Shown in pieces: positions 1 through 64,000 of a DNA stretch of 64,000 nucleotides. Position numbers and translations under genes: made by a program. A model generated the notes under the pieces. That model did not search any database and had not been told where the DNA came from. It saw only the letters and a program-made list of their open reading frames with translations. This DNA comes from Alphaproteobacteria bacterium (lineage in GTDB: Bacteria > Pseudomonadota > Alphaproteobacteria > Rhodospirillales > Casp-alpha2): the NCBI GenBank assembly GCA_014382345.1, contig JACNJX010000047.1, forward strand, positions 1 to 64,000. The letters are read 5' to 3'. Within the stretch, counting starts at the first letter, position 1. The number at the start of each line of letters is the position of its first letter.

Positions 1-1
1 C

Positions 2-508
2 GCGACCGAGGTCGAGGTCAAGGAACGCCGTGATCGCGTCGATGACGCGCTCAACGCCACCCGCGCCGCGGTCGAAGAAGGCGTTGTCGCGGGCGGTGGA
101 GCTGCTCTGCTGTACGCCACCAAGGCGCTCGCCAAGGTCGAGGGCGTCAACGACGACCAGCGCGTCGGCGTTGACATCGTTCGTCGCGCCCTGCAGTCGC
201 CGGTCCGTCAGATCGCCGAAAACGCGGGCCACGACGGCGCCGTGATCGCCGGCAAGCTGATGGAGCAGAAGGACATCAACTTCGGCTTCAATGCCCAAAC
301 CGGGGAATACGTCAACATGCTGAAAGCCGGTATTATCGACCCGACCAAGGTCGTGCGGACAGCGTTGCAGGACGCAGCCTCCGTGGCCGGTCTGCTGATC
401 ACGACCGAAGCCATGGTCGCCGACGCGCCGGAAAATAAATCCGCGTCGGCCAGTGGCGCCCCCGACATGGGCGGCATGGGTGGTATGGGCGGAATGGGCG
501 GCTTCTAG
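2..508 (+). CDS. groEL: Chaperonin GroEL (60 kDa), C-terminal part only
   Basis: The window opens inside this gene; about 168 codons remain. They hold the end of the intermediate domain and the C-terminal equatorial domain, including the family stretch with [13 protein letters not shown] followed by [10 protein letters not shown], which helps build the ATPase site and intra-ring contacts. The protein ends in the flexible Gly-Gly-Met tail (MGG repeats, final Phe) that lines the folding cage. GroEL is the cytoplasmic double-ring ATPase that refolds client proteins with GroES; groES is expected just upstream, outside the window. A hairpin terminator follows. The identification is secure; copy number in the genome cannot be judged here. 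Confidence 0.97.
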
Positions 509-590
509 AGCAAATCCCGAGCGGATGGTATCATCCGCGACGACGAATTTGCTTCTGAAGAGCCTCTTCCGAACACCGTCTAAAAAAATC

Positions 591-620
591 AGGGCCGCTC
601 CTTCGGGGGCGGTCCTTTTC
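591..620 (+). terminator. Rho-independent terminator of groEL
   Basis: A GC-rich stem (GGGCCGCTCC pairing, with two G-U pairs, to GGGGCGGTCC across a TTC loop) is followed directly by TTTTCTTTT. It lies 83 bases after the groEL stop. It also covers the upstream extension of the next reading frame, which argues for the later start at 704 for that gene. Confidence 0.8.
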
Positions 621-703
621 TTTTGGCCTCCGCCCGTCAAATCCTTGCAGAACCGTTCCGCAAAAACTGGGTCTTTCGGGCGCGGCCCGGTTATAATTCC
701 GGC

Positions 704-1750
704 ATGGACCTCTTCCCCCAGCTTCCGCTTGCCTTCAACATTGTCGCCTTCTCGGTGTTCGCCTCCGCCATCTGGATCGCCGGAACGCGCCTGTCTTATC
801 TTGCCGTGGCCATTGGCGAGTTCACCGGCGTCGGCCATGCCATCATGGGGCTGGTGTTCCTCGGCGGCATCACGGAACTGCCCGAACTGGTCACCACCGG
901 GGCGGCGGCCCTGAAGGGAAACGCCGCCCTCGCCCTCAACAACATGCTGGGGGGCATTCCGATGCAGACCGCGATTCTCGCCGTCGCCGACATGGTCGCT
1001 TTGCGCGTGGCCCTGACCTCGTCGACGCACAGGTTGACCCCGATCCTGGAAGCCGTGTTACTGGCCTTGCTGCTGATGGCCCTGTTCGCGCTCGTCTCGG
1101 TGGGCGAAGTCACCCTGTTTGCAGGTCTCGGCCTGGGTGCCACGGTTCTGGCGGGTTTGTATCTGCTGTCCATTTACGTGCTCAACCGCTACGACCAGGC
1201 CCACGCTTGGCAGCCGGCGGACTCGGTCGAGGCCACGGAGGACGTGCCGCAGGTCCGCCTGGATTCCTTGCGTGCCCTTTCAACCCGCGCCTTGGCGATG
1301 CAATCGTGCGGCGCGGCGGCGGTTATTCTGGTGTGCGGCGTGTTGCTGGTGGAGGTGTGTGAAACCATCGCCTTGCAAAGTTCGCTGGGCAACAGCTTCA
1401 TCGGCGTGACCTTGCTGGCAGCTACGACCTCTTTGCCGGAACTAAGCACGACCATTGCCGCCGTGCGCATGGGCGCGTACACCATGGCTATCTCCAACAT
1501 TTTCGGCAGCAATCTTCTGATGGTGTTCATCCTGCTGCCCGCCGATCTTCTCTACCGTGAAGGGGAAATCCTTGCCCGGGCCGACGACACGTCCAGGATG
1601 GCGCTGCTGTCGGGCATCGCCGTAACGCTTGTCTACATCGTTGGGCTGTTGATTCGCAAAAGGCCCCGCGTTTTCGGAATGGGCATCGATTCGGCGGTGG
1701 TCATGGCGATTTACCTGACCAGTCTCTGTGGTTTCTACATCGTGCGCTGA
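704..1750 (+). CDS. Sodium/calcium exchanger family (CaCA) membrane protein
   Basis: A 348-residue, strongly hydrophobic protein with the two alpha repeats of the Ca2+/cation antiporter family. Repeat one (residues ~30-80) carries FLGGITELPELVTT and NNMLGGIPMQT; repeat two (~225-275) carries LLAATTSLPELSTT and NIFGSNLLMV. The paired acidic PEL motifs and G-(S/G)-N segments are the ion-binding parts. About ten membrane spans are expected, making an inner-membrane cation antiporter. ATG 704 was chosen because the frame upstream runs through the groEL terminator. Ion specificity cannot be read from sequence; the first repeat has GG where many homologues have GSN. Confidence 0.85.
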   Translation: MDLFPQLPLAFNIVAFSVFASAIWIAGTRLSYLAVAIGEFTGVGHAIMGLVFLGGITELPELVTTGAAALKGNAALALNNMLGGIPMQTAILAVADMVALRVALTSSTHRLTPILEAVLLALLLMALFALVSVGEVTLFAGLGLGATVLAGLYLLSIYVLNRYDQAHAWQPADSVEATEDVPQVRLDSLRALSTRALAMQSCGAAAVILVCGVLLVEVCETIALQSSLGNSFIGVTLLAATTSLPELSTTIAAVRMGAYTMAISNIFGSNLLMVFILLPADLLYREGEILARADDTSRMALLSGIAVTLVYIVGLLIRKRPRVFGMGIDSAVVMAIYLTSLCGFYIVR

Positions 1751-1772
1751 CGTATATCGTACAAGGGCGAGG

Positions 1773-2123
1773 CTAACGCTGGGGTGTGCCTTGTCGTTGT
1801 TCTTGTTCCCTTAGCGCCTTGATCGTTGCCGCCAGTAGCACCAGAGGAACCGTCGTGCCGTCGGCGGACACCGTCATATTGCCCTTTGAAAGCCTCGCAA
1901 ACGGCATCATCCCCGTAGCGTCGCGGCCCAGGTGCCAGTGCCAATCCGGCAAAACGGCATGCAGCAAATCCATGCACCGTTCGACGGACCCGGTATAGTT
2001 CGGCGCGTCTTCGGACGGCCCCAGCAGAATGTGTTCGATGTCGGCGTCCAGCGCGCGGTCGGTCCCGGTGGCCGTCTCGATGCGGTCTTGCAGGGTTTGC
2101 AGGGCGGAATGCGCCTTGTTCAC
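1773..2123 (-). CDS. Small conserved hypothetical protein, phage ABA-sandwich-like
   Basis: 116 residues from a GTG start that has AGGAG nine bases upstream. No signal peptide or membrane segment. The layout, a middle segment CMDLLHAVLPDWHWHLG followed by a C-terminal LVLLAATIKALREQ helix, resembles small 'phage ABA sandwich domain' proteins (a segment on aromatic-rich W-x-W followed by an Ala-rich helix), but no other phage gene lies nearby. It is co-directional with, and 15 bases after, the DsbA-like gene at 2139, so it may be co-transcribed with it. Function unknown. Confidence 0.65.
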   Translation of the reverse strand: MNKAHSALQTLQDRIETATGTDRALDADIEHILLGPSEDAPNYTGSVERCMDLLHAVLPDWHWHLGRDATGMMPFARLSKGNMTVSADGTTVPLVLLAATIKALREQEQRQGTPQR

Positions 2124-2138
2124 CGTCTCACGCTCCTA

Positions 2139-2771
2139 TTATGGCTTGGGGTGTGCGCCGACCGTTTCCATAAGCTGCTGCAAACCTTCATAAGGCTGCG
2201 CGCCGACCAGGCCCTGGGGGCCGCCGGGGCCGTCGCAGACAAAGGTCGGTACGCCGGTAACCCCGTAGCTGTGCGACTTCGCCCAGTCGGCGTCAATGGC
2301 GTCCTTGAAGCGGCGCTCGTCGAGCACGGCGTGGGCCTCTTGTTCATCCAGGCCAACCGATTTTACGACGTCGATGATGACGTCCACATCGCCGATGTTG
2401 CGGCCATCGACGAAATAGGCCTGGTAAAATTTGTCATGGATGGCGGCGCCGCCCGGCTGCGTTTCGGCCCAGGTGCCGGTTTCCTGGGCCAGGCGGCTGT
2501 TATAGGTATGGCTGCGGTCGTTATAGGGAAGGCCTTCGGCCTCCATGAGGCCTTTCATGCGGGTGTTCTTGGCGGTTATTTCTTCCGGCCCGCATTGGAA
2601 TAAATCCAACAGTGTCCGCCCTTCCGCCGGGGTTTCCGGATGCAGCGGAAAATGCACCAGTTGAACGGTAATGTCGTAGTTCTGTTTGAGTTGCTTCACC
2701 CGGTTATCACCGAGATAGCACCAGGGGCAGACGTAATCGGAAAAAACTTCCAGGATGATCGGCTCAGACAT
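2139..2771 (-). CDS. DsbA family oxidoreductase, FrnE-like
   Basis: 210 residues with a thioredoxin fold interrupted by a helical insertion. The active site is CPWC at residues ~14-17 in DYVCPWCYLG, and the cis-proline loop is GVPTFVCDG near residue 175, as in the FrnE subgroup (2-hydroxychromene-2-carboxylate isomerase/DsbA superfamily). There is no signal peptide, so it probably acts in the cytoplasm as a thiol-disulfide oxidoreductase. The ATG start is 18 bases after the stop of the reductase gene at 2790, and both read leftwards, suggesting one operon. Substrate unknown. Confidence 0.88.
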   Translation of the reverse strand: MSEPIILEVFSDYVCPWCYLGDNRVKQLKQNYDITVQLVHFPLHPETPAEGRTLLDLFQCGPEEITAKNTRMKGLMEAEGLPYNDRSHTYNSRLAQETGTWAETQPGGAAIHDKFYQAYFVDGRNIGDVDVIIDVVKSVGLDEQEAHAVLDERRFKDAIDADWAKSHSYGVTGVPTFVCDGPGGPQGLVGAQPYEGLQQLMETVGAHPKP

Positions 2772-2789
2772 TGGAAAAATCCTTCTTCG

Positions 2790-3674
2790 CTAGGCGTCGG
2801 GGTCAATAGCCTTAATCAGGGCCGAGTGGTCGAGTTCGCCGTGTCCGGCTTCGATCAGTTTGTCATAGAGGTCACGCCCCAAGGCCGTCGCCGGCATTTC
2901 GAAGCCAAGTTCCTGGGCCAGTTCCAGGGCCTGATCCATGTCCTTGCGCTGGGTCGTGCATTTGCCGCCGGGTTGGAACGTGCCGTCGATCATGCGCTGG
3001 CCGTGCACTTCGAGAATGCGGGAATCGGCGAAACCGCCGCCCAGCGCCTCGCGTACCTTGGCAGGGTCGGCGCCGGCCTGTTTCGCCAGCACCAGGGCTT
3101 CCGCGACGGCGCCGATGTTGAGCCCGACGATGACCTGGTTGGCGGCCTTGGCGACCTGTCCGGTGCCGACGGGTCCGACGTGGGTGGTTTTTTGGCCGAG
3201 CACGTCAAAGATGGGTTTTGCGCGCGCGAGCGCCGCGTCGGTGCCGCCGGCCATGATCGTCAGCGCGCCGCCTTCCGCGCCGATGGTGCCGCCGGACACT
3301 GGCCCGTCGACGTATTCCCCGCCGGCGGCTTCCACGTCACGCGCGAAGATGCGTGTCGCCGTGACCTTGGTCGTGCCCATGTCGATGACCAGAACGCCTG
3401 GCTGCAAACCGCTGATCAGGCCGCCCGGCCCGCGCAGGGTCTTTTCCACTGCCGGCGTGTCGGGCAGCATCAGGATCACGGTGTCGGCTTCAGCGGCAAC
3501 GTCTGCCGGGGTGGCCGCCGGCGTCATGCCCTCTGCCGCCAGTTCGTCGACAACGCCTTGGGAGCGGTTGTGGATGATCAGCTCAGCCCCCGCCGCCTTC
3601 AGGTTGCGGGCCATGGGTTTACCCATCAGGCCCAGTCCGATAACGCCGATGGTCTTTCCGTCTAATGTCGTCAT
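2790..3674 (-). CDS. NAD(P)-dependent beta-hydroxyacid dehydrogenase (3-hydroxyisobutyrate dehydrogenase / tartronate semialdehyde reductase type)
   Basis: 294 residues. The N-terminal Rossmann dinucleotide site is IGVIGLGLMGKPMARNL; the substrate-binding signature DGPVSGGTIGAEGG is near residue 120; the catalytic lysine sits in GTGQVAKAANQ near residue 170. These are the hallmarks of the 3-hydroxyisobutyrate dehydrogenase family, cytoplasmic oxidoreductases for short beta-hydroxyacids. The glyoxylate/tartronate reductase and 3-hydroxyisobutyrate branches cannot be told apart reliably by eye. ATG 3674 was chosen over a TTG two codons upstream. It probably leads an operon with the DsbA-like gene. 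Confidence 0.88.
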   Translation of the reverse strand: MTTLDGKTIGVIGLGLMGKPMARNLKAAGAELIIHNRSQGVVDELAAEGMTPAATPADVAAEADTVILMLPDTPAVEKTLRGPGGLISGLQPGVLVIDMGTTKVTATRIFARDVEAAGGEYVDGPVSGGTIGAEGGALTIMAGGTDAALARAKPIFDVLGQKTTHVGPVGTGQVAKAANQVIVGLNIGAVAEALVLAKQAGADPAKVREALGGGFADSRILEVHGQRMIDGTFQPGGKCTTQRKDMDQALELAQELGFEMPATALGRDLYDKLIEAGHGELDHSALIKAIDPDA

Positions 3675-3702
3675 GGTCAATGTTCTTTCTGTTCTGGGCG
3701 TA

Positions 3703-6516
3703 TTAGTCGTGTTGGCTCAAAAAAGCGCGGGTGTGGGCGATGGCGTCCTTTAGGCCAAGACGCTCGACGGTGACGCCTTCGGGAAACGCGCCAAGAAGAC
3801 GGCTCGGCATGGCCTTGTCGAGCATGACGAAGACGCCCCGGTCTTCGGCTCGGCGCACCAGCCGCCCGAACGCCTGTTTCAGTTTAGCCCGTGTCAGCAT
3901 GTCGTCATAGGCCTTGCCACCGAAATGGCGTTTACGGCGTTTGTGCAGGATGTCGGGGCGTGGCCACGGCACCCGGTCGAAGACGATCAGGCGAAGCGAG
4001 CGCCCCGGCACGTCGACGCCATCCCGGACCGCGTCGGTGCCGAGCAAGCACGAATGTTCCTCGGCCCGGAAGATATCGACCAGGGTGCCGGTATCCAGCG
4101 CATCCACGTGCTGCGCCAGAAGAGTCAGCCCGGCGTCTTCCAGCGGACCGGCAATGCGGTCCGCGACGGCGCGCAGTCTTGAAATGGCGGTGAACAGCCC
4201 AAGCCCGCCGCCGCCAGCGGCCAGGAACAGCTCCCGGTACGCGGCGGCCGTCTGATCGGTGTTGTTGCGGGCCACGTCATCGACGATCAGGACGCGGGTG
4301 TTCCCGGCGTAATCGAAGGGGGATGGTTCCGACGTCAGTTCCGCCGGGTGCGACAGATGGGCCGCGCCGGTGCGCTGTTCCGCCGTCCTCCAGTCGACTT
4401 CAAGGTCGCCGGTGCCATCGCGCAACGTCGCCGACGTTACGACGACGCCATGCGCCGGCTCGATCACGGCTTCGGCGAAGGGTTTGGTCGGGTCGACCCA
4501 GTGGCGGTGCAGGCCGATATCGAAATCGCGCCCGTCGATGCGGTCGACGGCGAACCAGTCGACCACATCTTCCGGGGTTTCCCCGTTATGGGCTTCCCCG
4601 TCCAGCCCGGCCAGCATGCCCCGCCAGGCGGCAATGGACTGGCGGCCCCGGCGTTCGAGGCTGCGGCACACGGTTTCGATGCGGGTGCGGGTCTGGCTGT
4701 CGAGGCTGTCGGCTTCGGTGTCCAGTTTTGCCGCCAGTGCGCCGATCAGGTTGCCTATCGGTTTGCCGAGCCGCGCCAGCGCCCCGTCGAGCCGTGTGGC
4801 CGCGTCCAGCAACCCGTCCACCGGTGAGGTTGTCTCCGTTTCCAGGCTGTAGCCCGATGCCTCGTTGGGGTCTCGGGCGTAAACCTGAGCGCGCACCAGG
4901 GCGAAGAAGGCTTCGGCGACGCCGGTTGTCTGGCCCCCACCCTGACCGGTGCCCAGCCGCTGACCCCATCCGGTTGCGGGCAGCGCGCCCGCCGCCTTCA
5001 GGGTTTCGTCGAGGCACTCTTCGGCTTTGTCGTCGCCGGCGATCAGGTCCTTGATGCGTTCGCGCAATCCTCTTGAGCGCGACCGGCTGCCGCTTTCCGC
5101 GCCGGTCAGCCAGCGCCGCAGGTCCGCCGTCTCGCGCGCCGTCAGATGGGCGGAAAAGGCGCTGTCGGCGGCGCCGAACAGGTGGTGGCCTTCGTCGAAG
5201 ACAAAGCGTAGCGGCGGGCCGTTTTCCAAGCCGCCTCCGTTCATGTTCCCCAGGGCCGCCTGGATCATCACCAGGGCGTGGTTGGCGACGACGATGTCGG
5301 CGCTGCGCGCCCGGCGCACGGTATGTTCGATGAAACATTTGCCGTAATGGCGGCAGGCCGAATAGATGCATTCGCCCCGCGTGTCGGTCAGGTCCGTGGT
5401 CAGCCGTCCGCCCAGCAGGCCCTTCAGCCAGGCCGGGAAGTCGCCGCCGATCATGTCGCCGTCGCGGGTGGCGAGCGCCCAGCGCGCCATCAGGCCGAGC
5501 GCCGTCCAACCGCCGCCGCCAATTGCCGTCGCCGGGTTGCGGCCGAGCGCTTCCTCGAAATTCAGCAGGCAGAAATAATTCTCCCGGCCCTTGCGGATGA
5601 CGACGCGCCGCGCCTTTTCCTCCGCGTCGGGAAACAGGCGGTCCAGTTCGCCGTCCAGCTGGCGTTGCAGATTGCGGGTGAAGGTGCTGATCCAGACCGA
5701 GCCTAGGTTCTTTTCCGCCCACACGCTGGCCGGCGCGATGTAGCCCAGGGTCTTGCCGACGCCGGTGCCAGCTTCGGCAAGCACCATGAGCGGCTCTCCG
5801 TTGGCCTCGCGCGGCTGGAAGGCATGGCCGCAGGACACCGCATAGTCGACCTGTTCGGTGCGTTTTTCCGCCGCCCCGCCGAGCAGCTCCGCCAACCGTT
5901 CGCGGGTCTCGGCGTCGTCCACCGGCTCGTTGCCGGGCGGCGGCTCAGGCGGTTGTTCTTCCCAATCGGGAAGGCGGGCCCAGATGCGCAAGGCATCGGC
6001 GGCCTTGGAAACTGTGGGGGCCGGACTGTCGGGGGCCTCGCCCAGCGCCGCCAGCACCGGGTTCACCCACGGCCAGCCACCTAGTTTCATGGCGCGGGCG
6101 ATGGGGGCGGCCTGGGCATCGCCCAACCCCTGGGCGCGCTCGGCCAGTTCGGCCAGCAGCGCGCCGGACACGGCCAGCAGGGATTCCGCTTCGCGCTCCA
6201 GCGTGCCCGGCAGCGCCAGGTTCAACGCCTCGGCCAGGCCGCGCGGCGTCGGCAGCACGAAGCGCGCCGGGCGCACGAAGGCGAACAGTTCCAACACGTC
6301 GAAGGCAGGGAAAGGGTTGATGCCGAGCCGGCGCGCCGTGGTCCCCGCATGACAGACGATCGGCGGCGTGCGGGGGTTTAAGCGGCTCACGGTTTCGCCC
6401 AGGGTGAGGTCTTCAATCTCACCGTCCGGGCTCAGCCACGCCGCCTGGCGGACGCCGCAGACCAGGGCCGGCGCACGGGGCAAAAGCAGGGCGGGGGAGG
6501 GAACTTCGGCGTTCAT
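3703..6516 (-). CDS. DinG-family ATP-dependent DNA helicase (Rad3/XPD-like, Fe-S)
   Basis: 937 residues, a superfamily 2 helicase. Walker A is AEAGTGVGKT (~residues 246-255), the DEAH-type box is FDEGHHLF (~440), motif III is VVTSATLRDG and the C-terminal motif VI region is QAFGRLVRRAEDRG. Four cysteines lie where XPD/DinG proteins bind a 4Fe-4S cluster: one in NYFC (~315) and three in GECIYSACRHYGKC (~382, 387, 392). It should be a 5'-3' DNA helicase acting on recombination or replication intermediates. It is longer than E. coli DinG because of ~210 extra N-terminal residues with no motif I recognise. It stands alone, with a 405-base gap upstream. Confidence 0.9.
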   Translation of the reverse strand: MNAEVPSPALLLPRAPALVCGVRQAAWLSPDGEIEDLTLGETVSRLNPRTPPIVCHAGTTARRLGINPFPAFDVLELFAFVRPARFVLPTPRGLAEALNLALPGTLEREAESLLAVSGALLAELAERAQGLGDAQAAPIARAMKLGGWPWVNPVLAALGEAPDSPAPTVSKAADALRIWARLPDWEEQPPEPPPGNEPVDDAETRERLAELLGGAAEKRTEQVDYAVSCGHAFQPREANGEPLMVLAEAGTGVGKTLGYIAPASVWAEKNLGSVWISTFTRNLQRQLDGELDRLFPDAEEKARRVVIRKGRENYFCLLNFEEALGRNPATAIGGGGWTALGLMARWALATRDGDMIGGDFPAWLKGLLGGRLTTDLTDTRGECIYSACRHYGKCFIEHTVRRARSADIVVANHALVMIQAALGNMNGGGLENGPPLRFVFDEGHHLFGAADSAFSAHLTARETADLRRWLTGAESGSRSRSRGLRERIKDLIAGDDKAEECLDETLKAAGALPATGWGQRLGTGQGGGQTTGVAEAFFALVRAQVYARDPNEASGYSLETETTSPVDGLLDAATRLDGALARLGKPIGNLIGALAAKLDTEADSLDSQTRTRIETVCRSLERRGRQSIAAWRGMLAGLDGEAHNGETPEDVVDWFAVDRIDGRDFDIGLHRHWVDPTKPFAEAVIEPAHGVVVTSATLRDGTGDLEVDWRTAEQRTGAAHLSHPAELTSEPSPFDYAGNTRVLIVDDVARNNTDQTAAAYRELFLAAGGGGLGLFTAISRLRAVADRIAGPLEDAGLTLLAQHVDALDTGTLVDIFRAEEHSCLLGTDAVRDGVDVPGRSLRLIVFDRVPWPRPDILHKRRKRHFGGKAYDDMLTRAKLKQAFGRLVRRAEDRGVFVMLDKAMPSRLLGAFPEGVTVERLGLKDAIAHTRAFLSQHD

Positions 6517-6712
6517 GGGGCGGGATTATAGAGGCCCGCGTCCTAGGACGCGATAGCCGGTCTTTTGATGGTGTTCCTAATGAAATTCAGGGTCGTTTGG
6601 TGTATAGTTTTTTGGTTGGTAGAAAGAAGCCCGAGTTTGGGGAGGATTCGCGGTTAGGCATCGGACGAACGCCGGATAAACATCCGGCACTTGAGGGATG
6701 GAGGCTACAAAA

Positions 6713-6751
6713 ATGACGCCGCCTGACAAGCCAAAGGACATATTAACCTAA
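6713..6751 (+). other. Possible 12-codon leader-type ORF
   Basis: ATG to TAA encodes MTPPDKPKDILT. A GGAGG sequence lies eight bases before the ATG, an unusually good ribosome-binding site for an intergenic frame, and an inverted repeat lies just upstream (6671-6688). A plus-strand hairpin with a T-run lies 120 bases downstream. There is no plus-strand gene after it to be controlled, so whether it is translated is open. Confidence 0.2.
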
Positions 6752-6817
6752 TGAAATGAAAGCTCGTTCCATCGTGTTCGGGCGATGCCAAGAGCATCAA
6801 ATATGGAGCCCCGCCTT

Positions 6818-6839
6818 AAAAAAAGCCCGACACGGGTTT
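6818..6839 (-). terminator. Rho-independent terminator on the minus strand
   Basis: Read on the minus strand, ACCCG-TGT-CGGGC is followed by seven T residues. It sits inside a larger stem (CCCCGCC 6809-6815 with GGCGGGG 6844-6850). It lies about 85 bases after the stop of the secreted-protein gene at 6922 and most likely ends that transcript. Confidence 0.65.
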
Positions 6840-6870
6840 ATGCGGCGGGGTTCCTGATTCTTGAGTTCAG

Positions 6871-6906
6871 CGCACCCTTTGAGAATGTTCAGGGGGGTGC
6901 GTTTTT
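6871..6906 (+). terminator. Hairpin with plus-strand T-run
   Basis: CGCACCC (6871-6877) pairs with GGGTGCG (6895-6901) and runs into a short T-run (TTTTT). As a terminator it faces the plus strand, although no normal-size plus-strand gene lies upstream; on the minus strand it has no T-run. It may end a small plus-strand transcript or simply insulate the neighbouring gene. Confidence 0.45.
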
Positions 6907-6921
6907 GTCTGTGAATTCCGC

Positions 6922-7896
6922 TTATTGTGTTCCGCTGGCGGTTACGCGTTTGACGATGTAATCGCCGCCCCGGTTGACCAGCCTGAGTCCGTCGAAGTTT
7001 TGCAGATAGGTGCGGTCGCTGGCGGTCATGATGTCCCGGCCGTCGAGGCTCACCGTCATCAAACCATCGGCCCGGCGCGTCCAATCGAGGCGATGGGTTT
7101 TCTTGTCTTCCAGATGGAACGGGCCGGGGCGGCTGTCGATGATGGCGGACCCGCGTCCGGTGACGCGGATCAGCTCTAAACCGCCGCCCTGGGTGTAGGC
7201 GACAACGTATCCGCCGGCGCGCACGCCGCCTGTGGGATATCCCTGATAGGGACCGATTTCCAGCCGCCCGGATGCGGCGCCTTCCTGAGTCCAGGAGGAA
7301 AAATCGACCGCGATGGCGAATGCGTTGCTCAGGCGAACCGCTGTCTGGATGGCGGCGGGGGTGAGAACATTGCCGCCGGTCGTGGCCTGACTTCCGCCGG
7401 TGGCGCGGCCTTCCGGGTCGAGCGCTTGCTGCAGGATTTGTCCGAAGATGGCAGCGGCGACATCCTTGCCTGATTGGCTTTTTTGTTGCTGTGTGCCGGA
7501 GGAAGGGGCGGGCTCGGCCTTGACCGCACTGCGCAGGCCCCAGCCGCTCTCAATCCAGTAGCGCCCGGAGGTCACGGTCCAGCCCGGATTGCGGGTGAAG
7601 TCGCCGTCCTGGAAATCGTCGCTGAAAACCTGCGTCCACTGTGGCCGGTCGAAGCCTTGCGCCAGACCCCTGAGGTCGCGAAGAAAGCTAGGATCGGCGG
7701 CGCGCTGGCGCTCAGCCGCGTCGATCAGTTTGTTGAGTTCATCGACGAAACCCTGCAGGCGTTCATTGGAGGCGGGCGTGGATGTGGAATCCGGGTTGTT
7801 CCACGGCTGGTACTGCTGCGCCGGGGCGGCCCTCGGAATCAAAAAGGGAACAAGCAAGGCGGCGGAGATGAGAGAGGCGATTGCTTTTTTCATCAT
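6922..7896 (-). CDS. Secreted protein with a predicted concanavalin A-like (LamG-type) domain, function unknown
   Basis: 324 residues with an N-terminal signal peptide (MMKKAIASLISAALLVPFLI, then a likely cut after APA near residue 27). A helical segment (~30-75) is followed by WTQVFSDDFQDGDFTRNPGW, the way many laminin-G/concanavalin-like domains begin, and by beta-rich segments ending in LDGRDIMTASDRTY. A Gln/Ser/Gly-rich insertion lies in the middle. It is probably periplasmic or exported and may bind carbohydrate, which is inference only. ATG 7896 follows AGG at eight bases; a TTG two codons upstream is possible. The divergent or operonic role is unclear; metH ends upstream in the same direction. 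Confidence 0.65.
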   Translation of the reverse strand: MMKKAIASLISAALLVPFLIPRAAPAQQYQPWNNPDSTSTPASNERLQGFVDELNKLIDAAERQRAADPSFLRDLRGLAQGFDRPQWTQVFSDDFQDGDFTRNPGWTVTSGRYWIESGWGLRSAVKAEPAPSSGTQQQKSQSGKDVAAAIFGQILQQALDPEGRATGGSQATTGGNVLTPAAIQTAVRLSNAFAIAVDFSSWTQEGAASGRLEIGPYQGYPTGGVRAGGYVVAYTQGGGLELIRVTGRGSAIIDSRPGPFHLEDKKTHRLDWTRRADGLMTVSLDGRDIMTASDRTYLQNFDGLRLVNRGGDYIVKRVTASGTQ

Positions 7897-7929
7897 CCGC
7901 AAAACCTAGCACAAGCGCTGAGAGCTCCG

Positions 7930-11616
<3,687 letters not shown>

Positions 11617-11626
11617 GGTTTGCTTC

Positions 11627-13530
<1,904 letters not shown>

Positions 13531-13864
13531 GGGGTCGCTCCTGGGATTCACCTGATGGGGGGAGGGGCCCGTTTCCGGTGCGTTTTCGCCGCTGATCTCT
13601 TTGTCCTGCATGGCGGGTTTCCAAAAGGTGTCCAAAACCGTATTCAGTTAAAGACATAAACATATCTTTATATAAATTCAACAGCTATTTTTTAAACCCC
13701 GAATACATCTAAATATTGTGGAAATAGGGTTGTAGATACCCAATCCATGGTAATATGCGGCGATTCGCTTAAGCCACCGTCGGCGGTACTGGGACCGCCT
13801 TAATAGTGTCAGGCGGTGGTTTTGCTGGGGAAGCGGTGGGGAAGCGGCCGGGCCGCCTGGGCAT
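13531..13864. other. Divergent promoter region between ArsR-metF-metH and mlaA
   Basis: 334 bases, with an AT-rich core at 13640-13730 that contrasts with the GC-rich neighbours. It contains the operator/promoter of the methionine operon (13653-13681). The mlaA-proximal part (13740-13860) shows no clear promoter or hairpin. The part nearest 13531 could be coding if the regulator starts at 13611. Confidence 0.6.
13653..13681 (-). promoter_or_regulatory. Promoter and operator of the ArsR-metF-metH operon
   Basis: On the minus strand a -35-like TTGAAT (13681-13676) lies 17 bases before a -10-like TATGTC (13658-13653). Between and over them lies a 20-base imperfect palindrome at 13654-13673 (arms ACATAAACAT and ATCTTTATAT, 8 of 10 pairs symmetric). 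A dimeric winged-helix repressor bound there would block RNA polymerase, as expected for autoregulation by the ArsR protein encoded downstream. Confidence 0.55.
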
Positions 13865-14674
13865 ATGCGTAAAATCTTTCGATTGTTCCCGCGGTTTCGC
13901 GTCGGCCTTTTTGTGCCGGCGGCCGCTCTGGTTATAGCTCTGTTTTCAGGCGCCGGCTGCGCCGTGGTGCCGCCGGCCTCCGACCCCGAAGCTTTTGCCG
14001 AATTCAGGGAAGTGAATGACCCGGCGGAACCCTTGAACCGGGCGATCTTTGAGTTCAACCGGGGGCTGGACACGGCGTTCCTCAAGCCCGTAGCCAAAGC
14101 CTATCGCGATATCCTGCCGCCATTCGTTCAGGATCGCTTCAAGCATGCCCTGGCCAACTTGCGCTCCCCGATCATCTTCATCAATGACCTGTTGCAGGGC
14201 GAACTGGACCGCGCCATCGCCACCCTGGTTCGTTTCATGATTAATTCCACCTGGGGGTTGCTGGGCCTGAATGATCTCGCCACCGATATGGGGATGGAGG
14301 GCCATGACGAGGACTTCGGCCAGACCCTGGCGGTTTGGGGCGCCGGGGAAGGGCCGTATCTGATGCTGCCCTTGTTCGGCCCGTCCAATCCCCGCGACAC
14401 CATCGGTCTTGTCGTCGATTATCTGATCAACCCGTTCAATCTTTGGGCCGCCAATACGGATCGGGATTTCGCGGTTTTCGCCCGCACCGGGACGCGGGCT
14501 GTGGATATGCGCGCAACGCATATGGAAGCTTTGGACGATTTGGAAAAATCTTCACTTGATTTTTACGCTTCTATACGCAGTCTCTACCGTCAACGCCGGT
14601 TGGGCGAGGTCAGCAACGGTGATCCGTCGGCGAACTCACCCGCCCCGGGCTTAAGTCAGGCCCCCCGGCAGTAG
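13865..14674 (+). CDS. mlaA: MlaA (VacJ) family outer-membrane lipoprotein
   Basis: 269 residues. A basic start and hydrophobic segment end in a lipobox-like FSGAGC, giving a lipid-anchored Cys near residue 35. The mature part has the family hallmarks: NDPAEPLNRAIFEFNRGLD, LRSPIIFINDLLQGE, STWGLLGLNDLATDMG, GEGPYLMLPLFGPSNPRD and YLINPFNLWA. MlaA is an outer-membrane protein that removes mislocalised phospholipids from the outer leaflet and hands them to periplasmic MlaC. mlaC follows 33 bases later; mlaFEDB are not in this window. The C-terminal 25 residues are Pro/Ser-rich and probably disordered. Confidence 0.93.
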   Translation: MRKIFRLFPRFRVGLFVPAAALVIALFSGAGCAVVPPASDPEAFAEFREVNDPAEPLNRAIFEFNRGLDTAFLKPVAKAYRDILPPFVQDRFKHALANLRSPIIFINDLLQGELDRAIATLVRFMINSTWGLLGLNDLATDMGMEGHDEDFGQTLAVWGAGEGPYLMLPLFGPSNPRDTIGLVVDYLINPFNLWAANTDRDFAVFARTGTRAVDMRATHMEALDDLEKSSLDFYASIRSLYRQRRLGEVSNGDPSANSPAPGLSQAPRQ

Positions 14675-14707
14675 AGAAATTCAAGAGGTTTCGCGGATAC
14701 GGTCATT

Positions 14708-15379
14708 ATGCTTTCCAAACGTTTTCTCCGGCCCGTTTTCAGGACGCCGGTCTTTGTTCTTGCCGTTGCCCTTTCCTTGTCAAAACCAGCCGGGGCCACC
14801 GGGCTGGAAGAGGACGCGGCGGATTTCATTCGCTCGCTTTCGCAAGACGCCATCGAATCCCTGACCAGGAAGGAAACGGCGCGCGAGGCCCGAATCGGTA
14901 AATTCCGCGATCTGTTCAACAAGCATTTCGCCGTCAAATCCATCGGCCGCTTCGTGCTGGGGCGGAATTGGAGGAAGGCCACCAAGGACGAGCGGGCGGA
15001 ATATCTGAAGCTGTTCGAAGACCTGATGGTGGTTTCCTACGTCGACCGATTCAAGCGCTATGCCGGTGATAACCTCGAGATCGCCAAAACCCGGGCCGAG
15101 AACGAAACCACTGTTACCGTGTTCAGCCTGCTGCCCAGGGATGCGGGAAAGCCGGTCAATATTCTGTGGCGAGTCGGCGTTCTGAAAAAATCCGGGGGCG
15201 TTGTTATGAAAATCCTCGACGTCGTCGTCGAGGGCGCGTCCATGAGCCAGACGCTACGGTCCGATTTTGGGTCCATTATCCGGCAAAGGGACGGCAAGGT
15301 GTCCGGCCTGATCGAGGAGTTACGCCTGAAAACGGCGGCCCTGAAAAATCCGGACAAGGCGGAAACGTCTAAGAACTAG
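14708..15379 (+). CDS. mlaC: MlaC/Ttg2D-type periplasmic phospholipid-binding protein
   Basis: 223 residues with a signal peptide (MLSKRFLRPVFRTPVFVLAV, cut after the AGA region). Family signatures include FRDLFNKHFAVKSIGRFVLGRNWRKATKDERAEY, here split as FRDLFNKHF and GRFVLGRNWRKAT, then LKLFEDLMVVSYVDRF and the C-terminal DVVVEGASMSQTLRSDF with I-L-D-V-V-V-E-G. MlaC shuttles phospholipids across the periplasm between MlaA and the MlaFEDB transporter. It is 33 bases after mlaA in the same direction, so the two are very likely one operon. Confidence 0.93.
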   Translation: MLSKRFLRPVFRTPVFVLAVALSLSKPAGATGLEEDAADFIRSLSQDAIESLTRKETAREARIGKFRDLFNKHFAVKSIGRFVLGRNWRKATKDERAEYLKLFEDLMVVSYVDRFKRYAGDNLEIAKTRAENETTVTVFSLLPRDAGKPVNILWRVGVLKKSGGVVMKILDVVVEGASMSQTLRSDFGSIIRQRDGKVSGLIEELRLKTAALKNPDKAETSKN

Positions 15380-15390
15380 AGGCTGAGGCT

Positions 15391-15636
15391 TTAAGAGGCC
15401 TCGCGTGGCCGCCGGTTTTTCTTTTCCAGTAACGCCAGGCCGGTGGCCGTCACGGTGACGACGGCGCCGTCCTTTTCGCGGACACGGGCTACCAGCCCGC
15501 GGTCAACCGAATCTTCCCATACCGGCAGCCGCGGACACGACGTGCGCCAGGCTTCCATCACGTCCGAATAGGCGCGTGGCCGCCGGGCAATCCATTCGAC
15601 AAGGTCCAGGATCAGGGCTTCGGTGTCTTCCGCCAT
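15391..15636 (-). CDS. Small conserved hypothetical protein
   Basis: 81 residues from ATG 15636, preceded by GGAGG at five bases. No signal peptide or membrane segment. The pattern EALILDLVEWIARRPRAYSD - MEAWRTSCPRLPVWEDSVDR - GLVARVREKDGAVVTVTATG - LALLEKKNR reads as helix-helix-beta-wing, suggesting a small winged-helix fold with an HTH-like layout. It ends tail to tail with mlaC, 11 bases apart. Function unknown. Confidence 0.65.
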   Translation of the reverse strand: MAEDTEALILDLVEWIARRPRAYSDVMEAWRTSCPRLPVWEDSVDRGLVARVREKDGAVVTVTATGLALLEKKNRRPREAS

Positions 15637-15703
15637 CACGGCCTCCGCTCAAGGGAAGCGGAAGCCTAGCACGATGGACCGGTTTTTTGCCAGTTTAGGC
15701 CAG

Positions 15704-17386
15704 CTAGCCCCGCTTCAGCGGTTTGTAGTGGATGCGGTGGGGCTGGTCGGCGTCGGTGCCGAGCCTGCGGTGGCGGTCGACTTCGTAGTCCTGGTAGTTG
15801 CCTTCGAACCAGACCGCCTGGCTTTCGCCCTCGAAAGCCAGGATATGGGTCGCCAGCCGATCAAGGAACCAGCGATCATGGCTGATGACGATGACGCAGC
15901 CGGCAAACGTTTCCAGGGCGTCTTCGAGCGCGCGCAGTGTTTCCACGTCGAGATCGTTGGTCGGCTCATCCAGCAACAGCACGTTGGCTTCCGATTTCAG
16001 CATCTTCGCCATGTGCACCCGGTTGCGTTCGCCGCCCGACAACTGGCCGACTTTTTTCTGCTGGTCGGGGCCTTTGAAGTTGAACTGGGCGACGTAGGCG
16101 CGGCTTTGCAGGGCGCGCTTGCCGACGATAATTTCGTCGTTGCCGTCCGAGATTTCCTCCCACACGGTCTTATCGGCGGCCAGAGAATCTCGGGATTGGT
16201 CGACATAGCCCAGTACCACCGTATCGCCGATGCGCAAATTCCCGCCGTCGGGTTTTTCAGCGTCCGTCAGCATCCGAAACAGGGTCGTTTTACCGGCGCC
16301 GTTGGGGCCGATGACGCCGACGATGGCGCCCGGCGGCACCCGAAAGCTTAAATCCTCGATCAGCAGTTTATCGCCAAACCCCTTGGTCAGGCCTTCCGCA
16401 TCGATGACAAGATTGCCGAGGCGCGGCCCCGGCGGAATGACGATTTGGGCCTTGCCCATCTGCTGTTCCTGGGCTTGCGCCAAGAGGTCTTCATAGGCCG
16501 TGATGCGGGCCCTGGATTTTGTCTGTCGCGCGCGGGGCGATGAGCGAATCCATTCCAGTTCGTGCTTAAGCGTGCGTTGGCGCGCCGATTCCTCGCGCGA
16601 TTCTTGCCCCAGGCGCTTTTCCTTCTGTTCCAGCCACGACGAATAATTGCCTTCGTAGGGAATGCCCATACCCCGGTCCAGTTCGAGAATCCAGCCGGTC
16701 ACGTTGTCGAGAAAATAGCGGTCATGGGTGACGATCATCACGGTGCCGGTGTATTGCTCCAGATAGTGTTCCAGCCAGGCCACGGATTCCGCATCCAGAT
16801 GGTTGGTCGGTTCATCGAGCAGCAGGATCTCAGGTTTTTCCAGCAGCAGGCGGCACAACGCCACCCGGCGGCGTTCACCGCCCGAAAGTACGGAGACATC
16901 GGCATCGCCCGGCGGACAGCGCAACGCGTCCATGGCGATTTCGACCGTGCGCTCCAATTCCCAGCCGTCGGCGGCGTCGATCTTTTCCTGTAATTCGCCC
17001 TGTTCCGCCAACAGCGCGGTCATTTCGTCGTCGTCCATGGGCTCGGCGAAGCGTTCGGAAATCGCGTTGAAGCGGTCGAGCATCGCCTTGGTTTCGCCGA
17101 GACCTTCCATGACGTTGCCTTCGACGTCTTTATCCGGGTCGAGGTTCGGCTCCTGTTCCAGATAACCGACGCGCACGCCTTCCGCGGCCCAAGCCTCACC
17201 GGTGAATTCGGTGTCCTTGCCGGCCATAATTTTCAGCAGGGTCGATTTACCGGCGCCGTTGACGCCCAGCACGCCGATCTTGACGTTGGGCAGGAACGAC
17301 AGCGTGACACCTTTAAGAATATCGCGCCCGCCGGGGAACGACTTCTTCAAGTCTTTCATCACGTAGGAATACTGGTACGACGCCAT
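15704..17386 (-). CDS. ettA: Energy-dependent translational throttle protein EttA (ABC-F ATPase)
   Basis: 560 residues (E. coli 555), a cytoplasmic ABC-F protein with two ATPase domains and no membrane part. Domain 1 has Walker A GVNGAGKSTLLK (~45), signature LSGGERRRVALCRLL and Walker B ILLLDEPTNHLD; domain 2 has Walker A GPNGAGKTTLFR (~335), signature LSGGERNRVHMAKML and VLLLDEPTNDLD. The charged linker between them (~240-310) is the tRNA-contacting P-site interaction motif. EttA binds the ribosomal E site and gates the first elongation step according to ATP/ADP ratio. Monocistronic, divergent from the exonuclease gene. Confidence 0.95.
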   Translation of the reverse strand: MASYQYSYVMKDLKKSFPGGRDILKGVTLSFLPNVKIGVLGVNGAGKSTLLKIMAGKDTEFTGEAWAAEGVRVGYLEQEPNLDPDKDVEGNVMEGLGETKAMLDRFNAISERFAEPMDDDEMTALLAEQGELQEKIDAADGWELERTVEIAMDALRCPPGDADVSVLSGGERRRVALCRLLLEKPEILLLDEPTNHLDAESVAWLEHYLEQYTGTVMIVTHDRYFLDNVTGWILELDRGMGIPYEGNYSSWLEQKEKRLGQESREESARQRTLKHELEWIRSSPRARQTKSRARITAYEDLLAQAQEQQMGKAQIVIPPGPRLGNLVIDAEGLTKGFGDKLLIEDLSFRVPPGAIVGVIGPNGAGKTTLFRMLTDAEKPDGGNLRIGDTVVLGYVDQSRDSLAADKTVWEEISDGNDEIIVGKRALQSRAYVAQFNFKGPDQQKKVGQLSGGERNRVHMAKMLKSEANVLLLDEPTNDLDVETLRALEDALETFAGCVIVISHDRWFLDRLATHILAFEGESQAVWFEGNYQDYEVDRHRRLGTDADQPHRIHYKPLKRG

Positions 17387-17580
17387 TTCTGTCTCCGTTG
17401 GAGCTTAGAGGAATTTGGCGGATAGATACCCCACCCGAGCGGACTTCGCAACGCGAAGGTGCGTCCGACCGCCCCCTTGTTTATCAGCCGTGCCATTTGG
17501 CCGTTCTTGGTGTTACACTTAGAGCCGTTTCAACAGGCTACGACGAGGCTCCCTTGAACCATCAGGACGTCGTCAAAACC

Positions 17581-18465
17581 ATGCCCCTGCGCCGGCTGAT
17601 TATGCTCGGGTTCGCCGGGTTGGGCGTTGCGCTGTTGGCCGTAATCGGCGGCGTCTGGTGGGTTTTCGGCGCCATCGGTAACGTCTGGGGCCTAGGTTGG
17701 AGTATGGGCGCGGTAGTCGTGCTGACGGGGACGATCTGGGTCCTGATCGACCGCGAGTTGGCGGCCCGCGAGTTCGATAAGAACAACCTGCCGGCGCGGC
17801 CCGAATACACCAAGTTCGATCTCTACGACCATCCCAAGCATCTTGAAGAACTGGGCGGGCGGACTTTAAAGTCGCTGACCTATATCGTCTTTGATACCGA
17901 AACGACGGGGCTCCGGCCATCGGAAGGCGACGAGATCATCTCCATCGCCGGGGTCCGCGTCGTCGATGGCGTTATCCAGAAGGGCGATCCGTTCAGCCGT
18001 CTGGTGAATCCCGGGCGCGATATTCCGAAGGCGTCGATCCGCTTTCATGGCATTACCGAGGACATGGTCGAGGGCGAGGACCCCATCGCCGGCGTACTGC
18101 CCGATTTCAAGGCGTTCGTCGGCGACGCCGTGCTGGTCGCCCACAATGCCGCCTTCGACATTAAGTTCCTGAAACTGAAGGAACAGGTCACCGGCGTCGT
18201 TTTCGACAACCTGGTGCTGGATTCCCTGTTGCTGTCGGTGTTCCTGGAAGAGGAGTCCCATAACCACGGCCTCGACGCCATCGCCGAGCGAATGGGCGTC
18301 GTCGTTGAGGGCCGCCATACGGCGCTTGGCGACAGCCTGGTCACGGCGGGCGTGTTTCTACGCATGCTCGATATGCTGGAGGCACGTGGCATCCGTACCC
18401 TGGGCCAGGCGATCGAAGCATCGAGCCGGATTTCCCATATCCGCGAGATGCAGAAGCAGTTCTAG
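17581..18465 (+). CDS. Membrane-anchored DnaQ-like 3'-5' exonuclease
   Basis: 294 residues. Two hydrophobic helices (MLGFAGLGVALLAVIGGVWW and MGAVVVLTGTIWVLIDRELA) anchor it in the membrane. The C-terminal ~180 residues are a DEDDh exonuclease: Exo I FDTETTGL, Exo II near LVAHNAAFDIKFL and Exo III in GRHTALGDSLVTAGVF. DNA polymerase III epsilon is its closest well-known relative, but the anchor and context mark a different role. ATG 17581 was chosen; a TTG at 17554 in the same frame is possible. It converges on a CBS-DUF294 gene 12 bases away, a pairing also found near acetate-type symporters in other Proteobacteria. Target unknown. Confidence 0.85.
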   Translation: MPLRRLIMLGFAGLGVALLAVIGGVWWVFGAIGNVWGLGWSMGAVVVLTGTIWVLIDRELAAREFDKNNLPARPEYTKFDLYDHPKHLEELGGRTLKSLTYIVFDTETTGLRPSEGDEIISIAGVRVVDGVIQKGDPFSRLVNPGRDIPKASIRFHGITEDMVEGEDPIAGVLPDFKAFVGDAVLVAHNAAFDIKFLKLKEQVTGVVFDNLVLDSLLLSVFLEEESHNHGLDAIAERMGVVVEGRHTALGDSLVTAGVFLRMLDMLEARGIRTLGQAIEASSRISHIREMQKQF

Positions 18466-18477
18466 GTTTATGGTGTC

Positions 18478-19938
18478 TTAAAAAACGTCCCCGGTGAATT
18501 CGCTTTTCACTTTGGCGCGGAGCGCGCGGATGGCTTTGAAACTGTCCACCAGCATGTCGCGTTCGCGCTCGGACAGCGTGTCCGGGTGGACAAAATTGGA
18601 GACCTTTTCCCCGGCCTTGAAGTCGGCGACCTGCTGGCGCAGCAACAAATGCGAGATATGGCGGAAGGCGCCGGACAGATAATCGTGCTCGTCGGCGTTA
18701 AGCACGCCCTTGTCCTTTAACGCGTCCATGCGCTCCAGGGTCGAAATCGCCTTGATGCCGTCGCGGAAGGCCAAAAGCCGCATCGCCTCGACCAGCGGCA
18801 GGGTGCCCGTGTGTTTGAGGTTGATCCGGCCCTTGAAGTCCTCGTCCTCCTTTTCCGTCAAAAGACGGCCGAACCAGCCCAGCGCCACCATGTGTTCGAC
18901 ATCGTCTTCATACATGTCGCGCAGGAAGGCCGGGTTGCCGCTGGCGGTCTCGGTGACGAAGTGGCGCAGTTCGTCGGCCATGTCGGGTTCGCCCCACGCG
19001 GTGCGGAAATCGAAAAAGATGTCGCATAACCGAAGCGCCGTGACGCCCCGTCTGTGGCTCCACAGTGCGACCTGCTCCTTCCACTGGCTCAAGGTCTTGC
19101 GCCACAACGGGTTGGTGGCCATGACGAAACCCTTGCACAGCGGCAGCCCGACTTGGTCCAGGCCCCGGCACATGCGTTCGCCGAGTTCGATGAACCAGGC
19201 GTCGATTTCTGTGTGGCGATCGTCGGGATAGTCCTCGAGGATGAGGCCGTTGTCCTGGTCCGGATAGAGGAAATTCTCGCCGCGCCCGCCGGAGCCCATG
19301 ACGATGACACAAAAGTCCACCGGTGGTTTGCCCATTCCGTCGAACTCCATATCGCTCAGACTCAAATTGACGACGCGGCGGTAGATGTCGTTGTTAATGT
19401 GAGTCAGCAGCGCCTGGATTTCCGTCGCCGGCATGTTTTCCGCCAACAGCTGGTCGGCGAGTTCCACCTGCGCCGCCTTGATCGTCTTGAGGCCGTCGAG
19501 ACTTTCGTCCCGGGTCAGGATATCGATCTGCCCCATCAGGGTTTCCGACGCCGTGGCCAGCGCGTCGTGCAGATTCAGCATGCCGACAAGCCATCGTTCG
19601 CCATCGATAACGGGCATGTGTCGCAGGCCCTGCCGGCGCATGCGGGCGATGGCGTAATACAGGTATTCGTCTTCCTGGATGGTCAAGACCGGTGCCGTCA
19701 TGACTTCTTCCACGGGGTCTCCGGAATGCAGCTTGAAAGCGGCGCGGCGCGTGATGTCGCGTTCGGTGATGATGCCGATGGGCCGCCCTTCGGCGTCGAT
19801 GACGGTGGCACTGGAGGCCCCGGCGGCTTCCATTTGCCGGACTACATCTCCCAACGACGTTCCTTCTTCCAGGGCGAGCGGCAACGTCCGCATGCAGTCG
19901 CGAACCAATTTGCTGAAGATGGCGATGCGCGATTCCAT
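18478..19938 (-). CDS. CBS-domain protein with DUF294 nucleotidyltransferase-like domains
   Basis: 486 residues. Residues ~10-130 are a pair of CBS domains (TVIDAEGRPIGIITERDITR and MPVIDGERWLVGMLNLHDAL), which usually bind adenosine nucleotides. Residues ~170-310 form a DUF294 nucleotidyltransferase-like domain with GSGGRGENFLYPDQDNGLIL, the G-S-x-G-R and D-x-D catalytic pattern of GlnD-type enzymes. Residues ~340-480 match the DUF294 substrate-binding helical domain. This suggests a nucleotide-sensing protein that modifies a partner. It faces the exonuclease gene and is divergent from the symporter gene across a 443-base control region. Confidence 0.9.
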   Translation of the reverse strand: MESRIAIFSKLVRDCMRTLPLALEEGTSLGDVVRQMEAAGASSATVIDAEGRPIGIITERDITRRAAFKLHSGDPVEEVMTAPVLTIQEDEYLYYAIARMRRQGLRHMPVIDGERWLVGMLNLHDALATASETLMGQIDILTRDESLDGLKTIKAAQVELADQLLAENMPATEIQALLTHINNDIYRRVVNLSLSDMEFDGMGKPPVDFCVIVMGSGGRGENFLYPDQDNGLILEDYPDDRHTEIDAWFIELGERMCRGLDQVGLPLCKGFVMATNPLWRKTLSQWKEQVALWSHRRGVTALRLCDIFFDFRTAWGEPDMADELRHFVTETASGNPAFLRDMYEDDVEHMVALGWFGRLLTEKEDEDFKGRINLKHTGTLPLVEAMRLLAFRDGIKAISTLERMDALKDKGVLNADEHDYLSGAFRHISHLLLRQQVADFKAGEKVSNFVHPDTLSERERDMLVDSFKAIRALRAKVKSEFTGDVF

Positions 19939-20171
19939 TGAAGTCCCTTAAGAGTGTTCCCAGTCTGAATGTTACCCGTAATAACAAGAATGCGAAGTCT
20001 TATTGTGCCGGTGATGGCAAATATGGTAAGAATGTGTCAACTCTGATTCGGATAGATTCGGTTCTTGGGAATCGGAGGAAGCAGAGGGCTAAAAGAGAGA
20101 AGCGCAATAAGACGCGGGGAAGCATGACAGTCTTTGGGGAAGACATCTCCTGTCACTGGTAGTGGGTTCCA

Positions 20172-20196
20172 AATTGGTCCATTGTTTGGACCGGTT
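20172..20196. promoter_or_regulatory. Imperfect palindrome, possible operator or leader hairpin
   Basis: Perfect inner arms GGTCCA (20176-20181) and TGGACC (20187-20192) around TTGTT, extending to ten-base arms with eight matches. It lies midway between the divergent CBS-DUF294 and symporter genes, so it could be a regulator site for either or a stem in the symporter leader RNA. Confidence 0.35.
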
Positions 20197-20271
20197 GCGT
20201 TTGTTTGTGTGATACAGGAATAAAAGGCCGCAAAGGCCGGGGGTACATCCAAACTGTAATTTAGCCCAAAT

Positions 20272-20308
20272 CCTGGGGTTGCGCGGGACGTCTCGCGGAG
20301 CCCCTAGG
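20272..20308 (+). promoter_or_regulatory. Stem-loop in the symporter leader
   Basis: CCTGGGGTTGCGCG pairs, with a few mismatches and one bulge, with CGCGGAGCCCCTAGG. No T-run follows, so it is not a simple terminator. It lies about 75 bases before the TTG start of the symporter and, with the two upstream stem-loops, gives the leader RNA an ordered structure. Confidence 0.35.
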
Positions 20309-20381
20309 TTTGCGACTTTTGAATGATCCGGTTTCGGCCTGGTCGTATTAACGGGAGCCGACAGATAAGGGGAGAAGTAAA

Positions 20382-22367
20382 TTGAGTGCTAAAGTAGTCT
20401 GGTTATTCATTTTTGTGGGTCTGTATTGGGCCTACTGCATATACTGGGGCTGGAAATGCGCCCAGATGGCGAAGAGCGCCAGTGACTATTTTGTTGCTGG
20501 ACGTCGTCTTTCGCTTTGGGTGTTCGTTTTGGCGGCCACCGCGACATCGTTCTCGGGCTGGACCTTCATGGGCCATCCGGGACTGATTTATCGTGATGGT
20601 TTCCAGTACGCCTATGCATCGTTCTATGCCATCACCATTCCGTTCACGGGCGTTATGTTCCTGAAACGGCAATGGATGCTCGGCAAACGCTTCGGTTACG
20701 TGACACCGGGCGAAATGCTGTCGGATTATTTCCAGGGCGACGCCATCCGCATCCTGGTGGTCTGCGTGGCCTTGCTGTTCTCGATCCCGTACCTGGGGTT
20801 GCAGCTCGGTGCGTCGGGCTTCCTGTTCCAGGTGCTGACCGACGATCTGGTTCCGAAAACCTTCGGTATGTGGGTCCTGTCGGCCGTGGTGTTGATCTAC
20901 GTGGCCTCGGGCGGTCTCCGCGCGGTGGCTTATGTGGACACGCTGCAATGCGTCCTGTTGATGGCGGGCATCGTCGCCATCGGCTTTATCGCTTATAGCC
21001 ATATGGGCGGTTGGGAATCCTTCAACATGGCGATGGCCAAACTCGGCGGCACGGGCATCGGCAAATGGGGCACAACCAAGGGTCTAGGGGGTGGCGATTA
21101 TAATGCCTACCTTGCTATTCCTGGCGTGATCCAGTTTACCGCTGGCCTCGGCAAGCAGACACCGGTTGGTGGTTTGTGGACCGGCGTCATGGTGCTGACC
21201 TATATGTTCGCGTTGATGGGCATTCATTCGGCGCCTGCCTTCACCATGTGGTCGTTTGGCAACAAGGACCCGCGTCCGTTCGCTCCGCAGCAAGTTTGGG
21301 CTTCCAGCTTCGGCATTGGCCTGATCTTGTTCTTCTTTACTGCGGCGCAGGGCATGGGCGCGCACTTCTTGGGCGCAACACCGGCCGTCGGTAAGGCGGG
21401 TATAGCCCTTGCGGCAGTGCTTCCGGATCTGACCGCTAACAAGCAGGGTGGTCTGGTGCCTCACTACATCAACCTGGTTGGTGACGCGGCGCCGTGGTTT
21501 GTTGGTCTTCTGGCGGTTTGTGCGCTGGCGGCCATGCAGTCCACCGGTGCTGCTTATATGTCCACGGCCGGCGGCATGCTGACCCGTGACCTCTATAAGC
21601 GTTTCCTTAACCCGACAGCCAGTCACACGACGCAGAAACTGTTCGGTCGTATGGGCGTTGCCTTCATCGTCGGTTCGGCGTTGTTGGTTGCGACGTTCTC
21701 TGCCGATGCCTTGGTTCTGCTGGGTGGTCTGGCGGTTGCCTTCGGGTTCCAGATGTGGCCTTCGCTGGCTGCTGTCTGCTGGTTCCCGTGGATTACCCGC
21801 CAAGGCGCCACGTTGGGCCTAGCCGCCGGTTGTCTCGCGGTTATCTTCACCGAGAAGTTCGGCGCCAACATCGCCGGCGTCTTCGGTGCGGATCTGCCGT
21901 GGGGCCGTTGGCCGCTGACCATGCATTCTGCTGGTTGGGGAATGTTATTCAATGCCTTGGTCTGCATCGTCGTTTCGGCGATGACGCAGAGCGACCAGGA
22001 CACGGCGCATCGCATGAAGTATCACAACTTCCTGCGGGAACATGCCTCCCTGCCGGCGTCGAAGCAGGGCCTCAAGCCGATTGCCTGGATCATCACGCTC
22101 GGTTGGTTGTTCTTCGGAGTCGGCCCCGGAGCCGTCATCGGCAACGACATCTTCGGTGCGCCGAATGCCGGTTACGCCGCTTGGACCTTTGGTATGCCCT
22201 CGATCTGGGCGTGGCAAATCCTGTGGTGGGCTTTGGGCGTTGGAATGATGTGGTTCCTGGCCTACAAGATGGAAATGTCGACCGTGCCGACGAAGGAAGT
22301 CGAAGCATTGGTCGAAGACATCGGCGACAACGTCGGCGAGACGACGCTGGAAAAACCAAGCATCTGA
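20382..22367 (+). CDS. Sodium:solute symporter family (SSS) protein, ActP/PutP-like
   Basis: 661 residues, about 13-14 membrane helices. The start is TTG at 20382, supported by GGAG seven bases upstream. Family features: SASDYFVAGRRLSLWVFVLA near residue 35, the FSGWTFMGHPGLIY sodium-site segment (unwound helix 1) and the YVASGGLRAVAYVDTLQ block near residue 185, the classic sodium:solute signature. It should import a small organic acid or similar solute with Na+. The C-terminal ~70 residues are cytoplasmic and charged. A strong terminator follows. Substrate not predictable; neighbours (CBS-DUF294, exonuclease) resemble sets found near acetate symporters. Confidence 0.9.
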   Translation: MSAKVVWLFIFVGLYWAYCIYWGWKCAQMAKSASDYFVAGRRLSLWVFVLAATATSFSGWTFMGHPGLIYRDGFQYAYASFYAITIPFTGVMFLKRQWMLGKRFGYVTPGEMLSDYFQGDAIRILVVCVALLFSIPYLGLQLGASGFLFQVLTDDLVPKTFGMWVLSAVVLIYVASGGLRAVAYVDTLQCVLLMAGIVAIGFIAYSHMGGWESFNMAMAKLGGTGIGKWGTTKGLGGGDYNAYLAIPGVIQFTAGLGKQTPVGGLWTGVMVLTYMFALMGIHSAPAFTMWSFGNKDPRPFAPQQVWASSFGIGLILFFFTAAQGMGAHFLGATPAVGKAGIALAAVLPDLTANKQGGLVPHYINLVGDAAPWFVGLLAVCALAAMQSTGAAYMSTAGGMLTRDLYKRFLNPTASHTTQKLFGRMGVAFIVGSALLVATFSADALVLLGGLAVAFGFQMWPSLAAVCWFPWITRQGATLGLAAGCLAVIFTEKFGANIAGVFGADLPWGRWPLTMHSAGWGMLFNALVCIVVSAMTQSDQDTAHRMKYHNFLREHASLPASKQGLKPIAWIITLGWLFFGVGPGAVIGNDIFGAPNAGYAAWTFGMPSIWAWQILWWALGVGMMWFLAYKMEMSTVPTKEVEALVEDIGDNVGETTLEKPSI

Positions 22368-22390
22368 TCGTCTAGCCACTAAAACAAACC

Positions 22391-22425
22391 GGGGGAGGGT
22401 TCTTCGGAACCTTCCCCCTTTTTTT
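22391..22425 (+). terminator. Rho-independent terminator after the symporter gene
   Basis: GGGGGAGGGTTC pairs almost perfectly with GAACCTTCCCCC around a stable TTCG loop and is followed by TTTTTTT. It separates the symporter from the two downstream genes, which therefore need their own promoter or read-through. Confidence 0.92.
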
Positions 22426-22530
22426 GTCTTTTGTCCCGTCAACGGAGACTGCCGTTTAATCTCCTTTATCGTCCGGAGCGGGGAGGGTATTTTGTCCGCC
22501 TGTGCATAGGATTTCGGAACCGTTTAAACC

Positions 22531-22776
22531 ATGAGCGAATTTCTCTTTTCCCCCGACGCAAGGTGGCTGTGGACCATTATCCTGACCGTGGCGTTGTTTT
22601 TTCCGGTGCGCAAGCTGATCTGGGTGTTGACCGTGCGCCGGGCCATTAAAAAGGCCGGCGAAGACACCGTGGACGATGCCGAAATGGCGCGGCTGATGAA
22701 ACGTGCGGCTTTCACGTCCGCGCTTCTGTGCTTTTTGTTTTCTCTCTTTTACGTCGGAAAGATTTTACAGCCATGA
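22531..22776 (+). CDS. Small two-span membrane protein, unknown function
   Basis: 81 residues. Hydrophobic helices at ~13-33 (WLWTIILTVALFFPV) and ~62-77 (ALLCFLFSLFYVG) flank a charged cytoplasmic loop (RRAIKKAGEDTVDDAEMARL). No known catalytic motif. Its stop codon overlaps the start of the TPR gene as ATGA, so the two products are translationally coupled and may form a membrane complex. It is not the DUF4212 protein usually found next to acetate symporters, judging by sequence pattern, although size and topology are similar. Confidence 0.7.
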   Translation: MSEFLFSPDARWLWTIILTVALFFPVRKLIWVLTVRRAIKKAGEDTVDDAEMARLMKRAAFTSALLCFLFSLFYVGKILQP

Positions 22777-23396
22777 TGGGTTTAGACAATCCCCGCATTC
22801 TCAAGCGGTTCACCATTCTGCTTGGGGTCGCCACCTTCGTCATGTTCTCCGTCTGGATGATGATCCAGAACTATGAGGGCCAGACGGAGGGCGACTACGA
22901 AGTCCGCCAGGGCGACATCCTGCTGTCCGACGGCAAATATGAAGAGGCGATCAAGGCCTTCGAAGAAGCCCTTACGCTGCAACCCGACCACCGGGGCGCG
23001 CTGGGCGGCCAAGCCGTGGCGCTGATGGGATTGGGCAAAGACACCGAGGCGGAAAGCGTGCTGACTTATCTGATCGAATTTTTGAAAAAGACCCTGGCCA
23101 AGGATGACCCCACGGGGCGTGGTGCCCTGGCGGCGGCCTACGGCAACCGGGGCATCCTCAAGGACCGTCAGGGACGTTATGAGGCGGCGTTGAAGGACTA
23201 TATCGAATCGGTTCGCCTGGATAAGGATTTGGCCGATGGACCGGGCATTGTAGCCCAGATTCTGTATTACGAAAAGGAACCGTCAAGCATCCTGAAACGG
23301 GCGGAATACCTTTATAAGCAGATGAAACTGCCAAAAGCCGAACGGCTCATGCGAAGGCCCGAAGAAGACGCCAAACAGCGTGTCTACAAGCCCTAA
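22773..23396 (+). CDS. Membrane-anchored TPR-repeat protein
   Basis: 207 residues from ATG 22773. One N-terminal membrane anchor (ILLGVATFVMFSVWMMI, ~13-30) precedes TPR-type helices: GDILLSDGKYEEAIKAFEEA (~50-70), LTLQPDHRGALGGQAVALMG and NRGILKDRQGRYEAALKDYI (~130-150), each with the G-Y-A-x-P spacing of tetratricopeptide repeats. These mediate protein-protein contacts. Coupled to the small membrane protein by a 4-base overlap. Partner unknown. Confidence 0.8.
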   Translation: MMGLDNPRILKRFTILLGVATFVMFSVWMMIQNYEGQTEGDYEVRQGDILLSDGKYEEAIKAFEEALTLQPDHRGALGGQAVALMGLGKDTEAESVLTYLIEFLKKTLAKDDPTGRGALAAAYGNRGILKDRQGRYEAALKDYIESVRLDKDLADGPGIVAQILYYEKEPSSILKRAEYLYKQMKLPKAERLMRRPEEDAKQRVYKP

Positions 23397-23420
23397 GGAA
23401 AAGGTTCAGGGGGTGGAGCG

Positions 23421-23624
23421 TTAAAAGACGTTAACCACGCCCAAGACGTCCTGGAACAAAACGCCGAAAAAGAACACGGCGGCGATGCATCCGAACAATA
23501 GGTGCACCCATTCGGCATTACCGTCTTCGTCACGGAACTTGATGCCATGCCACGCAACAGCCCCGGTTCCGATCAGGAAAAGAAGGTTAACCAAGGGTTC
23601 GAGTTCGCCGGCGGCTTCAAACAT
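23421..23624 (-). CDS. Small membrane protein, unknown function
   Basis: 67 residues, two hydrophobic helices (LVNLLFLIGTGAVAWHGIKF and HLLFGCIAAVFFFGVLFQDV) joined by a short acidic loop (DEDGNAEW). No motif recognised. It ends 25 bases from the convergent TPR gene and lies downstream of the 183-residue-frame gene at 23681 in the same direction, so may be co-transcribed with it. Confidence 0.55.
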   Translation of the reverse strand: MFEAAGELEPLVNLLFLIGTGAVAWHGIKFRDEDGNAEWVHLLFGCIAAVFFFGVLFQDVLGVVNVF

Positions 23625-23680
23625 GGCGAGAAAATACCCCGGATCGAAGGATCAGGCAACCGGCTGTTCGCGTTCGGGCG

Positions 23681-24181
23681 TTAGGGCTTCTGTTTCGGAA
23701 GCTCGTCGGTTTCCAGATAGGGCGGGAATATGGACGCCGGGTTGTCGGTAACGAGCTCGGCGGCCAATATGCCGCCACCAACGAACAGCACCAGCCAGAA
23801 AACCGCGATCCAGAAACGCCGCACCCCGTGCCGCACCGGTTTACCGTATTCGTGGTCATAACGGTGATAGCGGGGTTCGTTTTCGTCGATGGTGCCCGTC
23901 TCGCAGCCATGGACGATATTGCGCGCATAATGCCGGGCCCAATGGGGCACGTCGCTTCTCAGCATGTAATCGGTGAAGAGTTTCGCCACCTGGGCTTCCG
24001 GCAAATCCTTGCCGTACCATTCCCTGTAGGCCAGTTGCAGAAGCTGAAATTCGCCGACCTGTAACTGGTTGGCGGCCTCGATCACGACCTGCCGCTCTCT
24101 CATTTCCTCGTCATCGTAGTCGGGATGAAGCAGCGTTTCCCACAAACTGGACAACGGGCCTTTTTTGCGTCTGTCGGACAT
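23681..24181 (-). CDS. Hypothetical protein with a C-terminal membrane span
   Basis: 166 residues from ATG 24181 (a GTG 17 codons earlier is possible; no clear ribosome-binding site at either). The cytoplasmic N-terminal ~110 residues are charged and helical (HPDYDDEEMRERQVVIEAAN, LLQLAYREWYGKDLPE), followed by one membrane helix (FWIAVFWLVLFVGGGILAA, ~125-143) and a short Pro-rich tail. No catalytic motif recognised. Divergent from the TauD-type gene, 83 bases away. Confidence 0.65.
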   Translation of the reverse strand: MSDRRKKGPLSSLWETLLHPDYDDEEMRERQVVIEAANQLQVGEFQLLQLAYREWYGKDLPEAQVAKLFTDYMLRSDVPHWARHYARNIVHGCETGTIDENEPRYHRYDHEYGKPVRHGVRRFWIAVFWLVLFVGGGILAAELVTDNPASIFPPYLETDELPKQKP

Positions 24182-24264
24182 AATGCAACATCGTAGCACA
24201 AAACCGGTAAAAAGGGGCGGAAGGGGCTTCACGCTTTGGTGATGGGACGGCTACAATCCCGGCT

Positions 24265-25098
24265 ATGGATTTTAAAAATATACAGATTAAGCCCATTGCC
24301 CCCGCCCTCGGCGCCGAGATCGCGGGCGTCGATCTTTTCGCCGACCTGGACGATGCGGTGGTTGCCGAAATCCGCCGGGCGCTGCTGCGCTACCGGGTGA
24401 TCTTCTTCCGCGACCAGGATTTCACGCCCGAACAGCATCTGGCCTTTGCCAGGAAGTTCGGCGCCCTTGTGGATTACCCGATGGTGAGCGGACTGGACGG
24501 TTATCCGGACATCGTGCCGGTGGTCAAGCTGGAGGATGAGAGCCACAATTTCGGCGGCATCTGGCATTCCGACACGACCTATCTGGCCGAGCCGCCCATG
24601 GGCGCGATCCTGGCTGCCCGCGAGCTGCCGCCCCAGGGCGGCGATACCATGTTCGCCAACATGGTGATGGCGTATGACGCACTGTCGGACGGCATGAAGG
24701 CGATGCTGGAAGGCCTGACCGCGATCAACAGTTCGGCCAAGGGCGTTGTTGCCAAGTCGCGCGAGGCCCGCCAAAAGGGCATGAACGACGTGCCGGACCC
24801 GCTGGTTGCCGAGCACCCGGTGGTGCGCACCCACCCGGAGACGGGCGAAAAGATTCTTTATGTGAACATCGGCCACACGGTCGGCATTCGTGGCATGGCG
24901 GATGAGGAAAGCGGGCCGCTGCTGGAATTCTTGTTCCGCCACCAGCGCCATGACGAATTCTCCTGCCGCTTTTCCTGGGCCCCCGGCTCGGTCGCGTTCT
25001 GGGACAACCGCTCGACCCAGCACTATCCCTTGAACGACTACCACGGCTTTAAGCGTGTCATGCACCGCATCACGCTGGCTGGGGATGTGCCGGTTTAG
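24265..25098 (+). CDS. TauD/TfdA-family Fe(II)/2-oxoglutarate-dependent dioxygenase
   Basis: 277 residues with the double-stranded beta-helix fold. Iron ligands are His101 and Asp103 in WHSDTTYL and His253 in STQHYPLNDY; the 2-oxoglutarate-binding Arg is near 268 in HRITLAG. The N-terminal GAEIAGVDLFADLDD and LLRYRVIFFRDQDF are also family hallmarks. Members hydroxylate taurine, alkyl sulfates, aryloxyacetates or similar small acids, releasing CO2 and succinate; the substrate here cannot be named. No transporter or sulfur gene adjoins it to help. Cytoplasmic, monocistronic, followed by a tRNA gene on the other strand. Confidence 0.9.
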   Translation: MDFKNIQIKPIAPALGAEIAGVDLFADLDDAVVAEIRRALLRYRVIFFRDQDFTPEQHLAFARKFGALVDYPMVSGLDGYPDIVPVVKLEDESHNFGGIWHSDTTYLAEPPMGAILAARELPPQGGDTMFANMVMAYDALSDGMKAMLEGLTAINSSAKGVVAKSREARQKGMNDVPDPLVAEHPVVRTHPETGEKILYVNIGHTVGIRGMADEESGPLLEFLFRHQRHDEFSCRFSWAPGSVAFWDNRSTQHYPLNDYHGFKRVMHRITLAGDVPV

Positions 25099-25112
25099 GG
25101 GGGAAGGGGGAA

Positions 25113-25189
25113 TGGTGGGCCCGGCAGGACTCGAACCTGCAACCAGACCGTTATGAGCGGCCGGCTCTAACCAGTTGAGCTACGGGCCC
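25113..25189 (-). tRNA. tRNA with CAT anticodon, probably tRNA-Ile2 (lysidine-modified); tRNA-Met possible
   Basis: Folds as a full cloverleaf: acceptor GGGCCCG/CGGGCCC with discriminator A and encoded CCA (25113-25115), D arm GCTC-AACTGGTTA-GAGC, anticodon stem GGCCG/CGGTC with loop CTCATAA, and T arm GCAGG-TTCGAGT-CCTGC. The anticodon is CAT. The acceptor stem has C4 and C5, the pairs used by lysidine synthetase TilS to recognise Ile2 rather than elongator Met. It is not an initiator tRNA because the first pair is G-C and the anticodon stem lacks the three consecutive G-C pairs. Confidence 0.9.
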
Positions 25190-25214
25190 GGTAGCGTGTG
25201 CCACCAAGTATACA

Positions 25215-25250
25215 GCAAAAAACGGAGGAACCTTGCGGCGCCTCCGTTTG
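25215..25250 (-). terminator. Rho-independent terminator of rpoD
   Basis: On the minus strand AACGGAGG (25248-25241) pairs with CCTCCGTT (25228-25221) and is followed by a T-run (TTTTTT). It lies 22 bases after the rpoD stop. Confidence 0.88.
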
Positions 25251-25271
25251 TTGAATTCCGTGTCTTCCCTT

Positions 25272-27308
25272 TTAATAATCCAGGAAGCTTCTCAGTTTCC
25301 GGGAGCGGGACGGGTGCTTCAGCTTGCGGAGCGCCTTGGCTTCGATCTGACGTATTCGTTCCCGCGTTACGGAGAATTGCTGGCCGACTTCTTCCAGCGT
25401 GTGATCGGTGTTCATGCCGATGCCGAAGCGCATGCGCAGCACGCGTTCCTCGCGCGCGGTCAGCGACGCCAGTACGCGGGTCGTGGTTTCGCGCAGGTTG
25501 GACTGGATCGCGGCGTCAAGCGGCTGGACCGCGTTCTTGTCTTCGATGAAATCGCCCAGGTGGCTGTCTTCCTCGTCGCCGATGGGGGTTTCCAGCGAAA
25601 TCGGCTCCTTGGCGATTTTCAGGACCTTACGCACCTTTTCCAGCGGCATGGAGAGCTTGACGGAGAGTTCTTCCGGCGTCGGTTCGCGGCCGATTTCATG
25701 CAGCATCTGGCGCGACGTGCGGACCAGCTTGTTGATGGTCTCGATCATGTGCACGGGGATCCGGATGGTGCGGGCCTGGTCCGCGATGGAGCGCGTGATG
25801 GCCTGGCGGATCCACCAGGTGGCGTAGGTCGAGAACTTGTAGCCGCGGCGGTATTCGAATTTGTCGACCGCCTTCATCAGGCCGATGTTGCCTTCCTGGA
25901 TCAGGTCGAGGAACTGCAGGCCCCGGTTGGTGTATTTCTTGGCGATGGAAATCACCAGGCGCAGGTTGGCCTCGATCATTTCCTTCTTGGCCTTGGCGGC
26001 CTCGCGTTCGCCCTTTTGCACGGTGGAGACAATGCGGCGGAATTCTCCGATCGGCAGCCCGGTGGCGTCGGCGATCTCGGCGATGTTGGCGCGCACATTC
26101 TTGGCGTCGTCGCCGTACCGCGTGGTGAACCGCGTCCAGCCCTTGCCCGCCAGCTTGCCGATGCGCTTCATCCAGCCCGGATCGAGCTCGGTGTCGCGGT
26201 AATGCTCGAGGAACTCTTCGCGCTTGATCTTGGAATTGGTGGCCATGCGCAGAAGCTTGCCTTCCGCCGTGATCAGGCTGCGGTTGAGGCCATAGAGTTG
26301 CTCGACGAGTTGTTCGATACGGGCGTTGTTGAGGTGCACGTTCTCCATCACTTCGATCAGTTCCTGGCGCAGCTTGCCGTAGCGTTTTTCCTGGGCCGGC
26401 TTGATCTCGCCGCCTTTGTGGATGGCTTCCAGGCGGGTGAGCTGCAGCTTGTGGAGCTTCTTGTAAGTTTTGGTGATCCGCTCGAAGTTCTCGACCACTT
26501 CCGGCGTTAGCTTGGCTTCCAACTGGGCCAGCGGCAGGTTCTGCTCGCCGTCTTCGTCGTCTTCGTCGTCGTCCCCGTTCTCGCGGTTCCCCGTGGCATC
26601 GCCCGATACGTCTCCGGCGGCCTTTTTCGGTTCCGGCTTGTTCCCGGCGTCTGCGGGCACTTGGGAGTTGGCGCCATCTTCGTTTTCTTCGCCGTTCTCG
26701 CCTCCGGCGTTGGGCTGGTTGGGTGGCTGGCCGGGGCCGCCGCCGTGGGTGGCGTCCAGGTCGATGATGTCGCGCAGCAGCATTTCTTCGGCGATCAGGG
26801 CATCGTGCCATTTGACGATGGCGCGAATGGTCAGCGGGCTTTCGCAGATGCCGCCGATCATCATTTCACGGCCGGCCTCGATGCGCTTGGCGATGGCGAT
26901 TTCGCCTTCCCGGGACAGCAGTTCCACGGAGCCCATTTCGCGCAGGTACATGCGCACAGGGTCGTCGGTGCGGCCGAGATCGCTTTCGTCGACGTTGCCT
27001 TTCTGAGGGGCGTCTTCTTCACTTTCTTCCGGGGCGCCCTTGGCGGCGGCGTCTTCGCCATCTTCGCTCTCGACGACGTTGATGCCCATTTCAGACAGCA
27101 TGGACATGGTGTCTTCGATCTGTTCGGAAGAGACTTGATCGGGCGGCAGGGCCGTGTTGAGGGCGTCATAGGTGACAAAGCCCTTGGTTTTGCCTTCGGC
27201 GATCATCTTTTTGACCGCGGCGTTCAGGGTGTCCAGGAGGGGGCTGTCGCCGCTTTCTTCCTGGCCGCCTTGTGCGTCTGTTTTTTGTGCTGTCGCTGCT
27301 TTAGCCAA
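25272..27308 (-). CDS. rpoD: RNA polymerase primary sigma factor RpoD (sigma-70)
   Basis: 678 residues. Region 1.1 lies at ~20-90; region 1.2 near 130-150 ([20 protein letters not shown]); a long acidic non-conserved stretch around 190-255 contains runs of E/D/G/N; region 2 is near 440-500 ([33 protein letters not shown] for -10 recognition); region 4 near 610-665 ([20 protein letters not shown], -35 recognition). It is the housekeeping sigma factor. The start is TTG at 27308 with AAGGA eight bases upstream. dnaG lies upstream in the same direction, the classical macromolecular-synthesis arrangement. Confidence 0.97.
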
Positions 27309-27757
27309 CGTTTGCTTCCTTAACTGAGGGCGGGCACCAACCGGGTTTCACGTTTCTTGCTCCGGGTTGCCTGTCGGACTCGTTTCGAACTGAAATTCCG
27401 CCTGAAATTCGGTAGACATGAACCGGCCTTATCCGTCCGGGACCGTCCCGGGTCGGCTCCGGACGGTTCCAGCCTGATCAAAACCATATGGATTAAGGTG
27501 GTTTTCGCGCCCCGCCGTTGCAAGCCCAAAAATACCGCCAATAATTATCGTGAGGGTGTTTACGTCTTCGACAGGGTGCTTGTCAAGCATTGAAGGCGAA
27601 AAATTCAATATTTCCAACATGTTCCGGCTTTTTTGCGCGGGATTTTTTATGCAAGACGCGGGCCAGATTCGCGGCCATGGAGGCAAAAAAATTTAAAAAC
27701 GGAAAATCTTCCATGGAATCAAGGGTCGGCATGGCGTCTAAACTTTTCCTAAAGGGG
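27309..27757. other. rpoD leader region between dnaG and rpoD
   Basis: 449 bases without a gene. It contains a promoter-like element at 27557-27586 on the minus strand, an inverted repeat CCGTCCGG/CCGGACGG at 27433-27466 in the predicted rpoD leader, and an A-rich 7-bp inverted repeat CCATGGA/TCCATGG at 27675-27716 just after dnaG. Nothing else recognised. Confidence 0.55.
27557..27586 (-). promoter_or_regulatory. Candidate rpoD promoter
   Basis: A perfect -35 hexamer TTGACA (27586-27581) is followed after 18 bases by a weak -10-like TAAACA (27562-27557). It would give rpoD a leader of about 240 bases carrying the inverted repeat at 27433-27466. The -10 matches consensus poorly, so this is tentative. 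Confidence 0.35.
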
Positions 27758-29596
27758 CTAATTCCGGTCTCCGTGCATGGCTTGCTCCAGCAGCGCGCGC
27801 TGGCGCTCCCAGTCTTCTTCGGCAATGCCGTCATCCCCCGCGTGCCGGATTTTCTCGACTTCCGGTGCGGTTTCCAGGGTTTTCAGCAGGGCGACGTTCT
27901 CGTCCCACAGGGTTTGGTACTTTTCCGCCGGGGCGTCGGCGCGGAGAATCCGGTTGGCCTGGATCATCGGGTCGCGGAACAGGACGTTCAGGCTTTCGGC
28001 ATAGCCGCGTTGGGCCAACACGTCCTTGACGCCGTCGGATTCCAGGTCGGCGTCGTTCAAAAGCACCGAAATCAGTTCCTGGCGCAACTGGTCCAGGCCG
28101 CCTTCGGCGAAGCTGAAATTGCCAAGCGTTTCCTCGACGTGATCGAAAATATCCGGGTGGCTGATGATGATCGCCAGCAACACCTGTTGGGCGAGCCTGC
28201 GGGCGTCGGGGCTTGCTCCACCGCCAGTGGGGCCTCCACCAGTGAGTCCTCCGCCGGGGGCTTCGCCGAGCGCCATGGACGGTTGCCAATTGGCACGGCT
28301 GTTGCCCCTGACATTGGCATCCTTGCGGCTTTTTGCGCCGGACCAGAGCCGGTCGTTGAACAGCGCCAGGAAATGCGAGCGCAGGGTGGAATCTGTGATT
28401 TCCAGCGCGTGGTCTTTAAGCCGTTTTTGCAGGGCGGCCCGTTGTTCCGGCGTTTTCGGGACGCGCCCGCCGGTTTCCATGCGCCACAGCACTTCGGACA
28501 GCGGTAGCGCCGCGTTGATGACGCCGGACATGGCCTCTGCGCCGCCGGTCTTGATCAGGCTGTCCGGGTCTTCGCCCGTCGGCAGCAGTGCAAAGCGCAA
28601 ACCGTAGCCTGACGCCAGCAGCGGCAAGGCGCGCACGGCGGCGCGGGCGGCGGCCTTCTGTCCGGCGGCGTCGCCGTCGAAGCACAGCACCGGCTCGGGC
28701 ACGATCTTCCAGAGAATCTTCATCTGGTCCTCGGTCAGCGCCGTGCCCAAGGGGGCGACGGCGTTCTCAAACCCCGCCTGATGGAGAGCGATGACGTCCG
28801 TATAGCCCTCGGTGACGAGAATCAGCCCCGCCTTGCGCGCCGGGCCGCTGGCCGTTTTCTGCCCGTACAGCACGTGGCCTTTGTGGAACAGCGAGGTTTC
28901 CGGCGAGTTCAAATACTTGGGCTCGCCGTCGCCCAAGATCCGTCCGCCGAAGGCGATCACCCGGTCGCGCGTGTCGGTAATCGGGAATATCACCCGGCCG
29001 CGGAACCGGTCATAGGAATTTCTTGAATTGTCCTCAGGCTGGATAATCAGGCCGGTGGCGATCATCCGGCCATCGTCGATACCCTCGCGGGCGAGGGCTT
29101 CTTTCAATACGGTCCGGCCATCCGGCGCAAAGCCCAGGCGGAAGCGTTTGATGGTCTCGTCCGCAAGGCCGCGGCGTTTCAGGTAGTCCAGCGCCTGTTT
29201 GCCGTTGGTGCCGTAGAGCTGGCTCTGGAAAAACCGCGTTGCCGCCTCGGTGACATCATAGAGCGTCTTGCGCTGTTCCTGGCGTTCGCGTTCTTCCGGG
29301 GTGTCCTGGGGGATTTCCAGCCCGGCCTCGCCGGCCAGCTTTTCCACCGCTTCCGGGAAGGTCAGACCTTCGGTCTGCATGACGAAGTCGAAGACGCTGC
29401 CGTGCTCGCCGCAGCCGAAGCAGTGGTAGAAGCCCTTTTCCTCATTGACCGTGAACGACGGCGTCTTTTCCTTGTGGAACGGGCACAGCCCGGAATGTTC
29501 GCGCCCCTTGCGGGTCAGCTTGACGCGCCGTCCGACGACATCCGCCAAGCCGGAACGGCCACGTAATTCTTCCAGGAACTGATCGGAAAAGGCCAT
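27758..29596 (-). CDS. dnaG: DNA primase DnaG
   Basis: 612 residues from ATG 29596 (a TTG eight codons upstream is possible). The N-terminal CHC2-type zinc ribbon has C38, H41, C59 and C62 (LCPFHKEKTPSF, YHCFGCGEHG). The TOPRIM catalytic core carries VTEGYTDVIALHQAG and the metal site CFDGDAAGQKAA. The C-terminal helicase-binding domain follows a Gly/Thr/Pro linker (GGGLTGGGPTGGG near 455-470). It makes RNA primers on the lagging strand. It lies between yqeY upstream and rpoD downstream, the typical alphaproteobacterial order. Confidence 0.97.
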   Translation of the reverse strand: MAFSDQFLEELRGRSGLADVVGRRVKLTRKGREHSGLCPFHKEKTPSFTVNEEKGFYHCFGCGEHGSVFDFVMQTEGLTFPEAVEKLAGEAGLEIPQDTPEERERQEQRKTLYDVTEAATRFFQSQLYGTNGKQALDYLKRRGLADETIKRFRLGFAPDGRTVLKEALAREGIDDGRMIATGLIIQPEDNSRNSYDRFRGRVIFPITDTRDRVIAFGGRILGDGEPKYLNSPETSLFHKGHVLYGQKTASGPARKAGLILVTEGYTDVIALHQAGFENAVAPLGTALTEDQMKILWKIVPEPVLCFDGDAAGQKAAARAAVRALPLLASGYGLRFALLPTGEDPDSLIKTGGAEAMSGVINAALPLSEVLWRMETGGRVPKTPEQRAALQKRLKDHALEITDSTLRSHFLALFNDRLWSGAKSRKDANVRGNSRANWQPSMALGEAPGGGLTGGGPTGGGASPDARRLAQQVLLAIIISHPDIFDHVEETLGNFSFAEGGLDQLRQELISVLLNDADLESDGVKDVLAQRGYAESLNVLFRDPMIQANRILRADAPAEKYQTLWDENVALLKTLETAPEVEKIRHAGDDGIAEEDWERQRALLEQAMHGDRN

Positions 29597-29745
29597 GTTT
29601 GATCTCTTAGGGGCGAACAAAACACTGCGCCCGGAAGAAACCGGGCAAACGAATCGCCGAATAATACCACGTTTCGCAAGCGGCCCTTAACGGCGCTTGC
29701 GGTGGATTGGTTGAATAACGGGGATAAAGTTAGAGAGGGGCGCTT

Positions 29746-30201
29746 TTAACTCAGCCGGCTCTTGACCAGGGCGCTGGCCTTGGAAAAGTCCATGCTTCCG
29801 GCGTGGCGGTCCTTCAGCGCCGCCATGACGCGCCCCATGTCCTTGAGGCTAGCGGCTTCCGTCTCGCCGATGACGGTGTCGATGGCGGCGGTCATGTCGT
29901 CTTCGCTCATCTGTTCGGGCAGGAATTCCTCGATCACGGCGATTTCTTCGGCTTCCTGCTGGGCCAGTTCCATGCGCCCGCCCTTCTCATAAAGCGAAAT
30001 GGATTCGCGGCGCTGCTTGATCATGGATTGCAACATGCCCAGCACCTCGTCTTCCAGGATGCCGTCCTTGTTGCCCTTGGAGCGCGCGGCGATGTCGCGG
30101 TCCTTGAGCGCCGCCATGATCAGCCGCAGCGTCGCGGTGGACTTGGCATCCTTGCTCTTCATAGCCGTCTTGAGGGCGTCGGCGATTCGCGTGCGCAGCA
30201 T
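29746..30201 (-). CDS. GatB/YqeY domain protein
   Basis: 151 residues from ATG 30201, where the family start MLRTRIADALKTAMKSKD begins. Helical YqeY fold: TLRLIMAALKDRDIAARSKG, DEVLGMLQSMIKQRRESISL and the C-terminal DMGRVMAALKDRHAGSMDFS, a segment shared with the tail domain of GatB amidotransferase that contacts tRNA. Its exact role is not established. It stands directly upstream of dnaG and rpoD, as in many bacteria, and diverges from carA. Confidence 0.93.
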   Translation of the reverse strand: MLRTRIADALKTAMKSKDAKSTATLRLIMAALKDRDIAARSKGNKDGILEDEVLGMLQSMIKQRRESISLYEKGGRMELAQQEAEEIAVIEEFLPEQMSEDDMTAAIDTVIGETEAASLKDMGRVMAALKDRHAGSMDFSKASALVKSRLS

Positions 30202-30421
30202 GGCAGGCCCTTGGTTGTTTTTCCAGGAAACGAAGAAGGTAGCGAATCCCGCTGCAAAAAGCAAGCCGGGTCATTAAAATAAGTCATTGAAAAACAAGCA
30301 GTTTTTAGGAATTTGGAGTCTTGACCTGTGGTCCCGGATTGCTTATGTAAGGCGTGCCCGGCGCCTTGCTCTTAAGGATGCGGGCGACGCGCCCTAAGTG
30401 CCCTCCAGTCAGGCCCTGCCC

Positions 30422-31627
30422 ATGACCGACGTAAAAGTCCCCGCCATCCCGGCCGGAACCAGGTTCCGGGGGGAGGGATTCTCCTGCGCCGCCGACGCCG
30501 CCCTGGTGTTGGCGACGGGCGAAGTCTTCTGGGGCCGTGGTGCGGGCGCGGTGGGCCGCGCGGTCGGCGAGGTCTGCTTCAACACCTCGATCACCGGCTA
30601 TCAGGAAATCCTCACCGACCCCAGCTACGCCGGCCAGATCATCACCTTTACCTTCCCGCACATCGGCAACGTCGGCGCCAATCCGGACGATCTGGAAACG
30701 ACAACGCCCGCCGTCCGGGGCTGCATCCTGCGCGCCGATATCACGGATCCCGCCAGTTGGCGCTCGGCGGGTCATTTGGATGCCTGGCTGAAGTCCATGA
30801 ACCTGGTTGCCGTCACCGGCATCGATACCCGCCGCCTGACGCGCCGGATCCGCGACGGCGGCGCGCCGACGGGCGTCATCGTCCGCGCGAAAGAGGGCGA
30901 AAGCCTCGATATCGACGCGCTCAAGGCGGAAGCCGCCGCCTGGCCGGGGCTGGAAGGCATGGACCTGGCGAAGGAGGTCTCCTGCGTCCAGACCTATACC
31001 TGGGACGAAACCGAATGGACGCTGGAGGACGGCTTCGGCAAGCAAAGCGAGCCGAAGTTTCACGTCGTCGCCGTCGATTACGGGGCCAAGCGCAACATCC
31101 TGCGCTGCCTCGCCTCCACCGGATGCCGCGTCACGGTGGTGCCGGCAACGGCGACGGCGGAAGAGATTTTAGGCCACCAGCCCGACGGCGTGTTTCTGTC
31201 CAACGGCCCCGGCGACCCGGCGGCGACCGGCGTTTACGCCGTCCCGGCGATCCAGGCGGTTCTGGAAACCGGCCTGCCGGTGTTCGGCATCTGCCTCGGC
31301 CACCAGATCCTGTCGCTCGCCCTGGGCGCCAAGACTTCGAAGATGCATTTGGGCCATCGCGGCGCCAACCAGCCGGTTAAGGACGTCGAGACCGGCCGCG
31401 TCGAAATCACCAGCCAGAACCACGGCTTCGTCGTCGAGCGCGACAGCCTGCCCGCCGGTGTCATCGAGACCCACACGTCGCTGTTCGACGGCTCGCTCGA
31501 AGGCATCCGCGTCGACGGCAAGCCGGTGTTTTCGGTCCAGTACCACCCCGAAGCCTCCCCCGGCCCGCAGGACAGCCACTACCTGTTCGACCGGTTCGTC
31601 GCCAACATGGAGGCGGCTAAGCCATGA
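30422..31627 (+). CDS. carA: Carbamoyl-phosphate synthase small subunit CarA
   Basis: 401 residues from ATG 30422 (a GTG eight codons upstream is an alternative). The N-terminal CarA-specific domain includes EVCFNTSITGYQEILTDPSY and FTFPHIGNVG; the C-terminal class I glutamine amidotransferase has the nucleophile Cys291 in VFGICLGHQ and the His-Glu pair in QYHPEASPGPQD. It splits glutamine and channels ammonia to CarB for carbamoyl phosphate, feeding arginine and pyrimidine synthesis. The stop overlaps a 33-codon ORF as ATGA, which then couples to carB. Confidence 0.97.
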   Translation: MTDVKVPAIPAGTRFRGEGFSCAADAALVLATGEVFWGRGAGAVGRAVGEVCFNTSITGYQEILTDPSYAGQIITFTFPHIGNVGANPDDLETTTPAVRGCILRADITDPASWRSAGHLDAWLKSMNLVAVTGIDTRRLTRRIRDGGAPTGVIVRAKEGESLDIDALKAEAAAWPGLEGMDLAKEVSCVQTYTWDETEWTLEDGFGKQSEPKFHVVAVDYGAKRNILRCLASTGCRVTVVPATATAEEILGHQPDGVFLSNGPGDPAATGVYAVPAIQAVLETGLPVFGICLGHQILSLALGAKTSKMHLGHRGANQPVKDVETGRVEITSQNHGFVVERDSLPAGVIETHTSLFDGSLEGIRVDGKPVFSVQYHPEASPGPQDSHYLFDRFVANMEAAKP

Positions 31628-31725
31628 GTAAATTCAAGGAAATCGCCCACAGATTCCGCTACAACATCTACGGCCTGATCGCCACCACGGTACTGCTGGT
31701 GCTGGCGTTGCTGGGGGTGATCTGA
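31624..31725 (+). CDS. 33-residue single-span membrane protein between carA and carB
   Basis: A short frame starts with ATG overlapping the carA stop (ATGA) and ends with TGA overlapping the carB ATG (TGATG), so ribosomes ending carA could pass through it to carB. The product has a basic N-terminal half ([14 protein letters not shown]) and one hydrophobic helix ([18 protein letters not shown]), the look of a small inner-membrane protein with its N-terminus inside. No family recognised. That both joints are exact start/stop overlaps is the main evidence that it is translated. Confidence 0.6.
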
Positions 31726-34700
31726 TGCCGAAACGCACCGACATCTCGACCATCATGATCATCGGCGCCGGGCCGATCGTTATCGGCCAGGCGTGCGAGT
31801 TCGATTATTCCGGCGCCCAGGCGTGCAAGGCTTTGCGCGAAGAGGGCTATCGGGTGGTGCTGGTCAATTCCAACCCGGCGACGATCATGACCGACCCGTC
31901 GATGGCCGACGCGACCTATGTCGAGCCGATCACGCTGGACATGCTGGAGCGCGTCATCGTCAAGGAACGGCCGGACGCATTGCTGCCGACCATGGGCGGG
32001 CAGACCGGGCTCAACGCCGGCATCGAGCTGGCGGAAGCCGGGATTCTGGACAAGTACGGCGTCGAGCTGATCGGCGCCAAGGCCGACGTCATTGATAAGG
32101 CCGAGGATCGTGAGAAGTTCCGCGATGCCATGGCCAACATCGGCCTCGAATGTCCGGTCAGCCGCATCGTCCATACCATGGAGGAAGGCCGAACGGCGAT
32201 GAAGGAAATCGGCCTGCCGATGATCATCCGCCCGTCGTTTACGCTGGGCGGCATCGGCGGCGGCATCGCCAACACGCTTGAGGAATACGAAAAATTCGTC
32301 GCCAGCGGGCTCGACGCCTCGCCGGTGACCCAGGTGCTGGTCGAAGAATCCATTCTGGGCTGGAAAGAGTTCGAGATGGAGGTGGTGCGCGACAAGGCCG
32401 ACAACTGCATCATCATCTGCTCCATCGAAAACGTCGATCCCATGGGCGTGCACACCGGCGACAGCATCACCGTCGCGCCGGCGCTGACCCTGACCGACAA
32501 GGAATACCAGATCATGCGCAACGCCTCGATCGACGTGCTGCGCGAGATCGGCGTCGAGACCGGCGGCTCCAATGTACAGTTCGCCGTCGATCCGGACACC
32601 GGACGCCTGCTGGTCATCGAAATGAACCCGCGGGTATCGCGCTCCTCCGCGCTGGCGTCCAAGGCGACGGGCTTCCCGATTGCCAAGATCGCGGCGAAGC
32701 TGGCCGTCGGCTATACGCTGGATGAACTGGACAACGACATCACCGGTGTCACGCCCGCCAGTTTCGAGCCGACCATCGATTACGTGGTGACCAAAATTCC
32801 GCGCTTCACGTTCGAGAAATTCCCCGGTACCGATGCCCTGTTGAGCAGTTCCATGAAGTCCGTCGGCGAGGCCATGTCCATCGGCGGCACGTTTGCGGAA
32901 TCCCTGCAAAAGGGCCTGCGTTCCATGGAAACGGGCCTCACGGGGCTGAACGAGATCGAAGGGTTTAGCGAAGGCGGCGATGATATTCTCGAGCAGTTGG
33001 GGCGGGCCCGGCCGGACCGGCTGCTGCTGATCGCCCAGGCCTTCCGGCTGGGGCATGATCTGGAAACAATTCGCGACGCCAGCAAGTACGATCCGTGGTT
33101 TCTGGAGCAGATCGAAGTCATCGTCGCGGCCGAAGACCATGTCCGCCAAAACGGCCTGCCCGGCGACGTTCCGGGTCTGCTGGCGCTCAAGGCCATGGGC
33201 TTTTCCGACGAACGGCTGGGCGAACTGACAGGCGAGGGCGCCGCCGCGGTCACCAAATTGCGGCGCACGTTGGACATCGGCCCCGCCTTCAAGCGGGTCG
33301 ACACCTGCGCCGCCGAATTCCCGTCGCAGACCTCTTACATGTATTCCAGCTATTCCGGCAACGGGCTGGAACCGCCGGAATGTGAAGCCGAGCCGTCGGA
33401 TCGAAAAAAAGCCATCATTTTGGGCGGCGGGCCAAACCGTATCGGCCAGGGCATCGAATTCGATTACTGCTGCGTGCATGCGGCCTATGCGCTGAAGGAC
33501 GCGGGCATCGAAGCGATCATGGTCAACTGCAACCCGGAAACCGTGTCGACCGATTACGACACCTCCGACCGGCTGTATTTCGAACCGCTGACCGCCGAAG
33601 ACGTGATTGAGTTGATCCGCGTTGAACAACGCTCCGGCGAGTTGATGGGCGTCATCGTGCAACTGGGCGGCCAGACACCGCTGAAACTGAGCCACGCGCT
33701 GGAAGCCGAAGGCATTCCGGTGTTGGGCACCTCGCCGGACGCCATTGATCTCGCCGAAGACCGCGAACGCTTCCAGGCGTTGTTGCAGGACCTCGACCTG
33801 AAGCAGCCGAAGAACGGCCTGGCGCGCTCGGACGCCGAGGCCGAAGCCGTCGCCCAGGATGTCGGCTTCCCGCTGGTCATTCGGCCCAGTTACGTGCTCG
33901 GCGGCCGGGCCATGGAAATCGTCCACGATATGGACGGGCTGCGCCGCTATATGACCGAGGCCGTACACGTCTCCGGCACAAGCCCGGTGCTGCTGGATTC
34001 GTTCCTGGAAGACGCCATCGAGATCGACGTCGATGCGCTCGCCGACGGCGAAGATATCTACGTCGCCGGCATCATGCAGCACATCGAGGAAGCCGGCATC
34101 CATTCCGGCGACAGCGCGTGTTCGCTGCCGCCTTATTCGCTGGATAAGGACACCATCGCCGAACTGGAGCGCCAGACGGCGCTGCTGGCGGGCGCGCTCG
34201 GCGTCGTCGGGCTGATGAACGTGCAGTACGCGGTCAAGGACGGCGATATCTACCTAATCGAGGTCAATCCGCGCGCCAGCCGCACCGTACCCTTCGTCGC
34301 CAAGGCGACCGGCATTCCGGTGGCGAAGCTGGCGGCGCGTGTCATGGTCGGGGAAAAGCTGAAAAGTTTCGGCCTGCCGGTCTCGGTTTCGGCGCTGGAG
34401 ACCGGCCGGGGCCATTTCGCGGTCAAGGAAGCGGTGTTCCCGTTTGCCCGTTTCCCCGGCGTCGATATCATCTTAGGCCCGGAAATGAAGTCCACCGGCG
34501 AGGTCATGGGTCTGGATACGGATTTTGAGCGCGCCTTTGCCAAGGCGCAGTTAGGCGCGGGCAATCGCCTGCCGGACACCGGCACGGCTTTCATTTCGGT
34601 CAAGGAGCGCGACAAGAATGCCGCCGCCCGGCTGGCGAAACGCTTGGCGGCGATGGGCTTCGGCCTGCTGGCGACCGGCGGCACGCAGGAGTTCCTTTCC

Positions 34701-34982
34701 AGCCAGGGGTTGGAGGTGACGCGCATCAACAAGGTGCTGCAAGGCGCGCCGCACTGCGTCGACGCCATCAACGACGGCGGCGTGCAGCTTGTCATCAACA
34801 CCACCGAAGGCGTGCAGGCCATCGCCGACAGCTACACCATCCGGCGCGGCGCATTGGTCAATAATATCCCCCACTTCACCACCATGACCGGGGCGGCGGC
34901 CGCCGTCGGCGCCATGGAAGCGATTGCCAAGGGCAGTCTTGAAGTGATGCCGCTACAGGCTTATTTTGATACTTCGTATTAA
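31725..34982 (+). CDS. carB: Carbamoyl-phosphate synthase large subunit CarB
   Basis: 1085 residues. Two homologous ATP-grasp halves: the N-terminal carboxyphosphate domain ([20 protein letters not shown] at the start, [12 protein letters not shown] ~170) and the C-terminal carbamoyl-phosphate half ([20 protein letters not shown] ~560, [15 protein letters not shown] ~720). A central oligomerisation domain lies between and the C-terminal ~140 residues are the MGS-like allosteric domain ([14 protein letters not shown]), where ornithine/UMP act in E. coli. It uses bicarbonate, two ATP and CarA-supplied ammonia. It is coupled by overlapping codons to the 33-codon ORF. Confidence 0.98.
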
Positions 34983-34991
34983 TTGAATTGT

Positions 34992-35018
34992 TCTCCCGGC
35001 CTTTTAGCGTGCGGGAGA
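34992..35018 (+). terminator. Hairpin between carB and greA, weak terminator
   Basis: TCTCCCG (34992-34998) pairs perfectly with CGGGAGA (35012-35018), followed by CTTGCGTTTT, a poor T-run. It sits in the 62-base gap before greA and could partly terminate or protect the car transcript. Confidence 0.4.
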
Positions 35019-35044
35019 CTTGCGTTTTAGGAGACGCCGATCCG

Positions 35045-35518
35045 ATGGATAAAGTCCCGATGACCGCCGAAGGGCTGGCCGCCCTGGAGAAGGAATTCCG
35101 TTATCTCAAGAACGAGGAACGCCCGGCTATTTCCAAGGCAATCGGCGTCGCCCGCGAACACGGCGACCTGAAGGAAAACGCCGAATACCACGCGGCCAAG
35201 GAACGCCAGAGCTTCATCGAAGGCCGCCTAAAGGAGCTGGAAGGCATTATCAGTTGCTCTCAGGTGATCGATCCGGCGTCGCTGTCCGGCGACCGGGTGC
35301 AGTTCGGCGCCACCGTGATGCTGGCCGACGAGGAAACCGACAAGGAAAGCACCTACCAGATCGTCGGTAGCGAAGAAGCCGACGCCAAAAGCGGAAAACT
35401 CTCCGTGACCTCGCCGCTGGCCCGCGCGCTGATCGGCAAAACACTGGGCGATACCGTCGAGGTCAACACGCCGGGCGGCGGCAAGTCCTACGAAATCGTC
35501 ATGGTCGAGTTTAAGTAA
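35045..35518 (+). CDS. greA: Transcription elongation factor GreA
   Basis: 157 residues, family length, from ATG 35045 with AGGAG upstream. The N-terminal coiled coil holds the acidic tip region (KAIGVAREHGDLKENAEYHA, where D and E reach the polymerase active site) and the C-terminal FKBP-like domain contains SVTSPLARALIGKTLGD and the closing GGKSYEIVMVEFK-type sequence, split as GGGKSYEIV. It rescues backtracked RNA polymerase by stimulating cleavage of the RNA 3' end. It lies just after carB, as in several alphaproteobacteria. Confidence 0.97.
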   Translation: MDKVPMTAEGLAALEKEFRYLKNEERPAISKAIGVAREHGDLKENAEYHAAKERQSFIEGRLKELEGIISCSQVIDPASLSGDRVQFGATVMLADEETDKESTYQIVGSEEADAKSGKLSVTSPLARALIGKTLGDTVEVNTPGGGKSYEIVMVEFK

Positions 35519-35552
35519 CCCGCCTTTCCCCGCTCATCAAAATGTGAATAGC

Positions 35553-35581
35553 GCCGCCTCGCTTTTTAAAAAGCGTGCGGC
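35553..35581. promoter_or_regulatory. Long palindrome between greA and the DUF2892 gene
   Basis: A perfect 16-base palindrome CGCTTTTTAAAAAGCG (35560-35575) is flanked by outer arms GCCGC and GCGGC, giving 13 paired bases per side. No T-run follows on either strand, so it is a poor rho-independent terminator; it lies 44 bases before the DUF2892 start and could be an operator. Confidence 0.4.
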
Positions 35582-35624
35582 TAGGGTGTTGTCGTTCTGC
35601 CAATTCAAAAAGAGGTGCTCTTCC

Positions 35625-35846
35625 ATGAAAACCAATGTCGGAAACACGGACCGTATTCTCCGCTTCCTCGCCGGCGCGGCGCTGGTCGCTTTCGCGCTGC
35701 TGGGGCCGGGCGTGGCCTATCAGTGGCTCGGCTGGATCGGCGTGCCGGTCATGCTGACGGCGGTGTTCAAATTCTGCCCGGCCTATCCGCTGCTGGGCAT
35801 CAGCACCATGGGCAAGAAAAAAGAAGAGCCCGAAGCCGAGAGCTAG
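35625..35846 (+). CDS. DUF2892 family small membrane protein
   Basis: 73 residues from ATG 35625, with AGAGGTG upstream. The family opening MKTNVGNTDRILRFLAG and the ending FCPAYPLLGIST are both present, with two hydrophobic segments between (AGAALVAFALLGPGVAYQW and IGVPVMLTAVFKF). DUF2892 is the C-terminal part of YgaP-type rhodanese proteins; here it stands alone without the rhodanese domain. Its stop overlaps that of the convergent Lrp gene by four bases. Role unknown. Confidence 0.85.
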   Translation: MKTNVGNTDRILRFLAGAALVAFALLGPGVAYQWLGWIGVPVMLTAVFKFCPAYPLLGISTMGKKKEEPEAES

Positions 35847-36367
35847 GCTTCCGGCCCGGTTTCTATTTCGGTTCCACCATTATCGCCGCCGGTTTCCGGG
35901 TTGATGGGCACGCCCGGCGCCAGCTTGGCGGCGCGGATCGAGAGCGACGATTTGACGTGGCTGACGTTGGCGGCGGCGGTCAGTTTGGTGGTCAGGAAGG
36001 TCTGATAGGCATCCCAGTCGGGGGCTACGACCTTGAGCAGGAAGTCCGTCTCGCCGGCCAGCATGAAGCATTCGCGGACCTCGTCCCAGTCCTGTACGGT
36101 CGCCTCGAAGGCCTCGAGGTCGGCTTCGGCCTGCGACGACAGCCCGACCTGGGCGAATACGGTGACATGATAGCCGAGCGCCTTGGGGTCGAGGCAGGCG
36201 TGATAGCTTTTGATGTAACCGGCCTCTTCAAGCGCCCGCACCCTTCTCAGGCACGGCGGCGCGGAAATGCCGGCGCGCCCGGCCAGTTCCACGTTGGTGA
36301 TACGGCCTTCGGCCTGCAGGTCGCGCAGGATGCTGCGGTCGATCTTGTCCAGTTTGACTTTTTGCAT
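35843..36367 (-). CDS. Lrp/AsnC family transcriptional regulator
   Basis: 174 residues from ATG 36367, preceded by GGAAGG; an ATG nine codons earlier is possible. N-terminal helix-turn-helix ~10-55 (LDKIDRSILRDLQAEGRITN, AGRAGISAPPCLRRVRALEE) and a C-terminal RAM ligand-binding domain (VTVFAQVGLSSQAEADLEAF, then ECFMLAGETDFLLKVVAPDW and YQTFLTTKLTAAANVSHVKS). It likely senses an amino acid and controls nearby or distant amino-acid genes. It diverges from trxB across a region with a repeated TTATTGCG element. Confidence 0.93.
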   Translation of the reverse strand: MQKVKLDKIDRSILRDLQAEGRITNVELAGRAGISAPPCLRRVRALEEAGYIKSYHACLDPKALGYHVTVFAQVGLSSQAEADLEAFEATVQDWDEVRECFMLAGETDFLLKVVAPDWDAYQTFLTTKLTAAANVSHVKSSLSIRAAKLAPGVPINPETGGDNGGTEIETGPEA

Positions 36368-36402
36368 GAAATGTTCCCTTCCGCCCCCAAGCATTATAAT
36401 TT

Positions 36403-36422
36403 TATTGCGTAATATTATTGCG
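36403..36422. promoter_or_regulatory. Repeated TTATTGCG element upstream of the Lrp-type gene
   Basis: TTATTGCG occurs twice with a 13-base period in an AT-rich stretch, and the gap between the copies contains the perfect palindrome TAATATTA. It lies about 40 bases upstream of the Lrp-type start and ~140 bases before trxB, a usual position for Lrp autoregulation. It may also hold the promoter -10 region. Confidence 0.4.
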
Positions 36423-36504
36423 AAATTATCTTACCTTGCTCCGGACCGCAAACGAAACCGGCCCCTGGTTTCCGGTTTTCCTGCTGCTTGCCTCTCCGCC
36501 TTGA

Positions 36505-37530
<1,026 letters not shown>

Positions 37531-37569
37531 GTTTGCCGCTGGTAAAGTCTGCGCTTGAGGGAGACTAAA

Positions 37570-38460
37570 ATGGATTGGGACAAGCTCCGCGTTTTTCACG
37601 CCGTCGCCGAGGCCGGCAGCTTCACCCATGCCGGTGTAACCCTGAACCTGAGCCAGTCCGCCGTCAGCCGCCAGATTTCGGCTTTGGAAGACAGTCTGGT
37701 GGTTAAGTTGTTCCACCGCCATGCCCGTGGCCTCAAGCTAACCGAGCAGGGCGAGGACCTGTTCCAGACCACGCACCACGTCTACGGCAAGCTGGCCATG
37801 GCCGAGGCCCGCATCATGGACAGCAAGGAACGCCCCCAGGGCGCGCTGAAGATCACCACGACGGTTGCCTTCGGGTCGATCTGGCTGACGCCCCAGATCA
37901 AGGAATTTATCGCGCTCTACCCGGATGTGGAGGTCTCGTTGGCGCTGGCCGATACGGAACTGGACCTGTCCATGCGCGAGGCCGACGCCGCCATCCGCAT
38001 GATGCCGCCGTCCCAGCCGGACCTGATCCAGCGCCACTTGATGACCATGAATTACCGCGTCTATGCGGCGCCCGAATACCTCAAGGAACGGGGCCTTCCG
38101 AAAACGCCGGCGGACCTAGACGACCACCGCATCATTGTTTACGGCGAGGATGCGACGCCGCCGGTCGGCAATTCCAACTGGCTGCTGGAGGAAGGTGCGT
38201 CGCCGGACCACAGGCGCCATCCGGTATTGCGGGTCAACAGCATCTACGGCATCTATCGGGCGGTGCAAAGCGGCCTCGGGATCGCCGCGCTGCCGGAATA
38301 TATGAGCCGCGAAGGCCGCAACCTGATGGAGATTTTGCCGGAAGTCCGTGGCCCCAGCCTGGACTTGTATTTCGTCTATCCGGAAGAGCTTCGCAACAAC
38401 AAGCGAATTGGAGTTTTGCGCGATTTCCTGGTGCGCAAAATGACAGGCGGAGTCGCCTGA
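37570..38460 (+). CDS. LysR family regulator, LsrB/VtlR type
   Basis: 296 residues from ATG 37570, with GGGAG six bases upstream. N-terminal winged helix ~1-60 (DWDKLRVFHAVAEAGSFTHA, SQSAVSRQISALEDSLVVKL, FHRHARGLKLTEQG) and a C-terminal inducer-binding domain (residues ~90-290). The opening and the FHRHARGL segment match my recollection of LsrB of Sinorhizobium and VtlR of Brucella/Agrobacterium, redox- and sRNA-related regulators encoded beside trxB. Here too it follows trxB by 39 bases. Downstream are its own terminator and a candidate small RNA gene. Confidence 0.9.
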   Translation: MDWDKLRVFHAVAEAGSFTHAGVTLNLSQSAVSRQISALEDSLVVKLFHRHARGLKLTEQGEDLFQTTHHVYGKLAMAEARIMDSKERPQGALKITTTVAFGSIWLTPQIKEFIALYPDVEVSLALADTELDLSMREADAAIRMMPPSQPDLIQRHLMTMNYRVYAAPEYLKERGLPKTPADLDDHRIIVYGEDATPPVGNSNWLLEEGASPDHRRHPVLRVNSIYGIYRAVQSGLGIAALPEYMSREGRNLMEILPEVRGPSLDLYFVYPEELRNNKRIGVLRDFLVRKMTGGVA

Positions 38461-38472
38461 TCCTGTATTTAA

Positions 38473-38504
38473 CCGGCTTCGGTATCGCCTGAAGCGGATT
38501 TTTT
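38473..38504 (+). terminator. Rho-independent terminator of the LysR gene
   Basis: CCGGCTTC pairs with GAAGCGG (one bulged G) around GGTATCGCCT, followed by ATTTTTTAT. It lies 13 bases after the LysR stop and separates that transcript from the RNA unit downstream. Confidence 0.8.
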
Positions 38505-38528
38505 ATAATAAAATCAAATCATTAACGC

Positions 38529-38547
38529 CCATGCGTAAAACGCATGG
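38529..38547. promoter_or_regulatory. LysR-type T-N11-A palindrome
   Basis: CCATGCGT-AAA-ACGCATGG, perfect eight-base arms, contains the LysR-family pattern T-N11-A (38532 and 38544). It lies between the LysR terminator and the candidate RNA gene. If the RNA starts near 38603, the site centres near -65, the usual recognition position for LysR regulators. Confidence 0.5.
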
Positions 38548-38599
38548 CTGGGCTGCTATTTTGTGGGTGGTTTGCATATGGTGGTATACCTATATTCGT

Positions 38600-38775
38600 T
38601 CCAAGCGATGTTGCAGCGCAACATTGCGACGAAATTTCCGGATAACAATCCGGAATACTCTGGACCCCCCCGTTCAGAGTCAGGGACCGTCCACCCCCCC
38701 GGACGGCCCCTACGTCTCCCAGACGTGAAGCCTCCCTGTTTAAACTCGCCCCGGCTTTTAGCCGGGGCTTTTTTT
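38600..38775 (+). ncRNA. Candidate small regulatory RNA with C-rich hairpin loops
   Basis: No protein frame fits here, but the plus strand folds into a string of stems: GTTGC-AGC-GCAAC (38610-38622), TTCCGGAT-AACA-ATCCGGAA (38636-38655), ACTCTG/CAGAGT with a loop of seven C (38657-38680), CCGTCC/GGACGG with loop ACCCCCCC plus GGG/CCC below (38683-38709), ACGTCT-CCC-AGACGT (38712-38726), then unpaired GCCTCCCTG, and a strong terminator (38748-38775). C-rich loops resemble anti-Shine-Dalgarno sites of alphaproteobacterial sRNAs such as AbcR or cuckoo RNAs. The 5' end is a guess based on a possible -10 TATATT at 38591-38596. Confidence 0.55.
38748..38775 (+). terminator. Rho-independent terminator of the candidate small RNA
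   Basis: GCCCCGGC (38748-38755) pairs perfectly with GCCGGGGC (38761-38768) around TTTTA and is followed by TTTTTTT. There is no T-run on the minus strand, so it serves a plus-strand transcript, although the LysR gene upstream already has its own terminator. Confidence 0.92.
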
Positions 38776-38790
38776 GCAATGCCGCCCGGC

Positions 38791-40833
38791 TTAGTTGCGC
38801 GCCAGGAACTTGCTGCGCTGGGCGACCACGGTATCGGCGTCCTTGCCGGACAATTCCTGCAGGTGGTCGAATTCCCAGTCGAAAAAGCCGACCCCCAGCG
38901 TCATCGAGCGCAGTTCGATAATCAGGTCGTGCATTTCCGATTGTGGCAACTGCACGGTGACCTCATCCCAGCCTGCCCAGCCCGGCTTGGCGTCGAAACC
39001 GAGAATTTGGCCGCGCCGGCCGCTGACCAGCCGCTGCACCTTGGACGTGAAATCGTTGGGCAAGGTGATGTGGACCTGGAAGATCGGTTCCAGCAGCACG
39101 GGTTTGCAGTTGGGCATGCCTTCGCGCATGGCCTGGGCGGCGGCTTTCTTGAACGCCATTTCGGAGCTGTCGACGGCGTGGAACTGGCCGTCGGTAAGGG
39201 TTACGGCAACATCGACCACGGGAAAGCCCAGTGGTCCGCGGACCATGAACTCCTGAACTCCGGTTCTCACCGCCGGAATATACTGTTTGGGCACGACGCC
39301 GCCGGTGATGACGTCGTCGAACTGGAACCCGGAGCCACGCGGCAGGGGCTTGATATCCAGGTGCACGTCGCCGAATTCGCCGTGCCCGCCGGACTGTTTC
39401 TTGTGCCGGGCGTGCTGGGAGACCGGCTGGCGAATGGTTTCCTTGTAGGGCACCTGCGGGCGTTCGGCGGTGACGGCGAGGCCGTACTTTTCCTTCAGCC
39501 GGTCGATAGTGACCAGCAGGTGCACCTCACCCTGGCCCCACAGCAAAAATTCACCGGTGTCCTGATCATGGCCGTAGGAAAGGGACGTGTCTTCGTCGGC
39601 CAGTTTGGCCAGCGCGCCGGATAGTTTGACCTCGTCCTCGCGGTGTTCGGCGTGAATGGAGAGCGCGAACAGCGGCTTGCGGGCATCCGGCCAATCGGCA
39701 TCGGCGCCCTTACCGTTACCGGAATCGGTCAATACATCGCCGGTGGTGACGCCGTCCATGCGGCCAAAGGCGGCGATATCGCCCTGTCCGGCCTTGCTCA
39801 TCTTTTCGTGCTTTTGGCCGATGACGCGGTGCAGGCCGCTGACTCTTTCACCGTTCAGCGTCATGCCATCGCTCACCTCGCCCCTGAGGACACGGGCGAA
39901 GCTCAACTTGCCGGCATGCCCGGCGTGGACGGTTTTGAAGACCTGCGCCAGAACGCCACCGCCCGCCTGATCGACGCCTAAGCGTTCAGCAGTGGTGTCG
40001 GCCCCCGGAGATTCATGGCGCAACGCCTTGAGCAACCGGCGGATGCCGTTGTCCTGCTCGGCGGAGCCGAAAAACACCGGGACGATATAACTGTTCTGCA
40101 GGTCTTTGGTCAGGCTGGAGTAAATTTCCTCGGACGTCGGAACGATGTCCTCCAAGAGCTCTTCCAGCAGGGTGTCGTCGAAATCGGCCAGGCTTTCCAG
40201 CAATTCGGCACGGGCTTCTTCTTCCCGACCCTGGACAGCGCCCGGAATTTCAATAAGTTCCGACGGCTGGCCGGGAGTCCATTGGAAGGCCCGTTCACTG
40301 ACCAGGTCGACATGGCCGATAATTTTTTCGCCCTCGCGGATCGGAATCTCGCGCAACAGCATCGGCCGTTTGGAATGCTGTTGCAAAGCTTCGAGAATTT
40401 CCTTCACGCTGGATATGGCGGTGTCCATTTTGTTGATGAACAGAATATGGGGAATGTCGTTTTCGTCGAGAAATTTCAAAATGGGGGCGACCGTGAGCAC
40501 ACGGGCTGCATCGGGTTCGCACACCACGATGGCGGTATCGGCAACCATCAGGGCGTTCAGGGTGTCTTGGATCAGCTCGATGGAACCGGGACAATCCAGG
40601 AAGGTCCATGCCTCGCCGATATATTCGCTCGACGCGATGTTGACCTCGGTGCTCATCTGGCGTTTTTTCGCTTCCGGCGTGGCGTCGCCTACGGCATAGC
40701 CGTCCTTGGACGTGCCTTTACGGCCAACCGCGCCGGTTTGCATCAGTATGCTTTCGAAAAGAGCTGTTTTGCCGCAAAGATAAGGGCCGACGATGGCGGC
40801 GGCGCGTGGTCCGGATGGTGTCTTGGTGGCCAT
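38791..40833 (-). CDS. Elongation factor G-like GTPase (non-canonical EF-G paralogue)
   Basis: 680 residues from ATG 40833, which has GGAGG five bases upstream. All EF-G domains seem present: P-loop GPYLCGKTALFESIL, NKMD for guanine specificity (ILFINKMDTA ~125-130), domain II (VLRGEVSDGMTLNGERVSGL), and domains III-V (LDIKPLPRGSGFQF ~510, ending LRSMTLGVGFFDWEFDHLQE). The switch I region lacks the usual RGITI and the G3 motif reads DCPGS instead of DTPGH, so the catalytic His is missing. It probably has a specialised role on the ribosome or elsewhere rather than routine translocation. Stands alone. Confidence 0.88.
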   Translation of the reverse strand: MATKTPSGPRAAAIVGPYLCGKTALFESILMQTGAVGRKGTSKDGYAVGDATPEAKKRQMSTEVNIASSEYIGEAWTFLDCPGSIELIQDTLNALMVADTAIVVCEPDAARVLTVAPILKFLDENDIPHILFINKMDTAISSVKEILEALQQHSKRPMLLREIPIREGEKIIGHVDLVSERAFQWTPGQPSELIEIPGAVQGREEEARAELLESLADFDDTLLEELLEDIVPTSEEIYSSLTKDLQNSYIVPVFFGSAEQDNGIRRLLKALRHESPGADTTAERLGVDQAGGGVLAQVFKTVHAGHAGKLSFARVLRGEVSDGMTLNGERVSGLHRVIGQKHEKMSKAGQGDIAAFGRMDGVTTGDVLTDSGNGKGADADWPDARKPLFALSIHAEHREDEVKLSGALAKLADEDTSLSYGHDQDTGEFLLWGQGEVHLLVTIDRLKEKYGLAVTAERPQVPYKETIRQPVSQHARHKKQSGGHGEFGDVHLDIKPLPRGSGFQFDDVITGGVVPKQYIPAVRTGVQEFMVRGPLGFPVVDVAVTLTDGQFHAVDSSEMAFKKAAAQAMREGMPNCKPVLLEPIFQVHITLPNDFTSKVQRLVSGRRGQILGFDAKPGWAGWDEVTVQLPQSEMHDLIIELRSMTLGVGFFDWEFDHLQELSGKDADTVVAQRSKFLARN

Positions 40834-41153
40834 GGAACCCTCCCAGAGAGAACGGTTATTCATTCTGGCGTGCGGGTATTCCCGCTTCATTTGTTATGGG
40901 AAAAGGGTAAAGCCCTAGGCGCGGGATGCAAAGAAAAAAGGGAAGATGTGCGTAAGCAAACTTTTCTGTCGGCAAGCGATCAGGTCTTTTTATCTGCAGA
41001 ATAAGTAGGGTTTTTTCCGTAAAAGGAGTGGTATCGGGTCGAGGGTTTGATCTATGCTCGTTTATTCCTGAACGGCACCTGACTTTATTTTTAAGAAAAT
41101 CAGGCTCCCGGTGAATGTTTTTGGGAAGAACATTCATCTGAAGGAGGGGGAAC
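40834..41153. other. Promoter region of the cupredoxin-cyclase operon
   Basis: 320 bases without a gene between the divergent EF-G-like gene and the cupredoxin operon. Holds two inverted repeats near the operon: CCTGA/TCAGG arms (41078-41104) and the perfect TGAATGTT/AACATTCA pair at 41112-41136. The ribosome-binding site of the operon is an extended AAGGAGGGGG just after the second repeat. No clear -10/-35 was identified. Confidence 0.5.
41112..41136 (+). promoter_or_regulatory. Inverted repeat before the cupredoxin operon
   Basis: TGAATGTT (41112-41119) and AACATTCA (41129-41136) are perfect eight-base arms around nine bases. It ends five bases before the ribosome-binding site, so it may be an operator or a leader hairpin affecting translation. 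Confidence 0.45.
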
Positions 41154-41822
41154 ATGACAAGGTTCAGCATTTGGCGGGCCCGGACCGGACCCGTCGGCGT
41201 GTTCGTGGTTTTAGCCCTTGCCTGCGCACTGCTTGCGGTGGCTGCGGGCACCCCTGTGACGGCCTACGCCGCATCCATCTCCGGTGAGATCAAGGTCGAC
41301 GGCGGAAAAAAACTGAAAAACATGATCGTTTTCCTGGAGCCGGCCGATAAAAAAGCCGCCGAGGCGGTCAAAAAACACAAGGTTACGCAGAAGGGACGGA
41401 TTTTCAGCCCCGCCGTCACCGTTGTTGTCGCCGGTAGCGAAGTCGTCTTCGTCAACGATGAAGAGCGCGAAATCGACCACAACGTCTATTCCCTCAGCCG
41501 TACGCGCAAGTTCGACATCGGACTGGCCAGCAAAAACTCCAAACTGACCGTCGATTTCCCCAAGGCTGGCACCGTCAAATATTACTGTTCCGTGCACAAG
41601 AACATGGAAGGCACCATCATCGTCGTGCCGTCGCCGTTTTATGCGCTGATGGAAAAGCCGGGGGCGTTTACGCTGGATAACGTGCCGGAAGGGCAATGGA
41701 AGCTCAATGCCGCCGTGTCCCACCGCCGCTATTCGGCGACGCCTGTGGCTGTCGCCGTTTCCGGCAGTCCGGTCGATAGCGTTAGTTTAACGGTCAGCCG
41801 CAAGCGCAAAAAACGGCGCTAG
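41154..41822 (+). CDS. Secreted cupredoxin (amicyanin/plastocyanin-like blue copper protein)
   Basis: 222 residues with a signal peptide (GVFVVLALACALLAVAAG, cut after AYA near residue 42). A type I copper site is visible: His109 in DHNVYS, then Cys145, His148 and Met151 in YYCSVHKNMEG. The C-x2-H-x2-M spacing is that of amicyanin rather than plastocyanin. The C-terminal ~60 residues (LDNVPEGQWKLNAAVSHRRY) look like a carboxypeptidase-regulatory-type beta module, and the tail is very basic (RKRKKRR). A periplasmic electron carrier or copper/redox sensor. First gene of a three-gene operon ending in an adenylate cyclase. Confidence 0.88.
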   Translation: MTRFSIWRARTGPVGVFVVLALACALLAVAAGTPVTAYAASISGEIKVDGGKKLKNMIVFLEPADKKAAEAVKKHKVTQKGRIFSPAVTVVVAGSEVVFVNDEEREIDHNVYSLSRTRKFDIGLASKNSKLTVDFPKAGTVKYYCSVHKNMEGTIIVVPSPFYALMEKPGAFTLDNVPEGQWKLNAAVSHRRYSATPVAVAVSGSPVDSVSLTVSRKRKKRR

Positions 41823-41834
41823 GCGGGGAATTTC

Positions 41835-42611
41835 ATGCAACAAAGAATTTCCAGGATAGTGTCGGTTGTCGCCTTGACCGTGGTGTGGGGTCTTTCTGCA
41901 GCCGCGCTGGGTGATAGCCATGTGTTCGATCCCTTTGTCCCGCCCGCCGATGGCAAGGGCAGCATATATGGCAAGGTGACCGCCCGCCCGCATAAGGACT
42001 ACATCAAGAAAGCGACGAAAAAGAAGCCGGGAATGGTTTACCAGGAAGGCGCGGAATCCTACGGCGCCTCCGCCGATGGCAAGGTCGCCTACAACGACAC
42101 CATGGTGAATTACGATTTCGTCGCCGTATACGCCATCCTGCTGGACCCGGCCTGGAAGCCGGGCAAAGTGCATGAGGTCGAGGCTACTGCGGATGAAGAG
42201 CTGCAACCCCGGTCGCTCGCCGTCGCCAAGGGTGACGTCATCCACATCGAGAACGCAACGTCGAAACCGCTGACCTTTTTTCTGGCCGATATCAACTCGG
42301 ACGCCATCCAGGAACTGCCTGTCCTGGCGTCCGGTGACAACGCCGACATGGTGGTGGAGTTGACCGGCGATCTGGAACTGGCCGCCGAAGAGGATGATCG
42401 CCTGATTGCGGCAGTGTTGTCCCGCAAGAACTTGCGGTCACAGCGTGTCCGGAGCGGTTCGTCTTACGCCTTCCGGGACATAAACCCCGGCGACTATGAA
42501 GTCATGTTCTGGTTCTGGCGACTGGGGCATCTGATAGAAAACGTCACGGTGGTGGCGGATGAACACAGCCAGGTGAACGGAGTCCTGTCGGTCGACACCG
42601 TCGTCCACTGA
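41835..42611 (+). CDS. Secreted protein of unknown function, cupredoxin-operon partner
   Basis: 258 residues with a signal peptide (IVSVVALTVVWGLSAAALG, cut near residue 28). The mature part is beta-rich; LAVAKGDVIHIENATSKPLT recalls the strand that precedes copper ligands in cupredoxins, but no His-Cys-His-Met set follows, so it is probably copper-free. The C-terminal YAFRDINPGDYEVMFWFWRL resembles the module at the end of the preceding cupredoxin. It lies 12 bases after that gene and 41 bases before the cyclase gene. A periplasmic partner for either is the natural guess; function unknown. Confidence 0.7.
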   Translation: MQQRISRIVSVVALTVVWGLSAAALGDSHVFDPFVPPADGKGSIYGKVTARPHKDYIKKATKKKPGMVYQEGAESYGASADGKVAYNDTMVNYDFVAVYAILLDPAWKPGKVHEVEATADEELQPRSLAVAKGDVIHIENATSKPLTFFLADINSDAIQELPVLASGDNADMVVELTGDLELAAEEDDRLIAAVLSRKNLRSQRVRSGSSYAFRDINPGDYEVMFWFWRLGHLIENVTVVADEHSQVNGVLSVDTVVH

Positions 42612-42652
42612 TCCGCCAACAACCAATTGAAGAAACCATATGAGCCTTCATC

Positions 42653-44578
42653 ATGGGCCTTCGCGGCAAAATCTTTTCGGCGTTTTTTGGAATTCTCGCC
42701 CTGTTGATGGGCGGGACCATCTATTACACCAATACGCAAACGACGGAATTCCAGACCGCGCAGATCACCGGGCAGTTGCGCTCGACACGAACCCGTTTCG
42801 AAAAAAAGTTCGAGAACGAACGGGCCAATACGCTGAAGTTGGTCCGCACCATCACCTCGGACCAGAAATACCGCTCCTTCCTGCAACAGGTGAAGGACAA
42901 TTATTTCTCCTTCGCCGAAGAAATCAGCATGGATACCAAGGCCGACATGGTGTTCGTGATCGACGAGGAAATGGCCGTGCGCGGCGTCTGTCCAGCCCCT
43001 TCAGGCGTGAAGGTTAACCGCGACGAACATATCGCCCGGATCATGGAGCAGGTCGAGGAACCGCACGTCGACGGCCTTCTGGCGGAAATCCTGGACACCG
43101 GTAAGAACGATTCCCGCGTCATGGTCTTCGGCGGGAAACTGACGAACATGATCAATGTGCCGCTGAAGGAATCCCTGTCGGATGATTACGCCCTGGGCGT
43201 GGTGTCCGTCGGCTTGGTCATCGACGATGCCTGGGTCAATGACCTGTTGAAAGACGAAAGCTTGGGCGTCCAGGTGATTTTCCATATCGATGGCGATCCG
43301 GTAGCGGCGAATGTGCCGCCTGAGCAGAGCCGGGCGGTCCTCAAAGCGGCGATGATCGGGACAGGGGAATCCTTTGACTTCCGGGACGAACGGTTCATCC
43401 GCCTGCAGGGTAAATTCGGTAAGGCCGGGCGGCCGGCGGGGTATCTGTTCGTGGCCAGCCTGGATAAGGCGATGGTGCCATTCGTCTCTTTGCAATGGAA
43501 GATATTTTCCTTAGGGCTGGCAGCGCTCCTCGTCGGGCTGGTGGTGATTATGCTCATGACCAATCGGATCGTCTTCCCGATCCGCCTATTGGTCCGGGGC
43601 ACCCGGGAAATCATGGACGGCAATTACGACTACACGGTGGAAAACAAATCCAAGGACGAAGTCGGGCAGCTGGCCCGTGCCTTCAATCACATGACCGGCG
43701 GCCTGAAGGAGAAAGAGCAAATCCGCAACCTGTTCGGCAAATATGTCCACCCCTCCATCGTCAGCGACATCATGGAAAACCCGGAAAACCTGCAACAAGG
43801 CGGTACGCGCCGAGTGCAGACGCTGTTGTTCAGCGATATCGCCGGCTTCACCACAATCAGCGAAGGCATGGATGCCGAGGAACTGGTCGGTTTCCTGAAT
43901 GAATACCTGGGCGCCATGGCGGATGAGCTGACGGCCAACGATGGCATTCTGGACAAGTACCTGGGCGACGGCATCATGGCGTTCTGGGGCCCGCCCCTGA
44001 CCAAGGGCAACCACGCGGTGTTGGCCTGTAATGCGGCGCTCGGCATGCAGATCAAGCTCGACGACATGCGCCGGGACTGGCAGGCCCGGGGCCTGCCGCC
44101 GATCCATGCCCGCATCGGCGTCGCCACCGGTGAGGTCATCGTCGGCAACATCGGTTCCGAACAGGCGCAGGACTACACCTGCATCGGCGATACGGTGAAC
44201 CTGGCGTCCCGGCTGGAAGGCGTAAATAAGGCCTACCGCACCGACATCATTGTCGACGAAGCAACTCTGGACATGGCCGAGGGGAAATTCCGGACGCGCG
44301 AATTGGATACCGTCCGGGTCAAGGGCCGCGAAGGCGGCACCCGAATTTTCGAGCTTCGAGGGTTTGCCTCAGGCGCGAATTCCGAACTGGAAGGCCACTG
44401 CCAACCTTATGCCGACGCCCTGGTTCTCTACCGGGCCGGGGACTTCAAAGGCGCGCTAAAGGCGTTCCAGTCGTTCGAAGACGATGCGCCATCCGCCGTC
44501 ATGGCCGAAGCCTGCCGCCACCTGATCGAGGAACCACCCGAACACTGGGACGGAATCCACACGCTCACGGAAAAATAA
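42653..44578 (+). CDS. Receptor adenylate cyclase (class III) with periplasmic sensor and HAMP domain
   Basis: 641 residues. TM1 ~6-26, periplasmic domain ~30-280 (dCache-like size, containing KADMVFVIDEEMAVRGVCPA), TM2 ~283-303 (LGLAALLVGLVVIMLM), HAMP ~304-358 (VRGTREIMDGNYDYTVENKS, EVGQLARAFNHMTGGL) and cyclase ~385-565. Metal ligands are Asp395 (LFSDIAGFT) and Asp439 (LGDGIMAFWG). The Lys in LDKYLGDG and Thr in DYTCIGDTVNLASRLE point to ATP, hence cAMP. A short helical tail (~575-640) looks TPR-like. The periplasmic domain sits beside two secreted proteins encoded upstream, suggesting that they feed it a signal. Start lacks an obvious ribosome-binding site. Confidence 0.93.
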   Translation: MGLRGKIFSAFFGILALLMGGTIYYTNTQTTEFQTAQITGQLRSTRTRFEKKFENERANTLKLVRTITSDQKYRSFLQQVKDNYFSFAEEISMDTKADMVFVIDEEMAVRGVCPAPSGVKVNRDEHIARIMEQVEEPHVDGLLAEILDTGKNDSRVMVFGGKLTNMINVPLKESLSDDYALGVVSVGLVIDDAWVNDLLKDESLGVQVIFHIDGDPVAANVPPEQSRAVLKAAMIGTGESFDFRDERFIRLQGKFGKAGRPAGYLFVASLDKAMVPFVSLQWKIFSLGLAALLVGLVVIMLMTNRIVFPIRLLVRGTREIMDGNYDYTVENKSKDEVGQLARAFNHMTGGLKEKEQIRNLFGKYVHPSIVSDIMENPENLQQGGTRRVQTLLFSDIAGFTTISEGMDAEELVGFLNEYLGAMADELTANDGILDKYLGDGIMAFWGPPLTKGNHAVLACNAALGMQIKLDDMRRDWQARGLPPIHARIGVATGEVIVGNIGSEQAQDYTCIGDTVNLASRLEGVNKAYRTDIIVDEATLDMAEGKFRTRELDTVRVKGREGGTRIFELRGFASGANSELEGHCQPYADALVLYRAGDFKGALKAFQSFEDDAPSAVMAEACRHLIEEPPEHWDGIHTLTEK

Positions 44579-44583
44579 AAAAA

Positions 44584-46483
<1,900 letters not shown>

Positions 46484-46553
46484 GGGTGGAGAGGATAGTG
46501 CGCATGCATTACCAAGACTAGCCTTCCGCCCCCCGGGGCCTATATAAAACCCC

Positions 46554-48674
46554 ATGGATACCGCAGACATTTTCATTCCGCCATCACGCCCCGCCGTCAG
46601 TGGCGGCAAGCCGTTCGAACTGGTCTCGCCGTTTCAGCCCGCGGGCGACCAGCCGGACGCCATCGCCGAGCTGACCCGTGGGCTCGAGGCAGGGGAACGC
46701 GATCAGGTGCTGCTGGGCGTGACCGGGTCGGGCAAGACCTTTACCGTCGCCCACGCGATCCAGAATTTGCAGCGCCCGACGCTGGTGCTGGCGCCCAACA
46801 AGACGTTGGCGGCGCAGCTCTACGGCGAGATGCGGGATTTTTTCCCCCATAACGCGGTGGAATACTTCGTCTCTTACTACGACTATTACCAGCCCGAGGC
46901 CTACGTGCCGCGCACCGACACCTTCATCGAAAAAGACGCCTCCATTAATGAGCAGATCGACCGTATGCGCCACGCCGCGACGCGCGCGCTTTTGGAGCGC
47001 CCGGACGTCATCATCGTCGCGTCTGTTTCCTGTATTTACGGTATCGGCGCAGTGGAGACCTATGCCGAGATGGTGGTCAAGCTAAAGGTCGGCCGGGCGA
47101 AGCCGTTGACCGAACTTCTGCAAAGCCTGGTCGACCTGCAATACCGCCGCAACGACGTGAATTTTTATCGCGGTTCCTTCCGGGTGCGCGGCGACGTGGT
47201 GGAGATTTTCCCGTCCCATATGGAGGACCGGGCCTGGCGGCTCAGCTTTTTCGGCGACGATATGGAAGCCATCTGGGAGATCGACCCGCTGACCGGTGAG
47301 AAAATCAAAAGCCTCGACGATATTATCATTTACCCCAACAGCCATTACGTCACACCACGCCCGACGCTGATGCAGGCCATTCCCCAGATCAAGGCGGAAC
47401 TGAAAGAACGCCTGGAAGTGTTGCTGGGCGAAAACAAGCTTCTCGAGGCCCAGCGCCTGCAGGAACGCACGACATTTGATCTGGAAATGCTCGACAGCAC
47501 CGGGTTCTGTTCCGGCATCGAAAACTATTCCCGCTATCTCACGGGACGCAATCCGGGTGACCCGCCGCCGACGCTGTTCGAATACCTTCCCGAAAACGCG
47601 CTGCTGGTGGTCGATGAAAGCCACGTCACCGTGCCGCAACTGGGCGGAATGTACCGGGGCGATTACAACCGCAAATCGACGCTGGCGGAATTCGGCTTCC
47701 GCCTGCCCAGCTGCATCGACAACCGGCCTTTGAAGTTCGAGGAATGGGAATCCATGCGGCCCGACACCATCTTCGTCTCGGCAACGCCGGGGCCGTGGGA
47801 AATAGAGCGCACCGGCGGCGTCTTCATCGAACAGGTGGTGCGCCCGACCGGGCTGATCGATCCGCAGACCATCGTCCGCCCGGTGGAAACCCAGGTCGAC
47901 GACCTGCTGGGCGAGGTCAAGGAGGTCGCGGCGCGTGGACTGCGCACCCTGGTCACCACGCTGACAAAACGCATGGCCGAAGATCTGACCGAATACATGC
48001 ACGAAAACGGTGTGCGCGTGCGCTACATGCATTCCGACATCGACACGCTGGAGCGGATCGAGATCATCCGCGATCTGCGCCTCGGCGCGTTCGACGTCCT
48101 GATTGGCATCAACCTGCTGCGGGAAGGGCTGGATATTCCCGAATGCGCGCTGGTCGCTATCCTGGACGCCGACAAAGAAGGCTTTTTGCGGTCCAAGACC
48201 TCGCTGGTGCAGACCATCGGCCGGGCGGCGCGCAACATCGAAGGGCGGGTTATCCTTTATGCCGATAAAATGACCGCTTCGCTGGATTACGCGATTTCCG
48301 AAACCAACCGGCGGCGCGAGAAACAGCAGGCCTACAACGCGGCCCACGGAATCACTCCGGAATCGATCAAAAAAGACATCACCGATATCGTCGGCTCGGT
48401 CTACGAGCAGGACTACGTCACGGTGGACACCGGCGTTTCCGGCGAGAAGGAACTGGTCGGCAACAACCTGCGCGCGGTTCTGGACGACCTCGGCAAAAAA
48501 ATGCGCACCGCCGCGGCCGACCTGGAATTCGAGGAAGCCGCGCGCCTGAGAGACGAAATCCGCCGCCTCGAAGCCCACGAACTCGGCCTCGACAAGGCCG
48601 GCGTCTCGCCGCTGGCCGCCGCGCAAGCCGGAGCCGGCGGGCGCTGGAAGAAGGGCAAGAAGGGGAAGCGGTAA
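46554..48674 (+). CDS. uvrB: Excinuclease ABC subunit UvrB
   Basis: 706 residues. Walker [15 protein letters not shown] near residue 55; the beta-hairpin that grips DNA has [24 protein letters not shown] box [15 protein letters not shown]; motif V/VI region [20 protein letters not shown] and [15 protein letters not shown]-terminal UVR domain [20 protein letters not shown] that binds UvrC. It verifies lesions handed over by UvrA during nucleotide excision repair. The ATG start is confirmed by the family N-terminus [20 protein letters not shown]. Monocistronic as seen. Confidence 0.98.
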
Positions 48675-48694
48675 CCCTTACCGTCTCTCCGGGG

Positions 48695-49600
48695 CTACTT
48701 CTGAAAAGCTTTTAAATGCTTGCGCATAAACCGCGCCGCCCTGGCCAGCGCGTCTTTCGACGCCAGGTCGTCGGCGAAGGTGCGGAACTGTTCGGGGCGG
48801 AAGTCGAAACCGCGGCCGACGCCGGGGTAGATCATCAGCGTCGCGTCCTTCCCGGCTTCGCGCATGGACAGGAACGCGGTTTCGATGCTGCGCCGGCGCT
48901 GGTACTGTTCCAAATCGCCGATAAAGACCAGCGCCGGGATTTCTAACTGATCGGCCTCGGGCGCGTAGCGGTAGACCTGATCGGCCTCGGGCGCGTTGGG
49001 GTCCTGCATGTGCGGGTAATACGATACGTAGCACGCCGCCGCGTCCTGCTGGCGCTTTTTCGTCACCGCCACCTTCAACGTGTAATAACCGCCCCGGGTG
49101 TGGGAATAGAGGCAGGCCCGCGTCGTGCTGACGTCGGGCCGCGCCAGGAGTGCGTCCAGCGCCGCGTTGACGTCATTTTCCAGCGCGTAATCGTGGGCGA
49201 CGGGGCGGGGGTCGAGAAACCGCCCGCCGTAGATATCCGGCGCCAGCACGACGAAGCCCCTGGCCGCGACCCGTTTGGCGTGGGCGACGATCTCATCCAT
49301 CATGCCGGCGCGGCCGTGCTGGAACAAAACGGCGGGAAATTTGCCGTTCCCTTCGGGCCGGAACAGTACGGCGGGCATGTTGGTTTTGCCGCTGGGATAC
49401 ATGATGTCCTGGCGGGTGACTTTGAAAGTGGCGGGCGCATGAAGCGCGCCGTCCTTCCAGAAGCCGTCGTCCCACCAGGTTTCCTTTTTGTTGAATTTGT
49501 CTTCCATGAACGACTGGGCAAAGGCCGGGCTTGTGGGCAGGGTCAGCACGAGGGCAGCCATCAGGAGAAAGGCGTGAAAATTGATTTGGGTCTTTCTCAT
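48695..49600 (-). CDS. Secreted dienelactone-hydrolase-like protein with altered catalytic residues
   Basis: 301 residues with a signal peptide (AFLLMAALVLTLPTSPAFAQ, cut after AFA near 29). An alpha/beta-hydrolase of the dienelactone hydrolase type: KFPAVLFQHGRAGMMDEIVA (oxyanion region), YDIYGG-like APDIYGGRFLDPRP, then the nucleophile elbow reads LYSHTRGGYY, putting Thr where Ser or Cys is expected. The final His, usually in YPGAGHGF, is Arg in YPGVGRGFDF. It is therefore probably a pseudoenzyme or uses a different mechanism. Exported; neighbour of a SixA-like gene in the same direction. Confidence 0.75.
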   Translation of the reverse strand: MRKTQINFHAFLLMAALVLTLPTSPAFAQSFMEDKFNKKETWWDDGFWKDGALHAPATFKVTRQDIMYPSGKTNMPAVLFRPEGNGKFPAVLFQHGRAGMMDEIVAHAKRVAARGFVVLAPDIYGGRFLDPRPVAHDYALENDVNAALDALLARPDVSTTRACLYSHTRGGYYTLKVAVTKKRQQDAAACYVSYYPHMQDPNAPEADQVYRYAPEADQLEIPALVFIGDLEQYQRRRSIETAFLSMREAGKDATLMIYPGVGRGFDFRPEQFRTFADDLASKDALARAARFMRKHLKAFQK

Positions 49601-49645
49601 GAAATTATCCGGGGTTGCCGTAAAATGGGGTTGGGGATTGGATGC

Positions 49646-50119
49646 TTATCCGCCCAGCAGTTCCGGGCGCAGGAACCATTGCACGGTCCAGCCGCCGCCG
49701 TTTTCGCCGCGCTCCAGGCAGGCGACGGAGCCCGGTTTGAAATGCACCACGGTTTCGTCTTCGTCGCCGGTGACCAGCCGCGACACCAGTTTCGACATGA
49801 ACGGCAGGTGCCCGACGACGATAGTGTCGTCGGTCCAGCCGTCGACGGTTGCGAAAAACGGCTCGATTGGGTCATTGGGAGCCAACTGGCCTGCGTTTTC
49901 CTCGACCACATTGCCGGGGCCCAGCACATCGGCCAGCAGCAGGGCGGTTTCCATGGACCTGAGCTTGCCGGAATGCAGCACCCGCTTCGCCGAAATGCGC
50001 GACCGTGCCAGGAACGACGCCATCCGTTTGACGTCTTCGCGCCCATTGTCGCTCAACGGACGCTCGGGGTTTTCATCCTTGGGCACGGCGGCGCCATGCT
50101 GAACCAGATAAACATGCAT
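49646..50119 (-). CDS. SixA-like histidine phosphatase
   Basis: 157 residues of the histidine phosphatase superfamily. The catalytic motif is YLVQHGAA (His8 the phospho-acceptor), with Gln replacing the more usual Arg, as in many SixA-type proteins; SGKLRSMETALLLADVLG gives the second Arg and TIVVGHLPFMSKLVSRLVTG carries the second catalytic His near 98. SixA removes phosphate from phosphohistidine on HPt or PTS proteins. Cytoplasmic. Lies between atpC and the dienelactone-type gene, all reading leftwards, 84 bases downstream of atpC. Confidence 0.88.
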   Translation of the reverse strand: MHVYLVQHGAAVPKDENPERPLSDNGREDVKRMASFLARSRISAKRVLHSGKLRSMETALLLADVLGPGNVVEENAGQLAPNDPIEPFFATVDGWTDDTIVVGHLPFMSKLVSRLVTGDEDETVVHFKPGSVACLERGENGGGWTVQWFLRPELLGG

Positions 50120-50203
50120 GAAACCAGTGTCCTTAAATAGGGCCGGCTTGGCAAGATCGCTCAGGCTTTGCGGTTTTTGGGTTTATCGGGGGCAAGCCTG
50201 GTT

Positions 50204-50629
50204 TTACTGGATCGCCGCCAGCATGGCTTCGGCGGCTTTGATTTCCCGTTCTGCCCCGGCCATGGCGGTCCCGTCGCCGTCGTCTTCGCTCTTGTTTTCC
50301 TCGGCCTTGGCCAGCGCGGCCTTGGCGTCTTCGAGGCGGCGTTCGGCTTCGCCCCGGTCGATATCGTTTACGGGAACGGCTTCTTCGGCCAGCACCGTAC
50401 AGCGCTCCGGCGACACTTCGGCGAAACCGCCGGCGACGAAAATACGTTCGGCGACTTCACCATCCCGGTGGATATTGATGACGCCGGGCCGGACCGTCGC
50501 GATCAGCAGCGAATGGCCAGGCAGGACACCGAAGTCCCCTTCGGCGCCGGGAACGACGACCATCTCCACCGGCTCCGATTTCAGGAGCCTTTGCGGCGAT
50601 ACCAGTTCAAATTCGACCGTGTCGGTCAT
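50204..50629 (-). CDS. atpC: ATP synthase F1 epsilon subunit AtpC
   Basis: 141 residues. N-terminal beta-sandwich with VEFELVSPQRLLKSEPVEMV and PGAEGDFGVLPGHSLLIATV, then a C-terminal helical hairpin (RGEAERRLEDAKAALAKAEE, ending MLAAIQ) that can block rotation. Part of the central stalk of F1, next to gamma. Last gene of atpHAGDC and 27 bases after atpD. The stretch after SPERCTVLAEEA diverges from many homologues, as usual in this subunit. Confidence 0.96.
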   Translation of the reverse strand: MTDTVEFELVSPQRLLKSEPVEMVVVPGAEGDFGVLPGHSLLIATVRPGVINIHRDGEVAERIFVAGGFAEVSPERCTVLAEEAVPVNDIDRGEAERRLEDAKAALAKAEENKSEDDGDGTAMAGAEREIKAAEAMLAAIQ

Positions 50630-50656
50630 GGGGTAACCCTTGTTCCCTGAAAATCT

Positions 50657-53036
<2,380 letters not shown>

Positions 53037-53072
53037 GGTGGGGGTTCGGTCTTTTCGTTCCGGGCGGCGGGG

Positions 53073-54602
53073 TTAAGCGTAGGTCTTGGTGAAGTCGTCC
53101 ATAAAGGCAGTCAGCTTGGACTTGGTTTCTTCGCTCAGTTCTTTTTCCGTGCGAATGCTGTCCAGGATGTCTGTCCCCTTGGAGCGGATTTCATCCAGCA
53201 TCCGGGATTCAAAATCGGTGACTTGGCTGATTTCGATGCCGTCGGTGTAGCCGTTGACCCCGGCGAAAATGGTAACAACCTGTTCTTCCACCGGCAGGGG
53301 CGTGTATTGCGGTTGCTTGAGCAATTCCGTCAGCCGCGCGCCACGGGCCAGCAGTTGCTGGGTCGATTGATCCAGGTCAGAGGCGAACTGGGCAAAGGCG
53401 GCCATTTCACGGTACTGCGCGAGTTCCAGCTTGATCGAGCCGGCGACCTGCTTCATGGCCTTGATCTGGGCGGCGGAACCGACTCGGCTGACCGACAGGC
53501 CGACGTTCACCGCCGGGCGGATGCCTTTAAAGAACAGTTCCGTTTCCAGGAAGATCTGACCGTCGGTGATGGAAATCACGTTGGTCGGGATATAGGCGGA
53601 TACGTCACCGGCCTGGGTTTCAATCACCGGCAGCGCCGTCAGGGAGCCGCCACCCTCATCGTCGTTCATCTTGGCGGCGCGTTCCAGCAGACGGGAATGC
53701 AGGTAGAAAACGTCACCCGGATAGGCTTCGCGTCCCGGTGGGCGGCGCAGCAACAGAGACATCTGCCGGTAGGCGACAGCCTGTTTCGAGAGATCGTCAT
53801 AAAAGATGACGGCATGCATGCCGTTGTCGCGGAAAAATTCGCCCATGGTGCAGCCCGTATAGGGCGCCAGGAACTGCATCGGCGCCGGTTCGGACGCGGT
53901 CGAGGCGACGACGATGGAATATTTCAGCGCATCGTAGTCTTCCAGCGTTTTCACCAACTGCGCCACGGTCGAGCGTTTTTGGCCGATGGCGACGTAAATG
54001 CAGTATAGCTTTTCCGATTCGTTGCCGGATTCGTTGATCTTGCGCTGGTTGATGATGGTGTCGATGATAACGGCGGTTTTGCCGGTCTGGCGGTCGCCGA
54101 TAATCAGTTCGCGTTGGCCGCGTCCGACAGGAATAAGGCTGTCGATGGCTTTGATGCCGGTTTGCACCGGCTCGTGCACGGATTTCCGGGGGATAATGCC
54201 CGGCGCCTTGACTTCGACGCGTTGGCGTTTTTCGGAATTGATCGGGCCTTTTCCGTCGATCGGATTGCCCAGCGCATCGACGACGCGCCCCAGCAGTTCC
54301 TTGCCGACCGGCACGTCCACGATGGTGCCGGTCCGTTTTACGGTGTCACCTTCCTTGATGTAGCGGTCTTCGCCGAAAATCACGATGCCGACGTTGTCGC
54401 TTTCCAAATTCAGGGCCATGCCCTTGATGCCGCCCTGAAATTCAACCATTTCACCGGCCTGCACCTGATCCAGTCCATGCACGCGGGCAATACCATCACC
54501 CACGGACAGAACCTGGCCGACTTCAGCAACTTCGGCCTCGCTGCCGAAATCCGCAATCTGCTTTTTCAAAATGGCGGAAATTTCCGCCGGTTTGATATCC
54601 AT
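53073..54602 (-). CDS. atpA: ATP synthase F1 alpha subunit AtpA
   Basis: 509 residues. N-terminal [20 protein letters not shown], Walker [16 protein letters not shown] near residue 170, [20 protein letters not shown] and the Arg finger region [20 protein letters not shown]. It forms the non-catalytic nucleotide sites alternating with beta. ATG overlaps the atpH stop by one base (TAATG), showing translational coupling within atpHAGDC. Confidence 0.98.
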
Positions 54603-55162
54603 TACCCAATACCTTTCATGGCAAATCGCAATTGCTGAAGCTTGGTCCTCAGCGATGCATCGACCATTCGCGATCCGATTTTAACGATAAGGCCGCCGAG
54701 TACGCTTTCATCGACCTTGGCGTCGATGGCGACGTCGGACCCGATGGCCTTTTTCAATGATTTGCTGATGTCTTCCATTTGCGTGTCGTTCAGCGGCGCG
54801 GCCGTGACGACTTCGGCGGTGGATTCACCGCGCTTCAACGCCAGCAGCCCCTGATAGGCCGCGATCATAGCCTTGAGAGCGAACAGGCGGCGGTTTTGAG
54901 CGACCGTGCCGACGAAATTCCGGGTCAGTTCGCACATGCCGGCCTTTTCCAGAACGGCGGCCATGGCCCGACCCTGATCCCCGCGCGAAATGGCGGGCGA
55001 ACGGATCAGCCGCGTCAAGTCGTCGCTTGCCTCGATCATACGGGCAAGGCTTTCTAAGTCGCTCGCGACCTGATCCAGCAGCTTTTCCGCACTGGCAAGA
55101 TCAAAAAGCGCCGTCGCATAGCGACCGGCGAGGCCGGTAGCGCCTATCGTCTCCGCTGACAC
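54602..55162 (-). CDS. atpH: ATP synthase F1 delta subunit AtpH
   Basis: 186 residues from a GTG start with GAGG about ten bases upstream. Helical N-terminal domain [20 protein letters not shown] and [20 protein letters not shown], then the C-terminal ... [20 protein letters not shown], all typical of the peripheral-stalk delta/OSCP subunit that links F1 alpha to Fo b. First gene of the operon; its promoter must lie in the 260-base gap to the priA terminator. Genes for Fo are elsewhere, as is usual in alphaproteobacteria. Confidence 0.96.
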
Positions 55163-55323
55163 CTGGAAATGTCCTCTTTAATATTCTTTTAGATCGAACG
55201 TTTGCGTCGAATTATCAGGCGCCTTCCGGCATCCTGGAGCTATCCTCCTGAAACGGGGCCTCCCCCGAATTCGCCCTTGTCGTAGCACACACGTTTCAGC
55301 CATGCAAGACGACTCCGGGAGCT

Positions 55324-55363
55324 TAAAAAACCCGCGGAAAACCAGTCATTTTCGTGGGTTTTT
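55324..55363 (-). terminator. Rho-independent terminator of priA (bidirectional-looking)
   Basis: A long AT-flanked stem: AAAAAACCCGCGGAAAA pairs with TTTTCGTGGGTTTTT. Read leftwards after priA it ends in TTTTTT, 60 bases past the priA stop. The plus strand also ends in T residues, so it can work both ways. Confidence 0.8.
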
Positions 55364-55422
55364 CGAGGCCGCTCCGAGGCCATGGGGAGCGCCGGGGCCG
55401 GTGAAATAATAACTGCGGATGC

Positions 55423-57615
55423 TCAGAGAAAGCTGTAGGGGTCTATATCGACCTGCACGCGGGTCTTTTTGGGCACCTTTGCGCGCGCCAGCCAGTCCCG
55501 GATCAGCGCCTGGATGTTGACGTCGCGGGCTGTCTTTAACAACAATCGCCTGCGGTGTTTGCCGCGCAGAAGCGCCATCGGCGCCGGCGCCGGGCCAAGC
55601 ACCATTACGGTATCGCCCACCGGCCGGGTGTAGCCCAGGCGGGTGGCGGCGGCATCGACGGCGCTTTCGTCCGTTCCCGACACGATCAACGCGGCCAAAC
55701 GCCCGAATGGCGGCATGGCGGCCATGCGCCGCCCGTCCGCTTCGGCGGTGAGGAATTGGTCCCGCCCCCCGGCTTTCAAAGCCTGCATGACGGGATGGTC
55801 CGGCATGTAGGTCTGTAGCAGCACCCGCCCTGGACGTTCGCCTCGCCCGGCCCGTCCCGCCACTTGATACAGCAGTTGATGGGTGCGTTCCGCCGCGCGC
55901 AGGTCGCCGCCGGTCAGCCCTAAATCCGCATCGACAGCGCCGACCAGGGTCAGCAGCGGAAAATGATACCCCTTGGCGACGATCTGGGTGCCGATGATCA
56001 GGTCCACGTCATGGTCCTCGATACGCCGCACCAGCGACGCCGCCGCGTCCGGCCCGGTGATGGTGTCGCTGGCGGCGACGACGGTACGGATATCGGGAAA
56101 CAGGCTTTCCACCTCTTCCGCCAGACGTTCGACGCCGGGGCCGCAGGCGGCAAAGGTGTCTTCGTTTTCGCATTCGGGGCATTGTTGGGGTTGGGACGCA
56201 TGATAGCCGCAGTGATGACATTGCAGTCTGCCGCCGCGCCGGTGTTCGACCAGCCACGCGGTGCAGCGCGGGCATTGCAACCGGTGCCCGCAAGTGCGGC
56301 ACAGTGTCAGCGGCGCATAGCCCCGCCGGTTGAGGAACAGCATGGCCTGTTCCCCGTCGGCGAAAGTTTTTTTGAGGGCGTCCTGCAGGGTGGGCGATAT
56401 CCAGCACTGAGACGGTGTTTTTTCCGCCCGCATGTCGATGGTGTCGACGTCCGGCAGCGCCGCATCGCCGTGGCGGTCGTGCAGATGGAGACTTTTGTAA
56501 CGCCCGCTCTCCACGTTGAGCACGGTTTCCAGCGCCGGTGTCGCCGAGGCCAGGATGATCGGGATTTCGCCCAACTGCGCGCGCACCACGGCCATGTCGC
56601 GGGCGTTGTAGATGACGCCGTCTTCCTGCTTGAACGAAGCGTCGTGTTCTTCGTCGGCGACGATAAGCTTCAAATTGGGGAACGGCAGGAACAGCGCCGA
56701 GCGCGCGCCGACCACCACACGGGTGCGGCCTTCGGCGACGGCGCGCCAGGTATCGCGGCGCTTGGCCGGGGTCAGGTCGGAATGCCATTCCACCGGTGCG
56801 CCGCCGAAGCGTTTCCAGAACCGCGCCAGCCACTGGGCGCTAAGGGCAATTTCCGGCAGAAGCACCAGTACCTGTCCATCTTGTTTAAGGGCTTCGGCGA
56901 CGGCTTGGAAATAGACTTCCGTTTTTCCGGACCCCGGCACGCCGTCCAGCAGGGTCACCGAAAATCCGCCTGTCTCCGTGGCTTTCTCAAGGCTGACGGC
57001 GGCCTTGCTCTGGTCCTCGGACAGCTCCGGCCCCGGCGTCGACCAGTCGGGCTCCGGTCCGGAGCCTGAAACATCGGGAGCCATGGTTACGGGCATGAGC
57101 ACGCCGGCCTCCGTTAGACTCTTGACGACGCCGGGGCTGGTGCCGGCTTCGCGCGCCAGTTCCGCCGCCGGCCGGGGCGGGCCTTCCTGGAGCACCTTGA
57201 GCACCCGTTCGCGGGCTTTGGTTTTTTTGAAATCGGCGGGGTCCGGGTGGGGCGCATAGGCCGTCACCGGTTTCGGCGGGGTGAGGGCGTCGGGTACGCT
57301 CATCGCCATTTTCAGCACCGCGCCCGGCGCACTCACGGTATAGCGCGCAACCCAGTCGACGAACCGGCGCATGATTTCGGGAAGGGGTGGCGCGTCGAGT
57401 CGTCCGATCACGTCTTTCAGTCTGGCGTCCGGGACATCGCCCAAGGCCTCTCCCCAGACGACGCCGATGGTGCGGCGCGGGCCGAAAGGCACGGCGACGA
57501 AATCGCCGTCGTTAAGGTCCATGCTTGCGGGCACCCGATAGTCATACGTGCCTCCAAGCGGCAGCGGCAGCATCACGGCTGTGGTTCGGGGCTTTGTTTC
57601 GGCGGGTGGCGTCAT
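55423..57615 (-). CDS. priA: Primosomal replication-restart helicase PriA
   Basis: 730 residues. N-terminal DNA-binding domain ([14 protein letters not shown]), winged helix, then SF2 helicase with Walker [22 protein letters not shown] ([14 protein letters not shown]), and two zinc-binding cysteine clusters ([34 protein letters not shown]) followed by [16 protein letters not shown] and [20 protein letters not shown]. PriA reloads DnaB at stalled forks. The VPGSGKT loop has Pro for the usual Thr. Divergent from the DUF484-xerC pair. Confidence 0.96.
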
Positions 57616-57701
57616 CGGGTTCCGGCAGGGTTTTATGCTGTGTCTTTCAATTCTGGTTTATAATAGGCGATTCGCGAAATCTGGCGAGGCTTCCGGCACA
57701 C

Positions 57702-58448
57702 ATGGATCAAAAAAACAGTTCTTCCGCTATCGAAACAGCTTCTTCCGGTGAAGGGGGCATCTCAGCCGATGATGTCATCGCCTACCTGGAAGACCATCCC
57801 GATTTTTTTGCAGGCCGTCAGGACCTGTTGTCGAAAATGACGGCGCCGTCGCGCTGGACCGGAGACGGGGTCGTCGATATGCAGCACTTCCTGGCCGACC
57901 GCAGGCTTCGGGAAATCGATGACCTGCGCAATTGCGCGCAAGAGGTGATCGAGACCAGCCGCTCCAACATGTCGGTGCAGACCCGGACCCATGCCGCCGT
58001 GCTGGCGTTGTTGTGGGCGTCTGACATGGACCAGCTTTTGCGCGTCATCGGCGATGACCTGCCGTTGTTGCTGGACGTGGACATGGTGATTCTGGGATTC
58101 GAGACTCCCGGCCTGGTGACCAATGCTCCGATGGCGGAGGAAGTCGATATCCGTCTTCTCGGCATCGGCGACGTGGACCGGATTCTGGGGCCGGAGGAAA
58201 ACGTTGTTCTGATGCGCGACTTGAACGAGGGGCCGGATGGCGGCAGTGACTTGTTCGGGGAGGCGTCCGGGCTGGTGCGCTCGGCCGGCTTGGCGCGCTT
58301 GTGTTCCGGGCAGGGCATTCCCGTCGGGTTTATGGGGCTGGGGTCACGCGGGGAAGTCTTCAATCCCGGACAGGGAACCGAGCTGATCAGCTTCTTGGCC
58401 AGGGCCATGGAAACCTGCCTGCACCGGGCGGCGGGGAATGAAGCCTGA
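57702..58448 (+). CDS. DUF484 family protein
   Basis: 248 residues from ATG 57702. N-terminal DUF484 pattern ISADDVIAYLEDHPDFFAGR and DMQHFLADRRLREIDDLRNC, a coiled-coil segment, then a GAF-like C-terminal half (LLDVDMVILGFETPGLV, GQGIPVGFMGLGSRGEVFNP). In many Proteobacteria this gene sits just upstream of xerC, as here with an 11-base overlap. Its role is not established; cytoplasmic and soluble by sequence. Confidence 0.92.
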   Translation: MDQKNSSSAIETASSGEGGISADDVIAYLEDHPDFFAGRQDLLSKMTAPSRWTGDGVVDMQHFLADRRLREIDDLRNCAQEVIETSRSNMSVQTRTHAAVLALLWASDMDQLLRVIGDDLPLLLDVDMVILGFETPGLVTNAPMAEEVDIRLLGIGDVDRILGPEENVVLMRDLNEGPDGGSDLFGEASGLVRSAGLARLCSGQGIPVGFMGLGSRGEVFNPGQGTELISFLARAMETCLHRAAGNEA

Positions 58449-59409
58449 ATTTGACAAGGAGCTAGTCACGGAACCGCCCGTGGAACCAGCCGTGGCGGCT
58501 GCCGTCGGCGACTGGCGGGAATGGCTGGCCTTTGAGCGCAGGATTTCACCGCACACGCTGGACGCCTATAGCCGCGATCTGCAAAAGTTTTTTCGTTTTA
58601 TTTCCGGCCACCTGGGCTTCCCGCCGGGTTTAAGCGACCTGAATGACCTTAAACCCCAGGACTTCCGTGGCTACCTGGCGGCCCGCCACGCAGATGGCTT
58701 GGCCCGGTCTTCGACGGCCAGGGCGATGTCCACCTTGCGAAATTTTTTCAAGTTCCTGGAACACCGGGGACTGGCGGAAAATGCCGCCATCACCGCCGTC
58801 AAAACACCAAAGCCGCCGCGCTCGGTGCCGAAGGCGCTGGACGAATTGTCCGCCTTTGAGGTCATCGAGATCATCGGCGATCTTCAGGAAGAGCCGTGGC
58901 TGGGAAAACGCGACACGGCGGTGGTGCTCTTATTATATGGCTGCGGCCTGCGTCTCGGCGAGGCGCTGGGGCTTAATCTGGGACAGGCGCCGGGGCGGGA
59001 CGACAATCCGGATTCCATCGTCGTTACCGGCAAGGGCGACAAGCAACGCCTAGTGCCGGTACTGCCCATAGTCGCCAGCGCCATCGAAGATTATATCGAA
59101 GCCTGCCCCCATGATTTGATTGATGCCGGCCCGTTGTTCGTCGGCAAGCGGGGCAAGCGGTTGACCTCGCGCATCATCCAGCGCCAGATGGCGTTGCTGC
59201 GGGCTCAGTTGGGCCTGCCGGACACGGCGACGCCGCACGCGCTGCGCCACAGCTTCGCCACCCATCTGCTTGCCGGCGGCGGCGATTTGCGCACCATTCA
59301 GGAACTTCTGGGCCATGCCTCGCTCAGCACCACCCAGCGTTATACCGAGGTCGATGCGGAACGGCTGAGGTCAGTCTATGACGGAGCCCATCCCCGCGCC
59401 CGGCGCTAA
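58438..59409 (+). CDS. xerC: Tyrosine recombinase XerC
   Basis: 323 residues. N-terminal SAM-like core-binding domain (FERRISPHTLDAYSRDLQKF) and C-terminal catalytic domain with Arg172 in GCGLRLGEAL, HALRH (His267, Arg270), LLGHASLSTTQRYTEVD with the nucleophile Tyr302. It resolves chromosome dimers at dif with XerD. Start ATG 58438 lies inside the end of the DUF484 gene, a coupling kept in many genomes. A XerD assignment is less likely given that neighbour. Confidence 0.93.
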   Translation: MKPEFDKELVTEPPVEPAVAAAVGDWREWLAFERRISPHTLDAYSRDLQKFFRFISGHLGFPPGLSDLNDLKPQDFRGYLAARHADGLARSSTARAMSTLRNFFKFLEHRGLAENAAITAVKTPKPPRSVPKALDELSAFEVIEIIGDLQEEPWLGKRDTAVVLLLYGCGLRLGEALGLNLGQAPGRDDNPDSIVVTGKGDKQRLVPVLPIVASAIEDYIEACPHDLIDAGPLFVGKRGKRLTSRIIQRQMALLRAQLGLPDTATPHALRHSFATHLLAGGGDLRTIQELLGHASLSTTQRYTEVDAERLRSVYDGAHPRARR

Positions 59410-59511
59410 AGGCAGGTATTGAAGCAATACCTCTGTAGCACTGGCGTACCACCCGGACAGTGCGCTCAAGGAATATGCTTCGCCTTCAATCAATTCCTTG
59501 GGGAGATAAAA

Positions 59512-60447
59512 GTGAAAAAATTATTTATTGCATTGTCGATGGCGGCTTTGATTTCCAGCGCGTTCGAGCCGGCCGGTTCGGTTCAGGCGTCCCACAATGA
59601 CGATCACAAGATGAAGCCGTTTGTCCTGGCCTCCACGTCATCGGGCGATATGGCGGGCATCGTCGCCGACGTGACCAACAAACTGAAAGGCGCCGGATTC
59701 GAAATCGCGGGCTCCTATTCGCCCTATCCGGCGGCTACCATCATTGTCGTGACCAACGACGCCCTGAAAAAAGCCGTCGCCAAGTCCGACTTCGGCGGCT
59801 ACGGCGCGGCGCAGCGGGTTTCGGTGACCAAGGTTAAGGACCAACTCCAGGTCGCCTACACCAACCCCACTTACATGGCGTCCGCCTATCGCATGAAGGA
59901 CAAATTGTCCGATGCCGCCGGCCGTCTGGCGAGTGCGCTGGGCAAGGGCAAGGAATACGGGCCCGATGACGATGACGCCATGAACGACGAAGACCTGCGC
60001 GAATACCAGTATATGTTCGGCATGGAGGACTTTACCGACCATTTCCTGATGGGCGAACACACAAGTTTTGAGGCGGCGGTTAATACGGTGGAAAAGAACC
60101 TGGCCGCCGGCGTTTCCGGTGTCACCAAGGTTTACCGCATCGATATTCCGGGCAAGAAGGAAACCGTGTTCGGCGTCGCCATGAAGGGCAAGACGGAACA
60201 GGAAAAAGATCAGGACGACAAATACCTGATGAGCGAAATCGATTTCAAGCCGGTCCGCTCGACGGCCCATTTGCCCTATGAACTGCTGGTCAGCGGCACC
60301 AAGGTCTATTCGCAGTCGGCCCGCTTCCGCATTGCCATCAATTTCCCCGATCTGTCGATGATGGGCTCTAACAGCTTCATGAATATCATGGGCGCGCCCG
60401 ATGCCATCAAGGGGGCCTTGTCGGCCGTCGCCGGCGGCAAAAAATAA
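59512..60447 (+). CDS. Secreted protein of unknown function
   Basis: 311 residues from GTG 59512, with GGGGAG six bases upstream. Signal peptide KKLFIALSMAALISSAFEPA, cut near residue 25-29 (VQA-SHNDD). The mature part starts with HNDDHKMKPFVLASTSSGDM, and the middle has FGGYGAAQRVSVTKVKDQLQ then VAYTNPTYMASAYRMKDKLS. It has no Cys or metal motif and appears soluble and periplasmic. The first ~110 mature residues vaguely recall the small DUF302 fold, without certainty. Between xerC and a convergent MFS gene. Confidence 0.75.
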   Translation: MKKLFIALSMAALISSAFEPAGSVQASHNDDHKMKPFVLASTSSGDMAGIVADVTNKLKGAGFEIAGSYSPYPAATIIVVTNDALKKAVAKSDFGGYGAAQRVSVTKVKDQLQVAYTNPTYMASAYRMKDKLSDAAGRLASALGKGKEYGPDDDDAMNDEDLREYQYMFGMEDFTDHFLMGEHTSFEAAVNTVEKNLAAGVSGVTKVYRIDIPGKKETVFGVAMKGKTEQEKDQDDKYLMSEIDFKPVRSTAHLPYELLVSGTKVYSQSARFRIAINFPDLSMMGSNSFMNIMGAPDAIKGALSAVAGGKK

Positions 60448-60450
60448 GGC

Positions 60451-61725
60451 TTAACCTGGCTTTTTCCGCTCGCGCAGCAGGGCCAGCGCGAGCGGCCCCA
60501 GGGCGACGACGGCGCCGGTAAAGGCGAAGGCCCAGCCCCAGGAGGCGACGGTTTCACCGCCGATTCCATCCGGGCTGGTCAGGTCGAGCATGACGCCGAA
60601 CATCAACGGGCCGGCGAACGAGCCCATGAAGCCGATGCACGAATGCACGGCCATGGTGGCGCCACGGTAACCTTCGGGCGCCGCTGCCACCACGCCCGCC
60701 GTGATGGATGCGGAATCGCCGGTCACCGTGATGCCGTAGACCATGGCCAGGGCGATGACGATCCAGAACGGCCACTCCGCCGAAAACCCGAGCAGGCAGG
60801 CCATCACGGCTGACGACAGCATTACGATGGTGATGGTGCGATGCCGCCCGATGCGTCTGGACAGTTCGTTGCCCAGCACACTGGACGGCATGCCCAGGAG
60901 GTTGATGGAGGCGGCAATCGCCGTGGCGCTCCAGATTTCCAAAGTCAGGAAGCCGTCTTGCGGCCCCGTGGCGGCGGCGAACACCAAATAGGCGACGATC
61001 CACGAGCGTAGCGCGAACAGCTCGAAATTATGCGCCGTATAAGCCAGCACATAGCCCATGGCGGCGCGGCATCGCAGCACCGGACGAAAGTCCAGCAAAT
61101 GTGTGTCCGGCGTGTCGCCCATGGCCGGATCGCGGGCGGGCAGGGCCATGGAAGATATGGCGATGGCGATCAGCGGCGCCACGGCCGTCAGCGCAAAGGC
61201 CCAATGCCAGTCCCATCCCGTCGCGATGACACCGGCCAGATAATAGGACGCCGCCGTGCCGATGCCGAAGCTCGATGTGTAGAAGGCGACGGCGCGGCTT
61301 TGGTCGTCGTTGCCGGTGGTGGCTTTGAGGTGATCGCTGAGCAGCTTCAGTCCCGGCATGTAGGAACCCGCCAGCGCGATCCCGCTGATGGCGCGAAACA
61401 GCATGGCGGTCCAGAAACCGTCCGTCAGAAATGCGAACCCGGCGCTGGAGAGGGCGGCCAGCAACAGGCACAGGTAATAGATTCTGCGCGGAGATACCCG
61501 GTCGGTGAGGCTGACCAGAACCGGAACGGCGCTCAGGTAACCGGCGAAATAGATGCCGTTGATCCACCCGGCGTCGGTGTTGCTCAATTGCCATTCGGAG
61601 ATGAAGGTCGGCAGCAACGCCGGAAAGGTCGCGACCCCGATCATTGAAAAAATTTCGGCGACACAGATGGCGGTAATCAGCCCTGTCGGCGACAGGCGGG
61701 AAGGCTTGAAAGGCTCGATTTGCAT
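60451..61725 (-). CDS. Major facilitator superfamily transporter
   Basis: 424 residues from ATG 61725, about 12 membrane helices. MFS motif A-like loop VSLTDRVSPRRIYYLCLLLA sits between TM2 and TM3, and ISGIALAGSYMPGLKLLSDH between TM4 and TM5. The halves are separated by a cytoplasmic loop near residue 205 (PARDPAMGDTPDTHLLDFRP). An inner-membrane permease of the YbfB/CynX-like kind; substrate unknown. Convergent with the secreted-protein gene; 3 bases separate the stops. Confidence 0.88.
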   Translation of the reverse strand: MQIEPFKPSRLSPTGLITAICVAEIFSMIGVATFPALLPTFISEWQLSNTDAGWINGIYFAGYLSAVPVLVSLTDRVSPRRIYYLCLLLAALSSAGFAFLTDGFWTAMLFRAISGIALAGSYMPGLKLLSDHLKATTGNDDQSRAVAFYTSSFGIGTAASYYLAGVIATGWDWHWAFALTAVAPLIAIAISSMALPARDPAMGDTPDTHLLDFRPVLRCRAAMGYVLAYTAHNFELFALRSWIVAYLVFAAATGPQDGFLTLEIWSATAIAASINLLGMPSSVLGNELSRRIGRHRTITIVMLSSAVMACLLGFSAEWPFWIVIALAMVYGITVTGDSASITAGVVAAAPEGYRGATMAVHSCIGFMGSFAGPLMFGVMLDLTSPDGIGGETVASWGWAFAFTGAVVALGPLALALLRERKKPG

Positions 61726-61797
61726 AGCCCAGAGTGTAGGCAAGGCAAACCCCGCCCTCAAACAAATTAGCCCTTAATCGTTTTAACGGGCCTTCGC

Positions 61798-62157
61798 TCA
61801 GGCATGTTCGACCCAGTCGTGGGCAGCGTCGCGTTCGGCGATGTCGAAAAAACGAATCTCGCCCTTGGTCAGAGCATCGAAAACTTTGGCGGAAACCTCT
61901 TCCCAGCGCCTGTTGCCGACCATGGCGACACACTCGAAATCGTTCCAGTGTTTGAGGCCGAAGGCGAAGTCATCCCACGCGGCCATCATTTCCCAGCCCT
62001 CGAAGTTTTCCATATCGACGAACAGGCGCAGCCGCCCATAATTGGTGATCGCTCTTTCCAGCCGGGGCGTCAGTTCCTTGTAATCGTCATCGTTGAGCGT
62101 GCCGGACGCACGGACATAAAACCGCCGGCCTCTGCTCTCAGGCAGAACCTCAAACAC
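61798..62157 (-). CDS. SpoIIAA-like (STAS-related) family protein
   Basis: 119 residues from GTG 62157, which has GGAGG eight bases upstream; a longer frame to 62190 lacks a ribosome-binding site. The pattern FEVLPESRGRRFYVRASGTL, RLRLFVDMENFEGWEMMAAW, DFECVAMVGNRRWEEVSAKV and GEIRFFDIAERDAAHDWVEH is that of the SpoIIAA-like family (STAS fold, often a lipid- or partner-binding module). Soluble, cytoplasmic. Role unknown; no anti-sigma partner lies nearby. Confidence 0.85.
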   Translation of the reverse strand: MFEVLPESRGRRFYVRASGTLNDDDYKELTPRLERAITNYGRLRLFVDMENFEGWEMMAAWDDFAFGLKHWNDFECVAMVGNRRWEEVSAKVFDALTKGEIRFFDIAERDAAHDWVEHA

Positions 62158-62442
62158 GCGCCTCTCCTCCCTTGGAAACTTGGGGCACACACATCAACCG
62201 GCACGGCAGGTTGCTTTCCGTGCCTAGGATGAAGTGTAGCCGAATCGGGGAAGCCGCGCCTTGATCTGGATCAGTCTGGCGGTTTCGGCGGTTCCGGGGA
62301 CAGACGCGGCCCGCCTCCGGGAATGATGCGGGGCGGCAGGCCACCGCCCCGGCGTTGACCCCGCACCCATCAGCCGATGAAAAAATCCCCACCGTCGGCG
62401 CATCCTGCGATGGCCGTTTGATCCCATAAGTGTGGGTTCCCG

Positions 62443-63852
62443 TCAGATGTGAACCGCCCGCCCGCCGACGGCGAGCGCCGCTTCCTTGACGGCTTCCGAC
62501 AGGCCCGGATGGCCGTGGCAGATGCGGGCGATATCTTCGGCGCTGGCACTCAGTTCCATGGCGACGACGACCTCTTGGATCAGGTCTCCCGCCTGGGGGC
62601 CGACGATATGGCAGCCCAGCACGGCGTCGGTGGTGGCATCGGCGAGGATTTTCACGAAACCGTCGCTGTCGGCATTACAGCGCGCGCGGGAATTGGCGGT
62701 GAACGGGAACTTGCCAACGGTGTAGGCGGTGCCGGCCAATTTAAGTTGTTCTTCGGTCTTGCCTACACTGGCGGCTTCGGGCCAGGTGTAGACAATGCCG
62801 GGGATGGCGTCGTAATCGATGTGCCCGGATTGTCCGGCCATGATCTCGGCGCAGACGACGCCTTCGTCTTCGGCCTTGTGGGCCAGCATCATCCCGCCGA
62901 TGACGTCGCCGATGGCGAAGATGCCTTCGACGTTGGTCTGGAAATCCTCATCGACCTTGATGAAGCCGCGCTCATCCATCTCGACTCCGGCATTTTCAAG
63001 GCCCAGCCCTTCGGTGTAGGGCTTGCGGCCGATGGCGACCAGGACCACATCGGCTTTCAGTGTTTCCTTCTTGCCCCCGGAAACGGGTTCCATTGTCAGG
63101 CTGACGCCGGTTTTGGATGCCTTGGCTCCTGTCACCTTGGTTGACAGCTTGAACGTCATGCCCTGTTTGGAAAGCGTCCGCTTCATCTGTTTTGACGTCT
63201 CGGTGTCCATGCCGGGCAGAATATGATCAAGGAATTCGATCACGGTAACCTCGGTTCCAAGCCGGCGCCAGACAGAGCCCAGTTCCAGCCCGATCACGCC
63301 GGCGCCGACGACTGCCAGGGTCTTGGGAACGTTGGCCAAAGCCAGCGCGCCGGTGGAACTGACGATCTGCTTCTCATCGATGGTGACACCGGGCAGCGGC
63401 ATCACATCAGAGCCGGTGGCGATGAGGATGTTGTCGGTTTTCAGCGGTTGCTTCTTCGCGCTTTTTTTCGGCGGTTTGACCGTCACGCCTCCCGCGCCGG
63501 TGATCTGGCCTTCGCCGACGTGATAGTCGATCTTGTTCTTCTTCATCAGGAATTCGATGCCTTGGGTCAGGTCCAGGACGACCTTTTTCTTCCTGCCCAT
63601 CATGGTCTTCAGGTCGAGCGACACCTTGACCTTGATGCCGTGGTGGTCGAATTCCGTGGTCGCCATCTCGTAATGGTGCGACGACTGAAGCAATGCCTTC
63701 GACGGGATGCAGCCGACGTTGAGGCAGGTGCCGCCCAGCGCGCCGCGTTTCTCGACGATGGCGGTTTTCAGGCCCAGTTGCGCCGCGCGGATGGCGGCGA
63801 CATAACCGCCTGGGCCGCCGCCGATGACGATCAGGTCGTATGCGTCGCTCAT
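62443..63852 (-). CDS. lpd: Dihydrolipoyl dehydrogenase (E3)
   Basis: 469 residues. FAD site IVIGGGPGGYVAAIRAAQLG; redox disulfide in GGTCLNVGCIPSKALLQ (residues ~42 and 47); NAD site VVGAGVIGLELGSVWRRLG; second FAD motif GIFAIGDVIGGMMLAHKAED; C-terminal catalytic His-Glu in CHGHPGLSEAVKEAALAVGG. It reoxidises lipoamide of 2-oxoacid dehydrogenases. A Lys-rich insert (KPPKKSAKKQPLKT) lies near residue 130. It follows the E2 gene by 16 bases in the same direction, so it probably belongs to 2-oxoglutarate dehydrogenase. Confidence 0.97.
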   Translation of the reverse strand: MSDAYDLIVIGGGPGGYVAAIRAAQLGLKTAIVEKRGALGGTCLNVGCIPSKALLQSSHHYEMATTEFDHHGIKVKVSLDLKTMMGRKKKVVLDLTQGIEFLMKKNKIDYHVGEGQITGAGGVTVKPPKKSAKKQPLKTDNILIATGSDVMPLPGVTIDEKQIVSSTGALALANVPKTLAVVGAGVIGLELGSVWRRLGTEVTVIEFLDHILPGMDTETSKQMKRTLSKQGMTFKLSTKVTGAKASKTGVSLTMEPVSGGKKETLKADVVLVAIGRKPYTEGLGLENAGVEMDERGFIKVDEDFQTNVEGIFAIGDVIGGMMLAHKAEDEGVVCAEIMAGQSGHIDYDAIPGIVYTWPEAASVGKTEEQLKLAGTAYTVGKFPFTANSRARCNADSDGFVKILADATTDAVLGCHIVGPQAGDLIQEVVVAMELSASAEDIARICHGHPGLSEAVKEAALAVGGRAVHI

Positions 63853-63868
63853 GGCCGGGCTCCTTTAT

Positions 63869-64000
63869 CTAGACGTTGATCAAAATACGCTCGGGGTTTT
63901 CGATGCATTCCTTCATGCGGACCAGGAACGATACCGCTTCGCGGCCATCGACGATGCGGTGATCGTAGCTCAGCGCCAAATACATCATCGGGCGGATGAC
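63869..64000 (-). CDS. sucB: Dihydrolipoamide succinyltransferase (E2 of 2-oxoglutarate dehydrogenase), C-terminal end only
   Basis: The last 43 codons of a gene that continues beyond the window. They encode [20 protein letters not shown] followed by [20 protein letters not shown] and a final Val. DHRIVDG is the acyltransferase active site, with its catalytic His, and [11 protein letters not shown] is typical of the succinyl (odhB/sucB) branch rather than the acetyl branch. E2 passes succinyl groups to CoA. lpd follows 16 bases later, giving an E2-E3 pair. Confidence 0.92.

Follow-up and report, generated by a model that had tools for sequence, protein, structure and literature searches.

In the Rhizobiales, VtlR/LsrB and the small RNAs (sRNAs) under its control are known to regulate virulence and symbiosis. 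AbcR1 and AbcR2 (ar15, RF02345; Rhizobiaceae and Brucellaceae) are encoded in tandem, in the order trxB-vtlR-sRNA. AbcR represses transporter mRNAs by means of the M1 motif CUCCCA, which is located in a hairpin loop, and a second single-stranded C/U-rich site (PMC5461406, PMC8844928); this second site, M2 GUUCCC (aSD2 UUCCCCUC), lies between the first two hairpins. The LsrB/VtlR box of abcR1 reads GCAT-N3-TG-N3-T, is located at -61 to -49 (PMC8844928, PMC7486931), and has been proposed to be perhaps unique to this regulator among the Rhizobiales (PMC7486931). NfeR1 (ar14), which is also activated by LsrB, has the box TGCA-N6-GCAT at -72 to about -57 (PMC10746234), and both abcR1 and nfeR1 have CTATAT as their -10 element (PMC8844928 for abcR1). 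In NfeR1/cuckoo RNAs several anti-Shine-Dalgarno sites are displayed by hairpins, and CCUCCUCCC is present in the loops of at least two of them. SorX (RF02784, Rhodobacter), finally, arises by cleavage of an ompR-like mRNA in its 3' UTR.

A sequence-only reading of the window (the whole 64-kb stretch of DNA that was analysed) had proposed that the stretch 38505-38775 encodes an anti-Shine-Dalgarno sRNA, perhaps of AbcR type, beside a VtlR/LsrB-type regulator and trxB. The stretch is flanked by the LysR gene and a convergent EF-G-like gene (38791-40890, - strand). The results described below agree with the core of this proposal. With a probability of about 0.8 we consider the region to be a gene for a trans-acting sRNA of ~173 nt, which would have its own promoter, be activated by the adjacent LysR protein, and act on Shine-Dalgarno sequences in the manner of AbcR. 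The elements of the locus are the following.

36565-37530, + strand: trxB, thioredoxin reductase (NCBIfam TIGR01292 above cut-off)
37570-38460, + strand: LysR-type regulator, proposed activator of the sRNA
38476-38504, + strand: terminator-like site after lysR (38476-38495 plus a T-run), weak, not conserved in the genus
38532-38554, + strand: VtlR/LsrB box TGCG-N6-GCAT-N3-TG-N3-T, spanning -71 to -49 relative to the predicted start
38590-38595, + strand: -10 element CTATAT, start predicted at 38602-38603
38603-38775, + strand: proposed sRNA, ~173 nt (fold z -9.28; covariation within the genus)
38605-38627, + strand: hairpin 1 (GCGATGTTGC/GCAACATTGC); in the genus 94% of cells paired, with two-sided changes
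38636-38655, + strand: hairpin 2; two-sided changes at 3 pairs in the genus
38657-38680, + strand: hairpin 3, C-rich loop (six C in the fold)
38682-38711, + strand: hairpin 4, loop ACCCCCCC
38712-38726, + strand: hairpin 5, ACGUCU-CCC-AGACGU, loop CCC
38731-38740, + strand: CCUCCCUGUU, predicted single-stranded anti-Shine-Dalgarno site, conserved class-wide
38748-38775, + strand: intrinsic terminator of the sRNA, strong (hairpin 38748-38768, then T7)

The LysR protein aligned with LsrB of A. tumefaciens (9HH1; PMC11975290) at 307 bits, while the next solved LysR protein scored 113 bits, and at the search threshold it is the single protein of this type encoded in the genome. Judged by sequence and by its synteny with trxB, the gene is therefore the LsrB/VtlR orthologue. 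The trxB gene was found upstream of lysR in 30/30 loci of the order and in 70 of the 80 named loci, and it is likewise the upstream neighbour of lsrB/vtlR in the Rhizobiales. The regulators differ in one respect. Rhizobiales LsrB/VtlR has the conserved redox cysteines C144 and C273, whereas the regulator of the window contains no cysteine at all; the corresponding residues are A141 and V269, and A and V occupy these positions in all 17 aligned class-wide homologues. Since the cysteines are absent while the synteny and the box are kept, the signal that this VtlR would sense must, as far as the alignment tells, be other than the thiol switch proposed for LsrB.

The region 38596-38780 is predicted to fold with -84.7 kcal/mol, against a mean of -48.7 kcal/mol for dinucleotide shuffles (z = -9.28), and none of the 200 shuffles folded as well. 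Five hairpins precede the terminator, in agreement with the at least five stems that had been described, and the second strong plus-strand terminator was found as well. The terminator that had been assigned to lysR itself is less clear: a terminator-like site is present, but it is the weak, non-conserved one listed above. Hairpin 5 carries at its loop the motif CUCCCA (38716-38721), which is identical to M1 of AbcR and whose CCC is predicted to be fully unpaired. As had been supposed, CCTCCC (38731-38736) is mostly unpaired, with probabilities of 0.76-0.94 (0.49 for the first base). In addition, the base of hairpin 4 contains AGGGA (38682-38686), which can pair with UCCCU (38733-38737) of the anti-Shine-Dalgarno linker; the GGGA/UCCC bases of this pairing are invariant across the genus, and it is possible that the pairing constitutes a self-masking switch of the RNA. 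The region had also been described as lacking a protein frame. Open frames do cross it (a GTG frame at 38563-39624 on the + strand, and one of 85 aa on the - strand), but close relatives differ by indels whose lengths are not divisible by three and which break the frame, and this speaks against protein coding. Together with the covariation described below, these indels indicate that the region encodes an RNA and not a protein.

Compensatory changes were found in the stems of relatives. Within the genus the 5' hairpins covary (15/50 pairs). In the class alignment two-sided changes were observed at 11 of the 14 pairs (56 cells, compared with 16 in shuffles), and the covariation score was 0.420 versus at most 0.141 when slid, although part of this class-wide signal comes from the terminator, as terminators covary in any gene. 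The stem of hairpin 5 changes on both sides (UUCAUGCC/GGCAUGAA, UAUGUCAUC/GAUGACAUA and UGGCGUC/GACGCCA). Across orders the ACGUCU-CCC-AGACGU hairpin and the GAAG-CCUCCCUGUU behind it hardly vary. The class has a near-invariant core of 30 nt, and the 3' part with CUCCCA hairpin, single-stranded site and terminator is nearly invariant. The three C-rich loops that had been pointed out are all present, but only CUCCCA is class-wide. The C7 run (38665-38671) in the loop of hairpin 3 is shared with a single relative, G006, while the hairpin itself is kept in the genus, and hairpin 4 displays its ACCCCCCC loop only within the genus and in G020. Hairpin 3 appears broken if the pairs are counted as they fall in the window, and RNAalifold pairs it in another register. 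Thus, the most striking C loops are the least conserved parts of the RNA.

In a nucleotide search 51 of 61 relatives yielded the RNA or its 3' part. It occupies the same place behind lysR, the region in which a comparison of relatives had been suggested; in many of them the EF-G gene follows. We also collected the regions downstream of lysR, at least 300 bases each, from 214 genomes or named contigs, and 148 of these contain the module according to a pattern that is permissive, a few of the 148 being chance matches. A covariance model, R1, was built from the last 72 positions of 28 sequences. It scores 74.7 bits (E 6e-15) on the unit of the window, whose sequence is part of the seed. R1 matched 193 of 387 alphaproteobacterial genomes and 129 of 264 genera, numbers that are lower bounds because of the strict filters used; with these filters many of the 387 genomes contained no detectable copy. 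Of the 80 named lysR loci, 59 gave an R1 match, in every case downstream and on the same strand. Carriers include Azospirillum brasilense, Thalassospira, Pelagibius, Kiloniella, Magnetovibrio, Niveispirillum, Belnapia, Elioraea and Reyranella. The RNA is located 2-6 kb away from lysR in some genomes, and tandem copies were found in others (G040, G052, and the Thalassospira loci L217 and L219).

Several other loci are worth recording. Genome G041 has no LysR match at threshold, yet contains two RNA copies ~1.1 kb apart (L029 and L194; G041:C34), the second of which has trxB and the EF-G gene beside it; the RNA may here have outlived its regulator. Some lysR loci that lack the module (L277, L283) have downstream hairpins with GGTCCTCCCCC-type loops, which look like a different C-rich RNA in the position of the missing one. 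A weak second R1 match in the window (57158-57228, + strand; 14.5 bits, E 0.24) is probably due to chance. Three more loci of the genome have a 3' end composed of CCUCCC or CUUCCC plus a terminator: L196 (G000:C65:49833), L197 (G000:C55:14466) and L198 (G000:C50:15554). The loops of the first are C-rich, and it has relatives in the genus; no VtlR box was found near any of the three.

The sequence at 38532-38554, TGCGTAAAACGCATGGCTGGGCT, is an exact match to the VtlR consensus. The window contains no other match (0.08 expected), and the genome has five in all. CTATAT begins 48 bases past the first base of GCAT in the 38542-38554 part of the box, and with a predicted start at 38603 the box and the -10 element all fall at the published positions, with the spacing of LsrB-activated sRNA promoters in Sinorhizobium. 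A sigma-70 scan found no promoter for the RNA, the -35 region being poor, as is expected of an activator-dependent promoter. Of 151 loci, 107 have the half-sites TGCR-N6-GCAT upstream of the module (2.8 in shuffles), 106 have the palindrome ATGC-N7-GCAT there (1.1 in shuffles) and 58 the full consensus (3.7 in shuffles); since these loci are related by descent, the figures represent conservation and not independent events. An AT-rich -10 sequence is often located at the right distance from the box in loci with the module, and the spacing is conserved in relatives. Box, regulator and anti-Shine-Dalgarno RNA occur together in Magnetovibrio relatives, Azospirillum, Thalassospira, Acetobacteraceae, Reyranella and others. 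The link with VtlR that had been suggested is therefore strengthened by an exact box at the right distance, conserved together with the RNA across the class. A second strong VtlR box of the genome, TGCAATTATTGCATGGCTGCAAT (L413:1501-1523; G000:C14:10864-10886), has CATATA at the -10 distance and lies in the gap that separates a c-type cytochrome-like gene from its neighbour; downstream of it we recognised no anti-Shine-Dalgarno RNA.

At curated cut-offs, Rfam models detected only tRNA in the window, and no Rfam family recognised the RNA in the loci scanned. At permissive thresholds SorX, suhB and anti-hemB appeared below cut-off, mostly through the common 3' end. For SorX, the penultimate hairpin, CCUCCCUGUU and terminator align with the RNA over the full model (36.7 bits, E 2e-7), but the score stays below the curated cut-off of 46.6, which was reached in 0/61 relatives. 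The suhB/MmgR (RF00519), anti-hemB (RF02837) and Betaproteobacteria toxic sRNA (RF02278) families likewise have a CCUCCC-type site before the terminator; their matches are weak (~24-25 bits, far below cut-offs), and they belong to other lineages or contexts. NfeR1 resembles the unit in displaying several anti-Shine-Dalgarno sites on hairpins and in having a like box that is equally placed, and its activation by LsrB parallels what we propose here. The likeness to cuckoo RNAs nevertheless failed, as the window contains neither CCUCCUCCC nor CCTCCTCCC and no ar14 match was obtained. On these model scores and motif tests, and on those for ar15 below, membership of AbcR/ar15, cuckoo/ar14 and SorX was rejected. 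A literature search on the module sequence returned unrelated papers only; the RNA may have been described before in a subscription journal or a supplement.

The comparison with AbcR is the closest one, and it bears on whether the unit is a true ar15 homologue, too divergent for the Rfam model to recognise but a family member all the same, or just an analogue. The two share gene order, VtlR box and CTATAT at the same positions (the start of the unit being predicted), M1 placed at the loop of a hairpin, another C/U-rich site that is single-stranded, and tandem copies in some lineages. However, the ar15 model gave no match to the RNA up to E 10, and none in searches of 193 and 385 class genomes, although both genome searches, made without a positive control, do not show absence. 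The second site also differs: it is CCUCCCUGUU and not GUUCCC or UUCCCCUC, and it is located between hairpin 5 and the terminator, directly before the latter with no further hairpin in between. Moreover, the unit has extra 5' hairpins, its regulator lacks the redox cysteines, and it belongs to other orders of the class. We regard true homology as a serious but somewhat doubtful possibility. Of the AbcR assignment made from the sequence, then, the context, the box and M1 are retained and family membership is not; on present evidence the RNA would act as AbcR does, and its genomic and regulatory context is the same.

The similarity to SorX, itself derived from a 3' UTR, together with the poor conservation of the lysR terminator, would fit an RNA that is processed from the 3' end of the trxB-lysR mRNA and lacks a promoter of its own. 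This is improbable given that a VtlR box and a -10 element are conserved class-wide, at fixed spacing, between lysR and the RNA, and that tandem second copies (for instance those of G049, G052, G089 and G184) can have their own box. The accumulation of several C-rich loops in one RNA could also point to a sponge for an RNA-binding protein (Hfq, a cold-shock type or similar) acting otherwise than by pairing with mRNAs. We consider this quite improbable, because conservation is lowest in the longest C loops, whereas the conserved sites share their sequence with anti-Shine-Dalgarno motifs that are known to act by pairing. Strong terminators are common elements, and one is present here, but the notion that it is accompanied merely by chance hairpins has almost no probability left in view of the fold z-score, the covariation and the near-invariant core.

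According to the preferred reading of an own-promoter sRNA, the LysR protein would bind the palindromic box and recruit RNA polymerase, as deduced from promoters of S. meliloti and A. tumefaciens. The two C/U-rich sites near the 3' end, CUCCCA in the loop of hairpin 5 and the single-stranded CCUCCCUGUU before the terminator, would both pair with Shine-Dalgarno sequences and so block translation of the target mRNAs, among which solute-binding proteins of transport systems would be prominent candidates. Putative targets were searched as sequence patterns before start codons, an approach with small numbers and imperfect controls. The pattern CAGGGAGG-N3-12-ATG occurs at 16 sites in the genome, versus one for the reversed pattern, and three of the eight plausible genes behind CAGGGAGG encode solute-binding proteins (TAXI/NMT1_3, phosphonate-type and TctC). 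Downstream of ACAGGGAGG, 6 of 22 ORFs of this and related genomes are solute-binding proteins by Pfam, whereas by inspection there were none among 12 after AAAGGAGG. By inspection they numbered 3/15 after CCAGGGAG, which has one base less complementarity and is a poor near-control since it keeps seven complementary bases (CAGGGAG). Many of the pattern sites are chance matches, and any Shine-Dalgarno sequence is partly complementary to the RNA. The counts are in line with an AbcR-like role, without proving it; we infer that the RNA is transcribed from the predicted start in a LysR-dependent manner and that it probably blocks ribosome-binding sites of transporter mRNAs.

There is, in our estimation, slightly less than an even chance that the pair of VtlR box and anti-Shine-Dalgarno sRNA beside trxB is an ancestral alphaproteobacterial circuit, run by a cysteine-free VtlR and one near-invariant RNA module, of which AbcR1/2, NfeR1 and perhaps SorX would be lineage-specific descendants or replacements. 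If the blocking of transporter mRNAs holds true, the circuit known from Brucella, Agrobacterium and Sinorhizobium would be far older and more widespread than thought. The origin of the AbcR circuit would become testable, the covariance model allows the RNA to be annotated, and the question is raised of what signal a cysteine-free VtlR senses.
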